From positions 1-40,687 of IMG/VR virus record IMGVR_UViG_3300033144_003065: a DNA stretch of 40,687 bases; one strand, given 5' to 3'. Origin of the DNA: a virus. The notes beneath the pieces were generated by a model. That model searched no databases. It worked only from the letters and a program-made list of their open reading frames with translations, and was not told the DNA's origin. Shown here piece by piece: positions 1-40,687 of the stretch. Each line of letters opens with the position of its first letter. Positions within the stretch are counted from its first letter, which is position 1. The translations under genes and the position numbers were made by a program.

Positions 1-18
1 GTAGGGTTCCAATAATCA

Positions 19-1611
19 TTATAGTTTTCTCACATATTTAAGGGGTTCATTTCCGACTACTAATTTTCCAATTTTAAAACCAGCGATAGCCGTACCAGTA
101 GCCTGTATCACCAATCTACTAAATACTAACGGTTCTGTCCACTGTATATTATATCGTTCCATTCCGTATGACACCGAAGTCCATGTCGCTTCACTCCAAT
201 TAAAACCGTTCCATACTGCACCTGTAAGCGACGTGGCAACCGCAGCCGTAGATATTACGCCATGATTCACATCAGAAGCGACAAACGTATAGCTCTGGGC
301 AACATGGGGGAGCTGCATGTCAACTACAGATAGGCACGCGCTACCCTCATACATACCACCACCATCAGATAAGGGCGCAGTCCGATATAAAAATGTAAGT
401 GCTGACCCATCTTCGGTAAATGTAGACGATCCACTCTGTGTAACATCTGAGATATGGAGTGCTGGGGCAGTGTCTTTCCAAAAGGCTACAAACGTGTCCT
501 CGTATGGGTAAACCACGTCTTGCACAAAAGTGTGAGGTCCTGTCCAACCACCTGCCATTAAATCCAACCAATACTCTTCGTATGGGTTTCCATTTTTATG
601 TCCATTTTGAACTGTAATTCGATAAATACCATTGTTATATGCTGCGGATGCCCGCGAGGGAGTTAATGCTTCTGTAAATGGTACCTTAAACTCCCCATAT
701 GGACTACCTAATACTCCATCCTGACCAAGTAGCCGAATACCATCCTCCGCCATAAATACTAAACCTTTAGGCGTCGGAGCAACGGTACGCGGGGCAGATG
801 TCCCAACACTACTGCTGATTATATTTATTGCCAGAGTGCCGTCTACTGCGTCCCCTGTTATAAGACCAACAATTGCCGGCTTCATAACACACAGGCTTTG
901 TATTATGCCCTGAACTGTAGTTATGAGGGGTTGTGGTGCGATAGCTGTTATTCCAATTGAATCGCCAATAGTTAAAATGTGTGTAGCATCAGAAATTGTT
1001 GTAGTGAGGGCGTCGGTAAAATAAAGGACATTATCACATGCTAACCACGCCCTGTTATTAAATTGTGCTACCGCAGTTGGTACAGTGGGCAACAGTGTCG
1101 TTGTAGTATTCCCCGCGTGCCAGACTGGTGCTGTCGGATCTGTTGTGTCAAACCATCCAAAATAAGCTGTAGCACCACCTGTAAATCCCGGATGCGTTAC
1201 ATATAACAACACACCAACTAATGCCATTGTAGGAGGTGCCCACATCCCGGTCGTACCCTGTGTTAAGGGGAGGGTGGTACTATCTTGAGTGCCTGTGACT
1301 GTTATGAGTGTACTGGTCGCTAGATTATAAGCAAATGGTTGGTCATAAGTTGCAACCGCTGCTGATCCGATAAATCCGTAACAAATGTCCCCAACTACAT
1401 AAGCAATAGAAACGTGTGTCGGTGTAGTTATACCGGCGAAGTCATATTCCTCTGTTGCCGCTGGGCGACACTCTAAAGTAGCTGGGTTAACTCTATCAAA
1501 TACGAGGTTTGTAAGTGCGGAACAACCACCCGGCTGAACCTGTCCGCCATCAAGTGCGTCAACTACACTTCTGGGGTTGAATCGGAACGGTTGCATTTTC
1601 CTGTTTGCCAT
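19..1611 (-). CDS. Tail / DNA-stabilisation-like structural protein
   Basis: A 530-residue protein that is last in the leftward head-tail block, directly after the adaptor-like gene and separated from its TGA by only three bases. The sequence is rich in Thr, Val, Gly and Ala with alternating hydrophobic residues, as in all-beta virion proteins, and has no signal peptide or membrane segment. Its size and its place after portal, capsid and a gp4-like adaptor resemble the long tail-needle-hub or packaged-DNA-stabilisation proteins of P22-like podoviruses (gp10 type). That role is inferred from order and length; I recognise no diagnostic motif. The ATG lies at 1609-1611 with a weak TGGTGA ribosome site. 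The TAA at 19-21 almost touches the window edge. Certain as a gene, uncertain in function. Confidence 0.75.
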   Translation of the reverse strand: MANRKMQPFRFNPRSVVDALDGGQVQPGGCSALTNLVFDRVNPATLECRPAATEEYDFAGITTPTHVSIAYVVGDICYGFIGSAAVATYDQPFAYNLATSTLITVTGTQDSTTLPLTQGTTGMWAPPTMALVGVLLYVTHPGFTGGATAYFGWFDTTDPTAPVWHAGNTTTTLLPTVPTAVAQFNNRAWLACDNVLYFTDALTTTISDATHILTIGDSIGITAIAPQPLITTVQGIIQSLCVMKPAIVGLITGDAVDGTLAINIISSSVGTSAPRTVAPTPKGLVFMAEDGIRLLGQDGVLGSPYGEFKVPFTEALTPSRASAAYNNGIYRITVQNGHKNGNPYEEYWLDLMAGGWTGPHTFVQDVVYPYEDTFVAFWKDTAPALHISDVTQSGSSTFTEDGSALTFLYRTAPLSDGGGMYEGSACLSVVDMQLPHVAQSYTFVASDVNHGVISTAAVATSLTGAVWNGFNWSEATWTSVSYGMERYNIQWTEPLVFSRLVIQATGTAIAGFKIGKLVVGNEPLKYVRKL

Positions 1612-1614
1612 CGT

Positions 1615-2292
1615 TCACCACAAAGGAGACGATTTACTCGGACCGGCGCTTATCCCAGACCGAAAACGCTCCCGACTAAATTTAATTGTATTAGAGAAAC
1701 CCTCTTTATCATCTGCCATCGTAAGAATTTTACTAAGCATCTTCTCCGCTTGCATTTCAAACAATGGTTGGCGCTCATCATCTGTCTCTAACATCAAATT
1801 CGCAGCGACTTTACGAATGAGGTATTCTTGATTAAGAAACCAAGGTACGTCAGAACTGGTCTCTGGAGACGAAATTTCCGGCATTTCTGGATAATAGTTA
1901 ACTGTGACATTCTGCGCGATAGACGGTGGGGGATAAAATAAAATCGTATTAGGGTCTGTAGAAACATCCGTTGCATACTTTTCCGGGTAATTTGATACAC
2001 CTTCCCCTGCAAACAGCGCGTGGTATGTCTCAACGGGAATTTGAAATAGGTAAAAAATTGTCCCATTTACATTATAAAAAACTTCTTTTGTACGTAAGTG
2101 GTCTGAGTTTAGATCATATCCGGCGCCACCATTAAAAGTTATGATCTGTGACTTTTTAATATGATCGAAGTTGTACTCTTGACACACTGTGCTTAATAAC
2201 ATATTCAGATAAACCCCCGCCTGTACTGCATAACCGGGTACTTTGGCTATCGTACAAGCGCGGGTAATTATCTGACTAGCGGTAAGTGCCAT
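1615..2292 (-). CDS. Head-tail adaptor / tail accessory protein, P22 gp4-like
   Basis: A 225-residue protein. It opens with MALTASQIITRAC and a helical stretch of about 45 residues, then a beta-rich middle including NPDTNPxxLFYPPP-type text (residues about 105-125) and NVTVNYYPEMP, then a long helical C-terminus from about residue 150. This plan, a short helical N-terminus, a central segment ending in a Y-PPPS turn and a helical tail, is what I know of phage adaptor proteins that form the ring below the portal (P22 gp4 and DUF6682-like families). Position between the capsid genes and the long tail protein fits that role. The ATG is at 2290-2292, two bases after the stop of the preceding coiled-coil gene. 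Family assignment is from pattern memory and is moderate. Confidence 0.65.
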   Translation of the reverse strand: MALTASQIITRACTIAKVPGYAVQAGVYLNMLLSTVCQEYNFDHIKKSQIITFNGGAGYDLNSDHLRTKEVFYNVNGTIFYLFQIPVETYHALFAGEGVSNYPEKYATDVSTDPNTILFYPPPSIAQNVTVNYYPEMPEISSPETSSDVPWFLNQEYLIRKVAANLMLETDDERQPLFEMQAEKMLSKILTMADDKEGFSNTIKFSRERFRSGISAGPSKSSPLW

Positions 2293-2294
2293 AG

Positions 2295-2678
2295 TTATTT
2301 AGCCTCTTCTTCCAGTCGGTTAAGAACTTTTTGTTTAAACTCAATATCCTCCCCCATTCTTTCGATGTGCGCTATAGCAGCTTCTCGTTGTTGCCGCTGA
2401 GCACTCGATAATCCCCTACTCTCCGCTTTAGCGTCTATCTTGGTTAGGTCGTCAATAGCACCCTTTTTTCTAAGTGCTAAAACTTCGATCTCATCCGACG
2501 CACCACGTGATGCCGATTTGGCTTGTTGACGGTCAACTACCCTACGTAACTTGTCAACCTCAATGTTCATGGATTCTACAGAAGCCCCTTCTGGAAAGTT
2601 CCCGCTAATAGAAAGTTGACGACCATTCCCAAGGTCAGATACCAAACCAAAAATATATCCTATGTCTTCTTTTCTCAT
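2295..2678 (-). CDS. Small coiled-coil virion-region protein
   Basis: 127 residues when started at the ATG at 2676-2678. I chose this start because AGAGG lies eight bases upstream, whereas an upstream in-frame GTG at 2685-2687 would sit directly on that ribosome site. The first 35 residues are mixed (DIGYIFGLVSDLGNGRQ), and the rest is charged and helical with heptad-like spacing (VDKLRRVVDRQQAK, LTKIDAKAESRG, KQKVLNRLEEEAK), suggesting a coiled-coil rod or assembly factor. There is no membrane segment and no known catalytic motif. It sits between two head genes in a tightly packed operon, so a structural or chaperone job in head completion is likely but unproven. Confidence 0.7.
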   Translation of the reverse strand: MRKEDIGYIFGLVSDLGNGRQLSISGNFPEGASVESMNIEVDKLRRVVDRQQAKSASRGASDEIEVLALRKKGAIDDLTKIDAKAESRGLSSAQRQQREAAIAHIERMGEDIEFKQKVLNRLEEEAK

Positions 2679-2698
2679 TTTTCGCACCTCTTTGTTGG

Positions 2699-3163
2699 TT
2701 AAAATGTTATAGCTGGGCTCATGCCTTTTTGTCGAAAACGGTTCTCTACCGCCGTTTTCCCGTTTAGTGAGTGTTCATGATCTAAGCCACGACCCATCAT
2801 CTCTAAAATAAGTTCTCGGACAGGAGGGCGTACATTATATGTCCTACCCGGATAAAATGCTGTCCCGTCTATCCGAATACACTCGGATACTGAGGGCAAA
2901 TCAACGAATATAGGCACAAGCCCATCTTTTGCCTCTCCGGGTTTAGCATCTCTAAATAGTTTTTTCCTTTTTTTCTCGGCTACGACTTTCGCTTTATAGT
3001 CTGCGCGTTGCTTGTGTTTATCAGCAGCCAGCAACTCTTTTTCAACTACTTTTTCAATAGCCTTTTTTTCGTCTTCTGAAAGCCCGACGTCTTTTTCAGG
3101 GTCACCAGCAATCATAGTAGGTTCTAACATGGTATCTGAACCATCTTTTTCTTTTTTAGACAC
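2699..3163 (-). CDS. Hypothetical head-region protein, charged N-terminus
   Basis: 154 residues if started at GTG 3161-3163, which has AGGAGA six bases upstream. The open frame continues to a GTG at 3184, but that start lacks a ribosome site. The first 75 residues are very rich in Lys and Glu (SKKEKDG, EDEKKAIEKVVEKE, AEKKRKKLF) and probably helical. The second half is a compact domain containing SECIRIDGTAFYPGRTYNVR and ILEMMGRGLDHE. A lysine-rich arm followed by a small beta domain right after the major capsid gene recalls head-decoration or head-completion proteins, but I do not recognise the family. It is separated from the capsid gene by an intergenic hairpin. Confidence 0.65.
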   Translation of the reverse strand: MSKKEKDGSDTMLEPTMIAGDPEKDVGLSEDEKKAIEKVVEKELLAADKHKQRADYKAKVVAEKKRKKLFRDAKPGEAKDGLVPIFVDLPSVSECIRIDGTAFYPGRTYNVRPPVRELILEMMGRGLDHEHSLNGKTAVENRFRQKGMSPAITF

Positions 3164-3200
3164 TGTGTTTCTCCTATTTAACACACCTTAAATGAGAGGG

Positions 3201-3236
3201 TGGTAGGCTACAAAGGGTGCGCCTTGCAGCCTACCA
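3201..3236 (-). other. Nested intergenic hairpin after the capsid gene
   Basis: A perfect 9-bp inverted repeat, TGGTAGGCT (3201-3209) and AGCCTACCA (3228-3236), encloses a second stem, AAGG (3213-3216) and CCTT (3222-3225), around a five-base loop. It fills the gap between the stop of the major capsid gene (3243) and the next start. It is not followed by a T tract on the minus strand, so it is not a classical intrinsic terminator. It could stabilise the capsid mRNA 3' end, pause transcription, or lower expression of the downstream gene. Confidence 0.6.
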
Positions 3237-3242
3237 TAGTGC

Positions 3243-4598
3243 TTAACCAAACGCCGTACTGAATGCTGTTGTAGATTCAATACGTCCAAAGAAGTTTTGG
3301 TTAAGTATAATCGTGCCGTACATTGCTTTCCACCCGGCTTTCCGCAACTGATTAAGCGGGTCTACCTTATCTGCTTTACCAAGATAGATAAACTTAACAT
3401 CATCTAACATCACGATGCCATAGGCATTCCGACCAAAGATAAAGGTTGGAATAGATGTAACACCAGTGGCGGGTGCAGCTGGGGGAGTTTGTGCAACACC
3501 CAGATCGGTAATAACTACTGACGAACCAGAAGGTATTTGCATTGCCTGTCCTGCCATTGGACCAGTCGTCGGACCAAGAACACTTTTACCTAGAGTGAGA
3601 GTAGTTGTAGCCGCAGAGACATACACGTTGCAAGTCTTGCCACCCGTAGTAGTAGGTGCTGTCAGCGTGATGGAACCCGCACCGGAACCACCGGACAAGA
3701 CCACGCCACCAGATACTTGGTGCACAATAGACTCATACTGCGTGATTGGGTCGACTTCTGTCACCTTAACGTAATATGTGTCATCTGCCAATGCCCCACC
3801 AGATGTAACCGGAGACGCAGATACAGTAGCCGCGCCCGTTACAGTTGGGATCATGTTGGAGCGGGTGAAACGAATACCACCCCATTCGCCGAGCTCATTA
3901 TTGTATAGGCGGTTTATGTCACTGTATGACCATGCTGTTTGCACTTTGGTGTCTTCACGCAAATCCTGTTCTACAAGTGGGTGCACAATTGACACGTAGT
4001 GTGCATGCCCTGCTGGACTTGCCGAAGCTTTAGATGCCTTACCCACTGCGAGTTTTGCACTTTCTTCCTTTTGTCCTAGATATTCTGGTGCGCCAATGGT
4101 ACGTAGGGCACCAACCATGCGATTAATTTCATGGGTGTTCATAACATCCCCAGCTATAAGCGCGTCCCGCGACCCACGAGAATTAACAAAGTTTACTTGT
4201 GTGCCCGCCATTAGTGCGTTCATTGTGTTACGCTCAACTGTTTCTACTTGTTGCGTAGCCAGTCGTTCTATAGCTATATCAAATAGTGGGTGCTTGATTG
4301 TAAACTTAGCTACGTCCGGGATAGTGATAATATCCCCCCATTGCTGGGCTGTTGCTGACACTTGAGCAAGTGAAAGGGCTTGACCAGCAGGTGGAACACC
4401 TTCGGATAGTGGTGAAAATGGCAGTGGCACTCGATCATACCGGGAAGCCGTGTAAGTAGTGCCTCGACCTTTTGGGAGAGTTAATTTGTCCCCAAACTGA
4501 TATGCTACCAGTTGTCGTTGGACAAGTGGCATTGTCTTTTCCTGAATATAGTTTTCAATATCAGAAGAAAAGTTGGCGGATGGGTTAGTTAAGGACAT
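3243..4598 (-). CDS. Major capsid protein, N4-gp56 family, with inserted beta domain
   Basis: 451 residues. The shell fold is read from the N-terminal LPKGRGTTYTASRYDRVPLP, the stretch QQWGDIITIPDVAKFTIKHP, the helix ERLATQQVETVERNTMNALM and the C-terminal FGRNAYGIVMLDDVKFIYLG, a pattern I associate with N4-gp56-family major capsid proteins. Between about residues 251 and 382 lies a Thr, Ser, Gly and Val-rich segment with DDTYYVKVTEVDP and NVYVSAATTTLTLG that looks like an inserted Ig or fibronectin-type domain, which probably projects from the capsid surface. The gene follows the scaffold, as usual. Its ribosome site GGGAGA (4606-4611) lies within a hairpin arm. The ATG is at 4596-4598. Confidence 0.9.
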   Translation of the reverse strand: MSLTNPSANFSSDIENYIQEKTMPLVQRQLVAYQFGDKLTLPKGRGTTYTASRYDRVPLPFSPLSEGVPPAGQALSLAQVSATAQQWGDIITIPDVAKFTIKHPLFDIAIERLATQQVETVERNTMNALMAGTQVNFVNSRGSRDALIAGDVMNTHEINRMVGALRTIGAPEYLGQKEESAKLAVGKASKASASPAGHAHYVSIVHPLVEQDLREDTKVQTAWSYSDINRLYNNELGEWGGIRFTRSNMIPTVTGAATVSASPVTSGGALADDTYYVKVTEVDPITQYESIVHQVSGGVVLSGGSGAGSITLTAPTTTGGKTCNVYVSAATTTLTLGKSVLGPTTGPMAGQAMQIPSGSSVVITDLGVAQTPPAAPATGVTSIPTFIFGRNAYGIVMLDDVKFIYLGKADKVDPLNQLRKAGWKAMYGTIILNQNFFGRIESTTAFSTAFG

Positions 4599-4602
4599 TA
4601 CA

Positions 4603-4636
4603 GTGTCTCCCTAAGTTTAGTTTTTAGTAGGGACAC
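4603..4636 (-). promoter_or_regulatory. Hairpin that occludes the capsid-gene ribosome site
   Basis: In the 51-base leader between scaffold and capsid genes, GTGT and CCCTA (4603-4606, 4609-4613) pair with TAGGG and ACAC (4628-4632, 4633-4636), leaving a two-base bulge and a 14-base loop. Read on the minus strand, the second arm contains the GGGAGA ribosome site of the capsid gene, whose ATG is eight bases downstream. The structure could couple capsid translation to ribosomes arriving from the scaffold gene. The pairing is visible; the function is inferred. Confidence 0.5.
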
Positions 4637-4649
4637 CATGCCCCCACAA

Positions 4650-5408
4650 TCATATTTCTACTCCAAGTAGTCGTTCTTCCGCGGTTTTACCACGTTTTGA
4701 TCCACGCACATCACTTCTTGCATTTGTAGATGTTGATGTGACAGCAGCAACTCGTTTTTTTGCGGCAGCCTTTTTTGCTGGAGTGTTGGCTTGCGCGTTC
4801 TTTTTAAGCTCCTGACCGAGTATAAGACTGTGTAAATCTTCTCTTGGTGCAACCACCCCACGTCGGAACCCCTCTTGGTACATATCCTCAACTTGTTTGG
4901 CATACTTTCCATATGTTTCATCGTGTGCAGCCTTGGCATGGAACTCTGTGCGATCACGAGAGTCTCGCTGCTCCATTTCCAATTGCTGGAGTCGATATTC
5001 AAGATGCTTGGTTTGCTGTTTAGCATTATATAGCTCCCGGTCCTCTGGGTCAAGTAATGCGAGGCGCTCCTCTTCGGCTCGCTGTTCAACTTGTGCAGCG
5101 TTATCTCGTTGTTGTTGTTGTAAAGCATCAAGTTGTGCTTTTGCTGTAGCATGTTCTGCAACTAACTTCTCCCGCCCAGCACGTTCTGCTTTAAGATCAG
5201 AAGATAATTTTTGAATGCGATTTTGAGCGCGACTAACTGGTTTTCCAAGTTCCGCATCAGCTTCTTCATCAATCTCACTAACCTCTTCATTAGTCTCTTC
5301 ATTAGTTCCTTCATCAATCTCTTCATTTGGTTCAATAGTCTCTTCATCAACTTCTGCAATCTCTTCATTTGGTTCAACAATCTCTCCATCACCAATCTGA
5401 TCTTCCAT
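4650..5408 (-). CDS. Capsid scaffolding protein
   Basis: 252 residues between portal and major capsid genes. The first 55 residues are extremely acidic and built of short EEIAEVDEETIEPNEE-like repeats. Then comes a long coiled coil (about 60-140: LSSDLKAERAGREKLVAEHA, QLDALQQQQRDNAAQVEQRAE), a helical middle, and a basic, Ala and Lys-rich C-terminus (TPAKKAAAKKRVAAV, SDVRGSKRGKTAEERLLG). Acidic N-terminus, central coiled coil and basic capsid-binding tail is the standard scaffold layout. The protein is expected to fill the procapsid and leave during packaging. The ATG has AGGAG about ten bases upstream and a strong promoter lies just before the gene. The acidic repeats are encoded by near-repeated gaag/ttcttcat DNA units, which could slip. 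Confidence 0.85.
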   Translation of the reverse strand: MEDQIGDGEIVEPNEEIAEVDEETIEPNEEIDEGTNEETNEEVSEIDEEADAELGKPVSRAQNRIQKLSSDLKAERAGREKLVAEHATAKAQLDALQQQQRDNAAQVEQRAEEERLALLDPEDRELYNAKQQTKHLEYRLQQLEMEQRDSRDRTEFHAKAAHDETYGKYAKQVEDMYQEGFRRGVVAPREDLHSLILGQELKKNAQANTPAKKAAAKKRVAAVTSTSTNARSDVRGSKRGKTAEERLLGVEI

Positions 5409-5481
5409 TTTTATCTGCTCCTGTAATTAACGACTACAACTCGAACAACTCTCTTACGGAAAGTCACCTCGCTATTCTTTT

Positions 5482-5510
5482 ATAGTAACAACATTTTTTA
5501 CAAATGTCAA
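5482..5510 (-). promoter_or_regulatory. Sigma70-type promoter before scaffold and capsid genes
   Basis: On the minus strand, a consensus -35 TTGACA (5505-5510) and a -10 TACTAT (5482-5487) are separated by exactly 17 bases, in the gap between the portal stop and the scaffold start. This would let scaffold and capsid be made in excess over terminase and portal. Confidence 0.65.
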
Positions 5511-5513
5511 ATT

Positions 5514-7703
5514 TTATATTACCTCCCCCCTGTCTCGTGGCATTTCTCCTTGCATCTGATCTGGATGAATAGCCCCCGGCGGGTTTTGCACTCCGGTTGG
5601 TGCCTGAGCCTGTCCGCCGGGGCGGGGTGCCCCGGGTTGCCCCTGTGGTGGAGGAATCATCCCTCCCCCTGCACCGGTGGCTTTCATTTGCATAGCTTGG
5701 CTATGTGCTTGTAAGTGTAGTCTAATGGTGCTGTGTATGTCCCCTGTCTCCATCGCCGCAGCTGCATGAGATTTAGTATGTGCCACATCATCATCCATTG
5801 GTCCTACTGGTACATTAAACCCTTGTCCAAGCATCATATTCTCTGTTTCTGGATCAATAGTAAGTTGGTGTGATTGATCAATTAATACTTTCGGGGCAAC
5901 TCTCGGACCAAACGTCGCGTTCGCAGCCTGTTCAATAATCGGACCGGCATCAATCTTACGACCATTAAGCATTTCCGGCGGAAGTGATGTTATGACATTC
6001 AGCAAAGAGATCATTTGCTGAATTTGTTGTGCAGATTTTACACCCTCCGTACCATACCACTTGAATGTATACTGGGTATCAACTCCCGATGGGGGTACTG
6101 CTTGCATCTCCGCTTGTAACCCAACTGGTCCGAACCTGCGGACAAACATGTCTTTATCCCGATACTGGTAATCTAACTCATAAAACCATCTCAACAGTTC
6201 ATTCAATATAGTAGATTCTAAGATGGTGACGACATCTGCCGTAGTCTCCATCGATACTTGCTGCTCTTGGCTAATCTGTGCTGCTGTAGGTCTTTTACCT
6301 GCATTACCCATTGAAATCATAGCCGGACTTGTGTCCAGTGACTGTAATATCTGAGCGCGACATACTTCCACAACCCGCTCAGCTTCATTCCAGTTTGTTG
6401 GGAACTGGACAACCTTGACCCCCGTTGGGTCTCCAAGCCAAAGTGCACCCATTGTCAAAACTACACTGGATACCTTTTGGAATTTTTGCGGGTCTACGAT
6501 TGTGACTGGCATAAGCCCGTATTTAATACTGTCCTGTCCCATGTTAAACGCATCATTTGCGCCATACTGTGCTTTTTCAACTGGCTCAACACGACTCTTC
6601 CCCCAAATTGATCCACTTAGTTTTAGTGCCGCCTGTGTAATAACCGGGATGCGGTCCGACCAATATGGATTCCGCTTGCAAGATAACACCGTGTTCGACC
6701 CTACCATGTATGCGACACAACGACGCCGTTTCCCATCTATCAACAGTTTTGTCCATATCATATATATTAACGCAGTCTTACTGCCATTAGAATCCATCTT
6801 AATTCCCGCAGCATTAAGATTTTTTTTGTCCGCGTCTGACTCTTTACTCTCATACTGGTTCATATTTTCAAGGACTTCTTTGCCAGCTTCCTCTTCAAAC
6901 TCCCCACTATCAATCATTTCTTGTACGCGCCCTTTTGACATGCGCAGTGCCACAGCTACTACGTCGGCGTCATCGACTTCATCAACAGAAGCGGGGAGGA
7001 TTAACAAGTCTCGTGCGTCTAATACCATTACATCTGGGCGGCTATCGTCTACAGTCTCCGCTACAACATCTTCCACACCCCCCGCACCGGGTACAGCCCC
7101 CATTTCATCTTCCATTACAGGGGCTTGTACTTTTTTAATCGTGTGGCGATCCCGTTTTACCCAGTGCACAAATAACGAGTATTGTCCAGTAATATCACCT
7201 GATCTAATTAAAGTTGGGACAATTAAGTCTCTCAATTTACATCGTTCAACATAATGATCTAAGACAGCCATTGTTTCATACGGCACTTCTCCGTCATTAC
7301 TTAAAACTTCACTGTATCGCCCCGTCTGTGGGAATATCGCACTGCTAAACCGTGTAACACGTGCCTCAATTGCATCATGCACGATTGGTAAAAACACTTT
7401 ACTATCACCAACATACATCTGATTTTCATTTAATATGCAGTTATAAATATCATAAGCACGCTCAATGACTTGCGTCTGATCTGTCTTATCATCAAACCCA
7501 GATATCATACCGGGGTAAAGGTCTGTAAGCTCACTCTTTACATCTGTATCATCCATCCATTGAATTGTACGATCTTCACACTTTGGCATATCTGGTACGT
7601 CAGAAATTTCATCCTGTTCTTCTGACAAATTTACAAAGTCCTCAAACTCTGGTGCAATTTCAATATCCTCTACAAGCTCGTCAGCTATTACGTTTTCATC
7701 CAT
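5514..7703 (-). CDS. Portal protein, P22 gp1-like
   Basis: 729 residues, the length class of P22-type portals. An acidic N-terminus is followed by a region with YDIYNCILNENQMYVGDSKV, the helix/turn stretch SDRIPVITQAALKLSGSIWG (about residues 350-370), and SPAMISMGNAGKRPTAAQIS, a pattern typical of podovirus portals where the tunnel loop and wing contact DNA. The last 60 residues are rich in Gly, Pro and Gln (GMIPPPQGQPGAPRPGGQAQ), probably disordered. It would form the 12-mer ring through which the genome is packed and ejected. It is coupled to terminase by a TAATG overlap, has AGGAG upstream of ATG 7701-7703, and is followed by the scaffold, the classical order. Confidence 0.9.
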   Translation of the reverse strand: MDENVIADELVEDIEIAPEFEDFVNLSEEQDEISDVPDMPKCEDRTIQWMDDTDVKSELTDLYPGMISGFDDKTDQTQVIERAYDIYNCILNENQMYVGDSKVFLPIVHDAIEARVTRFSSAIFPQTGRYSEVLSNDGEVPYETMAVLDHYVERCKLRDLIVPTLIRSGDITGQYSLFVHWVKRDRHTIKKVQAPVMEDEMGAVPGAGGVEDVVAETVDDSRPDVMVLDARDLLILPASVDEVDDADVVAVALRMSKGRVQEMIDSGEFEEEAGKEVLENMNQYESKESDADKKNLNAAGIKMDSNGSKTALIYMIWTKLLIDGKRRRCVAYMVGSNTVLSCKRNPYWSDRIPVITQAALKLSGSIWGKSRVEPVEKAQYGANDAFNMGQDSIKYGLMPVTIVDPQKFQKVSSVVLTMGALWLGDPTGVKVVQFPTNWNEAERVVEVCRAQILQSLDTSPAMISMGNAGKRPTAAQISQEQQVSMETTADVVTILESTILNELLRWFYELDYQYRDKDMFVRRFGPVGLQAEMQAVPPSGVDTQYTFKWYGTEGVKSAQQIQQMISLLNVITSLPPEMLNGRKIDAGPIIEQAANATFGPRVAPKVLIDQSHQLTIDPETENMMLGQGFNVPVGPMDDDVAHTKSHAAAAMETGDIHSTIRLHLQAHSQAMQMKATGAGGGMIPPPQGQPGAPRPGGQAQAPTGVQNPPGAIHPDQMQGEMPRDRGEVI

Positions 7704-9754
7704 TACTCGCTCCTATTTGGTAGGGTAGAAAAATATGTCCGCCCTGTCGATGTTATCGCCCGCGTTAACTCGTCATCCCCCTCTATCATACCACTATTTA
7801 TGTATCCAGCAAAGGACTCAATCGCTTCAAGTACAAGTGAGTAGTGATTTTTTTCAGGGAGTTCAGCATAACTGCCAGTTGGTTGCAATTTACGCACGTA
7901 TCCCCGCGCCATACCATTCACTGTCCACATTGCGTCTTGAGACACTTGAAACGCGGGTCTGCGCTTGTTAACTGTTTTAAGCCGGGCGACTAAACTCCCA
8001 ATACATTGTGAAGCTAAGTGCCCCCGAATTAGTTTGTTATTTTTCCCGCGAAACACTCCGGGTATCCCATTATTCCTATATTTATCAAACTGTTCGGCGG
8101 GGGCGATAGCGATAAATTCACCACCAGCCAACGTAGCCTCTTGTATGATAATTGGTAACGCTTCTATCGCGGGTTCATTTCTACACCAGTCCTGTATGAC
8201 ATATATGTTGTTTTCCCGGAATTGTAATAGTACTGCGGCAGTCATAGATGGGGTAGCGGATACGGCTAAATAACGTGGGCTGCGCGGGCTTATTTTTAGG
8301 TCATTTATTACATGTTGGGGCCCAAAATCCTCGTACACTGGTTTTCCCGCCCGCATTTTAGGTGCATATGCCAGCGCGTTAACTACATCACACCGCCCAG
8401 TTGGAAAATTTAGTAGTTCATGTTCAAGGTCTTTGCAGTCGTCACAATGGGTGACATCCCCCGCCATATAGAATGGTTGTAGGGATGATATAAATTGTAT
8501 CTTGTCCTTTGGTGCCCGTTGGGGTGATAACGGGATAGACACCCCCCTCTTAATTTGTTCATTCCGCAAGGGTTGCATGATAAACTCTTCAAGTCCGTCT
8601 GCTTCAACTCCTAGATTGACAGGGTTATACTTCTCATTTAGTTTAAATATCTCATTAATAATTTCATTTGGTTTGTGAAACGCACCATATGCTTCTAACA
8701 CACAAAGTTCGTTTTCAATCCAAGTCCATACAGCGTATCCAGTTCTTGCACTTGTCTTGGTGTTTGTAGTACGCGCAGGATCAACCATAATTTCTACCGG
8801 GAAGTATCCGGGTGGGGCTGTGCCTTGTGTAAACATGTCAGGCTGAAATGGTTTACCGGCTAAGTCCTCAGCCCTGCACATGTACTCCTGTTCAAACTCC
8901 GTAATCGCCCCGGCATTTGTATAATTTTGCCGAAGATCATTTACCCATTTCATTGAGAATCTATCTGACCATGATGCAACTTCTTTTTCGCCCTCAATAT
9001 AACAGATCGGGATGATAATAAATTTCCAAAGCCCCCCGTTCCGCTTTTCTTCCAAGAGACTTTTCGGGTGCAATGGAGTACCAACCATTCTTACTTTGCC
9101 ATCTGGGGTTAGTGCAGGCAAAAGGGAGCCGTCAAACCACCTGCGTGATTTATGTCGAGCCAACTCAGTTAATACCATGTCCTCATCTTCTAAATCATCT
9201 ACGATAGCTAAATCTGGGCGATCCCCCTGCTTTGTTTTCGCTCCACGCAGAGATTGCCTCGCACCAAATGCCTGTATCCGCGCCCCATTATTTAAAACGA
9301 TTGTATCTTGAGACCATATCGGTCCAACTTGATTCCCAAATAATTCAATCAGAAGCTCATTATTCTCTAGTTCGTATTTAATAGCAGCTAGACGCTCACA
9401 CCCGCGCTCATGGGTGTTGCCAATAATGATAACGAACTTAAACTCCCGGAAAAGCACTGATAATATGGCATACTCTTCAACAAGAGTAGACTTCGCCCCG
9501 CCCCGAAACGCTTCTGCAAGGGCATATTGCGAAGTAGAATAAAATAGGTTCAGTATGTCTGAATGAAACTCTGGTGATACATTTTTCTTCCTACCCTCGA
9601 ATAAAAAAGTGTGCGCGAGGTAGCGATCCTTAAAAAACCGTTCTAAAAGGGCTTCCCGTTTCTCCCGGGCATTGTGTTCCATAGCGGTTTTCCATACGCC
9701 CGCCTGCCTAGGAATTTCCTCTTCCTCGCCCCCATATACTCTATCATCCGCCAC
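7703..9754 (-). CDS. Terminase large subunit with extra C-terminal domain
   Basis: 683 residues, longer than the usual 450-600. The ATPase part has Walker A FRGGAKST (residues 83-90) and Walker B LAIVDDLED (182-190). The nuclease part has the expected acidic residues in MVDPARTT (Asp325), LGVEADG (Glu384) and CDVVNALAY (Asp456). After residue 490 a second segment repeats the same rhythm (YLAVSATPSMTAAVLLQF, NNIYVIQDW, FIAIAPAEQFDKY, HYSLVLEAIESFAGYI) without the catalytic acids, so it may be a degenerate second RNase H-like domain. The start is GTG 9752-9754 with a strong GGAGGAGG site. It overlaps the upstream TAG as TAGTG. It drives headful or cos packaging into the portal. Confidence 0.92.
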   Translation of the reverse strand: MADDRVYGGEEEEIPRQAGVWKTAMEHNAREKREALLERFFKDRYLAHTFLFEGRKKNVSPEFHSDILNLFYSTSQYALAEAFRGGAKSTLVEEYAILSVLFREFKFVIIIGNTHERGCERLAAIKYELENNELLIELFGNQVGPIWSQDTIVLNNGARIQAFGARQSLRGAKTKQGDRPDLAIVDDLEDEDMVLTELARHKSRRWFDGSLLPALTPDGKVRMVGTPLHPKSLLEEKRNGGLWKFIIIPICYIEGEKEVASWSDRFSMKWVNDLRQNYTNAGAITEFEQEYMCRAEDLAGKPFQPDMFTQGTAPPGYFPVEIMVDPARTTNTKTSARTGYAVWTWIENELCVLEAYGAFHKPNEIINEIFKLNEKYNPVNLGVEADGLEEFIMQPLRNEQIKRGVSIPLSPQRAPKDKIQFISSLQPFYMAGDVTHCDDCKDLEHELLNFPTGRCDVVNALAYAPKMRAGKPVYEDFGPQHVINDLKISPRSPRYLAVSATPSMTAAVLLQFRENNIYVIQDWCRNEPAIEALPIIIQEATLAGGEFIAIAPAEQFDKYRNNGIPGVFRGKNNKLIRGHLASQCIGSLVARLKTVNKRRPAFQVSQDAMWTVNGMARGYVRKLQPTGSYAELPEKNHYSLVLEAIESFAGYINSGMIEGDDELTRAITSTGRTYFSTLPNRSE

Positions 9755-9900
9755 TAGACCTCCTCCCAGTCTGGGTAAGGTCTATTCCGCAAGAGCCATA
9801 CTTTATCTTTCTTCTTATCTGGGACTACTTGCATTTTATATCTCGGAGTTCTAAGCTCTCTAGCGTGTCTGCTCCTACGCCTGTTTTTGCATTGTTTCAT
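9754..9900 (-). CDS. Small basic protein coupled to terminase
   Basis: 48 residues when started at ATG 9898-9900, which has AAAGGA seven bases upstream. A longer frame exists but its extra part is inside the preceding gene. The sequence is very basic (KNRRRSRHARELRTPRYK, PDKKKDKVW) and ends in NRPYPDWEEV. It has no membrane segment. It overlaps the preceding ligase-like gene by 26 bases and the terminase GTG by one base. A DNA- or RNA-binding role, or a small-terminase-like helper, is conceivable from charge and position, but nothing diagnostic is visible. Confidence 0.6.
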   Translation of the reverse strand: MKQCKNRRRSRHARELRTPRYKMQVVPDKKKDKVWLLRNRPYPDWEEV

Positions 9901-10180
9901 TATTGTATCCTTTAACTCTATGATATAATGCGTCGATCTTATGTAACTCCGGGTGCGAATATATCCAGCGACCAGTGCAAGGATCAAACTCTTTACAGAA
10001 CCAGTCGTCCATCTTTTTGTTGCCTGTGTTTATTGATAGATCAACTTTATAGCATTCTTGGTCGAATCTCCCATCCGATACTAGAGGGTCATCCATGAGC
10101 TCGTAAGCATACGCCCACAGTGCGACATCTATCCTCCTGCGGCGCTCTTCTTCTACGATAGCCGGCTTATATTTACTCAT
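9875..10180 (-). CDS. LigA domain Ia-like small protein
   Basis: 101 residues from ATG 10178-10180 with AGGGG upstream. The open frame extends to a GTG at 10261, but that part overlaps a structured leader. The central WAYAYELMDDPLVSDGRFDQ (about residues 22-41) matches the pattern YxYYVxDxPxISDxxYD of the NMN-binding domain Ia of bacterial NAD-dependent DNA ligase. Such stand-alone proteins are often annotated as LigA-related in phages. The adenylation domain with its catalytic Lys is absent, so it cannot be a ligase by itself. The second half contains CKEFDPCTGRWIYSHPELHK. It is first in the leftward packaging operon. A second protein of the same type is at 15921. Confidence 0.65.
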   Translation of the reverse strand: MSKYKPAIVEEERRRRIDVALWAYAYELMDDPLVSDGRFDQECYKVDLSINTGNKKMDDWFCKEFDPCTGRWIYSHPELHKIDALYHRVKGYNNETMQKQA

Positions 10181-10203
10181 AATATCCCCTATAAAGAAGC
10201 TTA

Positions 10204-10239
10204 ACCCCGGTAGTATGCTCCCGCAGGGACATCCGGGGT
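10204..10239 (-). other. Nested hairpin in the leader of the packaging operon
   Basis: ACCCCGG (10204-10210) and CCGGGGT (10233-10239) form an outer stem. TCCC (10219-10222) and GGGA (10226-10229) form an inner stem with a three-base loop. The element lies between the candidate leftward promoter and the first start codon, so it would be the 5' untranslated leader of the packaging operon. Confidence 0.5.
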
Positions 10240-10267
10240 CGTAATTCCTTGTTGCACCCACTATTTA

Positions 10268-10296
10268 ACTTTAGCACACCCATTGACACGACGCAA
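10268..10296 (-). promoter_or_regulatory. Candidate leftward promoter, packaging operon
   Basis: Minus strand TTGCGT (10291-10296), 17 bases, TAAAGT (10268-10273). Three of six and four of six positions match consensus. It overlaps the strong rightward promoter, so the two would compete. Weak evidence on its own. Confidence 0.35.
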
Positions 10297-10312
10297 GTAG
10301 TAATGGTATAAT
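10283..10312 (+). promoter_or_regulatory. Strong rightward sigma70 promoter
   Basis: TTGACA (10283-10288), an 18-base spacer, and TATAAT (10307-10312) preceded by TGG, an extended -10. Both hexamers are perfect. It lies 22 bases before the RusA start codon and should drive the early rightward genes with host RNA polymerase. Confidence 0.85.
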
Positions 10313-10333
10313 GAGGGTTATGGAGGTGCGCTC

Positions 10334-10687
10334 ATGATAATTCACAAATTTACATTACCATTCCCCCCGAGTGTTAACAGCTTATTCGGGGGTGGGTCAA
10401 AACAAAAACGGTTTCCGTCGAAGAAATATAAAGAATGGCTGCGAAGTTGCCCAGAACTGGAGTCGCTCAGATTATCCAATGAAGTAGCGATCGAATACAC
10501 ATTCGCATTCCCAGATAAACGTGTCCGGGATGGTCAGAATTATTTGAAGGCTGTGACTGACTACCTCACCAAGCAGGGAGTTATACAGGACGATAATTGG
10601 AAGATAGTAGTATCTGAAATTTGGAACCACATGGGGGTAGACAGAGAAAACCCGCGAGTAGAGGTTACGGTAGTTGAGCTACAGTAG
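10334..10687 (+). CDS. RusA-family Holliday junction resolvase
   Basis: 117 residues, the usual length of RusA. The start FTLPFPPSVNSLF is the typical RusA opening. The catalytic region reads RVRDGQNYLKAVTDYL (about residues 63-78), with Asp66, Asn69, Lys72 and Asp76, followed by GVIQDDNWK with Asp86 and Asp87, matching the conserved acidic and Lys positions of the family. It would cleave four-way junctions as a dimer, resolving recombination or replication intermediates before packaging. It is the first gene after the strong rightward promoter, with GGAGGTG before the ATG. It sits away from the main recombination genes, which are 12 kb to the right. Confidence 0.88.
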   Translation: MIIHKFTLPFPPSVNSLFGGGSKQKRFPSKKYKEWLRSCPELESLRLSNEVAIEYTFAFPDKRVRDGQNYLKAVTDYLTKQGVIQDDNWKIVVSEIWNHMGVDRENPRVEVTVVELQ

Positions 10688-10697
10688 GAGTAAAGAT

Positions 10698-10955
10698 ATG
10701 ATAAACAAGAAGTTAGCAAAACAGAAAACTATCGTGGCATGGAAAGAAGAATGCGCGGATATGGACAGGTGGGATAAGTCGTTTGAGTTCGATGAAAAAT
10801 ACTCCGACGATTTTCGTGGGTGCGAGACAAAATCTTTTAGCTGTAAAATGCACGATAGAGACGTATACTGTGTGCTAACATTCACGGACGGGCGGGAATA
10901 CACACTCTACATCACACCATTCGCCCCATACTGGGATGAACTCATCAAAAAATAG
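10698..10955 (+). CDS. Hypothetical early protein
   Basis: 85 residues from the ATG at 10698-10700, which has TAGGAG nine bases upstream; an earlier in-frame start at 10674 overlaps the RusA gene and has no ribosome site. The protein is acidic and aromatic, with KTIVAWKEECADMDRWDKS, then a beta-looking part CKMHDRDVYCVLTFTDGREY and TPFAPYWDELIKK. It has three Cys in the middle but no clear metal motif and no membrane segment. I do not recognise the family. It lies in a tight early cluster, so a host-takeover or regulatory role is possible. Confidence 0.7.
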   Translation: MINKKLAKQKTIVAWKEECADMDRWDKSFEFDEKYSDDFRGCETKSFSCKMHDRDVYCVLTFTDGREYTLYITPFAPYWDELIKK

Positions 10956-10965
10956 GAGCACAAAA

Positions 10966-11133
10966 GTGAAAAAAGTTCAAAAGCTCTATGAGGGGGACCA
11001 ACGCGCGGCTAGCTTGCAAGATGCATTACTAGAGGTCATATTTGAACGCGCGACGAATATGCCCCTGCCAACTGTTATTGGTGTTCTTATACTGTTAATT
11101 GACGATCTCAAAAAACACTCATCGGCAACATAG
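10966..11133 (+). CDS. Hypothetical small early protein
   Basis: 55 residues starting at GTG 10966-10968, chosen because AGGAG lies eight bases upstream; the longer frame from 10936 overlaps the previous gene. The sequence begins with Lys and Gln (KKVQKLYEGDQRAA) and is mostly helical, with a hydrophobic stretch MPLPTVIGVLILLIDDLKK near residues 33-51 that could be an amphipathic helix or a weak membrane helix. No known family. The stop codon TAG overlaps the first copy of a repeated ACATAGGGAGGA element. Confidence 0.6.
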   Translation: MKKVQKLYEGDQRAASLQDALLEVIFERATNMPLPTVIGVLILLIDDLKKHSSAT

Positions 11134-11207
11134 GGAGGAACTAACGAAAATACCAACTCTCGTTAGTTAAGTTGGAACAACTAACACTGATGAAACATAG
11201 GGAGGAG
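11128..11207 (+). promoter_or_regulatory. Intergenic element with competing hairpins and a doubled ribosome site
   Basis: The sequence ACATAGGGAGGA occurs at 11128 and again at 11195, so the ribosome site used by the next gene is duplicated. Between the copies lie three overlapping pairings: AACTAACGA (11139-11147) with TCGTTAGTT (11160-11168); CCAACT (11153-11158) with AGTTGG (11170-11175); and GTTAGTT (11162-11168) with AACTAAC (11179-11185). They cannot all form together, so the RNA has a built-in choice of folds just ahead of the ATG at 11214. Confidence 0.55.
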
Positions 11208-11213
11208 AACATT

Positions 11214-11444
11214 ATGGCAAAACAAGTGACAGAAGACCAAGCGTTAAGTGCGGTGCGCATAATACAAGCAATTATTATTGATGCTTTTGGGAAAGACCTC
11301 ACCTATAAAAAAGCACAAATTAACTTGCGCCCAAGTATGGTTAAGCTAATGTATACTCTATGTGCTGAAATTGAGTATCAAAACAAGCCAGAAACAGGAA
11401 GACTCTCTCTTAGTGTAATCAAATCAGAGAAATACGATGTGTAA
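11214..11444 (+). CDS. Hypothetical early protein
   Basis: 76 residues from ATG 11214, preceded by GGAGGAG seven bases upstream; an earlier in-frame ATG at 11172 falls inside the hairpin element and lacks a ribosome site. The protein looks helical and soluble, with DQALSAVRIIQAIIIDAFGK, SMVKLMYTLCAEIEYQNKP, and ends in SVIKSEKYDV. I do not recognise it. Expression may be controlled by the competing hairpins directly upstream. The next gene starts within its last codons. Confidence 0.65.
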   Translation: MAKQVTEDQALSAVRIIQAIIIDAFGKDLTYKKAQINLRPSMVKLMYTLCAEIEYQNKPETGRLSLSVIKSEKYDV

Positions 11445-11703
11445 GATTGAAAACCTGTGTGTCAGCGCGCGTGAAATAATACAGCACACTAAACAGTTAC
11501 CTGTGACAAATTGTGCTATTGTGGAAATAGTAGAACTAGAGTTACCAAGGGCGATTATTGCGGTGGAAGACACCGTATTAGAGGGTAATCATAAACTGGT
11601 GGGGTATTATTACAGAAGGATAATTGCACTTCTTAGAGACCTATATAGTCGTTTGGTTGAAAAACAGGCACTTGACATTTTTAACAGTGAAACTAGGGGG
11701 TGA
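11437..11703 (+). CDS. Hypothetical early protein
   Basis: 88 residues. The ATG at 11437 overlaps the end of the previous gene by eight bases, so the two are probably translationally coupled. The N-terminal part has CKIENLCVSAREIIQHTKQ, the middle is a hydrophobic beta-like run AIVEIVELELPRAIIAVEDT, and the C-terminal part is helical, YYYRRIIALLRDLYSRLVEK. There is no signal peptide and no known motif. Codon use resembles the neighbours. Confidence 0.65.
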   Translation: MCKIENLCVSAREIIQHTKQLPVTNCAIVEIVELELPRAIIAVEDTVLEGNHKLVGYYYRRIIALLRDLYSRLVEKQALDIFNSETRG

Positions 11704-11709
11704 ACAACA

Positions 11710-11904
11710 GTGGATAAGTTCAGTACACGGTACGGATACATCGAAGGCAGGTGCAATGCAAAGCGTAAGAAGCATCCGGGTAAGTTATGTAAGAGGTTCC
11801 CTTTAAAGGGGCAGAAGCGATGTAGCCTACACAATGGTGGGTGGCATAGTAGCCGGGGTAAGCGGGAGAAGACATTCCCGTTCAGGAATATAGTTCAAGA
11901 ATAA
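11710..11904 (+). CDS. HGGxSTG-like small Cys/His protein
   Basis: 64 residues from GTG 11710-11712, seven bases after the preceding stop. The core reads CNAKRKKHPGKLCKRFPLKG then KRCSLHNGGWHSSRGKR, giving Cys15, Cys27, Cys38 and His41. The order C-x-A-x-x-K-x-x-G-x-x-C-x-x-x-P-x-x-G-x-x-R-C-x-x-H-x-G-G is the signature I know from small phage proteins with an HGGxSTG or HGGxW motif, probably a single zinc-binding knuckle. It is strongly basic and could bind nucleic acid. It is the last clear gene of the first rightward cluster. Its 3' end carries CCCGTTCAGGAATATA, repeated 50 bases downstream with one mismatch. Confidence 0.7.
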   Translation: MDKFSTRYGYIEGRCNAKRKKHPGKLCKRFPLKGQKRCSLHNGGWHSSRGKREKTFPFRNIVQE

Positions 11905-12330
11905 TGGGATACAGGCGTTATAAGTGCCCGTACAGGAATATACTAAGTCGCACGATTTTTTTATGCAACTGAATGTACCCGATCGGGAAGTTTTGGTAAC
12001 TCATTGAGTTACTCCGAGGGAATCACCTTAAACACAAATAAAATCAAAGGGTTAATGCCGAAAACAGGTGTGAAGGAACTCGCCCCCCCCTAGAATAGTA
12101 ACATACTGATATATAACAATAAATTATAAAAAACGAAAATATGGCGCACTTTGAGGGAGGAGGGATAAAATTATTACCCGCCCACCCCCGTACTGAGTCG
12201 TTTCCCAAGTTAGCAGAATAAGACATTGCCCAGCACACCGCACGCAGCCAGCACATGAGCACACAGAGAAAGAGCACCTAAATAATAGATGCCCTTAATA
12301 AAATATGAGTGTTTGTAAAACAGTGTTTTT
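11905..12330. other. Gene-poor stretch with two palindromes
   Basis: I see no convincing gene in these 426 bases. They hold CCCGATCGGG (11978-11987), an operator-like palindrome GTAACTCA-T-TGAGTTAC (11996-12012), a run of eight or nine C (about 12082), a copy of TGATATATAACAATAAA (12107-12123) that recurs at 13285-13301, and AAAACAGTGTTTT (12317-12329). One minus-strand frame of 77 codons at 12044-12277 lacks a ribosome site and has improbable composition. Confidence 0.6.
11996..12012. promoter_or_regulatory. Operator-like palindrome
   Basis: GTAACTCA (11996-12003), one central T, TGAGTTAC (12005-12012). Perfect eight-base half-sites around one base are typical of a binding site for a dimeric regulator. 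The binding protein is unknown; the nearby paralogous small proteins are candidates. Confidence 0.45.
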
Positions 12331-12504
12331 TCAGGCAACTGATTTTATTGGATGCCCATCGGGGTTGTGAACTAGTATCCAGTCATTAGGTAATAAGACT
12401 ACCATCATTTGATTTACGCGTGCAATACACTCAACTTCTGCAAAAGTCATGTCACCTCTTAAATACCAGTTACAAGCTTCAATTACACATTCCATATCAT
12501 TCAT
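12331..12504 (-). CDS. Third gene of a leftward micro-operon, 57 aa
   Basis: 57 residues from ATG 12502-12504 to TGA 12331-12333. GGAGA precedes the start by three bases, and the ATG overlaps the stop of the 28-codon gene upstream as ATGA, so coupling is likely. The protein is acidic and compact: MNDMECVIEACNWYLRGDMT, then AEVECIARVNQMMVVLLP, then DWILVHNPDGHPIKSVA. It has three Cys and two Trp. No membrane helix and no known family. Length without stops, ribosome site and overlap all favour a real gene. Confidence 0.6.
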   Translation of the reverse strand: MNDMECVIEACNWYLRGDMTFAEVECIARVNQMMVVLLPNDWILVHNPDGHPIKSVA

Positions 12505-12587
12505 TCTCCATCATAAAATTGAGTTGTATCGCACTTGCGGTGTTTTTTAATTAAAAACATAATAATTGTTTTGAGTATTTGTTTCAT
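12501..12587 (-). CDS. Second gene of the micro-operon, 28 aa
   Basis: 28 residues from ATG 12585-12587. GGGGG lies about nine bases upstream. It overlaps the stop of the gene before it and the start of the gene after it, both as ATGA. The peptide starts MKQILKTIIMFLIKKHRKCD, a short amphipathic or membrane-touching helix flanked by Lys and Arg, and ends in a polar tail. It may be a membrane-active peptide or simply a coupling leader. Real translation is plausible but not certain. Confidence 0.4.
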   Translation of the reverse strand: MKQILKTIIMFLIKKHRKCDTTQFYDGE

Positions 12588-12640
12588 TCGTTGCACCCCC
12601 ATGTCACATAAAACACAAAAATAATAAATGCTAATGTCAT
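12584..12640 (-). CDS. First gene of the micro-operon, 18 aa hydrophobic peptide
   Basis: The 18-residue peptide MTLAFIIFVFYVTWGCNE is encoded from ATG 12638-12640 to TGA 12584-12586. GAGGGAG lies eight bases upstream, a near-ideal ribosome site for so small a frame. It is almost wholly hydrophobic and long enough to cross a membrane once. Its stop overlaps the next start as ATGA. It may be a tiny membrane peptide or a leader that feeds ribosomes into the next genes. Confidence 0.4.
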   Translation of the reverse strand: MTLAFIIFVFYVTWGCNE

Positions 12641-12656
12641 GATTTATTCTCCCTCT

Positions 12657-12824
12657 ATCTTTAGAATAACATGCAAAGGTAAATTATTTGTTAACAAATA
12701 AGCCGGACTTGATTTATATCCGGCTTATAAGCTGATTATGATTTACCATGATCCGAATTTACATTTTAACCTCCACCGATTCGATTATTGCTTGCTTCAT
12801 ATCTTTAGAATACCATGTAAAGGT
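12657..12824 (-). repeat. Direct repeat, possible tandem extended -10 promoters
   Basis: A 24-base element occurs at 12657-12680 and 12801-12824 with 22 of 24 identities, 144 bases apart. On the minus strand both copies read CCTTTRCATGKTATTCTAAAG, containing TGnTATTCT, an extended -10-like box. Each copy lies just ahead of a tiny leftward frame: the micro-operon for the first, a 13-codon frame (MKQAIIESVEVKM) for the second. They may be duplicated leftward promoters or binding sites. Confidence 0.5.
12698..12728 (-). terminator. Hairpin between paralogue A and the micro-operon
   Basis: A perfect 10-bp stem, ATAAGCCGGA (12698-12707) and TCCGGCTTAT (12719-12728), with an 11-base loop. On the minus strand it is followed by TTGTTAAC, a weak T-rich tail, so it could end the leftward transcript from 13138 before the separate micro-operon unit. 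The T tract is poor, so a pausing or regulatory structure is equally possible. Confidence 0.4.
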
Positions 12825-12869
12825 TAATAAAAGGTAAATTTATAAAATATAATTTCGTAGTGTATAGAT

Positions 12870-12919
12870 TGTGGTGGGGAACAAATTAAGAACTCCTTAA
12901 TCACGACAGCCCCACCACA
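12870..12919 (-). ncRNA. Two-tier hairpin, copy 1 of a possible RNA family
   Basis: The outer stem TGTGGTGGGG (12870-12879) and CCCCACCACA (12910-12919) is a perfect 10 bp. An inner stem ATTAAG (12885-12890) and CTTAAT (12896-12901) has a five-base loop. It lies 25 bases past the stop of the leftward gene at 12944. A hairpin at 24460-24511 has the same stem except for two positions that changed on both sides. No T tract follows on the minus strand. Confidence 0.45.
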
Positions 12920-12943
12920 TTCCATGATATATATTATAAAGTG

Positions 12944-13138
12944 TCAACCAATTCTTTGAACTATCACCACTCCGTCAACTGTCCTGCGACGCACCTTTAT
13001 CCCTATTTGTTTTGCTATTTGATACACTCCTGCACAATTGCACTCAAACCGATCTTCTATTTCTAATGTCCTCATAAACTCCGTCAATCCTATATATTGT
13101 GGATCGTTCGGCATCTTTGTATTTACTTTCTTAAACAT
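12944..13138 (-). CDS. Small putative DNA-binding protein, paralogue A
   Basis: 64 residues from ATG 13136-13138 with AAGGA seven bases upstream. It is a paralogue of the 62-residue protein encoded divergently at 13641: both contain GLTxFMxTLxIxDxFE, then about ten residues on xxIGIKxxRRxxDG. In this copy the second half is GVYQIAKQIGIKVRRRTVDG followed by VVIVQRIG, which reads like a helix-turn-helix plus a short hairpin, basic and compact. A role as regulator of the control region is inferred from the motif look and from its location next to promoters and palindromes. A near-consensus promoter lies upstream. Confidence 0.7.
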   Translation of the reverse strand: MFKKVNTKMPNDPQYIGLTEFMRTLEIEDRFECNCAGVYQIAKQIGIKVRRRTVDGVVIVQRIG

Positions 13139-13173
13139 GCGCTATCCTTTCAAATGTTATGACTCATAACCCT

Positions 13174-13202
13174 ATCATATCAATAGTCAATATATCTGTC
13201 AA
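13174..13202 (-). promoter_or_regulatory. Leftward sigma70 promoter for paralogue A
   Basis: Minus strand TTGACA (13197-13202), 17 bases, TATGAT (13174-13179): a perfect -35 and five of six at -10. It sits 36 bases before the start codon. An ATATCAA motif (13177-13183) overlaps the -10 region, where a repressor could act. Confidence 0.75.
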
Positions 13203-13578
13203 TTAAATTCAACTAACTAGTTTCTTCACTAAGTTTCCGAAAGTTTACCGATTCTAGTGAACAAGTCTATACCCCTTAACTCTATGATATATAACAATAA
13301 AAATATAAAATATAGTATATAGTGTATTGTTTCCGTTTTTCTCTGTGTGCCTCTAAAAACGTCTTTTCGTGTGTGAGTCTGTGTCTTTTTGTCTATTTCC
13401 CTCTCTCTATATGACGTAAATCAGGGAACTTTGCTATTTACCATCTTTTATTCAATAATATCAATAATGTACACCGTTTTCTTAAAGGTGAACTTTAAGA
13501 GAAGTTTGGAAACAAGTACGGATTAATCAACAATATCAAGGACTAAAAGTTTCCGTTCATTTTGGGAACAATATAAAC
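13203..13578. other. A+T-rich non-coding region between divergent paralogues; candidate origin or switch
   Basis: No gene is seen. GTTTCCG occurs three times in the same direction (13233, 13329, 13549). ATATCAA occurs at 13458 and 13533 as well as in the flanking promoter at 13177. The stretch 13285-13328 is almost only A and T (ATATAACAATAAAAATATAA). It is followed by about 90 bases nearly without A outside short runs (TTTCCGTTTTTCTCTGTG to TTTCCCTCTCTCTATATG), a pyrimidine and TG-rich strand bias. An easily melted block beside a skewed tract and short repeats resembles a replication origin, but a transcription switch explains it as well. Confidence 0.4.
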
Positions 13579-13607
13579 TTCCACATGTTCACCACCTATG
13601 TTATACT
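13579..13607 (+). promoter_or_regulatory. Rightward promoter for paralogue B and the replication block
   Basis: TTCCAC (13579-13584), 17 bases, TATACT (13602-13607), with TGT directly before the -10, an extended -10 element. It lies 33 bases before the start codon at 13641. It is the mirror of the leftward promoter at 13174, so the two paralogues face away from a shared control region. Confidence 0.6.
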
Positions 13608-13640
13608 AAAATGATAAACTGAATAAATAAGGGAAACAAA

Positions 13641-13829
13641 ATGTTAATCAAAATACTCAACAGACCTATTCCAGAGCGTGAAGGTTTAACTGCATTTATG
13701 AAAACCCTAAAAATAAGCGACTGCTTTGAATATCCCTCAAGGGCACCATATAATGTTTCATACCGGATAGGGATTAAAATAGTGCGCCGAAAAACTGACG
13801 GGATATGGTGTTACTGGCGAATTGCTTAA
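13641..13829 (+). CDS. Small putative DNA-binding protein, paralogue B
   Basis: 62 residues from ATG 13641 with AAGGG eight bases upstream. It aligns along most of its length with the protein encoded divergently at 12944: GLTAFMKTLKISDCFEYPSR, then YNVSYRIGIKIVRRKTDG and a C-terminal WCYWRIA. The conserved IGIKxxRRxxDG part is basic. The N-terminal 15 residues are unrelated between the two. It is the first gene of the long rightward block. A divergent pair of related small basic proteins around a shared control region suggests mutual or autoregulation, which is an inference. Confidence 0.7.
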   Translation: MLIKILNRPIPEREGLTAFMKTLKISDCFEYPSRAPYNVSYRIGIKIVRRKTDGIWCYWRIA

Positions 13830-13833
13830 TCCT

Positions 13834-13862
13834 TTGTTAACCTAGGTATGAGATACTTAAAT
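13834..13862 (+). promoter_or_regulatory. Candidate rightward promoter
   Basis: TTGTTA (13834-13839), 17 bases, TTAAAT (13857-13862), each four of six to consensus, in the 50-base gap before the gene at 13880. It could reinforce expression of the replication block. Confidence 0.35.
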
Positions 13863-13879
13863 TATGGAGGATTAAAAAC

Positions 13880-14206
13880 ATGTCAAACTGTGAACAAGTA
13901 TTAGATCAAGTAAGAAGTACAGAATTTCTAAAAGAGTGTATTGATACTATTTTTCTAGCCAGCCAAGGGGAACATATAACCTATGACACCCTGCAAATGT
14001 ATATAGATCAACACGACATAATATACGATGGTAATGCTATAAAATTCTTAACAGAGCACGATCCGAGTCTAAAAGAATCTATTGCAATCACAATTGAATT
14101 CGGTTTCGATATGAACAGCTTGAGCAGCGAAACACTTGCGACGCTGCTATTCCGAAATTTAGCAATGGGCGAGTTAAACAAAATTGACTTTGAACCGGGG
14201 GACTAA
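13880..14206 (+). CDS. Hypothetical acidic protein
   Basis: 108 residues from ATG 13880 with GGAGG nine bases upstream. It is acidic and helical: CEQVLDQVRSTEFLKECIDT, then YDTLQMYIDQHDIIYDGNAI, then LSSETLATLLFRNLAMGELN and a C-terminal NKIDFEPGD. No membrane helix, no metal motif. I do not recognise the family. It is followed after three bases by the next small gene. Its acidity contrasts with the basic paralogue B before it; a DNA-mimic or partner protein is a guess only. Confidence 0.7.
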   Translation: MSNCEQVLDQVRSTEFLKECIDTIFLASQGEHITYDTLQMYIDQHDIIYDGNAIKFLTEHDPSLKESIAITIEFGFDMNSLSSETLATLLFRNLAMGELNKIDFEPGD

Positions 14207-14209
14207 GTT

Positions 14210-14416
14210 ATGTTAAGAGCTCACCAACTGCCAATTGACTATCAACATATAAAAGTGTACGGGAAAATCCAAGGGTATTCTGATAGTTGGGTTAAGGGGC
14301 AGCAATGGGTGGCCCATAGAATGGACGCCCCACATGATACTGTTAGCGTTGTAGATGGCACGCCCTGTTTATTCCGCAACCTGTCGATAACACAAAAAAG
14401 GGAATTTAGGGGTTAA
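14210..14416 (+). CDS. Hypothetical small protein
   Basis: 68 residues from ATG 14210, three bases after the preceding stop. It is beta-looking and basic: LPIDYQHIKVYGKIQGYSDS, then WVKGQQWVAHRMDAPHDTVS, then DGTPCLFRNLSITQKREFRG. No ribosome site stands out beyond the GGGGGA at the end of the upstream gene. Unknown family. It is one of about seven short genes lying between the control region and the nucleotide-metabolism genes. Confidence 0.6.
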   Translation: MLRAHQLPIDYQHIKVYGKIQGYSDSWVKGQQWVAHRMDAPHDTVSVVDGTPCLFRNLSITQKREFRG

Positions 14417-14420
14417 ATAA

Positions 14421-14555
14421 ATGCACGCTGTAAGACATAATAAGGCAAACAACCACTTTGAAATTTACGAGATATTAACTGGTAAGATAATAACATGGTA
14501 TATGGGCGCGAGCGTCGCATATCAGAAAGCAAAACAGCTAAACAGGAGGTATTAG
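14421..14555 (+). CDS. Hypothetical 44-aa protein, related to the product at 14847
   Basis: 44 residues from ATG 14421 to TAG 14553-14555. It lies exactly between the stop of the previous gene and the start at 14559, leaving no other explanation for this stretch. It contains HAVRHNKANNHFEIYEILTG and ends in YQKAKQLNRRY. The pattern RxNKxxxHFExxxxxGxxI followed by a V or A-rich helix and RxY is shared with the 68-residue protein at 14847, so the two are probably distant duplicates. Its last codons AACAGGAGGTAT supply the ribosome site for the next gene. Confidence 0.65.
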   Translation: MHAVRHNKANNHFEIYEILTGKIITWYMGASVAYQKAKQLNRRY

Positions 14556-14558
14556 GTA

Positions 14559-14843
14559 ATGAATTTCCAATTTAAAGATGTCCCGTTGCGGTCAACAACA
14601 TATACCCGTGTTATGAAAAAGTGTAAAAGATTAAACATGTTATATGGGGGTTATAATGAGCTTTTTAGCCGCGCAGAATATAAAGAAATATATCCACATG
14701 GAAAAAGGAAAATAAGTTATATGAGCTACGGCACGCGCCGTATAAAAGATATACGCTTTCCTGACACAATGGAACGGGACTTGTTCATTAAAGAATACAA
14801 CGATGGGTATATTCGCATGGTGCGAGGAAAAGAAAAGGTGTAA
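14559..14843 (+). CDS. Hypothetical basic protein
   Basis: 94 residues from ATG 14559, with AGGAGG eleven bases upstream inside the end of the 44-residue gene. It is basic and rich in Tyr: RVMKKCKRLNMLYGGYNELF, KEIYPHGKRKISYMSYGTRR, then DTMERDLFIKEYNDGYIRMV. No membrane segment and no known motif. The composition would suit a nucleic-acid-binding protein. It is followed after three bases by the next gene and is part of a dense operon. Confidence 0.65.
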   Translation: MNFQFKDVPLRSTTYTRVMKKCKRLNMLYGGYNELFSRAEYKEIYPHGKRKISYMSYGTRRIKDIRFPDTMERDLFIKEYNDGYIRMVRGKEKV

Positions 14844-14846
14844 ATT

Positions 14847-15053
14847 ATGATTATGATTAAGCGGAATAAGAACTCTAGACACTTTGAAGCAATAAATGCA
14901 TACGGTGATGTTATAATGTCAGACCTATATTGTAAGGTGGTATGGAGTTGTGTAAAAACGTATCATGAGGAAATGAGGGAGTATAACTCTAACAAGGGGA
15001 GGTGCACACTATGTTTGACCGGGAACGATATATTATATTTGAATCAGATTTAA
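14847..15053 (+). CDS. Hypothetical small protein, related to the product at 14421
   Basis: 68 residues from ATG 14847 with AAGGTG seven bases upstream; a second ATG at 14853 is possible. The N-terminal half, IKRNKNSRHFEAINAYGDVI then VVWSCVKTYHEEMREY, follows the same plan as the 44-residue protein two genes upstream. The C-terminal part, CTLCLTGNDILYLNQI, lies over the beginning of the next gene, which starts at 15011 in another frame. It may therefore be an extension or a short overlap of 43 bases. No known family. Confidence 0.55.
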   Translation: MIMIKRNKNSRHFEAINAYGDVIMSDLYCKVVWSCVKTYHEEMREYNSNKGRCTLCLTGNDILYLNQI

Positions 15054-15379
15054 ATATCCAAGAAACGATAGACCATTTAAATGCATGTGGTATAGGGTTC
15101 AAACAACTAGAGGGGTGTTACGCAGGAAAGACAAGCCCTAACTTTATAATTAATGAGAAAGAATACCATCAATGTATGCAATTAATCGAGGATCAAGATA
15201 CCGTATTAATATTGTCACATAAACAAGGTTGTGGTATGCGTATTGCACATATACAATTTACAAAAACAGGGTCGCGTGCAACATTAGGATACCTTGAACA
15301 GGTTACAGAGAAAGAGGCGAAAAGCGCAGGGGACTACACTTTTGATCCATTGACGGGGTTTTATTTCATTGCTCGATAA
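15011..15379 (+). CDS. Hypothetical protein
   Basis: 122 residues from ATG 15011, which has GGGGAGG eight bases upstream; an earlier in-frame ATG at 15002 lies within that site. The protein has mixed alpha and beta character: FDRERYIIFESDLNIQETID, HLNACGIGFKQLEGCYAGKT, QCMQLIEDQDTVLILSHKQG, then FTKTGSRATLGYLEQVTEKE. The opening part is reminiscent of a small NUDIX- or ACT-like fold only in a general way; no diagnostic residues are seen. It precedes the HD-domain gene by 12 bases and may share in nucleotide-related work, which is only context. Confidence 0.65.
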   Translation: MFDRERYIIFESDLNIQETIDHLNACGIGFKQLEGCYAGKTSPNFIINEKEYHQCMQLIEDQDTVLILSHKQGCGMRIAHIQFTKTGSRATLGYLEQVTEKEAKSAGDYTFDPLTGFYFIAR

Positions 15380-15391
15380 GAGGTGTAAAAT

Positions 15392-15928
15392 ATGACAATA
15401 CCAGCATATAAATTATTAAATGTAATTACACGAGGCAGCCTTATAAAAAGATATCATACTAGGCAATCGATACACATACAAAATAATGCTGAACATCAAT
15501 TCTTTGTTGTGTCAATAGCCCTCATTTTATACCCTGAAATGGGCATGGAAACACTGAGGAAAATACTATGGCATGATATATACGAATATGAAACGGGGGA
15601 CATGCCTTGGCTGATAAAGCGCAACCACCCCGACTTAAAAAATGTGATGTTTAAAATAGAGCATAAGTGCCGCGAACGGGATCAGTTGTTTACAGAGGTA
15701 ACAACATTTGAACATACCATACTTAAACTTTCAGAATACTTTGAATGTCTCTTATTCTGCTTACGGGAGCGGCGACTAGGCAATTCTGAATTCGATGATA
15801 CAATACAAGATTGTATAGGTTGCATTCTGGAAATAAACGATAAGACACGGGCAGACTCGGATTGTGTAGACTTAGGGGTCAATTCTAGCGTATTATTACG
15901 AGAAGTAAGGGAGGAAGGAAATGTATAA
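15392..15928 (+). CDS. HD-domain nucleotidase / dNTP phosphohydrolase, YfbR- or DatZ-like
   Basis: 178 residues, right for single-domain HD nucleotidases. Motifs: KRYHTRQSIHIQNNAEH (His35), then WHDIYEYETGDMPW with the HD pair His61-Asp62, Glu65 and TGDMP, the hallmark of YfbR-type 5'-deoxynucleotidases and of DatZ-type dATP triphosphohydrolases. The last metal Asp seems replaced by Glu115 in ILKLSEYFECLL, which is unusual. It would remove phosphates from deoxynucleotides in the host cytoplasm. The ATG has GAGGTG upstream. It overlaps the next gene by eight bases and lies 0.3 kb before a dATP/dGTP diphosphohydrolase-family gene, suggesting joint pool editing. Confidence 0.8.
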   Translation: MTIPAYKLLNVITRGSLIKRYHTRQSIHIQNNAEHQFFVVSIALILYPEMGMETLRKILWHDIYEYETGDMPWLIKRNHPDLKNVMFKIEHKCRERDQLFTEVTTFEHTILKLSEYFECLLFCLRERRLGNSEFDDTIQDCIGCILEINDKTRADSDCVDLGVNSSVLLREVREEGNV

Positions 15929-16223
15929 CGCCCCTCATGTACAAACTAAAGAAGAAGCAAGGTGTATTACATTAAGCTGGAAATTACTTGAATACAGATT
16001 AATGTACTACTGTCCTGAAATGATAGCTAAAAAATTTCATAAAGAGTTAGAGATACCGGATTCTGAATACGATAAATTAGAACGTAAATACTTTAAACTG
16101 TGTAAAAAATTAAAAATGAAAAACTCTTTCGAATATATGGTGGGTATCAGTTTAAAGAATCCAAGTGTCCAACTAGTCTTGTCCCGGTATGGTAAAAAGA
16201 AACGGGTAAAGAGGGGTAAATAA
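15921..16223 (+). CDS. Second LigA domain Ia-like small protein
   Basis: 100 residues, starting at ATG 15921 inside the end of the HD gene, with GAGGAAGGAA directly upstream. The core SWKLLEYRLMYYCPEMIAKK then EIPDSEYDKLERKYFKLCKK matches the domain Ia pattern YxYYxxxxxxIPDxEYDxLxxxL of NAD-dependent DNA ligases more clearly than the copy at 9875. The catalytic domains of a ligase are absent. It ends with a very basic tail, YGKKKRVKRGK, fitting DNA or NAD/NMN contact. Role unknown: it might bind NMN or NAD, or dock on host LigA. Family call is from motif shape. Confidence 0.6.
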   Translation: MYNAPHVQTKEEARCITLSWKLLEYRLMYYCPEMIAKKFHKELEIPDSEYDKLERKYFKLCKKLKMKNSFEYMVGISLKNPSVQLVLSRYGKKKRVKRGK

Positions 16224-16224
16224 G

Positions 16225-16968
16225 ATGGCTGACAAAAAAATAATACAATTAAAAGTAGGTAAAACATACAAGTCACGTAGCGGGGAAATAGTAACAATTG
16301 TGTCTGTTACTGGTGATGGGGTGTATTCATTTGGGGGTGGTAATGGACGTTCTTACACGAAAGAGGGTGTATGGTGGTCAACCGTTAATAATGGTGTACA
16401 CGACCTTATAAGCGAAGTATCAACCCAAGAAAACAAGTGTAAGCGGTGTCCAAACTCAGGGAGTTGTGGTATGTCTTCCTTGCTTAGCCGTGATAAATTA
16501 ATAGGTGCGAAACATGATCGCACTTTTAAAGACACTAACCCAAAAGACGTTGTAGGTACGAAAAAGTGGCGAGTCTTTACAACTATACCTTTGACAGTAA
16601 TAGCAGAACTCGGCGCAGCAATGCTAGAGGGTGCGCGGAAGTACGGGAGGCATAATTACCGAGTTTCCGGGGTACGCGCTTCTGTGTATGTTGACGCTGC
16701 TATAGGACATATTATGCAGTGGTGGGAGGGTGAGGATATCGATATAGATTCTGGCATTTCACACATAACTAAGGCGATGGCTTCTTTAGCAGTTCTGCGG
16801 GACGCTATGATGCAAGAGAAACTGACAGACGACCGCCCACCCAAAGCAAAACTTGCTGCTATACGGGATAATTTACAGGCAATTGTTGATAGTATTTTCA
16901 AACGTCACCCTAACGCAACCACAGCGTATACAGAATTTAATAAACCAGAGGGGGAAAATGATGATTAA
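16225..16968 (+). CDS. dATP/dGTP diphosphohydrolase-family protein (MazZ/DUF5664-like)
   Basis: 247 residues in two parts. Residues 1-60 form a small SH3-like beta domain (LKVGKTYKSRSGEIVTIVSV, YTKEGVWW), followed by a Cys cluster CKRCPNSGSCG (72-82). Residues about 103-195 read DTNPKDVVGTKKW, LGAAMLEGARKYGRHNYR, VDAAIGHIMQWWEGEDID and ISHITKAMASLAVLRDAM, the all-helical NTP-pyrophosphatase family whose phage members (MazZ) turn dGTP or dATP into the monophosphate. It follows the HD nucleotidase in the same operon and precedes the polymerase. The N-terminal Cys and SH3-like module is an extra not needed for catalysis. Confidence 0.78.
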   Translation: MADKKIIQLKVGKTYKSRSGEIVTIVSVTGDGVYSFGGGNGRSYTKEGVWWSTVNNGVHDLISEVSTQENKCKRCPNSGSCGMSSLLSRDKLIGAKHDRTFKDTNPKDVVGTKKWRVFTTIPLTVIAELGAAMLEGARKYGRHNYRVSGVRASVYVDAAIGHIMQWWEGEDIDIDSGISHITKAMASLAVLRDAMMQEKLTDDRPPKAKLAAIRDNLQAIVDSIFKRHPNATTAYTEFNKPEGENDD

Positions 16969-17203
16969 ATCGCTCATAGGTAAATTATTTAAACGTAAAA
17001 GAAAACTTATAAAATTCAAAGATTTAAGAGTGGGGACTGTGTTTATGTATGATAATAAATGTTGTATAAAATTAAAAAATACGTGCCTTAACACGACTGA
17101 TCCGTATGATGTTATAGGTTTGTATCTTTGTCTTGACACCGACGAAGTATATGGCGTTTTTGATGATTTGGGAGATTTACTAGTAGACCCAATGATTAGA
17201 TGA
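16958..17203 (+). CDS. Hypothetical small protein
   Basis: 81 residues from ATG 16958, which has AGAGGGGG five bases upstream and overlaps the previous gene by 11 bases; a longer frame from 16853 is buried in that gene. The N-terminus is very basic (IGKLFKRKRKLIKFKD), then a beta-rich part VGTVFMYDNKCCIKLKN and DVIGLYLCLDTDEVYGVFDD. It looks like a small RNA- or protein-binding barrel, but I do not recognise it. It directly precedes the DNA polymerase, separated by 56 bases. Confidence 0.65.
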   Translation: MMIKSLIGKLFKRKRKLIKFKDLRVGTVFMYDNKCCIKLKNTCLNTTDPYDVIGLYLCLDTDEVYGVFDDLGDLLVDPMIR

Positions 17204-17259
17204 AAGGGCCGACGGATATAAATACTATGAGGTCAGTGTAATAGTGGGGGCTAAGCTCG

Positions 17260-19038
17260 ATGTATAGAACAACAGTCATAGATTTTGAAACATATTTTGA
17301 CAGTGAGTACTCACTGAAAAGAATGACGACAGAAGCGTATGTCCGCGATCCCCGTTTTCAAACACACTGCGTGTCTGTTTATTGTGATGATGGGACTCAA
17401 GAGGTTTATACAAAGGATATCAAGGAAAACCTAGAGCCATACATGGATGATTTTGTTATCGCACACCATGCACACTTCGACGGCTTGATATTGTCTCACC
17501 ACTACGGGCTATATCCAAAATACTGGGGTTGCACCCTATCCATGGCGCGGGCACAACTGCAATTTTTAAAGAGCAAAAGTCTAAGCGCTTTGTGTGAATA
17601 CTATGATTTACCAGAGAAAACAATAACTTATAACGCTTTCCGGGGAAAACGAGTGCTTGATCCAGAAACAGAAAAAATGTTAACAGAAGGTTGCCTAGAT
17701 GATTCGCGGCTAACCTTTGAAATTGCTAAACACCTATTAACAGATATCCCAAGTAGTGAACTACAGGTTATTGACTCCACAATTAGAATGTTTACTGAAC
17801 CGTGCCTGACCCTCGATGCAGAAATGATATCCGCTGAATTAACTCGTGTACGAAATGTGAAAGCGGGGGCATTAGAATCACTTGGTGTAGATCGCAAAGA
17901 TTTAATGTCCAGTAAAAAATTTAGTGATTTACTAGAGCGACTAGGGGTGGATACCCCTATGAAACGCTCTGAAAAGCAGGGTAAACTAATACCGGCACTA
18001 GCCAAAACAGATGCGGGGATGAAAGGGCTACTAGTACATGAGAACGAGGTCGTAGCCGCGTTAGCCTCAGCTCGCCTAGGGGAGAAGTCGACTTTATTAG
18101 AAACTCGCTGCGTGCGGTTCCTAGACACCTACAGTCGCGGAGCATTGCCAGTGTACCTAAATTATCATGGAGCTAGACATACTGGCAGATGGTCAGGCGG
18201 GGACAAAATGAATTGGCAGAATCTTATACCAGCGATTAAAAAAGCGGTTTTGGCTCCAGAGGGTTACAAACTAGTCGGCGCGGACGAAGCACAGATTGAA
18301 TGTAGGTTACTGAATTGGTTTGCAGGACAAGACAACATTACCGAGGCGTTTAGAGAGGGGCGGGATATTTACTGTGAAGGTGCGTCTATATTTTTTGGGC
18401 GGACAATCACTAAAAAAGACGTTGCTGAACGAAAGCTAGGGAAAGTGACTGAGTTAGGATCAGGATATGGAGTTGGGGCACCGAAGTTTCAGTCTATCGC
18501 GCTACAACAAGCGAAGCAAAAAATTTCGCTCGCCGAAGCAGAGCGGGCTATTCAGATTTATCGAAATACCCACCCCAAAGTTGTTGGTACGTGGGGTTGT
18601 TTTCAACAGGTCCTCGAGGACATGGATAAAGGATTAGCGCCCTATAAAATTCGGTGTCTAACTATCGATGGATATAAAATAATTATGCCAGATGGCACAG
18701 CCCTTGACTATACAGGGTTACATTGGGAAAATGACGAACAAGATTCAAGAGGTGGAAACTATAAAGTTAGAGATAAAAAAATATACGGAGGTCTTGTTGT
18801 TGAGAATATAATTCAGAAACTTGGTCGGAATTTCACTGCCCGTGTTATAATAAATGTTGACAACAAATACAAATACAAATCAGCTACCACAACTCACGAC
18901 GATATTTTATATGTTGTTAAAAAAGATGATACTACCGCCCTAGATAATATATTGTGTGAAATGCGGACTCCGCCCGACTGGGCACCTGACTTACCACTCG
19001 ATGCTGAGGGTTTTGAAAATGAAAGGTATGACAAATGA
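17260..19038 (+). CDS. Family A DNA polymerase with 3'-5' exonuclease
   Basis: 592 residues. Proofreading motifs: VIDFETYFD (Asp8, Glu10), AHHAHFDGLIL (Asp74) and GCLDDSRLT (Asp147/148). Polymerase motif A is GADEAQIECRLLNWF (Asp342). Motif B is RKLGKVTELGSGYG, giving Arg391, Lys395, Leu399 and Tyr403 with the four-residue spacing of E. coli Pol I Arg754, Lys758, Phe762 and Tyr766, so the Phe762 position is Leu. Motif C is TTHDDILYVV, with His-Asp-Asp instead of His-Asp-Glu. There is no 5'-3' exonuclease domain. It should be the replicative enzyme, working with the primase 0.3 kb downstream. Start ATG 17260 with GGGGG upstream. Confidence 0.93.
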   Translation: MYRTTVIDFETYFDSEYSLKRMTTEAYVRDPRFQTHCVSVYCDDGTQEVYTKDIKENLEPYMDDFVIAHHAHFDGLILSHHYGLYPKYWGCTLSMARAQLQFLKSKSLSALCEYYDLPEKTITYNAFRGKRVLDPETEKMLTEGCLDDSRLTFEIAKHLLTDIPSSELQVIDSTIRMFTEPCLTLDAEMISAELTRVRNVKAGALESLGVDRKDLMSSKKFSDLLERLGVDTPMKRSEKQGKLIPALAKTDAGMKGLLVHENEVVAALASARLGEKSTLLETRCVRFLDTYSRGALPVYLNYHGARHTGRWSGGDKMNWQNLIPAIKKAVLAPEGYKLVGADEAQIECRLLNWFAGQDNITEAFREGRDIYCEGASIFFGRTITKKDVAERKLGKVTELGSGYGVGAPKFQSIALQQAKQKISLAEAERAIQIYRNTHPKVVGTWGCFQQVLEDMDKGLAPYKIRCLTIDGYKIIMPDGTALDYTGLHWENDEQDSRGGNYKVRDKKIYGGLVVENIIQKLGRNFTARVIINVDNKYKYKSATTTHDDILYVVKKDDTTALDNILCEMRTPPDWAPDLPLDAEGFENERYDK

Positions 19039-19301
19039 CACCAGTTAAAATAATAATTACATGCGGGCTTATCATATCAGTTGTTGGGGTATTTTGCTAT
19101 TTTTATATATGTACGCAGAATAGTCAGGCAGCACCAAAGGAGCTGATGGACTTCGGCTGTACGTCAACAAGAGTATCAAGTGAGACATGCGAGCGTACAT
19201 TTGAGGTGCGTAGGAGGATGCAAATAAAGCATGGGGCTCGGCGCGAGTGGAGTCACGGTGGACTAACCCCAGACGAGATAAATAAGATAAAGGAGTCTTA
19301 G
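19035..19301 (+). CDS. Small membrane-anchored protein
   Basis: 88 residues. The ATG overlaps the polymerase stop as ATGA. Residues 4-26 (VKIIITCGLIISVVGVFCYF) form one membrane helix. The remaining part is polar and basic with CTSTRVSSETCERTFEVRRR and ends in GLTPDEINKIKES. One N-terminal helix plus a small soluble domain could anchor replication proteins at the membrane or be a secreted or superinfection-related protein. No known family. Its ribosome supply probably comes from the polymerase by coupling. Confidence 0.65.
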   Translation: MTPVKIIITCGLIISVVGVFCYFYICTQNSQAAPKELMDFGCTSTRVSSETCERTFEVRRRMQIKHGARREWSHGGLTPDEINKIKES

Positions 19302-19302
19302 A

Positions 19303-19332
19303 ATGCCGTTTTTTATTGTGGTGTTTAAATGA
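19303..19332 (+). CDS. Nine-codon leader coupled to the primase gene
   Basis: ATG at 19303-19305 with AAGGAG nine bases upstream encodes MPFFIVVFK and stops at TGA 19330-19332. The stop overlaps the primase ATG (19329-19331) as ATGA. The primase start has no good ribosome site of its own, so this mini-frame probably delivers ribosomes to it. Evidence is sequence layout only. Confidence 0.4.
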   Translation: MPFFIVVFK

Positions 19333-21422
19333 GCTTACAAGATGCCATAGAGTACGGAGATCATGGATGGGCTGTGTTCCCTCTGTTACCCCGCAGCAAA
19401 GCCCCAGCTACGCCTAACGGGTTCCATGACGCATCTAAAGACGAAGGCACGATACGATCTATGTGGGGTGCACGCACTAATCTTAATCTAGGTATCGCAA
19501 CTGGAGAGGCGTCTGGATTTTGGGTTTTAGATATAGACTCGGACAAAGGTGGGGATAAATCATTAGAAGAATTAGAGAATAAATATGGATCGTTGCCAGA
19601 AACACTCATCTCGAATACGGGCGGAGGTGGGAAACATTATTTATTTAAAATATCCCACAGTGTGGAGATCGGTTGCTCTATTGGAAAAATTGGAAAAGGA
19701 ATTGATGTTAGAGGAGATGGAGGATATATTGCAGCCCCCCCATCCACCCACCCAAACGGATCACGATACGAATGGGACTCCTCCGCAGATATAGTGGACG
19801 CGCCGGCTTGGTTGCTAAAAATTATATCTGAATTGAAAAAAACACCTGTAAAAACTGAACCGATAGAGGAGGTAGTTGGAGACTGGACAACAGATGATGT
19901 ATTAAATATGTTAGCTGCTGTAAGTCCAGATGATAGAGATATATGGATAACGGTAGGTATGGCACTGAATGAGGCGGGGTTTCCTGTCACAATGTGGGAC
20001 ACTTGGTCACGTGGCAGCAATAAGTATAAGATGGGTGAGTCGTTCAGGATATGGGCTGGATTTAAAAAAGGTGGTGGGGTGTCGATGGGGTCACTTGTGC
20101 ACATGGCGCAAGAAAATGGATGGGCACCAAAAGAGAAACCGTATGAAGAGCTTGACTTCTCAAACATAGGTGGGGTTGACCTACAAGCGTTCAAGGACAA
20201 GTTGTCACCCCCAAAACAATCAAAACCAGAGTTAAAAATTAATATCGGTGGCTTAGTGGGGGATACATTAACATGGATCAATTCAACAGCATTCAAGTTA
20301 CAACCGGAACTTTCTATTATGAATATATTAGCCGCGCTGGGTGCCGTGTTTGGCAGGAGGTATACATTACAAAAATTAAACACAAGAACCAACATATACA
20401 TGGTCGGGATTGCAGAAACGGGGCAGGGCAAAGACAACAGCCGACAAAAGATAAAGCAACTATTGAAATTATCGCAATTGGAGCAGTTCTCCGGTCCTGA
20501 TGATGTTAGATCAGGCGCGGGACTGCTGCTTGAATTGAAGCAGCGACCATCCATACTGGTAAACATGGATGAGATCGGTATGTTTATGAAGGCATTGCTA
20601 GATGCAAAGGCTCCGGCATATATAAAGGAAATATCAAAACTTATAGCCCTGTTATATTCATCTTCTGGGTCGTCGTATACTGGTGGGTTATTAGCGAGTC
20701 AACCTACCGAACGGACGGTACTCTACGAACCGAACCTATGCATCTATGGGACAACGACGATGGATAGTTATTCTGAGGCTATGAGGAGTGCCGCCATTAA
20801 ATCAGGAGAACTTAACAGATTTATTGTGTTAAAATCTTCTACTGATTTTCCAGAACCAAATTTTGAATCTGACAATTCTGAGCCGCCGGAAGCCCTTATA
20901 TCTCGGTGGGCTCTGTTTAAAACAGAAGGGCTCGAAGCAGCACCGGATATTATTGAACAGAGAAAGACAATTGTAATGCTAGGTAAAATGGGTAAAAGAG
21001 TTAACGAACTTTTCCGGTTTCAAGATAGTATGATTAAGAAACACCGCGCTACGGGGCTGGGTGCACTGTGGGTGCGATATAGGGAAAACATTTTGAAGGT
21101 AGCAATGATTATCGCTATCGCTCGTGACCCGGAGTCACCAACGTTAATTGAATCTGATTTAGACTTCGGAGAAGCACTGGTCGGCGCGAGCATCCGGTTT
21201 ATGATGAAGTTTGCTGTAGAAAATATGTATGACGGCGACTTCCAAAAGAGGTGTTCTGAGTTTATGGTTGCGCTAGAAAGTGGAGCTATGAACAGAACAT
21301 CTATGATACGACGGCTGAAAATAAAATCAAAAGAGTTGGATGAGATAGAACGGACGCTAAAAGAGATGGATAAAATTACGTACGACGAAAAAGAACGACC
21401 AAAAAAATATATTTTGAGGTAA
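19329..21422 (+). CDS. Bifunctional primase-polymerase with C-terminal ATPase
   Basis: 697 residues in three parts. Residues 8-165 are an archaeo-eukaryotic primase (Prim-Pol): WAVFPLLPRSKAP, WVLDIDSD with the catalytic Asp68 and Asp70, TGGGGKHYLF with His103, and GIDVRGDGGYIAAPPS. Residues about 185-270 look like PriCT-2 (WTTDDVLNMLAAVSPDDRD, WDTWSRGS, IWAGFKKGGGVSMGSL). Residues 300-690 are a DUF3987-like ATPase with VGIAETGQGKDN (Lys368) and ILVNMDEIG (Asp414, Glu415). The P-loop has Asp after Lys where Ser or Thr is usual, a point to check. It should prime and unwind DNA for the polymerase upstream. Translation is probably coupled to the nine-codon leader. Confidence 0.88.
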   Translation: MSLQDAIEYGDHGWAVFPLLPRSKAPATPNGFHDASKDEGTIRSMWGARTNLNLGIATGEASGFWVLDIDSDKGGDKSLEELENKYGSLPETLISNTGGGGKHYLFKISHSVEIGCSIGKIGKGIDVRGDGGYIAAPPSTHPNGSRYEWDSSADIVDAPAWLLKIISELKKTPVKTEPIEEVVGDWTTDDVLNMLAAVSPDDRDIWITVGMALNEAGFPVTMWDTWSRGSNKYKMGESFRIWAGFKKGGGVSMGSLVHMAQENGWAPKEKPYEELDFSNIGGVDLQAFKDKLSPPKQSKPELKINIGGLVGDTLTWINSTAFKLQPELSIMNILAALGAVFGRRYTLQKLNTRTNIYMVGIAETGQGKDNSRQKIKQLLKLSQLEQFSGPDDVRSGAGLLLELKQRPSILVNMDEIGMFMKALLDAKAPAYIKEISKLIALLYSSSGSSYTGGLLASQPTERTVLYEPNLCIYGTTTMDSYSEAMRSAAIKSGELNRFIVLKSSTDFPEPNFESDNSEPPEALISRWALFKTEGLEAAPDIIEQRKTIVMLGKMGKRVNELFRFQDSMIKKHRATGLGALWVRYRENILKVAMIIAIARDPESPTLIESDLDFGEALVGASIRFMMKFAVENMYDGDFQKRCSEFMVALESGAMNRTSMIRRLKIKSKELDEIERTLKEMDKITYDEKERPKKYILR

Positions 21423-21427
21423 AAAAC

Positions 21428-22423
21428 ATGATTGTATTATCGTTATTTGACGGCATGGCATGTGGTTATGAAGCTCTTAAACAGGCGGGGGTGCCAGTCA
21501 CTAAGTATTACGCTAGTGAAATAGACAAGTATGCCATCCAGATCGCTAAAAAGAATCACCCAGATATTATACATCTTGGTGATGTTACAGACTGGAAAGA
21601 GTGGGATATTGAACCGCCAGACTTAATTATGGGTGGCTCCCCCTGTCAAGGATTCTCTTTTGCCGGTAAACAACTCGCATTCGATGATCCGAGATCAAAG
21701 TTATTCTTCACAATGATTGACATTATAGACAACTATAAACCTCAGTATAAACTCCTTGAAAATGTGAAAATGAAAAAAGAATATCTTGATACCATCACTG
21801 AATATATGGGTGTTGAACCTTTATTTATTAATTCTGCGCTGGTATCGGCACAAAATAGGCAAAGGTATTACTGGTATAACTGGGGTGCACCTTTGCCAGA
21901 GGATAGGGGTATTCTTTTGAAAGACATAGTTGAGGGGGGCACCACCAACTATGTCACTGGTGGGGGTGTACGGGGGCGTTACATTGTGGATGGTAAACGA
22001 CAGGATCACAAAATGAAAACTGCCGGATTAACAACCCAAAGACTTGAAGTCAGGAAAGATGGTAAAACTAACACACTCACAACAGTACAGAAAGATAATG
22101 TGTGCGTCGAAGTTTTTAAAAAAGAGCACACTTTAATTGAAATCGGGAAAGCGGACATCAAAGGGTATGATATTACCAAGCGAGTTTATTCACCAGAAGG
22201 CAAGTGCCCGAGTTTACTAGCGGTAAGCGGGGGGCACCAAGAGAAAAAAGTGTCTACAGACGGGCTTACATGGCGGAAGCTCACACCAATAGAATGTGAA
22301 AGACTACAAACAATACCGGACAATTATACTGAGGGTGTATCAAACACTCAACGCTATAAGATGTTGGGTAATGGCTGGACAGTAGATGTTGTAGCACACC
22401 TGTTTAAATATATTTTACAATAA
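21428..22423 (+). CDS. DNA (cytosine-5-)-methyltransferase
   Basis: 331 residues with the ordered motifs of C5-cytosine methyltransferases: motif I LSLFDGMACGYEAL (SAM binding), motif IV GGSPCQGFSFAGKQ with catalytic Cys73, motif VI LLENV (Glu111), motif VIII QNRQRYYW, motif IX RKLTPIECERLQTIPDNYT and motif X MLGNGWTVDV. The target-recognition part is roughly residues 170-265. No restriction enzyme gene lies beside it, so it is an orphan phage enzyme, most likely protecting phage DNA from host restriction. The ATG lies five bases after the primase stop, in the same operon. Confidence 0.93.
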   Translation: MIVLSLFDGMACGYEALKQAGVPVTKYYASEIDKYAIQIAKKNHPDIIHLGDVTDWKEWDIEPPDLIMGGSPCQGFSFAGKQLAFDDPRSKLFFTMIDIIDNYKPQYKLLENVKMKKEYLDTITEYMGVEPLFINSALVSAQNRQRYYWYNWGAPLPEDRGILLKDIVEGGTTNYVTGGGVRGRYIVDGKRQDHKMKTAGLTTQRLEVRKDGKTNTLTTVQKDNVCVEVFKKEHTLIEIGKADIKGYDITKRVYSPEGKCPSLLAVSGGHQEKKVSTDGLTWRKLTPIECERLQTIPDNYTEGVSNTQRYKMLGNGWTVDVVAHLFKYILQ

Positions 22424-22476
22424 CGGGTTGCTTTCTGAGACTATATGTAGTAGTGTAAATAGAAGAGGTGCAAATC

Positions 22477-22845
22477 ATGAAAGATATAAAAACGCTTATC
22501 GACGAACTACAGTCTATTCAGATAGATATAAAAGAACTTAAGGAAATTGAAAAGTCAATACGAAGTGGGATTGTTAGTCATTACACTAAAGTTGGGCTGC
22601 CCATTACTGGGACATTTAGACGTAAAGAAAACGGGTTTGAAGTCATTATAACTACCCCCAAAAAAGTGGAATGGGATCAGGATGGGTTAAAAGGTCTGCT
22701 TGCAGAAGGCGCCCCAGTCAAGGTTAAATACGGAGTTAATGAAGTGTTATACAAAGAACTGGACGATGTAGGGAAAGCCGCGTTCATGCCGTTCAGAACT
22801 GTGAAGCCGGGCACCACAGCAATAAAGGTGAAATTTGATGATTGA
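22477..22845 (+). CDS. Hypothetical protein next to the Sak4-like gene
   Basis: 122 residues from ATG 22477, chosen over GTG 22468 because AGAGG lies eight bases upstream of the ATG. The first 45 residues are a helical, coiled-coil-like stretch (KTLIDELQSIQIDIKELKEI). The rest is beta-rich: TGTFRRKENGFEVIITTPKK, then KVKYGVNEVLYKELDDVGKA and FRTVKPGTTAIKVKFDD. Genes with this plan often lie next to recombination ATPases in phage genomes and may be assembly or exonuclease partners, but I cannot name the family. Its stop is overlapped by a tiny membrane gene. Confidence 0.65.
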   Translation: MKDIKTLIDELQSIQIDIKELKEIEKSIRSGIVSHYTKVGLPITGTFRRKENGFEVIITTPKKVEWDQDGLKGLLAEGAPVKVKYGVNEVLYKELDDVGKAAFMPFRTVKPGTTAIKVKFDD

Positions 22846-22933
22846 TTTTATCATAGCACCATTTTTACTCGGAGCGTTTCATGGAGCGCTTGTCACTATA
22901 ATTTATTTTCTTGCAAAGGGGATGATGAAATGA
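22838..22933 (+). CDS. 31-aa membrane peptide between recombination genes
   Basis: 31 residues from ATG 22838, overlapping the end of the previous gene by eight bases, to TGA 22931-22933, which overlaps the next ATG as ATGA. The peptide opens MIDFIIAPFLLGAFHGALVT and continues with a hydrophobic run to a Lys-containing C-terminus (FLAKGMMK), so one membrane helix is predicted. It fills the whole gap between two genes with coupling on both sides. Its function is unknown. Confidence 0.55.
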   Translation: MIDFIIAPFLLGAFHGALVTIIYFLAKGMMK

Positions 22934-23709
22934 ACATAGAAAAGACACAAGGGAAACCCCCACGTATCCTTATTTATGGTCCACAGAAAATCGGGAAGAG
23001 TAGTTTTGCCGCGATGTCGGATCGACCTGTATTTGTTCAAGCTGAGGATGGGCTGGATGCGCTGAATGTGAGCGCATTCCCACTCGCAAAATCATTTTCT
23101 GATATAATGGCGAGTCTGGAAGAGCTTGCAGAACAAGACCACGATTTTAAAACTGTTGTGGTTGATTCCCTCGATTGGCTGGAACCCCTTTTGTGGCAGC
23201 ACTTAATCAAAGAGCAGCCGTTTAATGAAAAGGGGAAAAAGATAACATCTATAGAAGACTATGGATATGGTAAAGGGTATGCTTTCGCTCTTGACATTTG
23301 GCGGGATTATCTAGCAATACTAGACTACCTTCGGAATGAGCGTGGTATGACCATCATTCAAATCGCACATGCGATGATACGAAAATTTGAAAACCCAGAA
23401 ACGGATATTTATGACCGCTACGAACTCAAGCTCCACAAACATGCCAGCGCATTAATGATGGAACACTCTGATGTCATATTGTTTGCGAACTATTATGTTG
23501 GGGTTAAAAAAGAAGAGAAGGGTATGAGCAAAGAAGGGCGTAAGCGGGCAGTCGGCAATGGAGAGCGTGTGCTGTATACAGAAGAACGCCCCGCATTTAT
23601 GGCGGGTAATCGGTACAGTCTGCCATCGGAAATCCCGTTTGATAAAGACGGTGCTTATTGGGGCACAATAGCTGAACACGTACCATTTTTTAGTAAAGGG
23701 GAGGGGTAA
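22930..23709 (+). CDS. Sak4-like RecA-fold ATPase (single-strand annealing)
   Basis: 259 residues. Walker A is YGPQKIGKSSFA (residues 16-27), followed by FVQAEDGLDAL, and Walker B is FKTVVVDSLDW with Asp79. The segment MTIIQIAHAMIRKFENPETD and the C-terminal SDVILFANYYVGVKKEEKG are typical of the compact AAA/RecA-like Sak4 proteins of phages. It would promote annealing or strand exchange together with the DUF669-type protein encoded 0.2 kb downstream and the nearby nuclease. It is coupled to the upstream membrane peptide by ATGA and to the next small gene by TAATG. Confidence 0.85.
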   Translation: MNIEKTQGKPPRILIYGPQKIGKSSFAAMSDRPVFVQAEDGLDALNVSAFPLAKSFSDIMASLEELAEQDHDFKTVVVDSLDWLEPLLWQHLIKEQPFNEKGKKITSIEDYGYGKGYAFALDIWRDYLAILDYLRNERGMTIIQIAHAMIRKFENPETDIYDRYELKLHKHASALMMEHSDVILFANYYVGVKKEEKGMSKEGRKRAVGNGERVLYTEERPAFMAGNRYSLPSEIPFDKDGAYWGTIAEHVPFFSKGEG

Positions 23710-23855
23710 TGAAACTAACTGACGAAGAATTAGGCACTATTATTACCGCCCTTAAAGCGGCGGATTGCCAAACGCCATACAACGGTACCTTAGATGATAT
23801 GGCACATGCGGCTATCGAAAAGGCACTTGCTATTTTTAACAACCAACAACTGTAA
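23709..23855 (+). CDS. Hypothetical 48-aa protein
   Basis: 48 residues from ATG 23709, overlapping the TAA of the ATPase gene as TAATG, with GAGGGG five bases upstream. The sequence is helical: MKLTDEELGTIITALKAADC, then TLDDMAHAAIEKALAIFNNQ. It is soluble and slightly acidic. It lies between the Sak4-like ATPase and the ssDNA-binding protein with only 12 bases to the next start, so it belongs to the recombination operon. Unknown function. Confidence 0.65.
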   Translation: MKLTDEELGTIITALKAADCQTPYNGTLDDMAHAAIEKALAIFNNQQL

Positions 23856-23867
23856 GGGAGAAAAGTA

Positions 23868-24416
23868 ATGGCTAAACTTGATGGCATATTTGACGCGAGT
23901 ACAGTCCCAGAACGTGACGAGTTCACTCCGGTGCCACCCGGTACCTATACTGCCATGATTGTGGCGAGTGAAATTAAAGCAACACAAAAGGGTGGGCAAA
24001 TGATTGTCCTTGAACTTGATATTCAAGAGGGTGAACAATCAGGTCGTAAGCTATTTGAACGACTGAACATTAAAAACGATAACGAAAAAGCGGTAAACAT
24101 AGCATTCCGTGTGCTTGGAGAAATTGTGAAGGCTGTTGGGAAGGGGACGATTAAGGATACGGACGAGCTCCACGATATTCGGTTGTTGGTCGATGTTAGG
24201 GTAGACCCTCCGCAGGCGTACAAAGACAAAACTACTGGTGAAATGAAAGAGGGCAAACCCCAAAATAGTATTAAGAAGTTCATGCCCTACGCTGCGGGTA
24301 AAACAACTCCGGTTGCTAAAACAAAACGGGTGGTACCTACCAAACCGAAAGTGGTTGAGGAAGCAGTCGAGGAATCTGGTGAAAAAGAATTACCGCCGTG
24401 GAAAAGGAAAAAATAG
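23868..24416 (+). CDS. ssDNA-binding-like protein, DUF669 family
   Basis: 182 residues. The N-terminal 120 residues follow the DUF669 pattern: FDASTVPERDEFTPVPPGTY, then GGQMIVLELDIQEGEQSGRK and FERLNIKNDNEKAVNIAFRV. The C-terminal 55 residues are a low-complexity linker (VAKTKRVVPTKPKVVEEAVE) ending in ELPPWKRKK. In many phages a DUF669 protein follows the Sak4 or Erf-type gene and acts as the single-strand-binding partner. A disordered charged tail fits recruitment of other replication proteins. The ATG has AGGGAG eight bases upstream. A long hairpin follows the gene. Confidence 0.8.
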   Translation: MAKLDGIFDASTVPERDEFTPVPPGTYTAMIVASEIKATQKGGQMIVLELDIQEGEQSGRKLFERLNIKNDNEKAVNIAFRVLGEIVKAVGKGTIKDTDELHDIRLLVDVRVDPPQAYKDKTTGEMKEGKPQNSIKKFMPYAAGKTTPVAKTKRVVPTKPKVVEEAVEESGEKELPPWKRKK

Positions 24417-24459
24417 AATACTAAGCCTAGTTTTTCATGGTTATCTAGGTGACGTATGT

Positions 24460-24511
24460 TGTGGCGGGTAGGAAATAAGTATACCTCCGGCGGAAAGCCT
24501 GACCCGCCACA
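24460..24511 (+). ncRNA. Long hairpin, copy 2 of a possible RNA family
   Basis: TGTGGCGGGT (24460-24469) and ACCCGCCACA (24502-24511) form a perfect 10-bp stem with a 32-base loop in which AGG and CCT can extend the stem past one bulged G. It fills most of the gap after the ssDNA-binding gene. A smaller pairing, CCTAG and CTAGG, lies just upstream (24426-24449). The stem matches that at 12870 apart from two compensated base pairs. No T tract follows. Confidence 0.5.
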
Positions 24512-24533
24512 TCGAATTTAAAGGGTGTGAACA

Positions 24534-25112
24534 ATGGGACTGAATAAAAGGTATTTAACTGCGGGCAGAAATAAAGAAAGTGATGAGTGTTTAACCCCTC
24601 GTTATGGTGTGTTACCTATAGTGCCTTACTTAAAGTCTCGCGGCTATAAGCGGATATGTTGTCCTTTTGACAGACCTGATTCTATGTTTGTCCGCGTGTT
24701 AAAATCAGAGGGATTCCATGTGCAGTATAGTCACATAGATGGAGGTGTTGACTTTTTTGATTTGACTAGAGACGATATGTGCGACTGTGTCGTTAGTAAC
24801 CCCCCATTTTCTCTCAAAGATCGTATTCTGAAACGGTTGTATGAGCTTGAAACCCCGTTTGCGATTCTCCTCCCACAAAACTCTTTACAAAGCACTAAAC
24901 GAGTACCTTTGTTTATGAAATATAGATTAGAATACTTGGGTTTTGATCGGAGAATATGTTTTTATACAAATAACAATCCAAAACTTTGGAGGGCTGGAAA
25001 CCATTTTGCTAGTGGTTATTTTTGTAAAGATGTGTTAACTGAGATATTTTTATTTGAAAAATTAGCACCGATACAGGAACACTATTACGAGTTTGGAGCG
25101 ATACCATGGTAA
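24534..25112 (+). CDS. NPPF methyltransferase-like protein
   Basis: 192 residues. The centre reads CDCVVSNPPFSLKDRILKRL (about residues 82-101), with the NPPF tetrad that contacts the target amino group in N6-adenine and N4-cytosine methyltransferases. Before it are CCPFDRPDSMFVRVL and YSHIDGGVDFFDLT; after it FAILLPQNSLQS and LGFDRRICFYT. This arrangement is a common small phage family. A canonical glycine-rich SAM motif I is not obvious; the CPFD region may take its place. It could methylate adenine in DNA or be a degenerate relative. The ATG follows GGGTGTGA. The next gene overlaps its end by seven bases. Confidence 0.7.
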   Translation: MGLNKRYLTAGRNKESDECLTPRYGVLPIVPYLKSRGYKRICCPFDRPDSMFVRVLKSEGFHVQYSHIDGGVDFFDLTRDDMCDCVVSNPPFSLKDRILKRLYELETPFAILLPQNSLQSTKRVPLFMKYRLEYLGFDRRICFYTNNNPKLWRAGNHFASGYFCKDVLTEIFLFEKLAPIQEHYYEFGAIPW

Positions 25113-25828
25113 AAATACCGGATAGAGACGACATGACCATTGTGGCGGTTAACGAAGCTCTTGAAGCCGAGCAGCGCCCCTATGTAAGTAAGAACATAGG
25201 GTTTGGAGAGATAGGTCACGAGTGCCGTAGATATTTATGGTATAAGATACACGCTACAGAACCGGAGGTATTTAATGCAGACACATTGCGGATATTCAGA
25301 AACGGGCATGAGGATGAAGCTGCAATGGCAGCCGACCTGCGGAAAGTTAAAGGAGTTACTTTGCATACGCACGACCCAAACCGTGGGGGCAAACAATATA
25401 AGCTTGACGTACTGGACGGGCGGTTCACTGGTCGCCTTGATGGCGCCATACTGGGACTGCTTCAATCTCCAAAATCATGGCATGTTTGGGAACACAAATC
25501 CTGTAATGATAAAAAATTCAACTTACTTCTCAAAACGAAATCCCTCAAAGAGTGGGATATAAAATACTATGCACAAGCCCAGTCCTGTATGTATCACGCT
25601 GGGCTTGATCGACATTATCTGACTGTTAGTACACCCGGGCTGCGTCGCGTAACCAGTGTGCGTACTGAGCTGGATAAAGAGTATGCCGAATCACTTGTAA
25701 ATAAAGCAGGGCGAATTATAACTGCAAAAGAACCACCTGAGAAAATAGGTGGGTCGGACTGGTATCAATGTAAGTACTGTAGATTTTATGGAGAATGTCA
25801 TGCCCTCAGAAATTTAAGTCTTACTTAA
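25106..25828 (+). CDS. Cas4/RecB-like PD-(D/E)XK nuclease with four cysteines
   Basis: 240 residues. Catalytic motifs: GHEDEAAMAADL (His68), FTGRLDGAI with Asp112, and VWEHKSC with Glu129-x-Lys131, followed by YYAQAQSCMYH, the helix that completes the fold. Cys40 in GHECRR and the C-terminal cluster Cys222, Cys225 and Cys231 (QCKYCRFYGEC) reproduce the four-cysteine Fe-S arrangement of Cas4 and AddB-type nucleases. It would resect DNA ends for the Sak4-like annealing system in the same operon. Start ATG 25106 overlaps the previous gene. No CRISPR array is present. Confidence 0.85.
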   Translation: MVKIPDRDDMTIVAVNEALEAEQRPYVSKNIGFGEIGHECRRYLWYKIHATEPEVFNADTLRIFRNGHEDEAAMAADLRKVKGVTLHTHDPNRGGKQYKLDVLDGRFTGRLDGAILGLLQSPKSWHVWEHKSCNDKKFNLLLKTKSLKEWDIKYYAQAQSCMYHAGLDRHYLTVSTPGLRRVTSVRTELDKEYAESLVNKAGRIITAKEPPEKIGGSDWYQCKYCRFYGECHALRNLSLT

Positions 25829-25946
25829 ACACTATCAATGGTCAGAACAAAAAATTGTTGAACTGATACACTGCTTAGACCGATCATATCGGTACACTCG
25901 TGAACTAGAGCTAAAACTAGAAACCATTGAGAGGAAAGATGCTTGA
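25800..25946 (+). pseudogene. Small coiled-coil gene with an in-frame stop at codon 6
   Basis: ATG 25800-25802 has GGAGA five bases upstream. The frame reads MPSEI, then TAA (25815-25817), then stays open for 42 codons (LKHYQWSEQKIVELI, then RYTRELELKLETIERKDA) to TGA 25944-25946, overlapping the helicase start. The downstream text is protein-like, helical and charged, and no alternative start codon with a ribosome site is present after the TAA. It looks like a small gene broken by one nonsense change, or read through. It fills the only gap in this part of the operon. Confidence 0.4.
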
Positions 25947-27516
25947 ACTTTATCCACACCAAGCCAAAGCAGTAGATGCGTTGTTTGACTATTTTGACAA
26001 CAGCACTGGCAACCCACTAATTGTCGCGCCTGTCGGGTCTGGTAAATCTTTGCTCATTGCAGAGTTCATTAAACAAGCTATAGAGCAGTATTCAGATACT
26101 AGCTTTATGGTACTCGCCCATGTGACAGAATTGTTGACTCAAAACGCTGACCATTTGATGTTACAAAACCCAGACATAACCAAATCTTTTTACGCGGCGA
26201 AACTCGGAAAGAAATCCTTTTCAGGGCAAACAATTTTTGCGTCTATAAATAGTGTTTATAAGAAGGCATATAAAATCCCACACAGTATAGACATAATTAT
26301 TATCGATGAGGCGCACTTAATTTCTCCCAATGCGAGCACTATGTACCAGTCTTTTCTCAAAGACATGTTGATTATAAACCCACACCTGAAAGTCATAGGG
26401 TTCACTGGCACAAACTTTCGAGCTACAGAGGGTAGACTTACAGAAGGTGAAGGGTGCCTATTTACAGACGTAGCATATCAAATACCCATGTTGTATTTAA
26501 TTGAAAAAGGATTCCTCTGCCCACTTGTTACGCCCGCGATTAAAACGCGGATGTCTACTGTTGGGGTTAAATCCAGAAGCGGTGACTATATTGAATCTCA
26601 GTTACAAGCTGCTGTAGATAAGGACATAATAACTACGGCGTGTGTAGAAGAGATAATACACCACGGACAGGGCAGAAAAAAGTGGATTGTGTTTACCGCA
26701 GGTGTAAAACATTGTAAACACGTTATGGAAGAACTCGTAGAGCGGGGCATATCGTGTGACATGGTGACTGGTGACACACCCACCGTGAAAAGAAATAAGA
26801 TAGTCGATGCCTTCAAAAATGGTGATCTCCGGTGTTTAGTTAACGTTGGATGTTTCACTACTGGGTTCAACTGCCCAGAGATTGACCTTATGGCATTTAT
26901 GAGACCAACTCGGAGTCCTGTGCTGTACGTGCAAATGGGTGGTCGAGGGATGCGTACCGCGCCGGGCAAAGATGATTGTTGTCTGCTAGACTTTGGCGAT
27001 GTTATAGGAGAACTTGGTCCGATAGACCTTGTAGACGCACAAAAAGCATATAATGGTGAATCAGTAGGTGAAGCGCCAGTCAAAGTATGCCCAGAATGTA
27101 ACGCTGTGTGCTTCGCAGGTGTTTTAGAATGTCTGGATTGTGGATACCGATTCCCTGATATGGGTGAAGAGCTAAAAAAGACAGCTTCGACCGCAGCAGT
27201 CATGTCAAATCAAGTAGAACCGGTATGGCATGAAATAGTTAACATCTCATATAGGCGACATGAGAAGGTCGGGAAGACTCCGAGCATGTGTGTGACGTAT
27301 AATACACTAGATGGACCGTTCCGTGACTGGATTTGTTACGAGCATACAGGGTACCCTCGTGAGAGGGCTGCTAAGTGGCACGAACGGATGGCTCCGCTAC
27401 TGCCATTACCAAATAAAGTCGCAGATGCCCTGAGCCTCAAGTTTCGGACACCTACAGGAGTTTTGACTGTTAAAGAAGGTAAATTTTTCAGAATTATTGA
27501 TTATTACTTCGATTAG
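25939..27516 (+). CDS. SF2 DNA helicase with zinc ribbon
   Basis: 525 residues from ATG 25939, preceded by AGAGGA; the frame could extend to a TTG at 25927 with no ribosome site. Motifs: LYPHQAKAVDAL (Q-like), LIVAPVGSGKSLLI (Walker A, residues 28-40), IIIDEAHLISP (DEAH, 123-126), GFTGTNFRATEGRL (motif III region), LVNVGCFTTGFNCPEID and QMGGRGMRTAPGKDDCC (motif VI). A four-Cys zinc ribbon, CPECNAVCFAGVLECLDC, follows at about residues 378-395. This layout resembles phage UvsW- and RadD-like SF2 helicases that remodel branched DNA in recombination and repair. It ends the rightward block and overlaps the next convergent gene by 23 bases. Confidence 0.88.
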   Translation: MLELYPHQAKAVDALFDYFDNSTGNPLIVAPVGSGKSLLIAEFIKQAIEQYSDTSFMVLAHVTELLTQNADHLMLQNPDITKSFYAAKLGKKSFSGQTIFASINSVYKKAYKIPHSIDIIIIDEAHLISPNASTMYQSFLKDMLIINPHLKVIGFTGTNFRATEGRLTEGEGCLFTDVAYQIPMLYLIEKGFLCPLVTPAIKTRMSTVGVKSRSGDYIESQLQAAVDKDIITTACVEEIIHHGQGRKKWIVFTAGVKHCKHVMEELVERGISCDMVTGDTPTVKRNKIVDAFKNGDLRCLVNVGCFTTGFNCPEIDLMAFMRPTRSPVLYVQMGGRGMRTAPGKDDCCLLDFGDVIGELGPIDLVDAQKAYNGESVGEAPVKVCPECNAVCFAGVLECLDCGYRFPDMGEELKKTASTAAVMSNQVEPVWHEIVNISYRRHEKVGKTPSMCVTYNTLDGPFRDWICYEHTGYPRERAAKWHERMAPLLPLPNKVADALSLKFRTPTGVLTVKEGKFFRIIDYYFD

Positions 27517-27829
27517 GGTGGTATAAATCATCCAACACACTTTGTATGAAATCTGAGTTATCGCGTAGAACTTGAGTCAGACCGTTAGCAACTATATTTA
27601 CTATACGCTCTTCTTCTTTCGCGGACAACCCCGCACCCTGCGTATGGAATATAGCGTGTAAAATTTCATGTAAAATTGTGTTCGTGTGTTCTACACAATC
27701 ACGGTTATCTTCTATTTCAATTATACCATGAGTGGCGTTACAACTCCCGACCATGTTCTCAGTCTCCAGCTTGTCCGCAAATAGCAATTGAAAGTCCCTG
27801 TATCCAATTTTTACTGTTTGATTTTTCAT
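27494..27829 (-). CDS. Small HExxH zinc metallopeptidase, ImmA/IrrE-like
   Basis: 111 residues. The motif TILHEILHAIFH (about residues 51-62) gives HEILH, the zinc-binding HExxH, followed by a Glu-rich helix (SAKEEERIVNIVANGLTQVL) that can supply the third ligand. The N-terminal beta part, KIGYRDFQLLFADKLET and ATHGIIEIEDN, matches small phage ImmA/IrrE-type peptidases. In other elements such proteins cleave repressors; here no partner repressor is recognised. It ends inside the convergent helicase gene and shares ATGA coupling with the phosphoesterase upstream, so it belongs to the leftward late block. Confidence 0.75.
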   Translation of the reverse strand: MKNQTVKIGYRDFQLLFADKLETENMVGSCNATHGIIEIEDNRDCVEHTNTILHEILHAIFHTQGAGLSAKEEERIVNIVANGLTQVLRDNSDFIQSVLDDLYHPNRSNNQ

Positions 27830-28950
27830 TTTATCATCTCCGGTCTAATTGTTATACGTGACACCTCGCCGAATGTCTTTGAGTAAGTAATGACGGACGC
27901 ACCCCTGTTTGATACATACCCGCCACGAGTAGAGTGTGCATCCTTTGCCGCCATAGTTGGGTGTTGTTCTGTAACCATAAGCCCATCTTCTTTTTGTTCT
28001 ACATGATGCAGGTGACCTGTATGGGCATAGCTATACTTTGTACGACCAAATGTATCACGATATATTGACGCAAATACTTTACTCAGTTCCGCCATTTTCT
28101 TTTTATGTCCGTGATGGAAGAATAAAGATGTTAAACCCCACTCGAACATATAGAATGGTGTCCGGGTGTTATCTACAGTTACTCGTGGTTCTTTGCTGTA
28201 CTTGTCTGCAAATAGAGCCCTGAGCCATATAGATGACGTTATGTCGTGGTTCCCTTCTGCCATGATTATATGCACATGCTTGTGTTTCTTTAACAACAGC
28301 CCAATAACCTGCCTTAGTGCCACTATCGCTACACCAACTATTTCTGAATATCTGCTATCAGTATCAAGTAAATTACCTGACGTTGGTGTCACAGGCATAA
28401 CGCTATCATAGTGTAAGAAGTCCCCAAGCTGGCAAAGTATCGCTGTATCACTATCCGGGGAAGCCACTATAGCTTTTGCAAACCATTGTGTAAGAAATTC
28501 TGCGGCTTTGTCTGTGTTCCACTCCTCACCCCCACATTCTTCCGCAATTGACAGTTGTCCTAGATGGTAGTCAGTTAATATGTACACTGATGCTAAGTCA
28601 TTTACAACTTTCTTAGGTGCTTTAACTGGGGTCGCTTTTGGTATGTCACCTGTCAACGCCTCAGCGGCTTCTTGTATTATCTCTAGCTGGCGATCTAGGT
28701 CAATGTTAGTTTTTACCCATTGGGATTTTACGTTTCCGTCCGCCCCATACAAAGTTGATACCCCTTTGAGCATTTGCCCGTCTGGTACAAGGGGGTCAAG
28801 GTGAGCTACTGATTTATCCTTTTGTCTGCGGCGGGCACCCTCTAACCGATCTCGAAAAGTAGTACGTGCAAGCCCAAGTGTTCGTGCCGCGACAGTTTGA
28901 TTCCGCTCGGATTCTTCATACACTCGCAGGGTTTCTTCGTCATCTATCAT
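27826..28950 (-). CDS. Metallophosphoesterase with N-terminal helix-turn-helix
   Basis: 374 residues. Residues 5-45 (ETLRVYEESERNQTVAARTL then ARTTFRDRLEGARRR) form a helix-turn-helix like that of Fis- or resolvase-type proteins. Residues 120-374 are a calcineurin-like phosphoesterase: ILTDYHLGQ (Asp127, His129), QLGDFLHYD (Asp177), AEGNHD (Asn235, His236 region), FFHHGHKKK (His280, His282) and HTGHLHH (about 311-316). All metal ligands are present, so it should be an active nuclease or phosphatase; the DNA-binding part suggests a DNA or branched substrate. The fusion is known in phages but its job is unclear. It is read with the late genes. Confidence 0.85.
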   Translation of the reverse strand: MIDDEETLRVYEESERNQTVAARTLGLARTTFRDRLEGARRRQKDKSVAHLDPLVPDGQMLKGVSTLYGADGNVKSQWVKTNIDLDRQLEIIQEAAEALTGDIPKATPVKAPKKVVNDLASVYILTDYHLGQLSIAEECGGEEWNTDKAAEFLTQWFAKAIVASPDSDTAILCQLGDFLHYDSVMPVTPTSGNLLDTDSRYSEIVGVAIVALRQVIGLLLKKHKHVHIIMAEGNHDITSSIWLRALFADKYSKEPRVTVDNTRTPFYMFEWGLTSLFFHHGHKKKMAELSKVFASIYRDTFGRTKYSYAHTGHLHHVEQKEDGLMVTEQHPTMAAKDAHSTRGGYVSNRGASVITYSKTFGEVSRITIRPEMIK

Positions 28951-29333
28951 ACTAATTTCTCCTGTGTGCAGGTGAAAGAGACACTAGGAAATACTTTTTC
29001 AAGGTCGCTTTTACTATTATTACATTGGTAAAACCCCCATGTTGGGTGGTTATAACGCCTAAGGGTTATCCACGCTCGTTTATCACTACCATCTATGAAT
29101 ACAGACAGAACGTACGCCCCCCCAGTCGAATTTTCAGTGTTTGCCAGCGTTGCTATTTTTGGGTTTCTGCAGTCATATAGCAAGTGTCGGAGTTCTAATA
29201 CATGAAGTCGCAATGTGTCATTTGACCACATAAGTTTTGAGGTAGTTTCTTCATAACTTTTTGAAAGTGTCGTGACGAGTAAAATGGAAAATGTGGCAAA
29301 TAAAGTGACTAAAATTACGCTCAGTTTATGCAC
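28947..29333 (-). CDS. Membrane-anchored hypothetical protein
   Basis: 128 residues starting at GTG 29331-29333, with AAGAGG eight bases upstream. Residues 4-24 (LSVILVTLFATFSILLVTTL) form a signal anchor. The rest is polar with YDCRNPKIATLANTENSTGG, a beta part AYVLSVFIDGSDKRAWITLR and a C-terminal pair of Cys. The protein would face the periplasm with one helix in the inner membrane. No known family. It overlaps the phosphoesterase start as ATGA. A role in lysis or superinfection exclusion is possible from topology, but not shown. Confidence 0.65.
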   Translation of the reverse strand: MHKLSVILVTLFATFSILLVTTLSKSYEETTSKLMWSNDTLRLHVLELRHLLYDCRNPKIATLANTENSTGGAYVLSVFIDGSDKRAWITLRRYNHPTWGFYQCNNSKSDLEKVFPSVSFTCTQEKLV

Positions 29334-29338
29334 GATAT

Positions 29339-29650
29339 TTACCTCTTGTGAATTATTACACCTTCTACTATGTTATCCCTTTTTTCTATCTTTGCATAGA
29401 GTTTTTCTATAATATCTTTATTTTCTCTTCGGAACCTATTTTCGTCAGCTTTTAGACCGGCGTTGATTATAGAGATCGCTGCGTCTTTTTTTATCGACAT
29501 CGCCCTCCACCGGTCCTCTACCCGAATCAGTGTATTATCGGTATCAAGAATTGTTTCAATCTGTTGCAAAGCTTTATGAACAACGCGAGAAAGATCGTCT
29601 GCGTTCTGTGAAACTATTTCTTTATTACCGGGTGGCGTAAGATCATTCAT
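29339..29650 (-). CDS. Hypothetical helical protein
   Basis: 103 residues from ATG 29648-29650, overlapping the stop of the ejection-type gene as ATGA. It is helical and charged: ADDLSRVVHKALQQIETILD, RWRAMSIKKDAAISIINAGL, then NKDIIEKLYAKIEKRDNIVE. It has no membrane segment or metal motif. Size and helical character would allow a small-terminase-like or virion-associated role, but there is no diagnostic sequence and it is not beside the large terminase. Confidence 0.65.
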   Translation of the reverse strand: MNDLTPPGNKEIVSQNADDLSRVVHKALQQIETILDTDNTLIRVEDRWRAMSIKKDAAISIINAGLKADENRFRRENKDIIEKLYAKIEKRDNIVEGVIIHKR

Positions 29651-31125
29651 TTCGCGTCCCGAATAGCTTTTAATACGTCCGCTGCTGTCCCACGCTGAAT
29701 AAGTTTACCACTCTTAGCAGCCGCCATAGACCCTGCTACGCCTAAGCCGACAGTAGGGTTTATGGCTGGTACGATCCCCGTAGTAAGCCCACCAACTACC
29801 GCACCCTTTTTTCCTACAGCACCAAGACTAAATATACGACTTAGAACACCGATATTATCCATAAACTTCCCGGCTATTTTTCCCTTAGTCGCTATTTTTG
29901 AAAGTCTCTGGACTTCTGGGCTGAGACCTGAAAAATACCTCGACTTAACAATCTTTTGAAATGCTTTGCGCGACTTAGCTGCGCTTTCACTCGCGAGTTC
30001 TGTAGCTGCGGCAACCTGTTCATACCCTTTATATTGGCTATATTGTTTATTGTATTTTTTTATTGCCCCCGCCATTTTTGGATTGCCCCCGATAATATCT
30101 AAATGTTGGGTGGGGGAATTTAGGACTTCGTCGAACCCGTCGAGGGCTTTGCGTGCTAAGGCACCTTTATCTCCACCAAGTGACTCTAATTCGGACAGTG
30201 TCTTTCTTTGAAAATATATATTGCTCATCGACGTGTCACCAGCTAAGATTTGGTTTTTAAACCCAGCTATCTTCTTTGCTACGTCCTCGACTCTATCTAA
30301 TAGAGCCCCTCCTTTAATCGAGCCCATTGCATCATCTAAAGATTTAATCAGTGCATTTCCTGTTTTATTTCCGAATACTACACCTGAACCTTTTATATCT
30401 TTAATTGTACTGTTCGCAGTTTCTTTTAAGTTATCCATAACTTTTCTCATTTTGCCCGTCGACGGGGACATAAGCCCCTTTGCTATAGGTCGAACGGCAG
30501 TAACCTCACCCACACCTTTGCTAACTTCTTTACCTACTTTACCCGCTTTACCAAGTAGCTTTCCTGTGGGTATTGGGAAAAAAGAGGCTATGTTAACGGC
30601 AGCCTCTAAATTTTCCGCAAAACGTGGGTTCTGCTTTGCCCACTTATCATATACTTCCGACCCCCTTTGTGCCATAGATATTCCAAATTTAAGTACAGGG
30701 TTAGATTCAATAGTTTTTCTTACCCCCTCCGGCAACTCCCTATAAGTTTCTTCCAGTTGTAGTGTCTTACCCGCACTTGTAATAGCTTCTCCAGTGACGT
30801 CCCACATAATTCCGGCACCGACTTTACCCACACCTTGTAAAATACTCTCTGGTAGTGTCCGCGTTCCTGCTCTGTGTGCGGCTTTAATCTTCTCAGCTTT
30901 ATCAACACGAGATTTTAAACTAGTACCCACTCGTGACAAAAAACCCTGTTGTTCTGGTTGTTGTGCTGTACGTTGTATGGGTTGCGTACTAGGTTGCTGT
31001 ATTGGTTGTGCAGGTTGACCTAGCTGCTTTTGCAGCATCGCAAACGCTTGTGCTTGTGTAGCACCTTCCGGCGCACCAACTCGGTACTTCTTTCCTTCTG
31101 GGGATGTAAACTCAAAACTTGGCAT
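29647..31125 (-). CDS. Internal virion / DNA ejection protein
   Basis: 492 residues from ATG 31123-31125, which overlaps the upstream TAA as TAATG; a longer frame to 31149 is unlikely. The N-terminus, FEFTSPEGKKYRVGAPEGAT then QAFAMLQKQLG (residues 3-35), is the pattern FEFTSPdGkxYxVxaPEGAT that opens many podovirus ejection proteins. A Pro and Gln-rich linker follows (40-65). The body is helical, and the C-terminus has Gly and Ala-rich hydrophobic runs (KGAVVGGLTTGIVPAINPTV, GLGVAGSMAAAKSG) that could enter a membrane. It would travel in the head and help move DNA across the cell envelope. Confidence 0.72.
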   Translation of the reverse strand: MPSFEFTSPEGKKYRVGAPEGATQAQAFAMLQKQLGQPAQPIQQPSTQPIQRTAQQPEQQGFLSRVGTSLKSRVDKAEKIKAAHRAGTRTLPESILQGVGKVGAGIMWDVTGEAITSAGKTLQLEETYRELPEGVRKTIESNPVLKFGISMAQRGSEVYDKWAKQNPRFAENLEAAVNIASFFPIPTGKLLGKAGKVGKEVSKGVGEVTAVRPIAKGLMSPSTGKMRKVMDNLKETANSTIKDIKGSGVVFGNKTGNALIKSLDDAMGSIKGGALLDRVEDVAKKIAGFKNQILAGDTSMSNIYFQRKTLSELESLGGDKGALARKALDGFDEVLNSPTQHLDIIGGNPKMAGAIKKYNKQYSQYKGYEQVAAATELASESAAKSRKAFQKIVKSRYFSGLSPEVQRLSKIATKGKIAGKFMDNIGVLSRIFSLGAVGKKGAVVGGLTTGIVPAINPTVGLGVAGSMAAAKSGKLIQRGTAADVLKAIRDAK

Positions 31126-32522
31126 TATTGTACCTCTGTTACAGACCACCCTTGAGGCATCCCGCCAACTGTTGCATTATCTGCACCGGTTGCTGTCGCG
31201 CCCCCAACTACTTCCTCACCCATGTCCCAATATGGTTGAGGCATAGTTTCAATATCAATAGTTAAATCGTATGGCATTGATCCCTTCGGGACTTTCCCAA
31301 GCTCCTTATTGAACATCAAGACAGCCCTGTATGATGCTTTATCAGAAATCTCAATTATTCGTCTTAAAGATTCTTCGTTCAGCGTTACCTTACCCGCAGC
31401 TGCTTTTTCTGCATATTCCCTATCCGCATCAGACAGCCCGGTACCGGCACCGAATAACTTAATCACACGCCCTACTTCTTTCGCACGCAGTGCTACGTAA
31501 GCCTCTGTGTTCGCAACTGCATCCTCACTATCTTTAAATCCTAGTTTATTCAGGACTTTATTGAACCCAGTTATATACTCAGCACCAAATCCCGTAACCA
31601 TCCCAGCATCTAAGAGTTTTCTCGCCCTGACATTTGAGAACATTGTTTTTCGTGCATCCATTGCATTTTCTCTGTACTCTATAAGCTCTTTACCAGATTG
31701 ACTCCCCATTTTTTTAGAAAACTCTTCTTGTGACGCCAGCTCCCCAACCGCTTTACCAGCACCCTTAGCCGCTATTACTTCTCCAGTCTCTGGGTCTACT
31801 GTAGTGCCTTTTTCAAGTCCGCGAGCTATCATCTGTTTCGTCATTTCAGGGAGACCTTTTGTTTTTGGGTCTTTATCCAGTCGAGTCATTGCCTGAGCGA
31901 ACGCGCTCCGCCCAATTGACGGGGTTTTATCCGTTTTTAGTGCTGCAATTATACCGGTCTGTTTTGCAACTCTCATCGTGTTCCATATCTGTTGCGGTGT
32001 AGCATTTGGATTCTGTTCACGAAGTCGAGCTAAGAGGCTAGAGGGGGTGAGATCACCAACTTCTGCCCCGATGTCAAGTGTTTTAGATAACTTGTCGGCT
32101 TTACCGGCTTTACTACCTTTTGGAGTTGTGAACATACCAGACTGTTCTGCGGCTTTCATCATGAGTTTCAATTGTTGTGTCGAGGCTTTTGGATTTTGAC
32201 GACGTAGTTGATTCAAAAATTCCATTGGGGTGGTTGCACTTGCGCCCCCTTTCCCACGAATTGCGTCCTCTTTTGCGACTCTCGTCTCCTCTTGTCGAAG
32301 AAAAGGGAGGGCGGTGCGACTTGTTTCCTCGCGAGACATAAGCTGTGGGGCACGTCCACCCTCCATTACTATTCTTGATCCCGGACTTGCTCTTTGAGCT
32401 TCGTGTAACTCACGGGGGGACATACCCGTACTCTGAAATGGAGAAGTTTGTTGCGTAGGTACGTCCTCCCTTGTCGCTTCGAGTAAGCGTCGTACTTGTT
32501 CAAAAGAAAAATTATCTACCAT
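31125..32522 (-). CDS. Putative internal virion or structural protein
   Basis: 465 residues. A disordered N-terminus (TSPFQSTGMSPRELHEAQRA) is followed by two related helical units: EFLNQLRRQNPKASTQQLKL and SLLARLREQNPNATPQQIWN, each continuing to an AAxQSGxxxxxK-type stretch (about residues 105-135 and 160-195). These are probably an internal duplication. The remainder is mostly helical and ends in a polar tail. Position between two ejection-type genes suggests it is also ejected or lines the head. It is coupled to the following gene by TAATG. Confidence 0.65.
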   Translation of the reverse strand: MVDNFSFEQVRRLLEATREDVPTQQTSPFQSTGMSPRELHEAQRASPGSRIVMEGGRAPQLMSREETSRTALPFLRQEETRVAKEDAIRGKGGASATTPMEFLNQLRRQNPKASTQQLKLMMKAAEQSGMFTTPKGSKAGKADKLSKTLDIGAEVGDLTPSSLLARLREQNPNATPQQIWNTMRVAKQTGIIAALKTDKTPSIGRSAFAQAMTRLDKDPKTKGLPEMTKQMIARGLEKGTTVDPETGEVIAAKGAGKAVGELASQEEFSKKMGSQSGKELIEYRENAMDARKTMFSNVRARKLLDAGMVTGFGAEYITGFNKVLNKLGFKDSEDAVANTEAYVALRAKEVGRVIKLFGAGTGLSDADREYAEKAAAGKVTLNEESLRRIIEISDKASYRAVLMFNKELGKVPKGSMPYDLTIDIETMPQPYWDMGEEVVGGATATGADNATVGGMPQGWSVTEVQ

Positions 32523-32533
32523 TCGAGATCACC

Positions 32534-33607
32534 CTACCATGAATCTATTTCTGCATACAGATCATCCCATGATGACATTGTATCTTCTGCTGGGGTTATC
32601 CCCAGACCACCAAAGTTATCTGCACCGCCATAATAAGCCTGACTGGCACTTGGTTGGCTTGGACCACCCATTAAATCTTGATATGATAGCCCACCAGTTC
32701 CACCAACTGTAGATACGTCTGGAGCATCCCAGCTTGTGCCGGTATACGCACCCATAAGTTGTTGTGGTGAAGCCATAGGATAATTGACTGGGTCTGTAAT
32801 TGCCCTATAGTCCGTACCCCTTGAGGTTAATAATCCACCTGTAGGGTCTTGATAGCTCGGAGCCATAGTTATTGGGCGATAGGGGGACTGCGAAGGCTGT
32901 TGTGGCATTTCCGGTGACTCACCCCCGTCAATGTGTGACCAGTCTACTACAGTTCTGGGTCTAGGTGCAGATACTTGCCCCCCATAGCTACTACCACCAT
33001 AACTTCCACTAGGGGCATAACCCCCACTAGGGGCATAACTAGGAGCTGCGGTTCTTTGTTGGGGTGTCATTTGGGTATTATACCCAGAAGTTTCAGTAGT
33101 GCCACCATACTGAGCGTCAAACAAACCCTGCCCCACACCCGCCCCCATAGCCAGACCTTGCATACCTTGTGCTTGGCGGGAGAGTTGGGTATTCTGCCAG
33201 TCAATTCCGAAATTCGCCATAGCTTGGTTTTCAACACCTGCGCCATAAGGTGACATAGTAATGCCACGAGCTGCTGCGTTAACTCTGGCTGCATCGCGTA
33301 GACGTTGTTCTTCTCTAGCGCGAAGTTCACCTTGTGGGTCCATCCCAGTCTGATACATAGCCTGACCGCCAGTAATAGCTTGTTGTCCAGCGGCGAGTAA
33401 CGGGGCTTGGAGAGCCTTAAATGGACCTTTCGTCCCAGATATTGGGGTTGTTGTAGTTGTACTCTGAAAGGGCATCCTAGTAGTTCCCGCAGGAGAAGCC
33501 GCGGAAGGTGTGGAGGGTGTGGAGGGAGATGAATTAGGAAAGGCGGCAGCCCATTTTTTCTTCCGATAAATGTCCCTTTGCATGTCGTAAATGTTAGCTA
33601 ATCCCAT
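32534..33607 (-). CDS. Low-complexity structural or ejection protein
   Basis: 357 residues, rich in Gly, Ser, Pro, Gln, Tyr and Ala. After a short basic start (DMQRDIYRKKKWAAAFPNS), there is a Ser/Thr/Pro linker, a helical part QGELRAREEQRLRDAARVNA with MSPYGAGVENQAMANFGIDW, and then a long disordered region with repeated YAPSGGYAPSGSYGGSSYGG (about residues 195-215) and SPYRPITMAP. Repeats of this kind arise by slippage and are common in podovirus internal or tail-tube proteins. The ATG is preceded by AAGGA. It is last before the lysis cassette in map order, first in the ejection-protein run. Confidence 0.65.
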   Translation of the reverse strand: MGLANIYDMQRDIYRKKKWAAAFPNSSPSTPSTPSAASPAGTTRMPFQSTTTTTPISGTKGPFKALQAPLLAAGQQAITGGQAMYQTGMDPQGELRAREEQRLRDAARVNAAARGITMSPYGAGVENQAMANFGIDWQNTQLSRQAQGMQGLAMGAGVGQGLFDAQYGGTTETSGYNTQMTPQQRTAAPSYAPSGGYAPSGSYGGSSYGGQVSAPRPRTVVDWSHIDGGESPEMPQQPSQSPYRPITMAPSYQDPTGGLLTSRGTDYRAITDPVNYPMASPQQLMGAYTGTSWDAPDVSTVGGTGGLSYQDLMGGPSQPSASQAYYGGADNFGGLGITPAEDTMSSWDDLYAEIDSW

Positions 33608-33642
33608 ATCTCTATTCCTTATATTTACCCTTAATTATAACA

Positions 33643-33822
33643 TTACTTACGTTGTTTTTCAACTGTCTCATTATGTGTAATAATTTGTTGCTTTGTCCCA
33701 CGAGTTAAAACATCATCTTTACTAGGATATATTGGCGTAACCCATGCGCATGACTGTATGACAGTTGCCCCACAACCAGACAGAAACAAACATACGACAA
33801 TAGCTATCAGTCCCTTAGCCAT
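33643..33822 (-). CDS. Outer-membrane spanin lipoprotein (Rz1-like)
   Basis: 59 residues from ATG 33820-33822, with GAGG nine bases upstream, to TAA 33643-33645. Residues 1-17 are a lipoprotein signal peptide ending in LFLSGCG, so lipidation at Cys17 is expected. The mature part reads SCAWVTPIYPSKDDVLTRGT then KQQIITHNETVEKQRK, the pattern of small o-spanin-like lipoproteins in phage lysis cassettes. It would span from the outer membrane toward an inner partner to fuse the two membranes at lysis. It starts inside another open frame, as Rz1 does within Rz. Its presence argues for a Gram-negative host. Confidence 0.75.
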   Translation of the reverse strand: MAKGLIAIVVCLFLSGCGATVIQSCAWVTPIYPSKDDVLTRGTKQQIITHNETVEKQRK

Positions 33823-33874
33823 TTGTTTAACCTCTTATTGAGTGCTTTATCTTTCAACGACATAACTTTTTTCT

Positions 33875-34015
33875 CTATCTCATCACAGTTAATAAAAACA
33901 GGAAACCGGTGATATATGGTAAAGTCGGTTTTACAAAAGGCAGCAAAAACGGGATAAAGCCAAATACAATTGACTTTAGCTTTGACCGAATAATTGCGAG
34001 TATTAAGCTGAACAC
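33875..34015 (-). CDS. Small hydrophobic protein, possible inner spanin or holin partner
   Basis: 46 residues from GTG 34013-34015, overlapping the stop of the endolysin-like gene (TAGTG), with GAAGGG five bases upstream. It is hydrophobic throughout, with SIVFGFIPFLLPFV and PYITGFLFLLTVMR, so two short membrane passes are likely. In the -1 frame the same DNA is open from 34023 to TGA 33807-33809 and ends in a charged helix, INCDEIEKKVMSLKDKALNK then RLNKWLRD. Which frame is used, or whether a shift joins them, cannot be decided here. Confidence 0.45.
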   Translation of the reverse strand: MFSLILAIIRSKLKSIVFGFIPFLLPFVKPTLPYITGFLFLLTVMR

Positions 34016-34521
34016 TACCACCCTTCTAATACCTCCGCAGCCACACCAATAAACATTTCGTCTTCATACCAGTTTTGTGGCATGTCCTTTGGGGGTGCAC
34101 CATTCTCGTGCATTACAATAGCCATAGCAACGTGGATGAGTACCATAGGGTCTTCTAAATCAATTGGTTGTACTGGCAACATACCAGTCCTCATCGATAC
34201 ATCTGAGATATATGATCCTGTGTCATTTTCAAACGGGGGTGCCCATCGATGGATGACATCCTCTATCGTATTGATGTTGTGAATTTTCTTATAATTAACA
34301 AGCACTTTCATTAACGCCCGAATGCCAGCTCGTGGAGTTTTAAAACGCACAAATCTGTCATGATCTTGAAGCATGGTCGCCCCTTGCCAATCGATACTAT
34401 TTTTCTCAATTGCTCCGGGGTTATTGAGACGTATAGGCAAAGGGAACATGTGACTCTCCACTAGTTTGGGTGGAAATGCAAGTGACCAAGCTATAACAAC
34501 TATTGCGAACCATTTCAACAC
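34015..34521 (-). CDS. Endolysin-like protein with N-terminal signal/anchor
   Basis: 168 residues from GTG 34519-34521 with AAGGA five bases upstream. Residues 1-20 (LKWFAIVVIAWSLAF) form a signal or SAR-type anchor. The body follows a family I know from phage lysis regions: RLNNPGAIEKNSIDWQGATM, DRFVRFKTPRAGIRALMKVL, then HRWAPPFENDTGSYISDVSM and LEDPMVLIHVAMAIVMHENG. The RxNNPGAI-DWxG and RWAPPxEND blocks suggest a peptidoglycan-active enzyme or virion-associated lysin; the catalytic residue is not certain. It lies between a holin-like gene and the spanin region, which supports a role in lysis. Confidence 0.72.
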   Translation of the reverse strand: MLKWFAIVVIAWSLAFPPKLVESHMFPLPIRLNNPGAIEKNSIDWQGATMLQDHDRFVRFKTPRAGIRALMKVLVNYKKIHNINTIEDVIHRWAPPFENDTGSYISDVSMRTGMLPVQPIDLEDPMVLIHVAMAIVMHENGAPPKDMPQNWYEDEMFIGVAAEVLEGW

Positions 34522-34713
34522 TTAATCCTTTTTGAATAAATCCCGAACAGTCCTGTAAGCTCTTGGTGCGTCTACAATTATTCTAATAATTAATAATAGT
34601 GCCGCCCCGATTTGCATAGGATCAAGCTGCGTTAAGAGTCCGAACCCTGCTGCCGTATAACTTTGTGCTGCGCCACTCAATTGTTCTATTTTTTGAAACA
34701 GTATTGCAAACAT
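34522..34713 (-). CDS. Holin-like membrane protein
   Basis: 63 residues from ATG 34711-34713, overlapping the fibre stop as TAATG. The first half is amphipathic (FAILFQKIEQLSGAAQSYTA), then one strong membrane helix MQIGAALLLIIRIIVDAP (about residues 34-51), then a basic tail YRTVRDLFKKD. Small size, one or two helices, a charged C-terminus and location immediately before the endolysin-like gene are typical of holins. The assignment rests on position and topology, not on a family motif. Confidence 0.65.
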   Translation of the reverse strand: MFAILFQKIEQLSGAAQSYTAAGFGLLTQLDPMQIGAALLLIIRIIVDAPRAYRTVRDLFKKD

Positions 34714-36167
34714 TAATTTGGCTCCTTAATTTCCCATGCAACTGTAGATGTGTCTGCTCCACTAGATGATGTAATTACAAAATTAGTTCCTGCTGAACGT
34801 CCAGACACTCTAACTGCTCCGGGTGTGCCACCGTCTGCCTGTGTAGTGATGAATATGCGTGAATTAGCTGTAACAAGTGTGTTAGAGACTGTAATAGTCC
34901 CGCCAGAGAGTGTAGCAAGACCCATAGCTGCGTTTGAGCCCTCAACAATAGCCTGTTTATACCCAATAATCCCCATTACCCATGTATTATCTGCAACGGC
35001 GGAAGCACTTGATCCAATCTGGATTCGTTTACTTGCAGCAGCAGCGGATGGGCGCGAGGCATAACCAATTGATATGTTATCATCACCCGTCGTTATAGTC
35101 GCCCCCGCTTGAGAACCAATAGCAGTATTTTTTGCCCCGTCGGTTATTTGAGATGAACTATTGTACCCCATTGATGTATTGTTTACACCACCAACGCCAA
35201 GAGTTGAGAGAGCTAACCCACCAATAGCCGTGTTATAATTAGAGTTTCCATTTATCGTACCGAGAGCGTCTTTACCAATAGCGGTGTTATATAACCCAGA
35301 AGTATTTGCATCAAGTGCGCCAGAACCCATAGCAGTATTGCTATGTCCAGATGTTAACGCAGCAAGTGCGTCGTATCCTATGGCTGTGTTATAGTCAGCC
35401 GCGCTTGTAGAAACACCCGCCATTGCATTTTGGCCAAGTGCAACATTATAAGAGCCTAATGGAGTAGTTCCACCCGCGTCTGTGCCCATAAATAGATTGT
35501 ATAGGACTGAATCATCTGCAACTGCATCTGATAAATCGTCAATTTCGGAAGCACCACCTGACGGGACAGTATATGCGCCAGTACCGTCCAGATATTTAGC
35601 TGCATCATTTGGTGCTTTAGGGGCAAACCCGTGTGCAGTTATAGACACATTGTTGTCAGTAATATCAGTGATGGATATAGTAGCATCGGATATTGTTTGA
35701 TCCCCAGTATTGGCACCAGATACAGAAACCGCTCCTGCACCAAGAGTTAATACTGAGCTGTTAGCGACGTCCCCGGTCAGTGTCACAGTTCCAGTATTGA
35801 CTGTTAAAGCTGTCGTAAACGTCGCGCCAGTTACAGTTGCTGCGTTCCCAGATATATCTGTCTGGTCTCCAGTATTGGTATTAGAAGTATTGCCTAGAAT
35901 AACAAGGTGTGCATCTGTGACATACCGTGCATCTGTACTATCAGCTAAATCACTTGTATCATGATCCGATAGTGGGTCATCACCTGTATTAGCACCAGAT
36001 ATAGTAACTGTCCCAGTAACAGCTAGAGTTGGGGTACTAGACCCAGATATAACAACTCCACCATTATCACCGGCTGCGCCAAGCACATTAACGGCGTTAA
36101 CGAGTTGGTTAACAATATCTAGGTTTATTGGACCACTATATAGTGGGATCGGGGGTGTCACTGACAT
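34713..36167 (-). CDS. Tail fibre with YadA-like head repeats
   Basis: 484 residues. The N-terminal 160 residues are Thr, Ser and Gly-rich and contain DDPLSDHDTSDLADSTDARY, a module also found twice in the 679-residue fibre. From about residue 240 to 385 come six or seven repeats of the form NTAIGxxAL (YNTAIGYDALAAL, SNTAMGSGALDAN, YNTAIGKDALGTI, NNTSMGYNSSSQ, KNTAIGSQAGATI), the left-handed beta-roll repeat of trimeric adhesin heads. The C-terminal 80 residues (FVITSSSGADTSTVAWEIKE) are a beta domain often ending phage fibres. It is probably a trimeric host-binding fibre. Confidence 0.8.
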   Translation of the reverse strand: MSVTPPIPLYSGPINLDIVNQLVNAVNVLGAAGDNGGVVISGSSTPTLAVTGTVTISGANTGDDPLSDHDTSDLADSTDARYVTDAHLVILGNTSNTNTGDQTDISGNAATVTGATFTTALTVNTGTVTLTGDVANSSVLTLGAGAVSVSGANTGDQTISDATISITDITDNNVSITAHGFAPKAPNDAAKYLDGTGAYTVPSGGASEIDDLSDAVADDSVLYNLFMGTDAGGTTPLGSYNVALGQNAMAGVSTSAADYNTAIGYDALAALTSGHSNTAMGSGALDANTSGLYNTAIGKDALGTINGNSNYNTAIGGLALSTLGVGGVNNTSMGYNSSSQITDGAKNTAIGSQAGATITTGDDNISIGYASRPSAAAASKRIQIGSSASAVADNTWVMGIIGYKQAIVEGSNAAMGLATLSGGTITVSNTLVTANSRIFITTQADGGTPGAVRVSGRSAGTNFVITSSSGADTSTVAWEIKEPN

Positions 36168-36309
36168 CTTTTACCTCTGTTTCTTCGAGCAATTTTAAAA
36201 CATGTCGAAACGCTTGTAGCGCTCCGACATTAGCGTTTGCATTAGCGATCATTTGTTTCGCAGCCGCTTCCAGTTTCGCAATCTCTTCTTCAATTACACT
36301 TTTTAACAT
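36136..36309 (-). CDS. Small coiled-coil protein, fibre region
   Basis: 57 residues from ATG 36307-36309, chosen because AGGGAGG lies eight bases upstream; a longer frame to 36348 overlaps the neighbouring gene. Nearly the whole protein is one helix: LKSVIEEEIAKLEAAAKQMI then NVGALQAFRHVLKLLEETEV, ending in VSDTPDPTI. Its last 31 bases overlap the start of the fibre gene in another frame. It could be a fibre chaperone or assembly factor, judging only from position and coiled-coil character. Confidence 0.65.
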   Translation of the reverse strand: MLKSVIEEEIAKLEAAAKQMIANANANVGALQAFRHVLKLLEETEVKDVSDTPDPTI

Positions 36310-36335
36310 CTTACGCGCCTCCCTATTTGTTAAAA

Positions 36336-37109
36336 TTAAGCGCCCCAATCAGCACCCGAAGCGGCAGAAAGTATTAAAGAACCAAATGGGCGTTTCACGG
36401 CGAAGTATTGGTCAGCCGGTTTCGCTGAATCGACAAGGTTAAGTACAAGAACCCCGTTCACGTCCGTCACTGCGGTGATGTGCTTCTTTGCGGTCAATGC
36501 AGTCAGAACAACTCCCGTAGATGCTGTGAGTGCCCCCGATGCGCTATCAGCGGTGAGTCCGAGTGCCCCCGTGTTACTTTCCGTTATGAACACTTCGACT
36601 TCATGTACACCTGTCACGGTAGTACCCGCCATGTCTACCATCGTAATGGTAGCGTCGATGCTGTTCGTGGCACCCGCTGCAAGAGCGATTGTTGCGTTGA
36701 GAGCTTGAGAGACTGTGTCAAGCTTAAGAACCCCTGTCATCGACACATCGGCTGCTGCTACGATACCTGCAAAAGTTGCAGTTCCAGCAACATCTAAGTC
36801 TCCAGCAATTACTGTATCCCCTTGTGTGGCATCAACTGTGAATTTGTTTGTATTAAGGGCAATGTCCGCGCTAGCCCCACCTGCAAGCCCGCCGTTAACC
36901 GTAGTCAATCCTGTTACCGTAAGTGTGCCCGCTGCTGTAGCATTACCTGTAAGTGCGGTTGTGAGTGCTACTGTGAGATGCCCCGAAACTGCCTCATCCC
37001 CGACTACAGATACATTCGGAAATAACGTATTAAGTTGATTAATCAATACGTTAAAGTCAGCCATAGAAGGGTTAAGTGGCGAGTCAAATAATGTAAAAGG
37101 AAGTGTCAT
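36336..37109 (-). CDS. Fibre or head-decoration-like beta protein
   Basis: 257 residues. The start MTLPFTLFDSPLNPSMADFN is followed by a short helix (VLINQLNTLFPNV) and then a beta-repeat body: LTGNATAAGTLTVTGLTTVN, DTVIAGDLDVAGTATFAGIV, ADVSMTGVLKLDTVSQ. The C-terminal part is a compact beta domain with HEVEVFITESNTGALGLTAD and ends YFAVKRPFGSLILSAASGAD. The GTLTVTG and DLDVAGTATF repeats are typical of beta-helical phage fibres and adhesins. It has a candidate promoter and CAGGAGAG site upstream, so it may be expressed separately from the fibres before it. Confidence 0.65.
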   Translation of the reverse strand: MTLPFTLFDSPLNPSMADFNVLINQLNTLFPNVSVVGDEAVSGHLTVALTTALTGNATAAGTLTVTGLTTVNGGLAGGASADIALNTNKFTVDATQGDTVIAGDLDVAGTATFAGIVAAADVSMTGVLKLDTVSQALNATIALAAGATNSIDATITMVDMAGTTVTGVHEVEVFITESNTGALGLTADSASGALTASTGVVLTALTAKKHITAVTDVNGVLVLNLVDSAKPADQYFAVKRPFGSLILSAASGADWGA

Positions 37110-37143
37110 GGGGGTTCTCTCCTGTTGAAGTTGTACTATTTTC

Positions 37144-37172
37144 AGTTTAACATAGATAATTAGAAGTTACAA
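37144..37172 (-). promoter_or_regulatory. Candidate leftward promoter in the fibre cluster
   Basis: Minus strand TTGTAA (37167-37172), 17 bases, TAAACT (37144-37149), each four of six to consensus, in the 66-base gap between the propeller-like gene and the gene starting at 37109. It would separately drive the block containing the second fibre, lysis and ejection genes. Confidence 0.4.
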
Positions 37173-37175
37173 TCA

Positions 37176-38054
37176 TTAAGTGAACTCATATATTTGTAAT
37201 TTAACACCAGACCCAGTATAGCATACCCTGTCGTCACTCAAAGCTGTTAGTTCGGGGGCTGTTGTAGTGCCTAAGCTGAGGGCGTTACCAGTTTTAATCC
37301 AGCTAGTATCATTAATAAAATCATAAGTTTGTAAATTATTGGTATTCGTACTTACAAAGCACACTCTAGTAGCGCTCAAAGCTGCTATCGATGAATACGT
37401 TACCGCTGTTAAATCAAGTAGGTTACCTACCGTTGACCAGTCTGTCCCATCAAATTCATAGGTTTGTAAACCATTGCTGTAATAATCAGAAAAGCATATC
37501 CTAGTAGAACTTAATGCTACTATTGATGGTACTAAGACGGTAGCAGGTATACTAAGAGCGTTGCCCGTCGCTGACCAGCTTGATCCATTAAAGTCGTAAG
37601 TTTGTAAGCTGTTACTATTATTATCAGTAAAACATATCCTAGTCGGACTCAAAGCTGTTATATATGGGTATGACACAGTGGTTAAATCGAGAGGGTTACC
37701 TACTGTAGACCAATCTGTACCATCAAAGTCATAAGCTTGTAGGCTATCATTTGTTTGGTCAATAAAACATATTCTTGTAGCACTTAATGCTGTTACCGCG
37801 GGTATTGAAGCCGCAAACCCTAAAGAAAGGGCGTTACCAGTTTTAATCCAGCCAGTATCATTAATAAAATCATAGGTTTGTAAACTGTCTGTGTATTGGT
37901 CAACAAAGCACACTCTGGTTTCACTTAAAGTCGTTATTGCTGGTATCGACACAGAACTTGGACCGGATTCGTTCCCAACCGATGACCAGTCTGTGCCCCC
38001 CGGCGGTCCTTCCTCCTCCGCACTTGAATAGTGGCATATAGGAAAAGTAAACAT
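37176..38054 (-). CDS. Repeat-built beta-propeller-like tail protein
   Basis: 292 residues made of six consecutive repeats of about 45 residues after a 20-residue start. Each reads roughly PxITALSxTRICFxDxxxN, then SLQTYDFDGTDWSxVGNxLxL, as in ITALSPTRICFTDNNSNSLQ and IVALSSTRICFSDYYSNGLQ. Four-stranded blades of this length with a DW at the turn suggest a six-bladed propeller, like kelch or sialidase-type carbohydrate binders. The Cys in each CF is conserved. Lying between fibres, it is likely a receptor-binding tip. Two blades share about 50 nearly identical bases, a sign of recent duplication or conversion. TAATG couples it to the long fibre. Confidence 0.7.
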   Translation of the reverse strand: MFTFPICHYSSAEEEGPPGGTDWSSVGNESGPSSVSIPAITTLSETRVCFVDQYTDSLQTYDFINDTGWIKTGNALSLGFAASIPAVTALSATRICFIDQTNDSLQAYDFDGTDWSTVGNPLDLTTVSYPYITALSPTRICFTDNNSNSLQTYDFNGSSWSATGNALSIPATVLVPSIVALSSTRICFSDYYSNGLQTYEFDGTDWSTVGNLLDLTAVTYSSIAALSATRVCFVSTNTNNLQTYDFINDTSWIKTGNALSLGTTTAPELTALSDDRVCYTGSGVKLQIYEFT

Positions 38055-40093
38055 TAACTAAACTCTAATTGGCAAACACCGTACATATTCGTGCCATCTG
38101 AAATAAATGTTAAAATATCTATCGCCCCCGCCCCAGTGCTGAGTGTCGGTGCTGTCCCACCGGGGAATTTAAATACCGCATTATAAGCAAGAGTCCTTGA
38201 TCCTGTACCATCCTGAATAACTCGTAATATATACGTACCCCCATCTCTTTTATTCGTAGGTGCCCCCAAAGTCCTATTATCTTCAAGTGTCACTTTAGCG
38301 ACTTGGTTAGCAGACAAATCCCACGCTATAGTTGCTGCGTCAGTTAATGTTGTTGCGTCAAAGTTTTGTGCTTTCGTATACTCCTGTGCTACGTTTAACT
38401 TGGCTGTATTAACATCATAAGCTTGTACATCTACCCCTATTTCTAGCCCGAGTGTTACTCTCATGGCACCAACATTTACATCATCTAAAACAGACCTAGC
38501 AGCAGCAGTTATAGTCGCCGTTTCCGGCACTCCAGTTGAAGCAGTGACCCTGCCTATAAATTGGTCTTGTGCAAGGTCAGCCATTTTAGCAAGAGTGATA
38601 GTTCCGTCCCCAATAACCCCCAATGCAGTGTGCTCCGCAGCCGTTAGGTGATAATACTCATCTATAGTACCCCCATCTAACCCGGAAAGACCATTATGTG
38701 ACGTTGGAGTAGTCGTAGCAAAAGTCTGGATAAAGGCGCTTTGGATAGCAGCAAAAGATGTTGCATTCTTTTTAAATATAACATATCCAACAAGTACCCC
38801 CAAACCACTGATAACTGGCGGTAAGTAAGCAGGAAGAGTTGCTATTCTCGCCGCCGCAAGATTAAGATACTCTTCTTGTCCCATAACAGTTGTAAAACTA
38901 GAGGGGGTGTTGTTTACAACAAAGAACCAAGATACTCCGTACCTATTATTCCCTAAAACAGTAGGGGTGGCTTGGTCATTGTCCCAAAGGGTTGTATCTA
39001 TTAGCTTTTGGTCTGTAGTTGTTGTCCAACCCGCGCTGTTTCTACGATAGTGTGTAAAAACATTAGCATTAGCCGTTCCAGCAACGCTTGTATCAAAAGC
39101 GATATGATCTCCACAAGCTGATCTGTAACGAAAAGAACCTGCGGTAAGACTCACAGCTAGGCTAGATGGTTCGCCTAAAACTGAACCATCCCCGCTGCGG
39201 ATAAATTTAGCAAGACTCCTAAACTTGCAATTAGTGCATTTTTTACTGTCAATGTTATTACCGCGAACATCCAAATAATCGATGTCATTCCCATTTCTAT
39301 GGACAACGTATGCTGGGATTTTTGTGTACTCGTCCGCAGCCGTTTCTGAGGTAGATGCCACAAACTGGGGAGAGCCCCCATTATAATCTAAATACACGTA
39401 ATTAGTGGCATCGTCTGTCAAGTTAATGGGTGTCTGTTCATCAAACTTTACTAGGTATAAGGGGGCTGTGCCATCTGCCGTTGTGCGAATGGCGGCTTCC
39501 CCTGTTTCTATTTTAATGGTACCGTTCGTATTATCTACCAACGCTCCACCGCTAGTGATACCAGTCGCCCATGCTCTATTAATAACTTCCTGCAAGACTG
39601 TAACAGTGGCAGGGGTATTCAAAAGTAGGTCTGGGTCGTACGGGAGTGTTTTAGTGTTCTGGTCCCCGGTATTTACACCCGAAGTATCACCAATAGTGGC
39701 GAGCTGTGCATCTGTGACGTACCTGTAATCTGTCGTATCAGCTAGGTCACTTGTGTCATGGTCAGATAGTGGGTCATCCCCAGTGTTTGTTCCAGAAGTG
39801 TTCCCGATAACAACCAGTTGGGCATCTGTCACGTACCGCGCGTCTGTGCTGTCCGGGATGTCCGCTGTGGTTAGTGATCCAATCTCTTGTAAAACAAATT
39901 CAGTGGTTGCTATGGTTGTATTATTAGTTCCTAAAGACTGTGTAGTAGTTGTGGGACTTCCGGGTAACGCGATAGAATCCGCGATGGATGTGGCGTTTCC
40001 CACACTCGTCACCGGTCCGGTTAGGTCAGCATTTGTAGATGCTTTAACTCGCCTATATCCCGTTTTACTCAAAAATAATGTTGGGTCGCCCAT
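38054..40093 (-). CDS. Long tail fibre protein
   Basis: 679 residues. The N-terminal 170 residues carry two copies of a DDPLSDHDTSDLADTTDYRY module with YVTDAQLxxIGxTSGxNTGD (about residues 95-165), which is also present in the 484-residue fibre. The middle has beta text with a CTNCKFRSLAKFIRSGDGSV insert and a jelly-roll-like part (about 310-470). The final 200 residues include GLDGGTIDEYYHLTAAEHTAL and a terminal beta domain, ANQVAKVTLEDNRTLGAPTN then GTYILRVIQDGTGSRTLAYN, a common phage fibre ending. Start ATG 40091-40093 follows GGGGTAGTA. It should mediate host recognition. Confidence 0.75.
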   Translation of the reverse strand: MGDPTLFLSKTGYRRVKASTNADLTGPVTSVGNATSIADSIALPGSPTTTTQSLGTNNTTIATTEFVLQEIGSLTTADIPDSTDARYVTDAQLVVIGNTSGTNTGDDPLSDHDTSDLADTTDYRYVTDAQLATIGDTSGVNTGDQNTKTLPYDPDLLLNTPATVTVLQEVINRAWATGITSGGALVDNTNGTIKIETGEAAIRTTADGTAPLYLVKFDEQTPINLTDDATNYVYLDYNGGSPQFVASTSETAADEYTKIPAYVVHRNGNDIDYLDVRGNNIDSKKCTNCKFRSLAKFIRSGDGSVLGEPSSLAVSLTAGSFRYRSACGDHIAFDTSVAGTANANVFTHYRRNSAGWTTTTDQKLIDTTLWDNDQATPTVLGNNRYGVSWFFVVNNTPSSFTTVMGQEEYLNLAAARIATLPAYLPPVISGLGVLVGYVIFKKNATSFAAIQSAFIQTFATTTPTSHNGLSGLDGGTIDEYYHLTAAEHTALGVIGDGTITLAKMADLAQDQFIGRVTASTGVPETATITAAARSVLDDVNVGAMRVTLGLEIGVDVQAYDVNTAKLNVAQEYTKAQNFDATTLTDAATIAWDLSANQVAKVTLEDNRTLGAPTNKRDGGTYILRVIQDGTGSRTLAYNAVFKFPGGTAPTLSTGAGAIDILTFISDGTNMYGVCQLEFS

Positions 40094-40095
40094 TA

Positions 40096-40687
40096 CTACC
40101 CCAAAATCTGCATTTCAAACCAGTTTCTATCAGCGGTATCCTGCCCTATATTATCATAACTGGTGTTAATGTAAAATGTAAAATAATCTCCGGCTACACA
40201 CGGTACCATATAGCTCCGTACCTGCGTTTCATTTCGTATGCCTGCCTCCACCCCCCCGACCACCATTACATCTACGACTGGGGACAGCGCTGCGCCATTT
40301 TTTTTAAATCCCATTTGGAAATAGTTATTATTTGTATTTGCCCAAAATTGAGCTGATAGTCGTACTTTAGTTACTCCTGTCGGAACCGTAAGCCGTGTAG
40401 GTTGTAATGCACTAAAGGCACTGTCTGTATCTACAACTGTCGTAGCCCATATAGCGTCAGTGCTACCAGCAGCATTAAATACTTGTCCGGCTGTCGGCGT
40501 TACAACTGCGCCCCTATACCCGGTTGACGACGAGCCACCATCCTTAACCTTTTTTCCGGTAATACCATCAAATACTACTAAATTTCCATCAACTGCACCT
40601 AATGGACCAATTATGTCGCCTGATCCCCCACCCCCAGACGCATTGTTGTTTACGTCATTGCGTATTTGGTCAAAATTAGCTTGCACT
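40096..40687 (-). CDS. Tail fibre or receptor-binding protein, 5' end open at window edge
   Basis: At least 196 residues. The first in-frame start inside the window is GTG 40684-40686, but the frame is open to the edge, so the true start may lie outside. The N-terminus (VQANFDQIRNDVNNNASGGG) resembles the short helix that opens many phage fibre proteins. The C-terminal 125 residues, IWATTVVDTDSAFSALQPTR, RLTVPTGVTKVRLSAQFWAN, YFTFYINTSYDNIGQD, form a compact beta domain like the C1q/TNF-type or collagen-binding modules seen at fibre tips. It precedes the long fibre by two bases. Confidence 0.65.
   Translation of the reverse strand, partial: VQANFDQIRNDVNNNASGGGGSGDIIGPLGAVDGNLVVFDGITGKKVKDGGSSSTGYRGAVVTPTAGQVFNAAGSTDAIWATTVVDTDSAFSALQPTRLTVPTGVTKVRLSAQFWANTNNNYFQMGFKKNGAALSPVVDVMVVGGVEAGIRNETQVRSYMVPCVAGDYFTFYINTSYDNIGQDTADRNWFEMQILG

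Follow-up and report, generated by a model that had tools for sequence, protein, structure and literature searches.

Two divergent paralogous genes in a 40.7-kb virus genome: predicted members of a widespread phage protein family commonly placed between an A+T-rich gap and a replicative helicase or primase-polymerase gene

Two small related genes that diverge from a common A+T-rich region raise the question of what their products do and what role the region between them plays. The locus considered here lies in a window of 40,687 nucleotides (the whole stretch of DNA that was analyzed), which is a 40.7-kb virus genome, and its features are collected in Table 1. A check of the sequence confirmed both open reading frames, P0001 and P0002, with the positions, lengths and shared motifs that a first-pass annotation had ascribed to them. 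Their description as small basic paralogues set divergently around one A+T-rich region was also borne out, the two proteins being 44% identical over 52 aligned amino acids (E = 1e-14). No third copy was present in the record, where a profile of the pair matched only P0001 and P0002 (next frame, E = 0.034). Scans of viral contigs and bacterial genomes gave a sole other copy of the locus, in one contig 99.8% identical to the record, in which the sequence of P0001 is unchanged. So, the observation made in the first pass was confirmed, and the interpretation attached to it was supported in part, as detailed below.

Table 1. Features of the divergent locus and of related elements in the window.
Feature	Positions	Strand	Basis or remark
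P0001, 64 aa, pI 9.4, predicted alpha-beta-alpha-beta-beta fold	12944–13138	−	SD AAGGAT at 13144–13149; gene-like codon usage
P0002, 62 aa, pI 9.9, paralogue of P0001	13641–13829	+	SD AAGGGA at 13629–13634; codon usage weakly gene-like
Divergent control region, 502 bp, 69% A+T; candidate origin/operator	13139–13640		Composition; analogy with relatives
Most A+T-rich 50-bp stretch in the genome, 88%; putative unwinding element	13283–13332		Composition scan
P0001 promoter, sigma-70 type, TTGACA-17-TATGAT, extended −10 (TG)	13174–13202	−	11/12 matches
P0002 promoter, weak, TCCACA-16-TATACT, TG before −10	13580–13607	+	9/12 matches, could be chance
Palindrome GTTATGACTCATAAC, operator-like, over the likely leftward transcript start	13156–13170		Single copy in genome
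Inverted repeat TCTTAAAG-GTGAA-CTTTAAGA	13480–13500		Modest
GTTTCC copy 1	13233–13238	+	
GTTTCC copy 2	13329–13334	+	
GTTTCC copy 3	13508–13513	−	
GTTTCC copy 4	13549–13554	+	
GTTTCC copy 5	13632–13637	−	On the P0002 ribosome-binding site, may not count
Strong RNA hairpin immediately past P0001, z = −3.7; the leftward transcript likely ends here	12864–12925	−	No clear U-run
Perfect 10-bp-stem hairpin, z = −4.7; second leftward (or two-way) terminator candidate	12698–12728		
Primase-polymerase with DUF3987 helicase domain	19329–21422	+	Closest relatives have a family member immediately upstream

The structures of both proteins were predicted with AlphaFold2, the input being an alignment of the two paralogues only. 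The same fold class was obtained for both, rather than differing folds: a disordered start followed by helix, strand, helix and hairpin (alpha-beta-alpha-beta-beta), with mean pLDDT values of 74 and 77. This prediction, together with the absence of any helix-turn-helix match in Pfam, contradicts the helix-turn-helix-like character earlier assigned to the pair and, at the same time, agrees with the remark that neither protein looks like a known CI/Cro protein. Searches of Pfam, PHROG and PDB sequences with the pair gave no matches, tblastn against named phages gave nothing credible, and nothing significant was found in a PDB fold search, i.e., no solved structure of known function matched. Two candidates were discarded: LAGLIDADG-like PDB fold matches, which were weak (E 0.26 and above), and a MerR/excisionase-like C-terminus of P0001, suggested by a single tblastn match with E = 4 and ruled out by the predicted fold. 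On the other hand, a Foldseek search against viral predictions returned dozens of small uncharacterised phage proteins with probability around 1.0 (best E 3.5e-4). The entries of Sa179lw and KFS-SE2, tied to their genes by protein length and pattern and not by accession, were matched with probability 0.98–1.0. The same fold was found in AB1gp55 (PHROG 24963/38521), Lana gp54 and BcepNazgul gp16, whose genes lie inside operons and not at a divergent gap.

Concerning the relationship by sequence, a family profile was built from ten relatives, with the window proteins left out, and was run against the 6,303 open frames of all the fetched loci. P0001 came third among about 6,290 unrelated frames (E 0.077), the best of these being Lana gp54, AB1gp55 and P0001 itself (E 0.03–0.08), all of them either fold matches or fold queries. 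P0001 also scored above every one of 2,000 shuffles of its own sequence (11.9 versus 9.6 bits). Profile-profile comparison of the pair with the relatives gave a probability of 52% (P 1.4e-4) over the C-terminal half, and, conversely, when the window pair served as query, the Vibrio leader proteins ranked top. P0002 alone gave no score against the relatives' profile, and its assignment to the family runs through P0001 and the fold. The family is marked by the C-terminal pattern G-x-K-x(2-3)-R/K-x(2-3)-D-G-x(3-4)-R-I/V. The predicted folds, taken with the profile scores, suggest that both proteins belong to a widespread but uncharacterised group of basic phage proteins, 55–80 residues long, with an alpha-beta-alpha-beta-beta fold. 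The idea that the pair could be new minimal proteins was therefore abandoned. Annotation of the family so far reads only "hypothetical protein", and a literature search on the family or on its operon layout gave nothing specific.

As to the genomic context, Pfam and PHROG scans of the ORFs delimited a rightward block of early/replication genes from 13.6 to 27.5 kb, with the structural genes running leftward. P0002 is the opening gene of the block and P0001 has the opposite orientation. The block codes for an HD-domain deoxynucleotidase, a MazG-like dATP/dGTP hydrolase, PolA, a primase-polymerase with a DUF3987 helicase domain, a cytosine methylase, a Sak4-like annealing protein, an SSB-like protein, a Cas4-like nuclease and a helicase. 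The primase-polymerase is not adjacent to P0002: they are 5.5 kb apart, with other genes between them. The genes at 15392–15928, 16225–16968 and 17260–19038 (HD-type dATP phosphohydrolase-like, MazG-like dATP/dGTP hydrolase and PolA) are reminiscent of the DatZ/MazZ/DpoZ set found in 2-aminoadenine (Z) phages, but the ORFs scanned in the record included no PurZ. Two DNA methylases are encoded at 21428–22423 and 24534–25112. The cumulative GC skew has its minimum at 10–14 kb, but the skew tracks gene direction.

Divergent paralogues sharing one region, with outward promoters, evoke a CI/Cro-like bistable switch, and the layout of a genetic switch was indeed the first reading of this locus. It was not sustained by the non-helix-turn-helix fold, nor by the gene content, as no integrase, CI-like repressor or other lysogeny gene appeared among about 40 ORFs scanned against PHROGs. 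Furthermore, the relatives studied carry a single family copy on the replication arm, with no partner on the opposite arm. A bistable switch is hence regarded as the least probable of the explanations considered, and by a long way improbable in itself.

In the relatives, the family gene occupies a recurrent slot, which was found in phages of Escherichia, Salmonella, Klebsiella and Vibrio. A divergent A+T-rich gap of about 500–660 bp precedes the gene wherever both sides were seen, and a helicase (DUF3987-type) or a primase-polymerase is encoded directly 3′ of it in 13 of the 13 relatives fetched, usually with overlapping stop and start. In one of these 13, ECO95, a second family domain is interposed between the member and the primase-polymerase, the latter being 94% identical to that of Sa179lw. 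In this Escherichia phage there are two adjacent family members (L013:2483-3141), the second one being the C-terminal half of a 145-aa ORF. P0002 and P0001 are likewise the first genes at a divergent A+T-rich gap of about 500 bp, a position that is common, not universal, in the family. The pair coincides with the leaders of PHROG 28700 (Sa179lw, Sf11 gp1), PHROG 28399 (Skate gp63, KFS-SE2), Vibrio 1.199.B gp72 and 207E29.1 p0018 in fold, C-terminal pattern and location of the gene as the first one at a divergent gap. Those leaders have the helicase or primase-polymerase directly next and, mostly, strong repeats, whereas the window has a divergent second copy, intervening genes and weak repeats.

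An out-of-sample test was run on the closest relatives of the window's primase-polymerase, among which the Vibrio phages H188 and 1.030.O had been absent from the profile build. Both encode a 77-aa protein immediately before the primase-polymerase, and these proteins matched the family profile with E values of 4e-11 and 4e-12. In H40/1 and C7 the primase-polymerase is of this kind and the gap is present, but the small gene, or any family member, is absent. In Serratia phage BUCT805 the slot is taken by an unrelated 77-aa protein (L035:7619-7852), helix-turn-helix-like by eye only, which overlaps the primase-polymerase start. As the member is missing from two of these phages and replaced by an unrelated protein in a third one, its function is not universal.

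The gaps of the relatives contain lineage-specific 6–7-mers, mostly in 5–11 copies and on both strands: TATTTGCC in Sa179lw, CGCTTCCC in ECO95 and Sf11, TTATCC in the Skate group (weak in the Klebsiella phages), CGTGTCAT in the Vibrio 1.199.B group and CTGTGTAAT in K396. The counts for Sf11 are valid for a 652-bp stretch only, since the start of the record recurs at its end. Of about 1,190 control windows, few or none attained the repeat scores of the relatives, with the Klebsiella pair standing out only weakly. Most of these gaps have, alongside the repeats, a core of 80–94% A+T, a combination that in most relatives is origin-like in design; of these two elements, the A+T core is present in the window and the repeats are weak there. 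No strong repeats were found in the gaps of H188 and 1.030.O, so the repeats are common, not obligatory.

In the window itself, the gap had been described as A+T-rich and with repeated short motifs. The first part holds, and repeats are indeed present, but their excess is borderline. GTTTCC occurs five times, on both strands, against 0.22 copies expected (genome scan p = 0.003), a score equalled by about 1.4% of ordinary control windows of about 500 bp. When the copy on the ribosome-binding site was dropped, the excess of the other four was borderline, and so it was with a degenerate version of the motif. Palindromes of the GTTATGACTCATAAC kind are not more numerous than expected by chance, and a DNA hairpin in the A+T core was not significant. 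Each gene was also said to have its own outward promoter; a good promoter sequence was found for the leftward one, the rightward one being a weak candidate. The region has 17 promoter-like sites versus 12.8 ± 3.9 in shuffles, i.e., no excess. Past the end of P0001, the stretch 12505–12943 is non-coding; it has a pair of strong hairpins and a direct repeat of 46 bp that is imperfect, and 59 bp of it (12728–12786) are missing from the 99.8%-identical contig.

Natural exchanges between related phages are informative on the role of the slot. When Vibrio 1.199.B is compared to 207E29.1, SY and 455E52, a distant family member is seen to take the place of the entire small gene, and about 70 bp upstream of it are exchanged too. 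The swapped segment has sharp borders, beginning immediately past the last cluster of repeats and ending where the helicase starts (L017:1780-2720 versus L019:2356-3200), with the repeat region preserved on one flank and, on the other, a helicase with 98–99% protein identity; over repeats and helicase, identity amounts to about 95–99%. The same sort of replacement distinguishes the Skate-type from the Klebsiella phages, next to a helicase that is 87% identical. Since distant members are exchanged while the helicase remains 87–99% identical, it seems that the slot requires a member of this family. Concerning Sf11 and Sa179lw, their small proteins are 84% identical and their primase-polymerases 93% identical, with entirely different repeats; the Sf11 repeat is shared with ECO95, though the small protein of the latter is only 47% identical. 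Between Sa179lw (L009:30190-30851) and Sf11 (L024:734-1385) the A+T core and the flanking genes are kept, and the changes in the primase-polymerase cluster near residues 737–766. As the repeats can remain unchanged when the member is exchanged, or vice versa, it is unlikely that the repeats are read by the family member alone. What the member itself targets may be the stretch of about 70 bp exchanged next to its start, as a swapped cassette that includes this stretch is what would be expected of a protein paired with its own operator.

These comparisons bear on the possibility that the family members are sequence-specific, origin-binding initiators that would recognize the scattered repeats and load the helicase. 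The location of the gene between repeats and helicase, its translational overlap with the helicase gene and the strong repeats of most relatives would agree with such a role. It is nevertheless made rather improbable by the dissimilar small proteins that accompany the same repeats in 1.199.B and 207E29.1, by the TTATCC-like repeats kept in both Skate-type and Klebsiella-type phages, by the discordance between protein and repeat similarity in Sf11, Sa179lw and ECO95, and by the borderline repeats of the window. The exchange of cassettes between near-identical phages could be interpreted otherwise, by considering the members as early accessory or host-takeover proteins (e.g., for anti-defence or host inhibition), encoded first in early operons and swapped with their own promoter. 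The genes are small, fast-evolving and duplicated, and H40/1 and C7 do without a member, all of which would suit this interpretation. However, the replacement is a family member of the same fold in the same slot, and the pairing and overlap with replicative helicases are constant across unrelated phages, so that an accessory role is considered possible but unlikely.

The single-sided arrangement of the relatives, with no member seen on the opposite arm, could also mean that only P0002 has a role, P0001 being a redundant or decaying copy. P0001, however, has a stronger promoter, better codon usage and a better match to the family profile than P0002; it is preceded by a ribosome-binding site and followed by a strong hairpin, and is unchanged in the near-identical contig. 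A redundant or decaying P0001 is thus very unlikely.

The explanation favoured here, to which a probability of about 0.5 is given, is that the family acts as a DNA-binding leader and autoregulator of the operon for replication, at what is likely an origin, and that it was duplicated divergently in this phage. It builds on the observed paralogy, fold class, shared slot and repeats of the relatives; on this view the proteins would bind DNA and regulate their own synthesis, the gap would work as an origin, and its promoters would be in use. The family gene would commonly be a leader placed between the divergent A+T-rich gap, with the likely origin and promoters, and the helicase or primase-polymerase gene. 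The leader proteins would bind gap DNA, exert autoregulation at the promoters on either side and/or promote or hold back the loading of the helicase at the origin. Duplication of the leader gene in this phage would have provided each arm with a copy of its own at the head, and the palindrome over the leftward start would be a candidate operator. So, from the earlier alternative between a minimal switch and an origin-associated regulator pair, only the second term is retained, in line with the occurrence of the relatives at repeat-rich divergent gaps before replicative helicases.

Among known systems, CI/Cro and the O/ori iterons of lambda resemble the window in having divergent regulators and repeats beside replication genes. 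They differ from it in that the fold of the family is another one, no lysogeny genes were found in the record, and the repeats do not follow the small protein. Plasmid pRN1 encodes a small ribbon-helix-helix protein, ORF56. ORF56 is a transcriptional repressor whose gene lies directly before that of the primase-polymerase/helicase ORF904, in a minimal replicon (PMC4234260). The likeness of the leader genes to this arrangement is positional and serves as a working model, with no homology claimed.

In a bolder and more tentative extension of the leader/autoregulator reading, which we consider unlikely as it stands, the family would be an exchangeable new class of replication-initiation regulators with an unfamiliar DNA-binding fold, and the two divergent paralogues of this phage would keep leftward and rightward firing from a single origin/promoter region in balance. 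Independently of this extension, confirmation of a regulatory role for the family, in its slot between a likely origin and the replicative helicase, would add a new type of regulator of phage replication and draw attention to a whole class of phage origins that are still unmapped. The swap in place between near-identical Vibrio phages constitutes a ready-made natural experiment.
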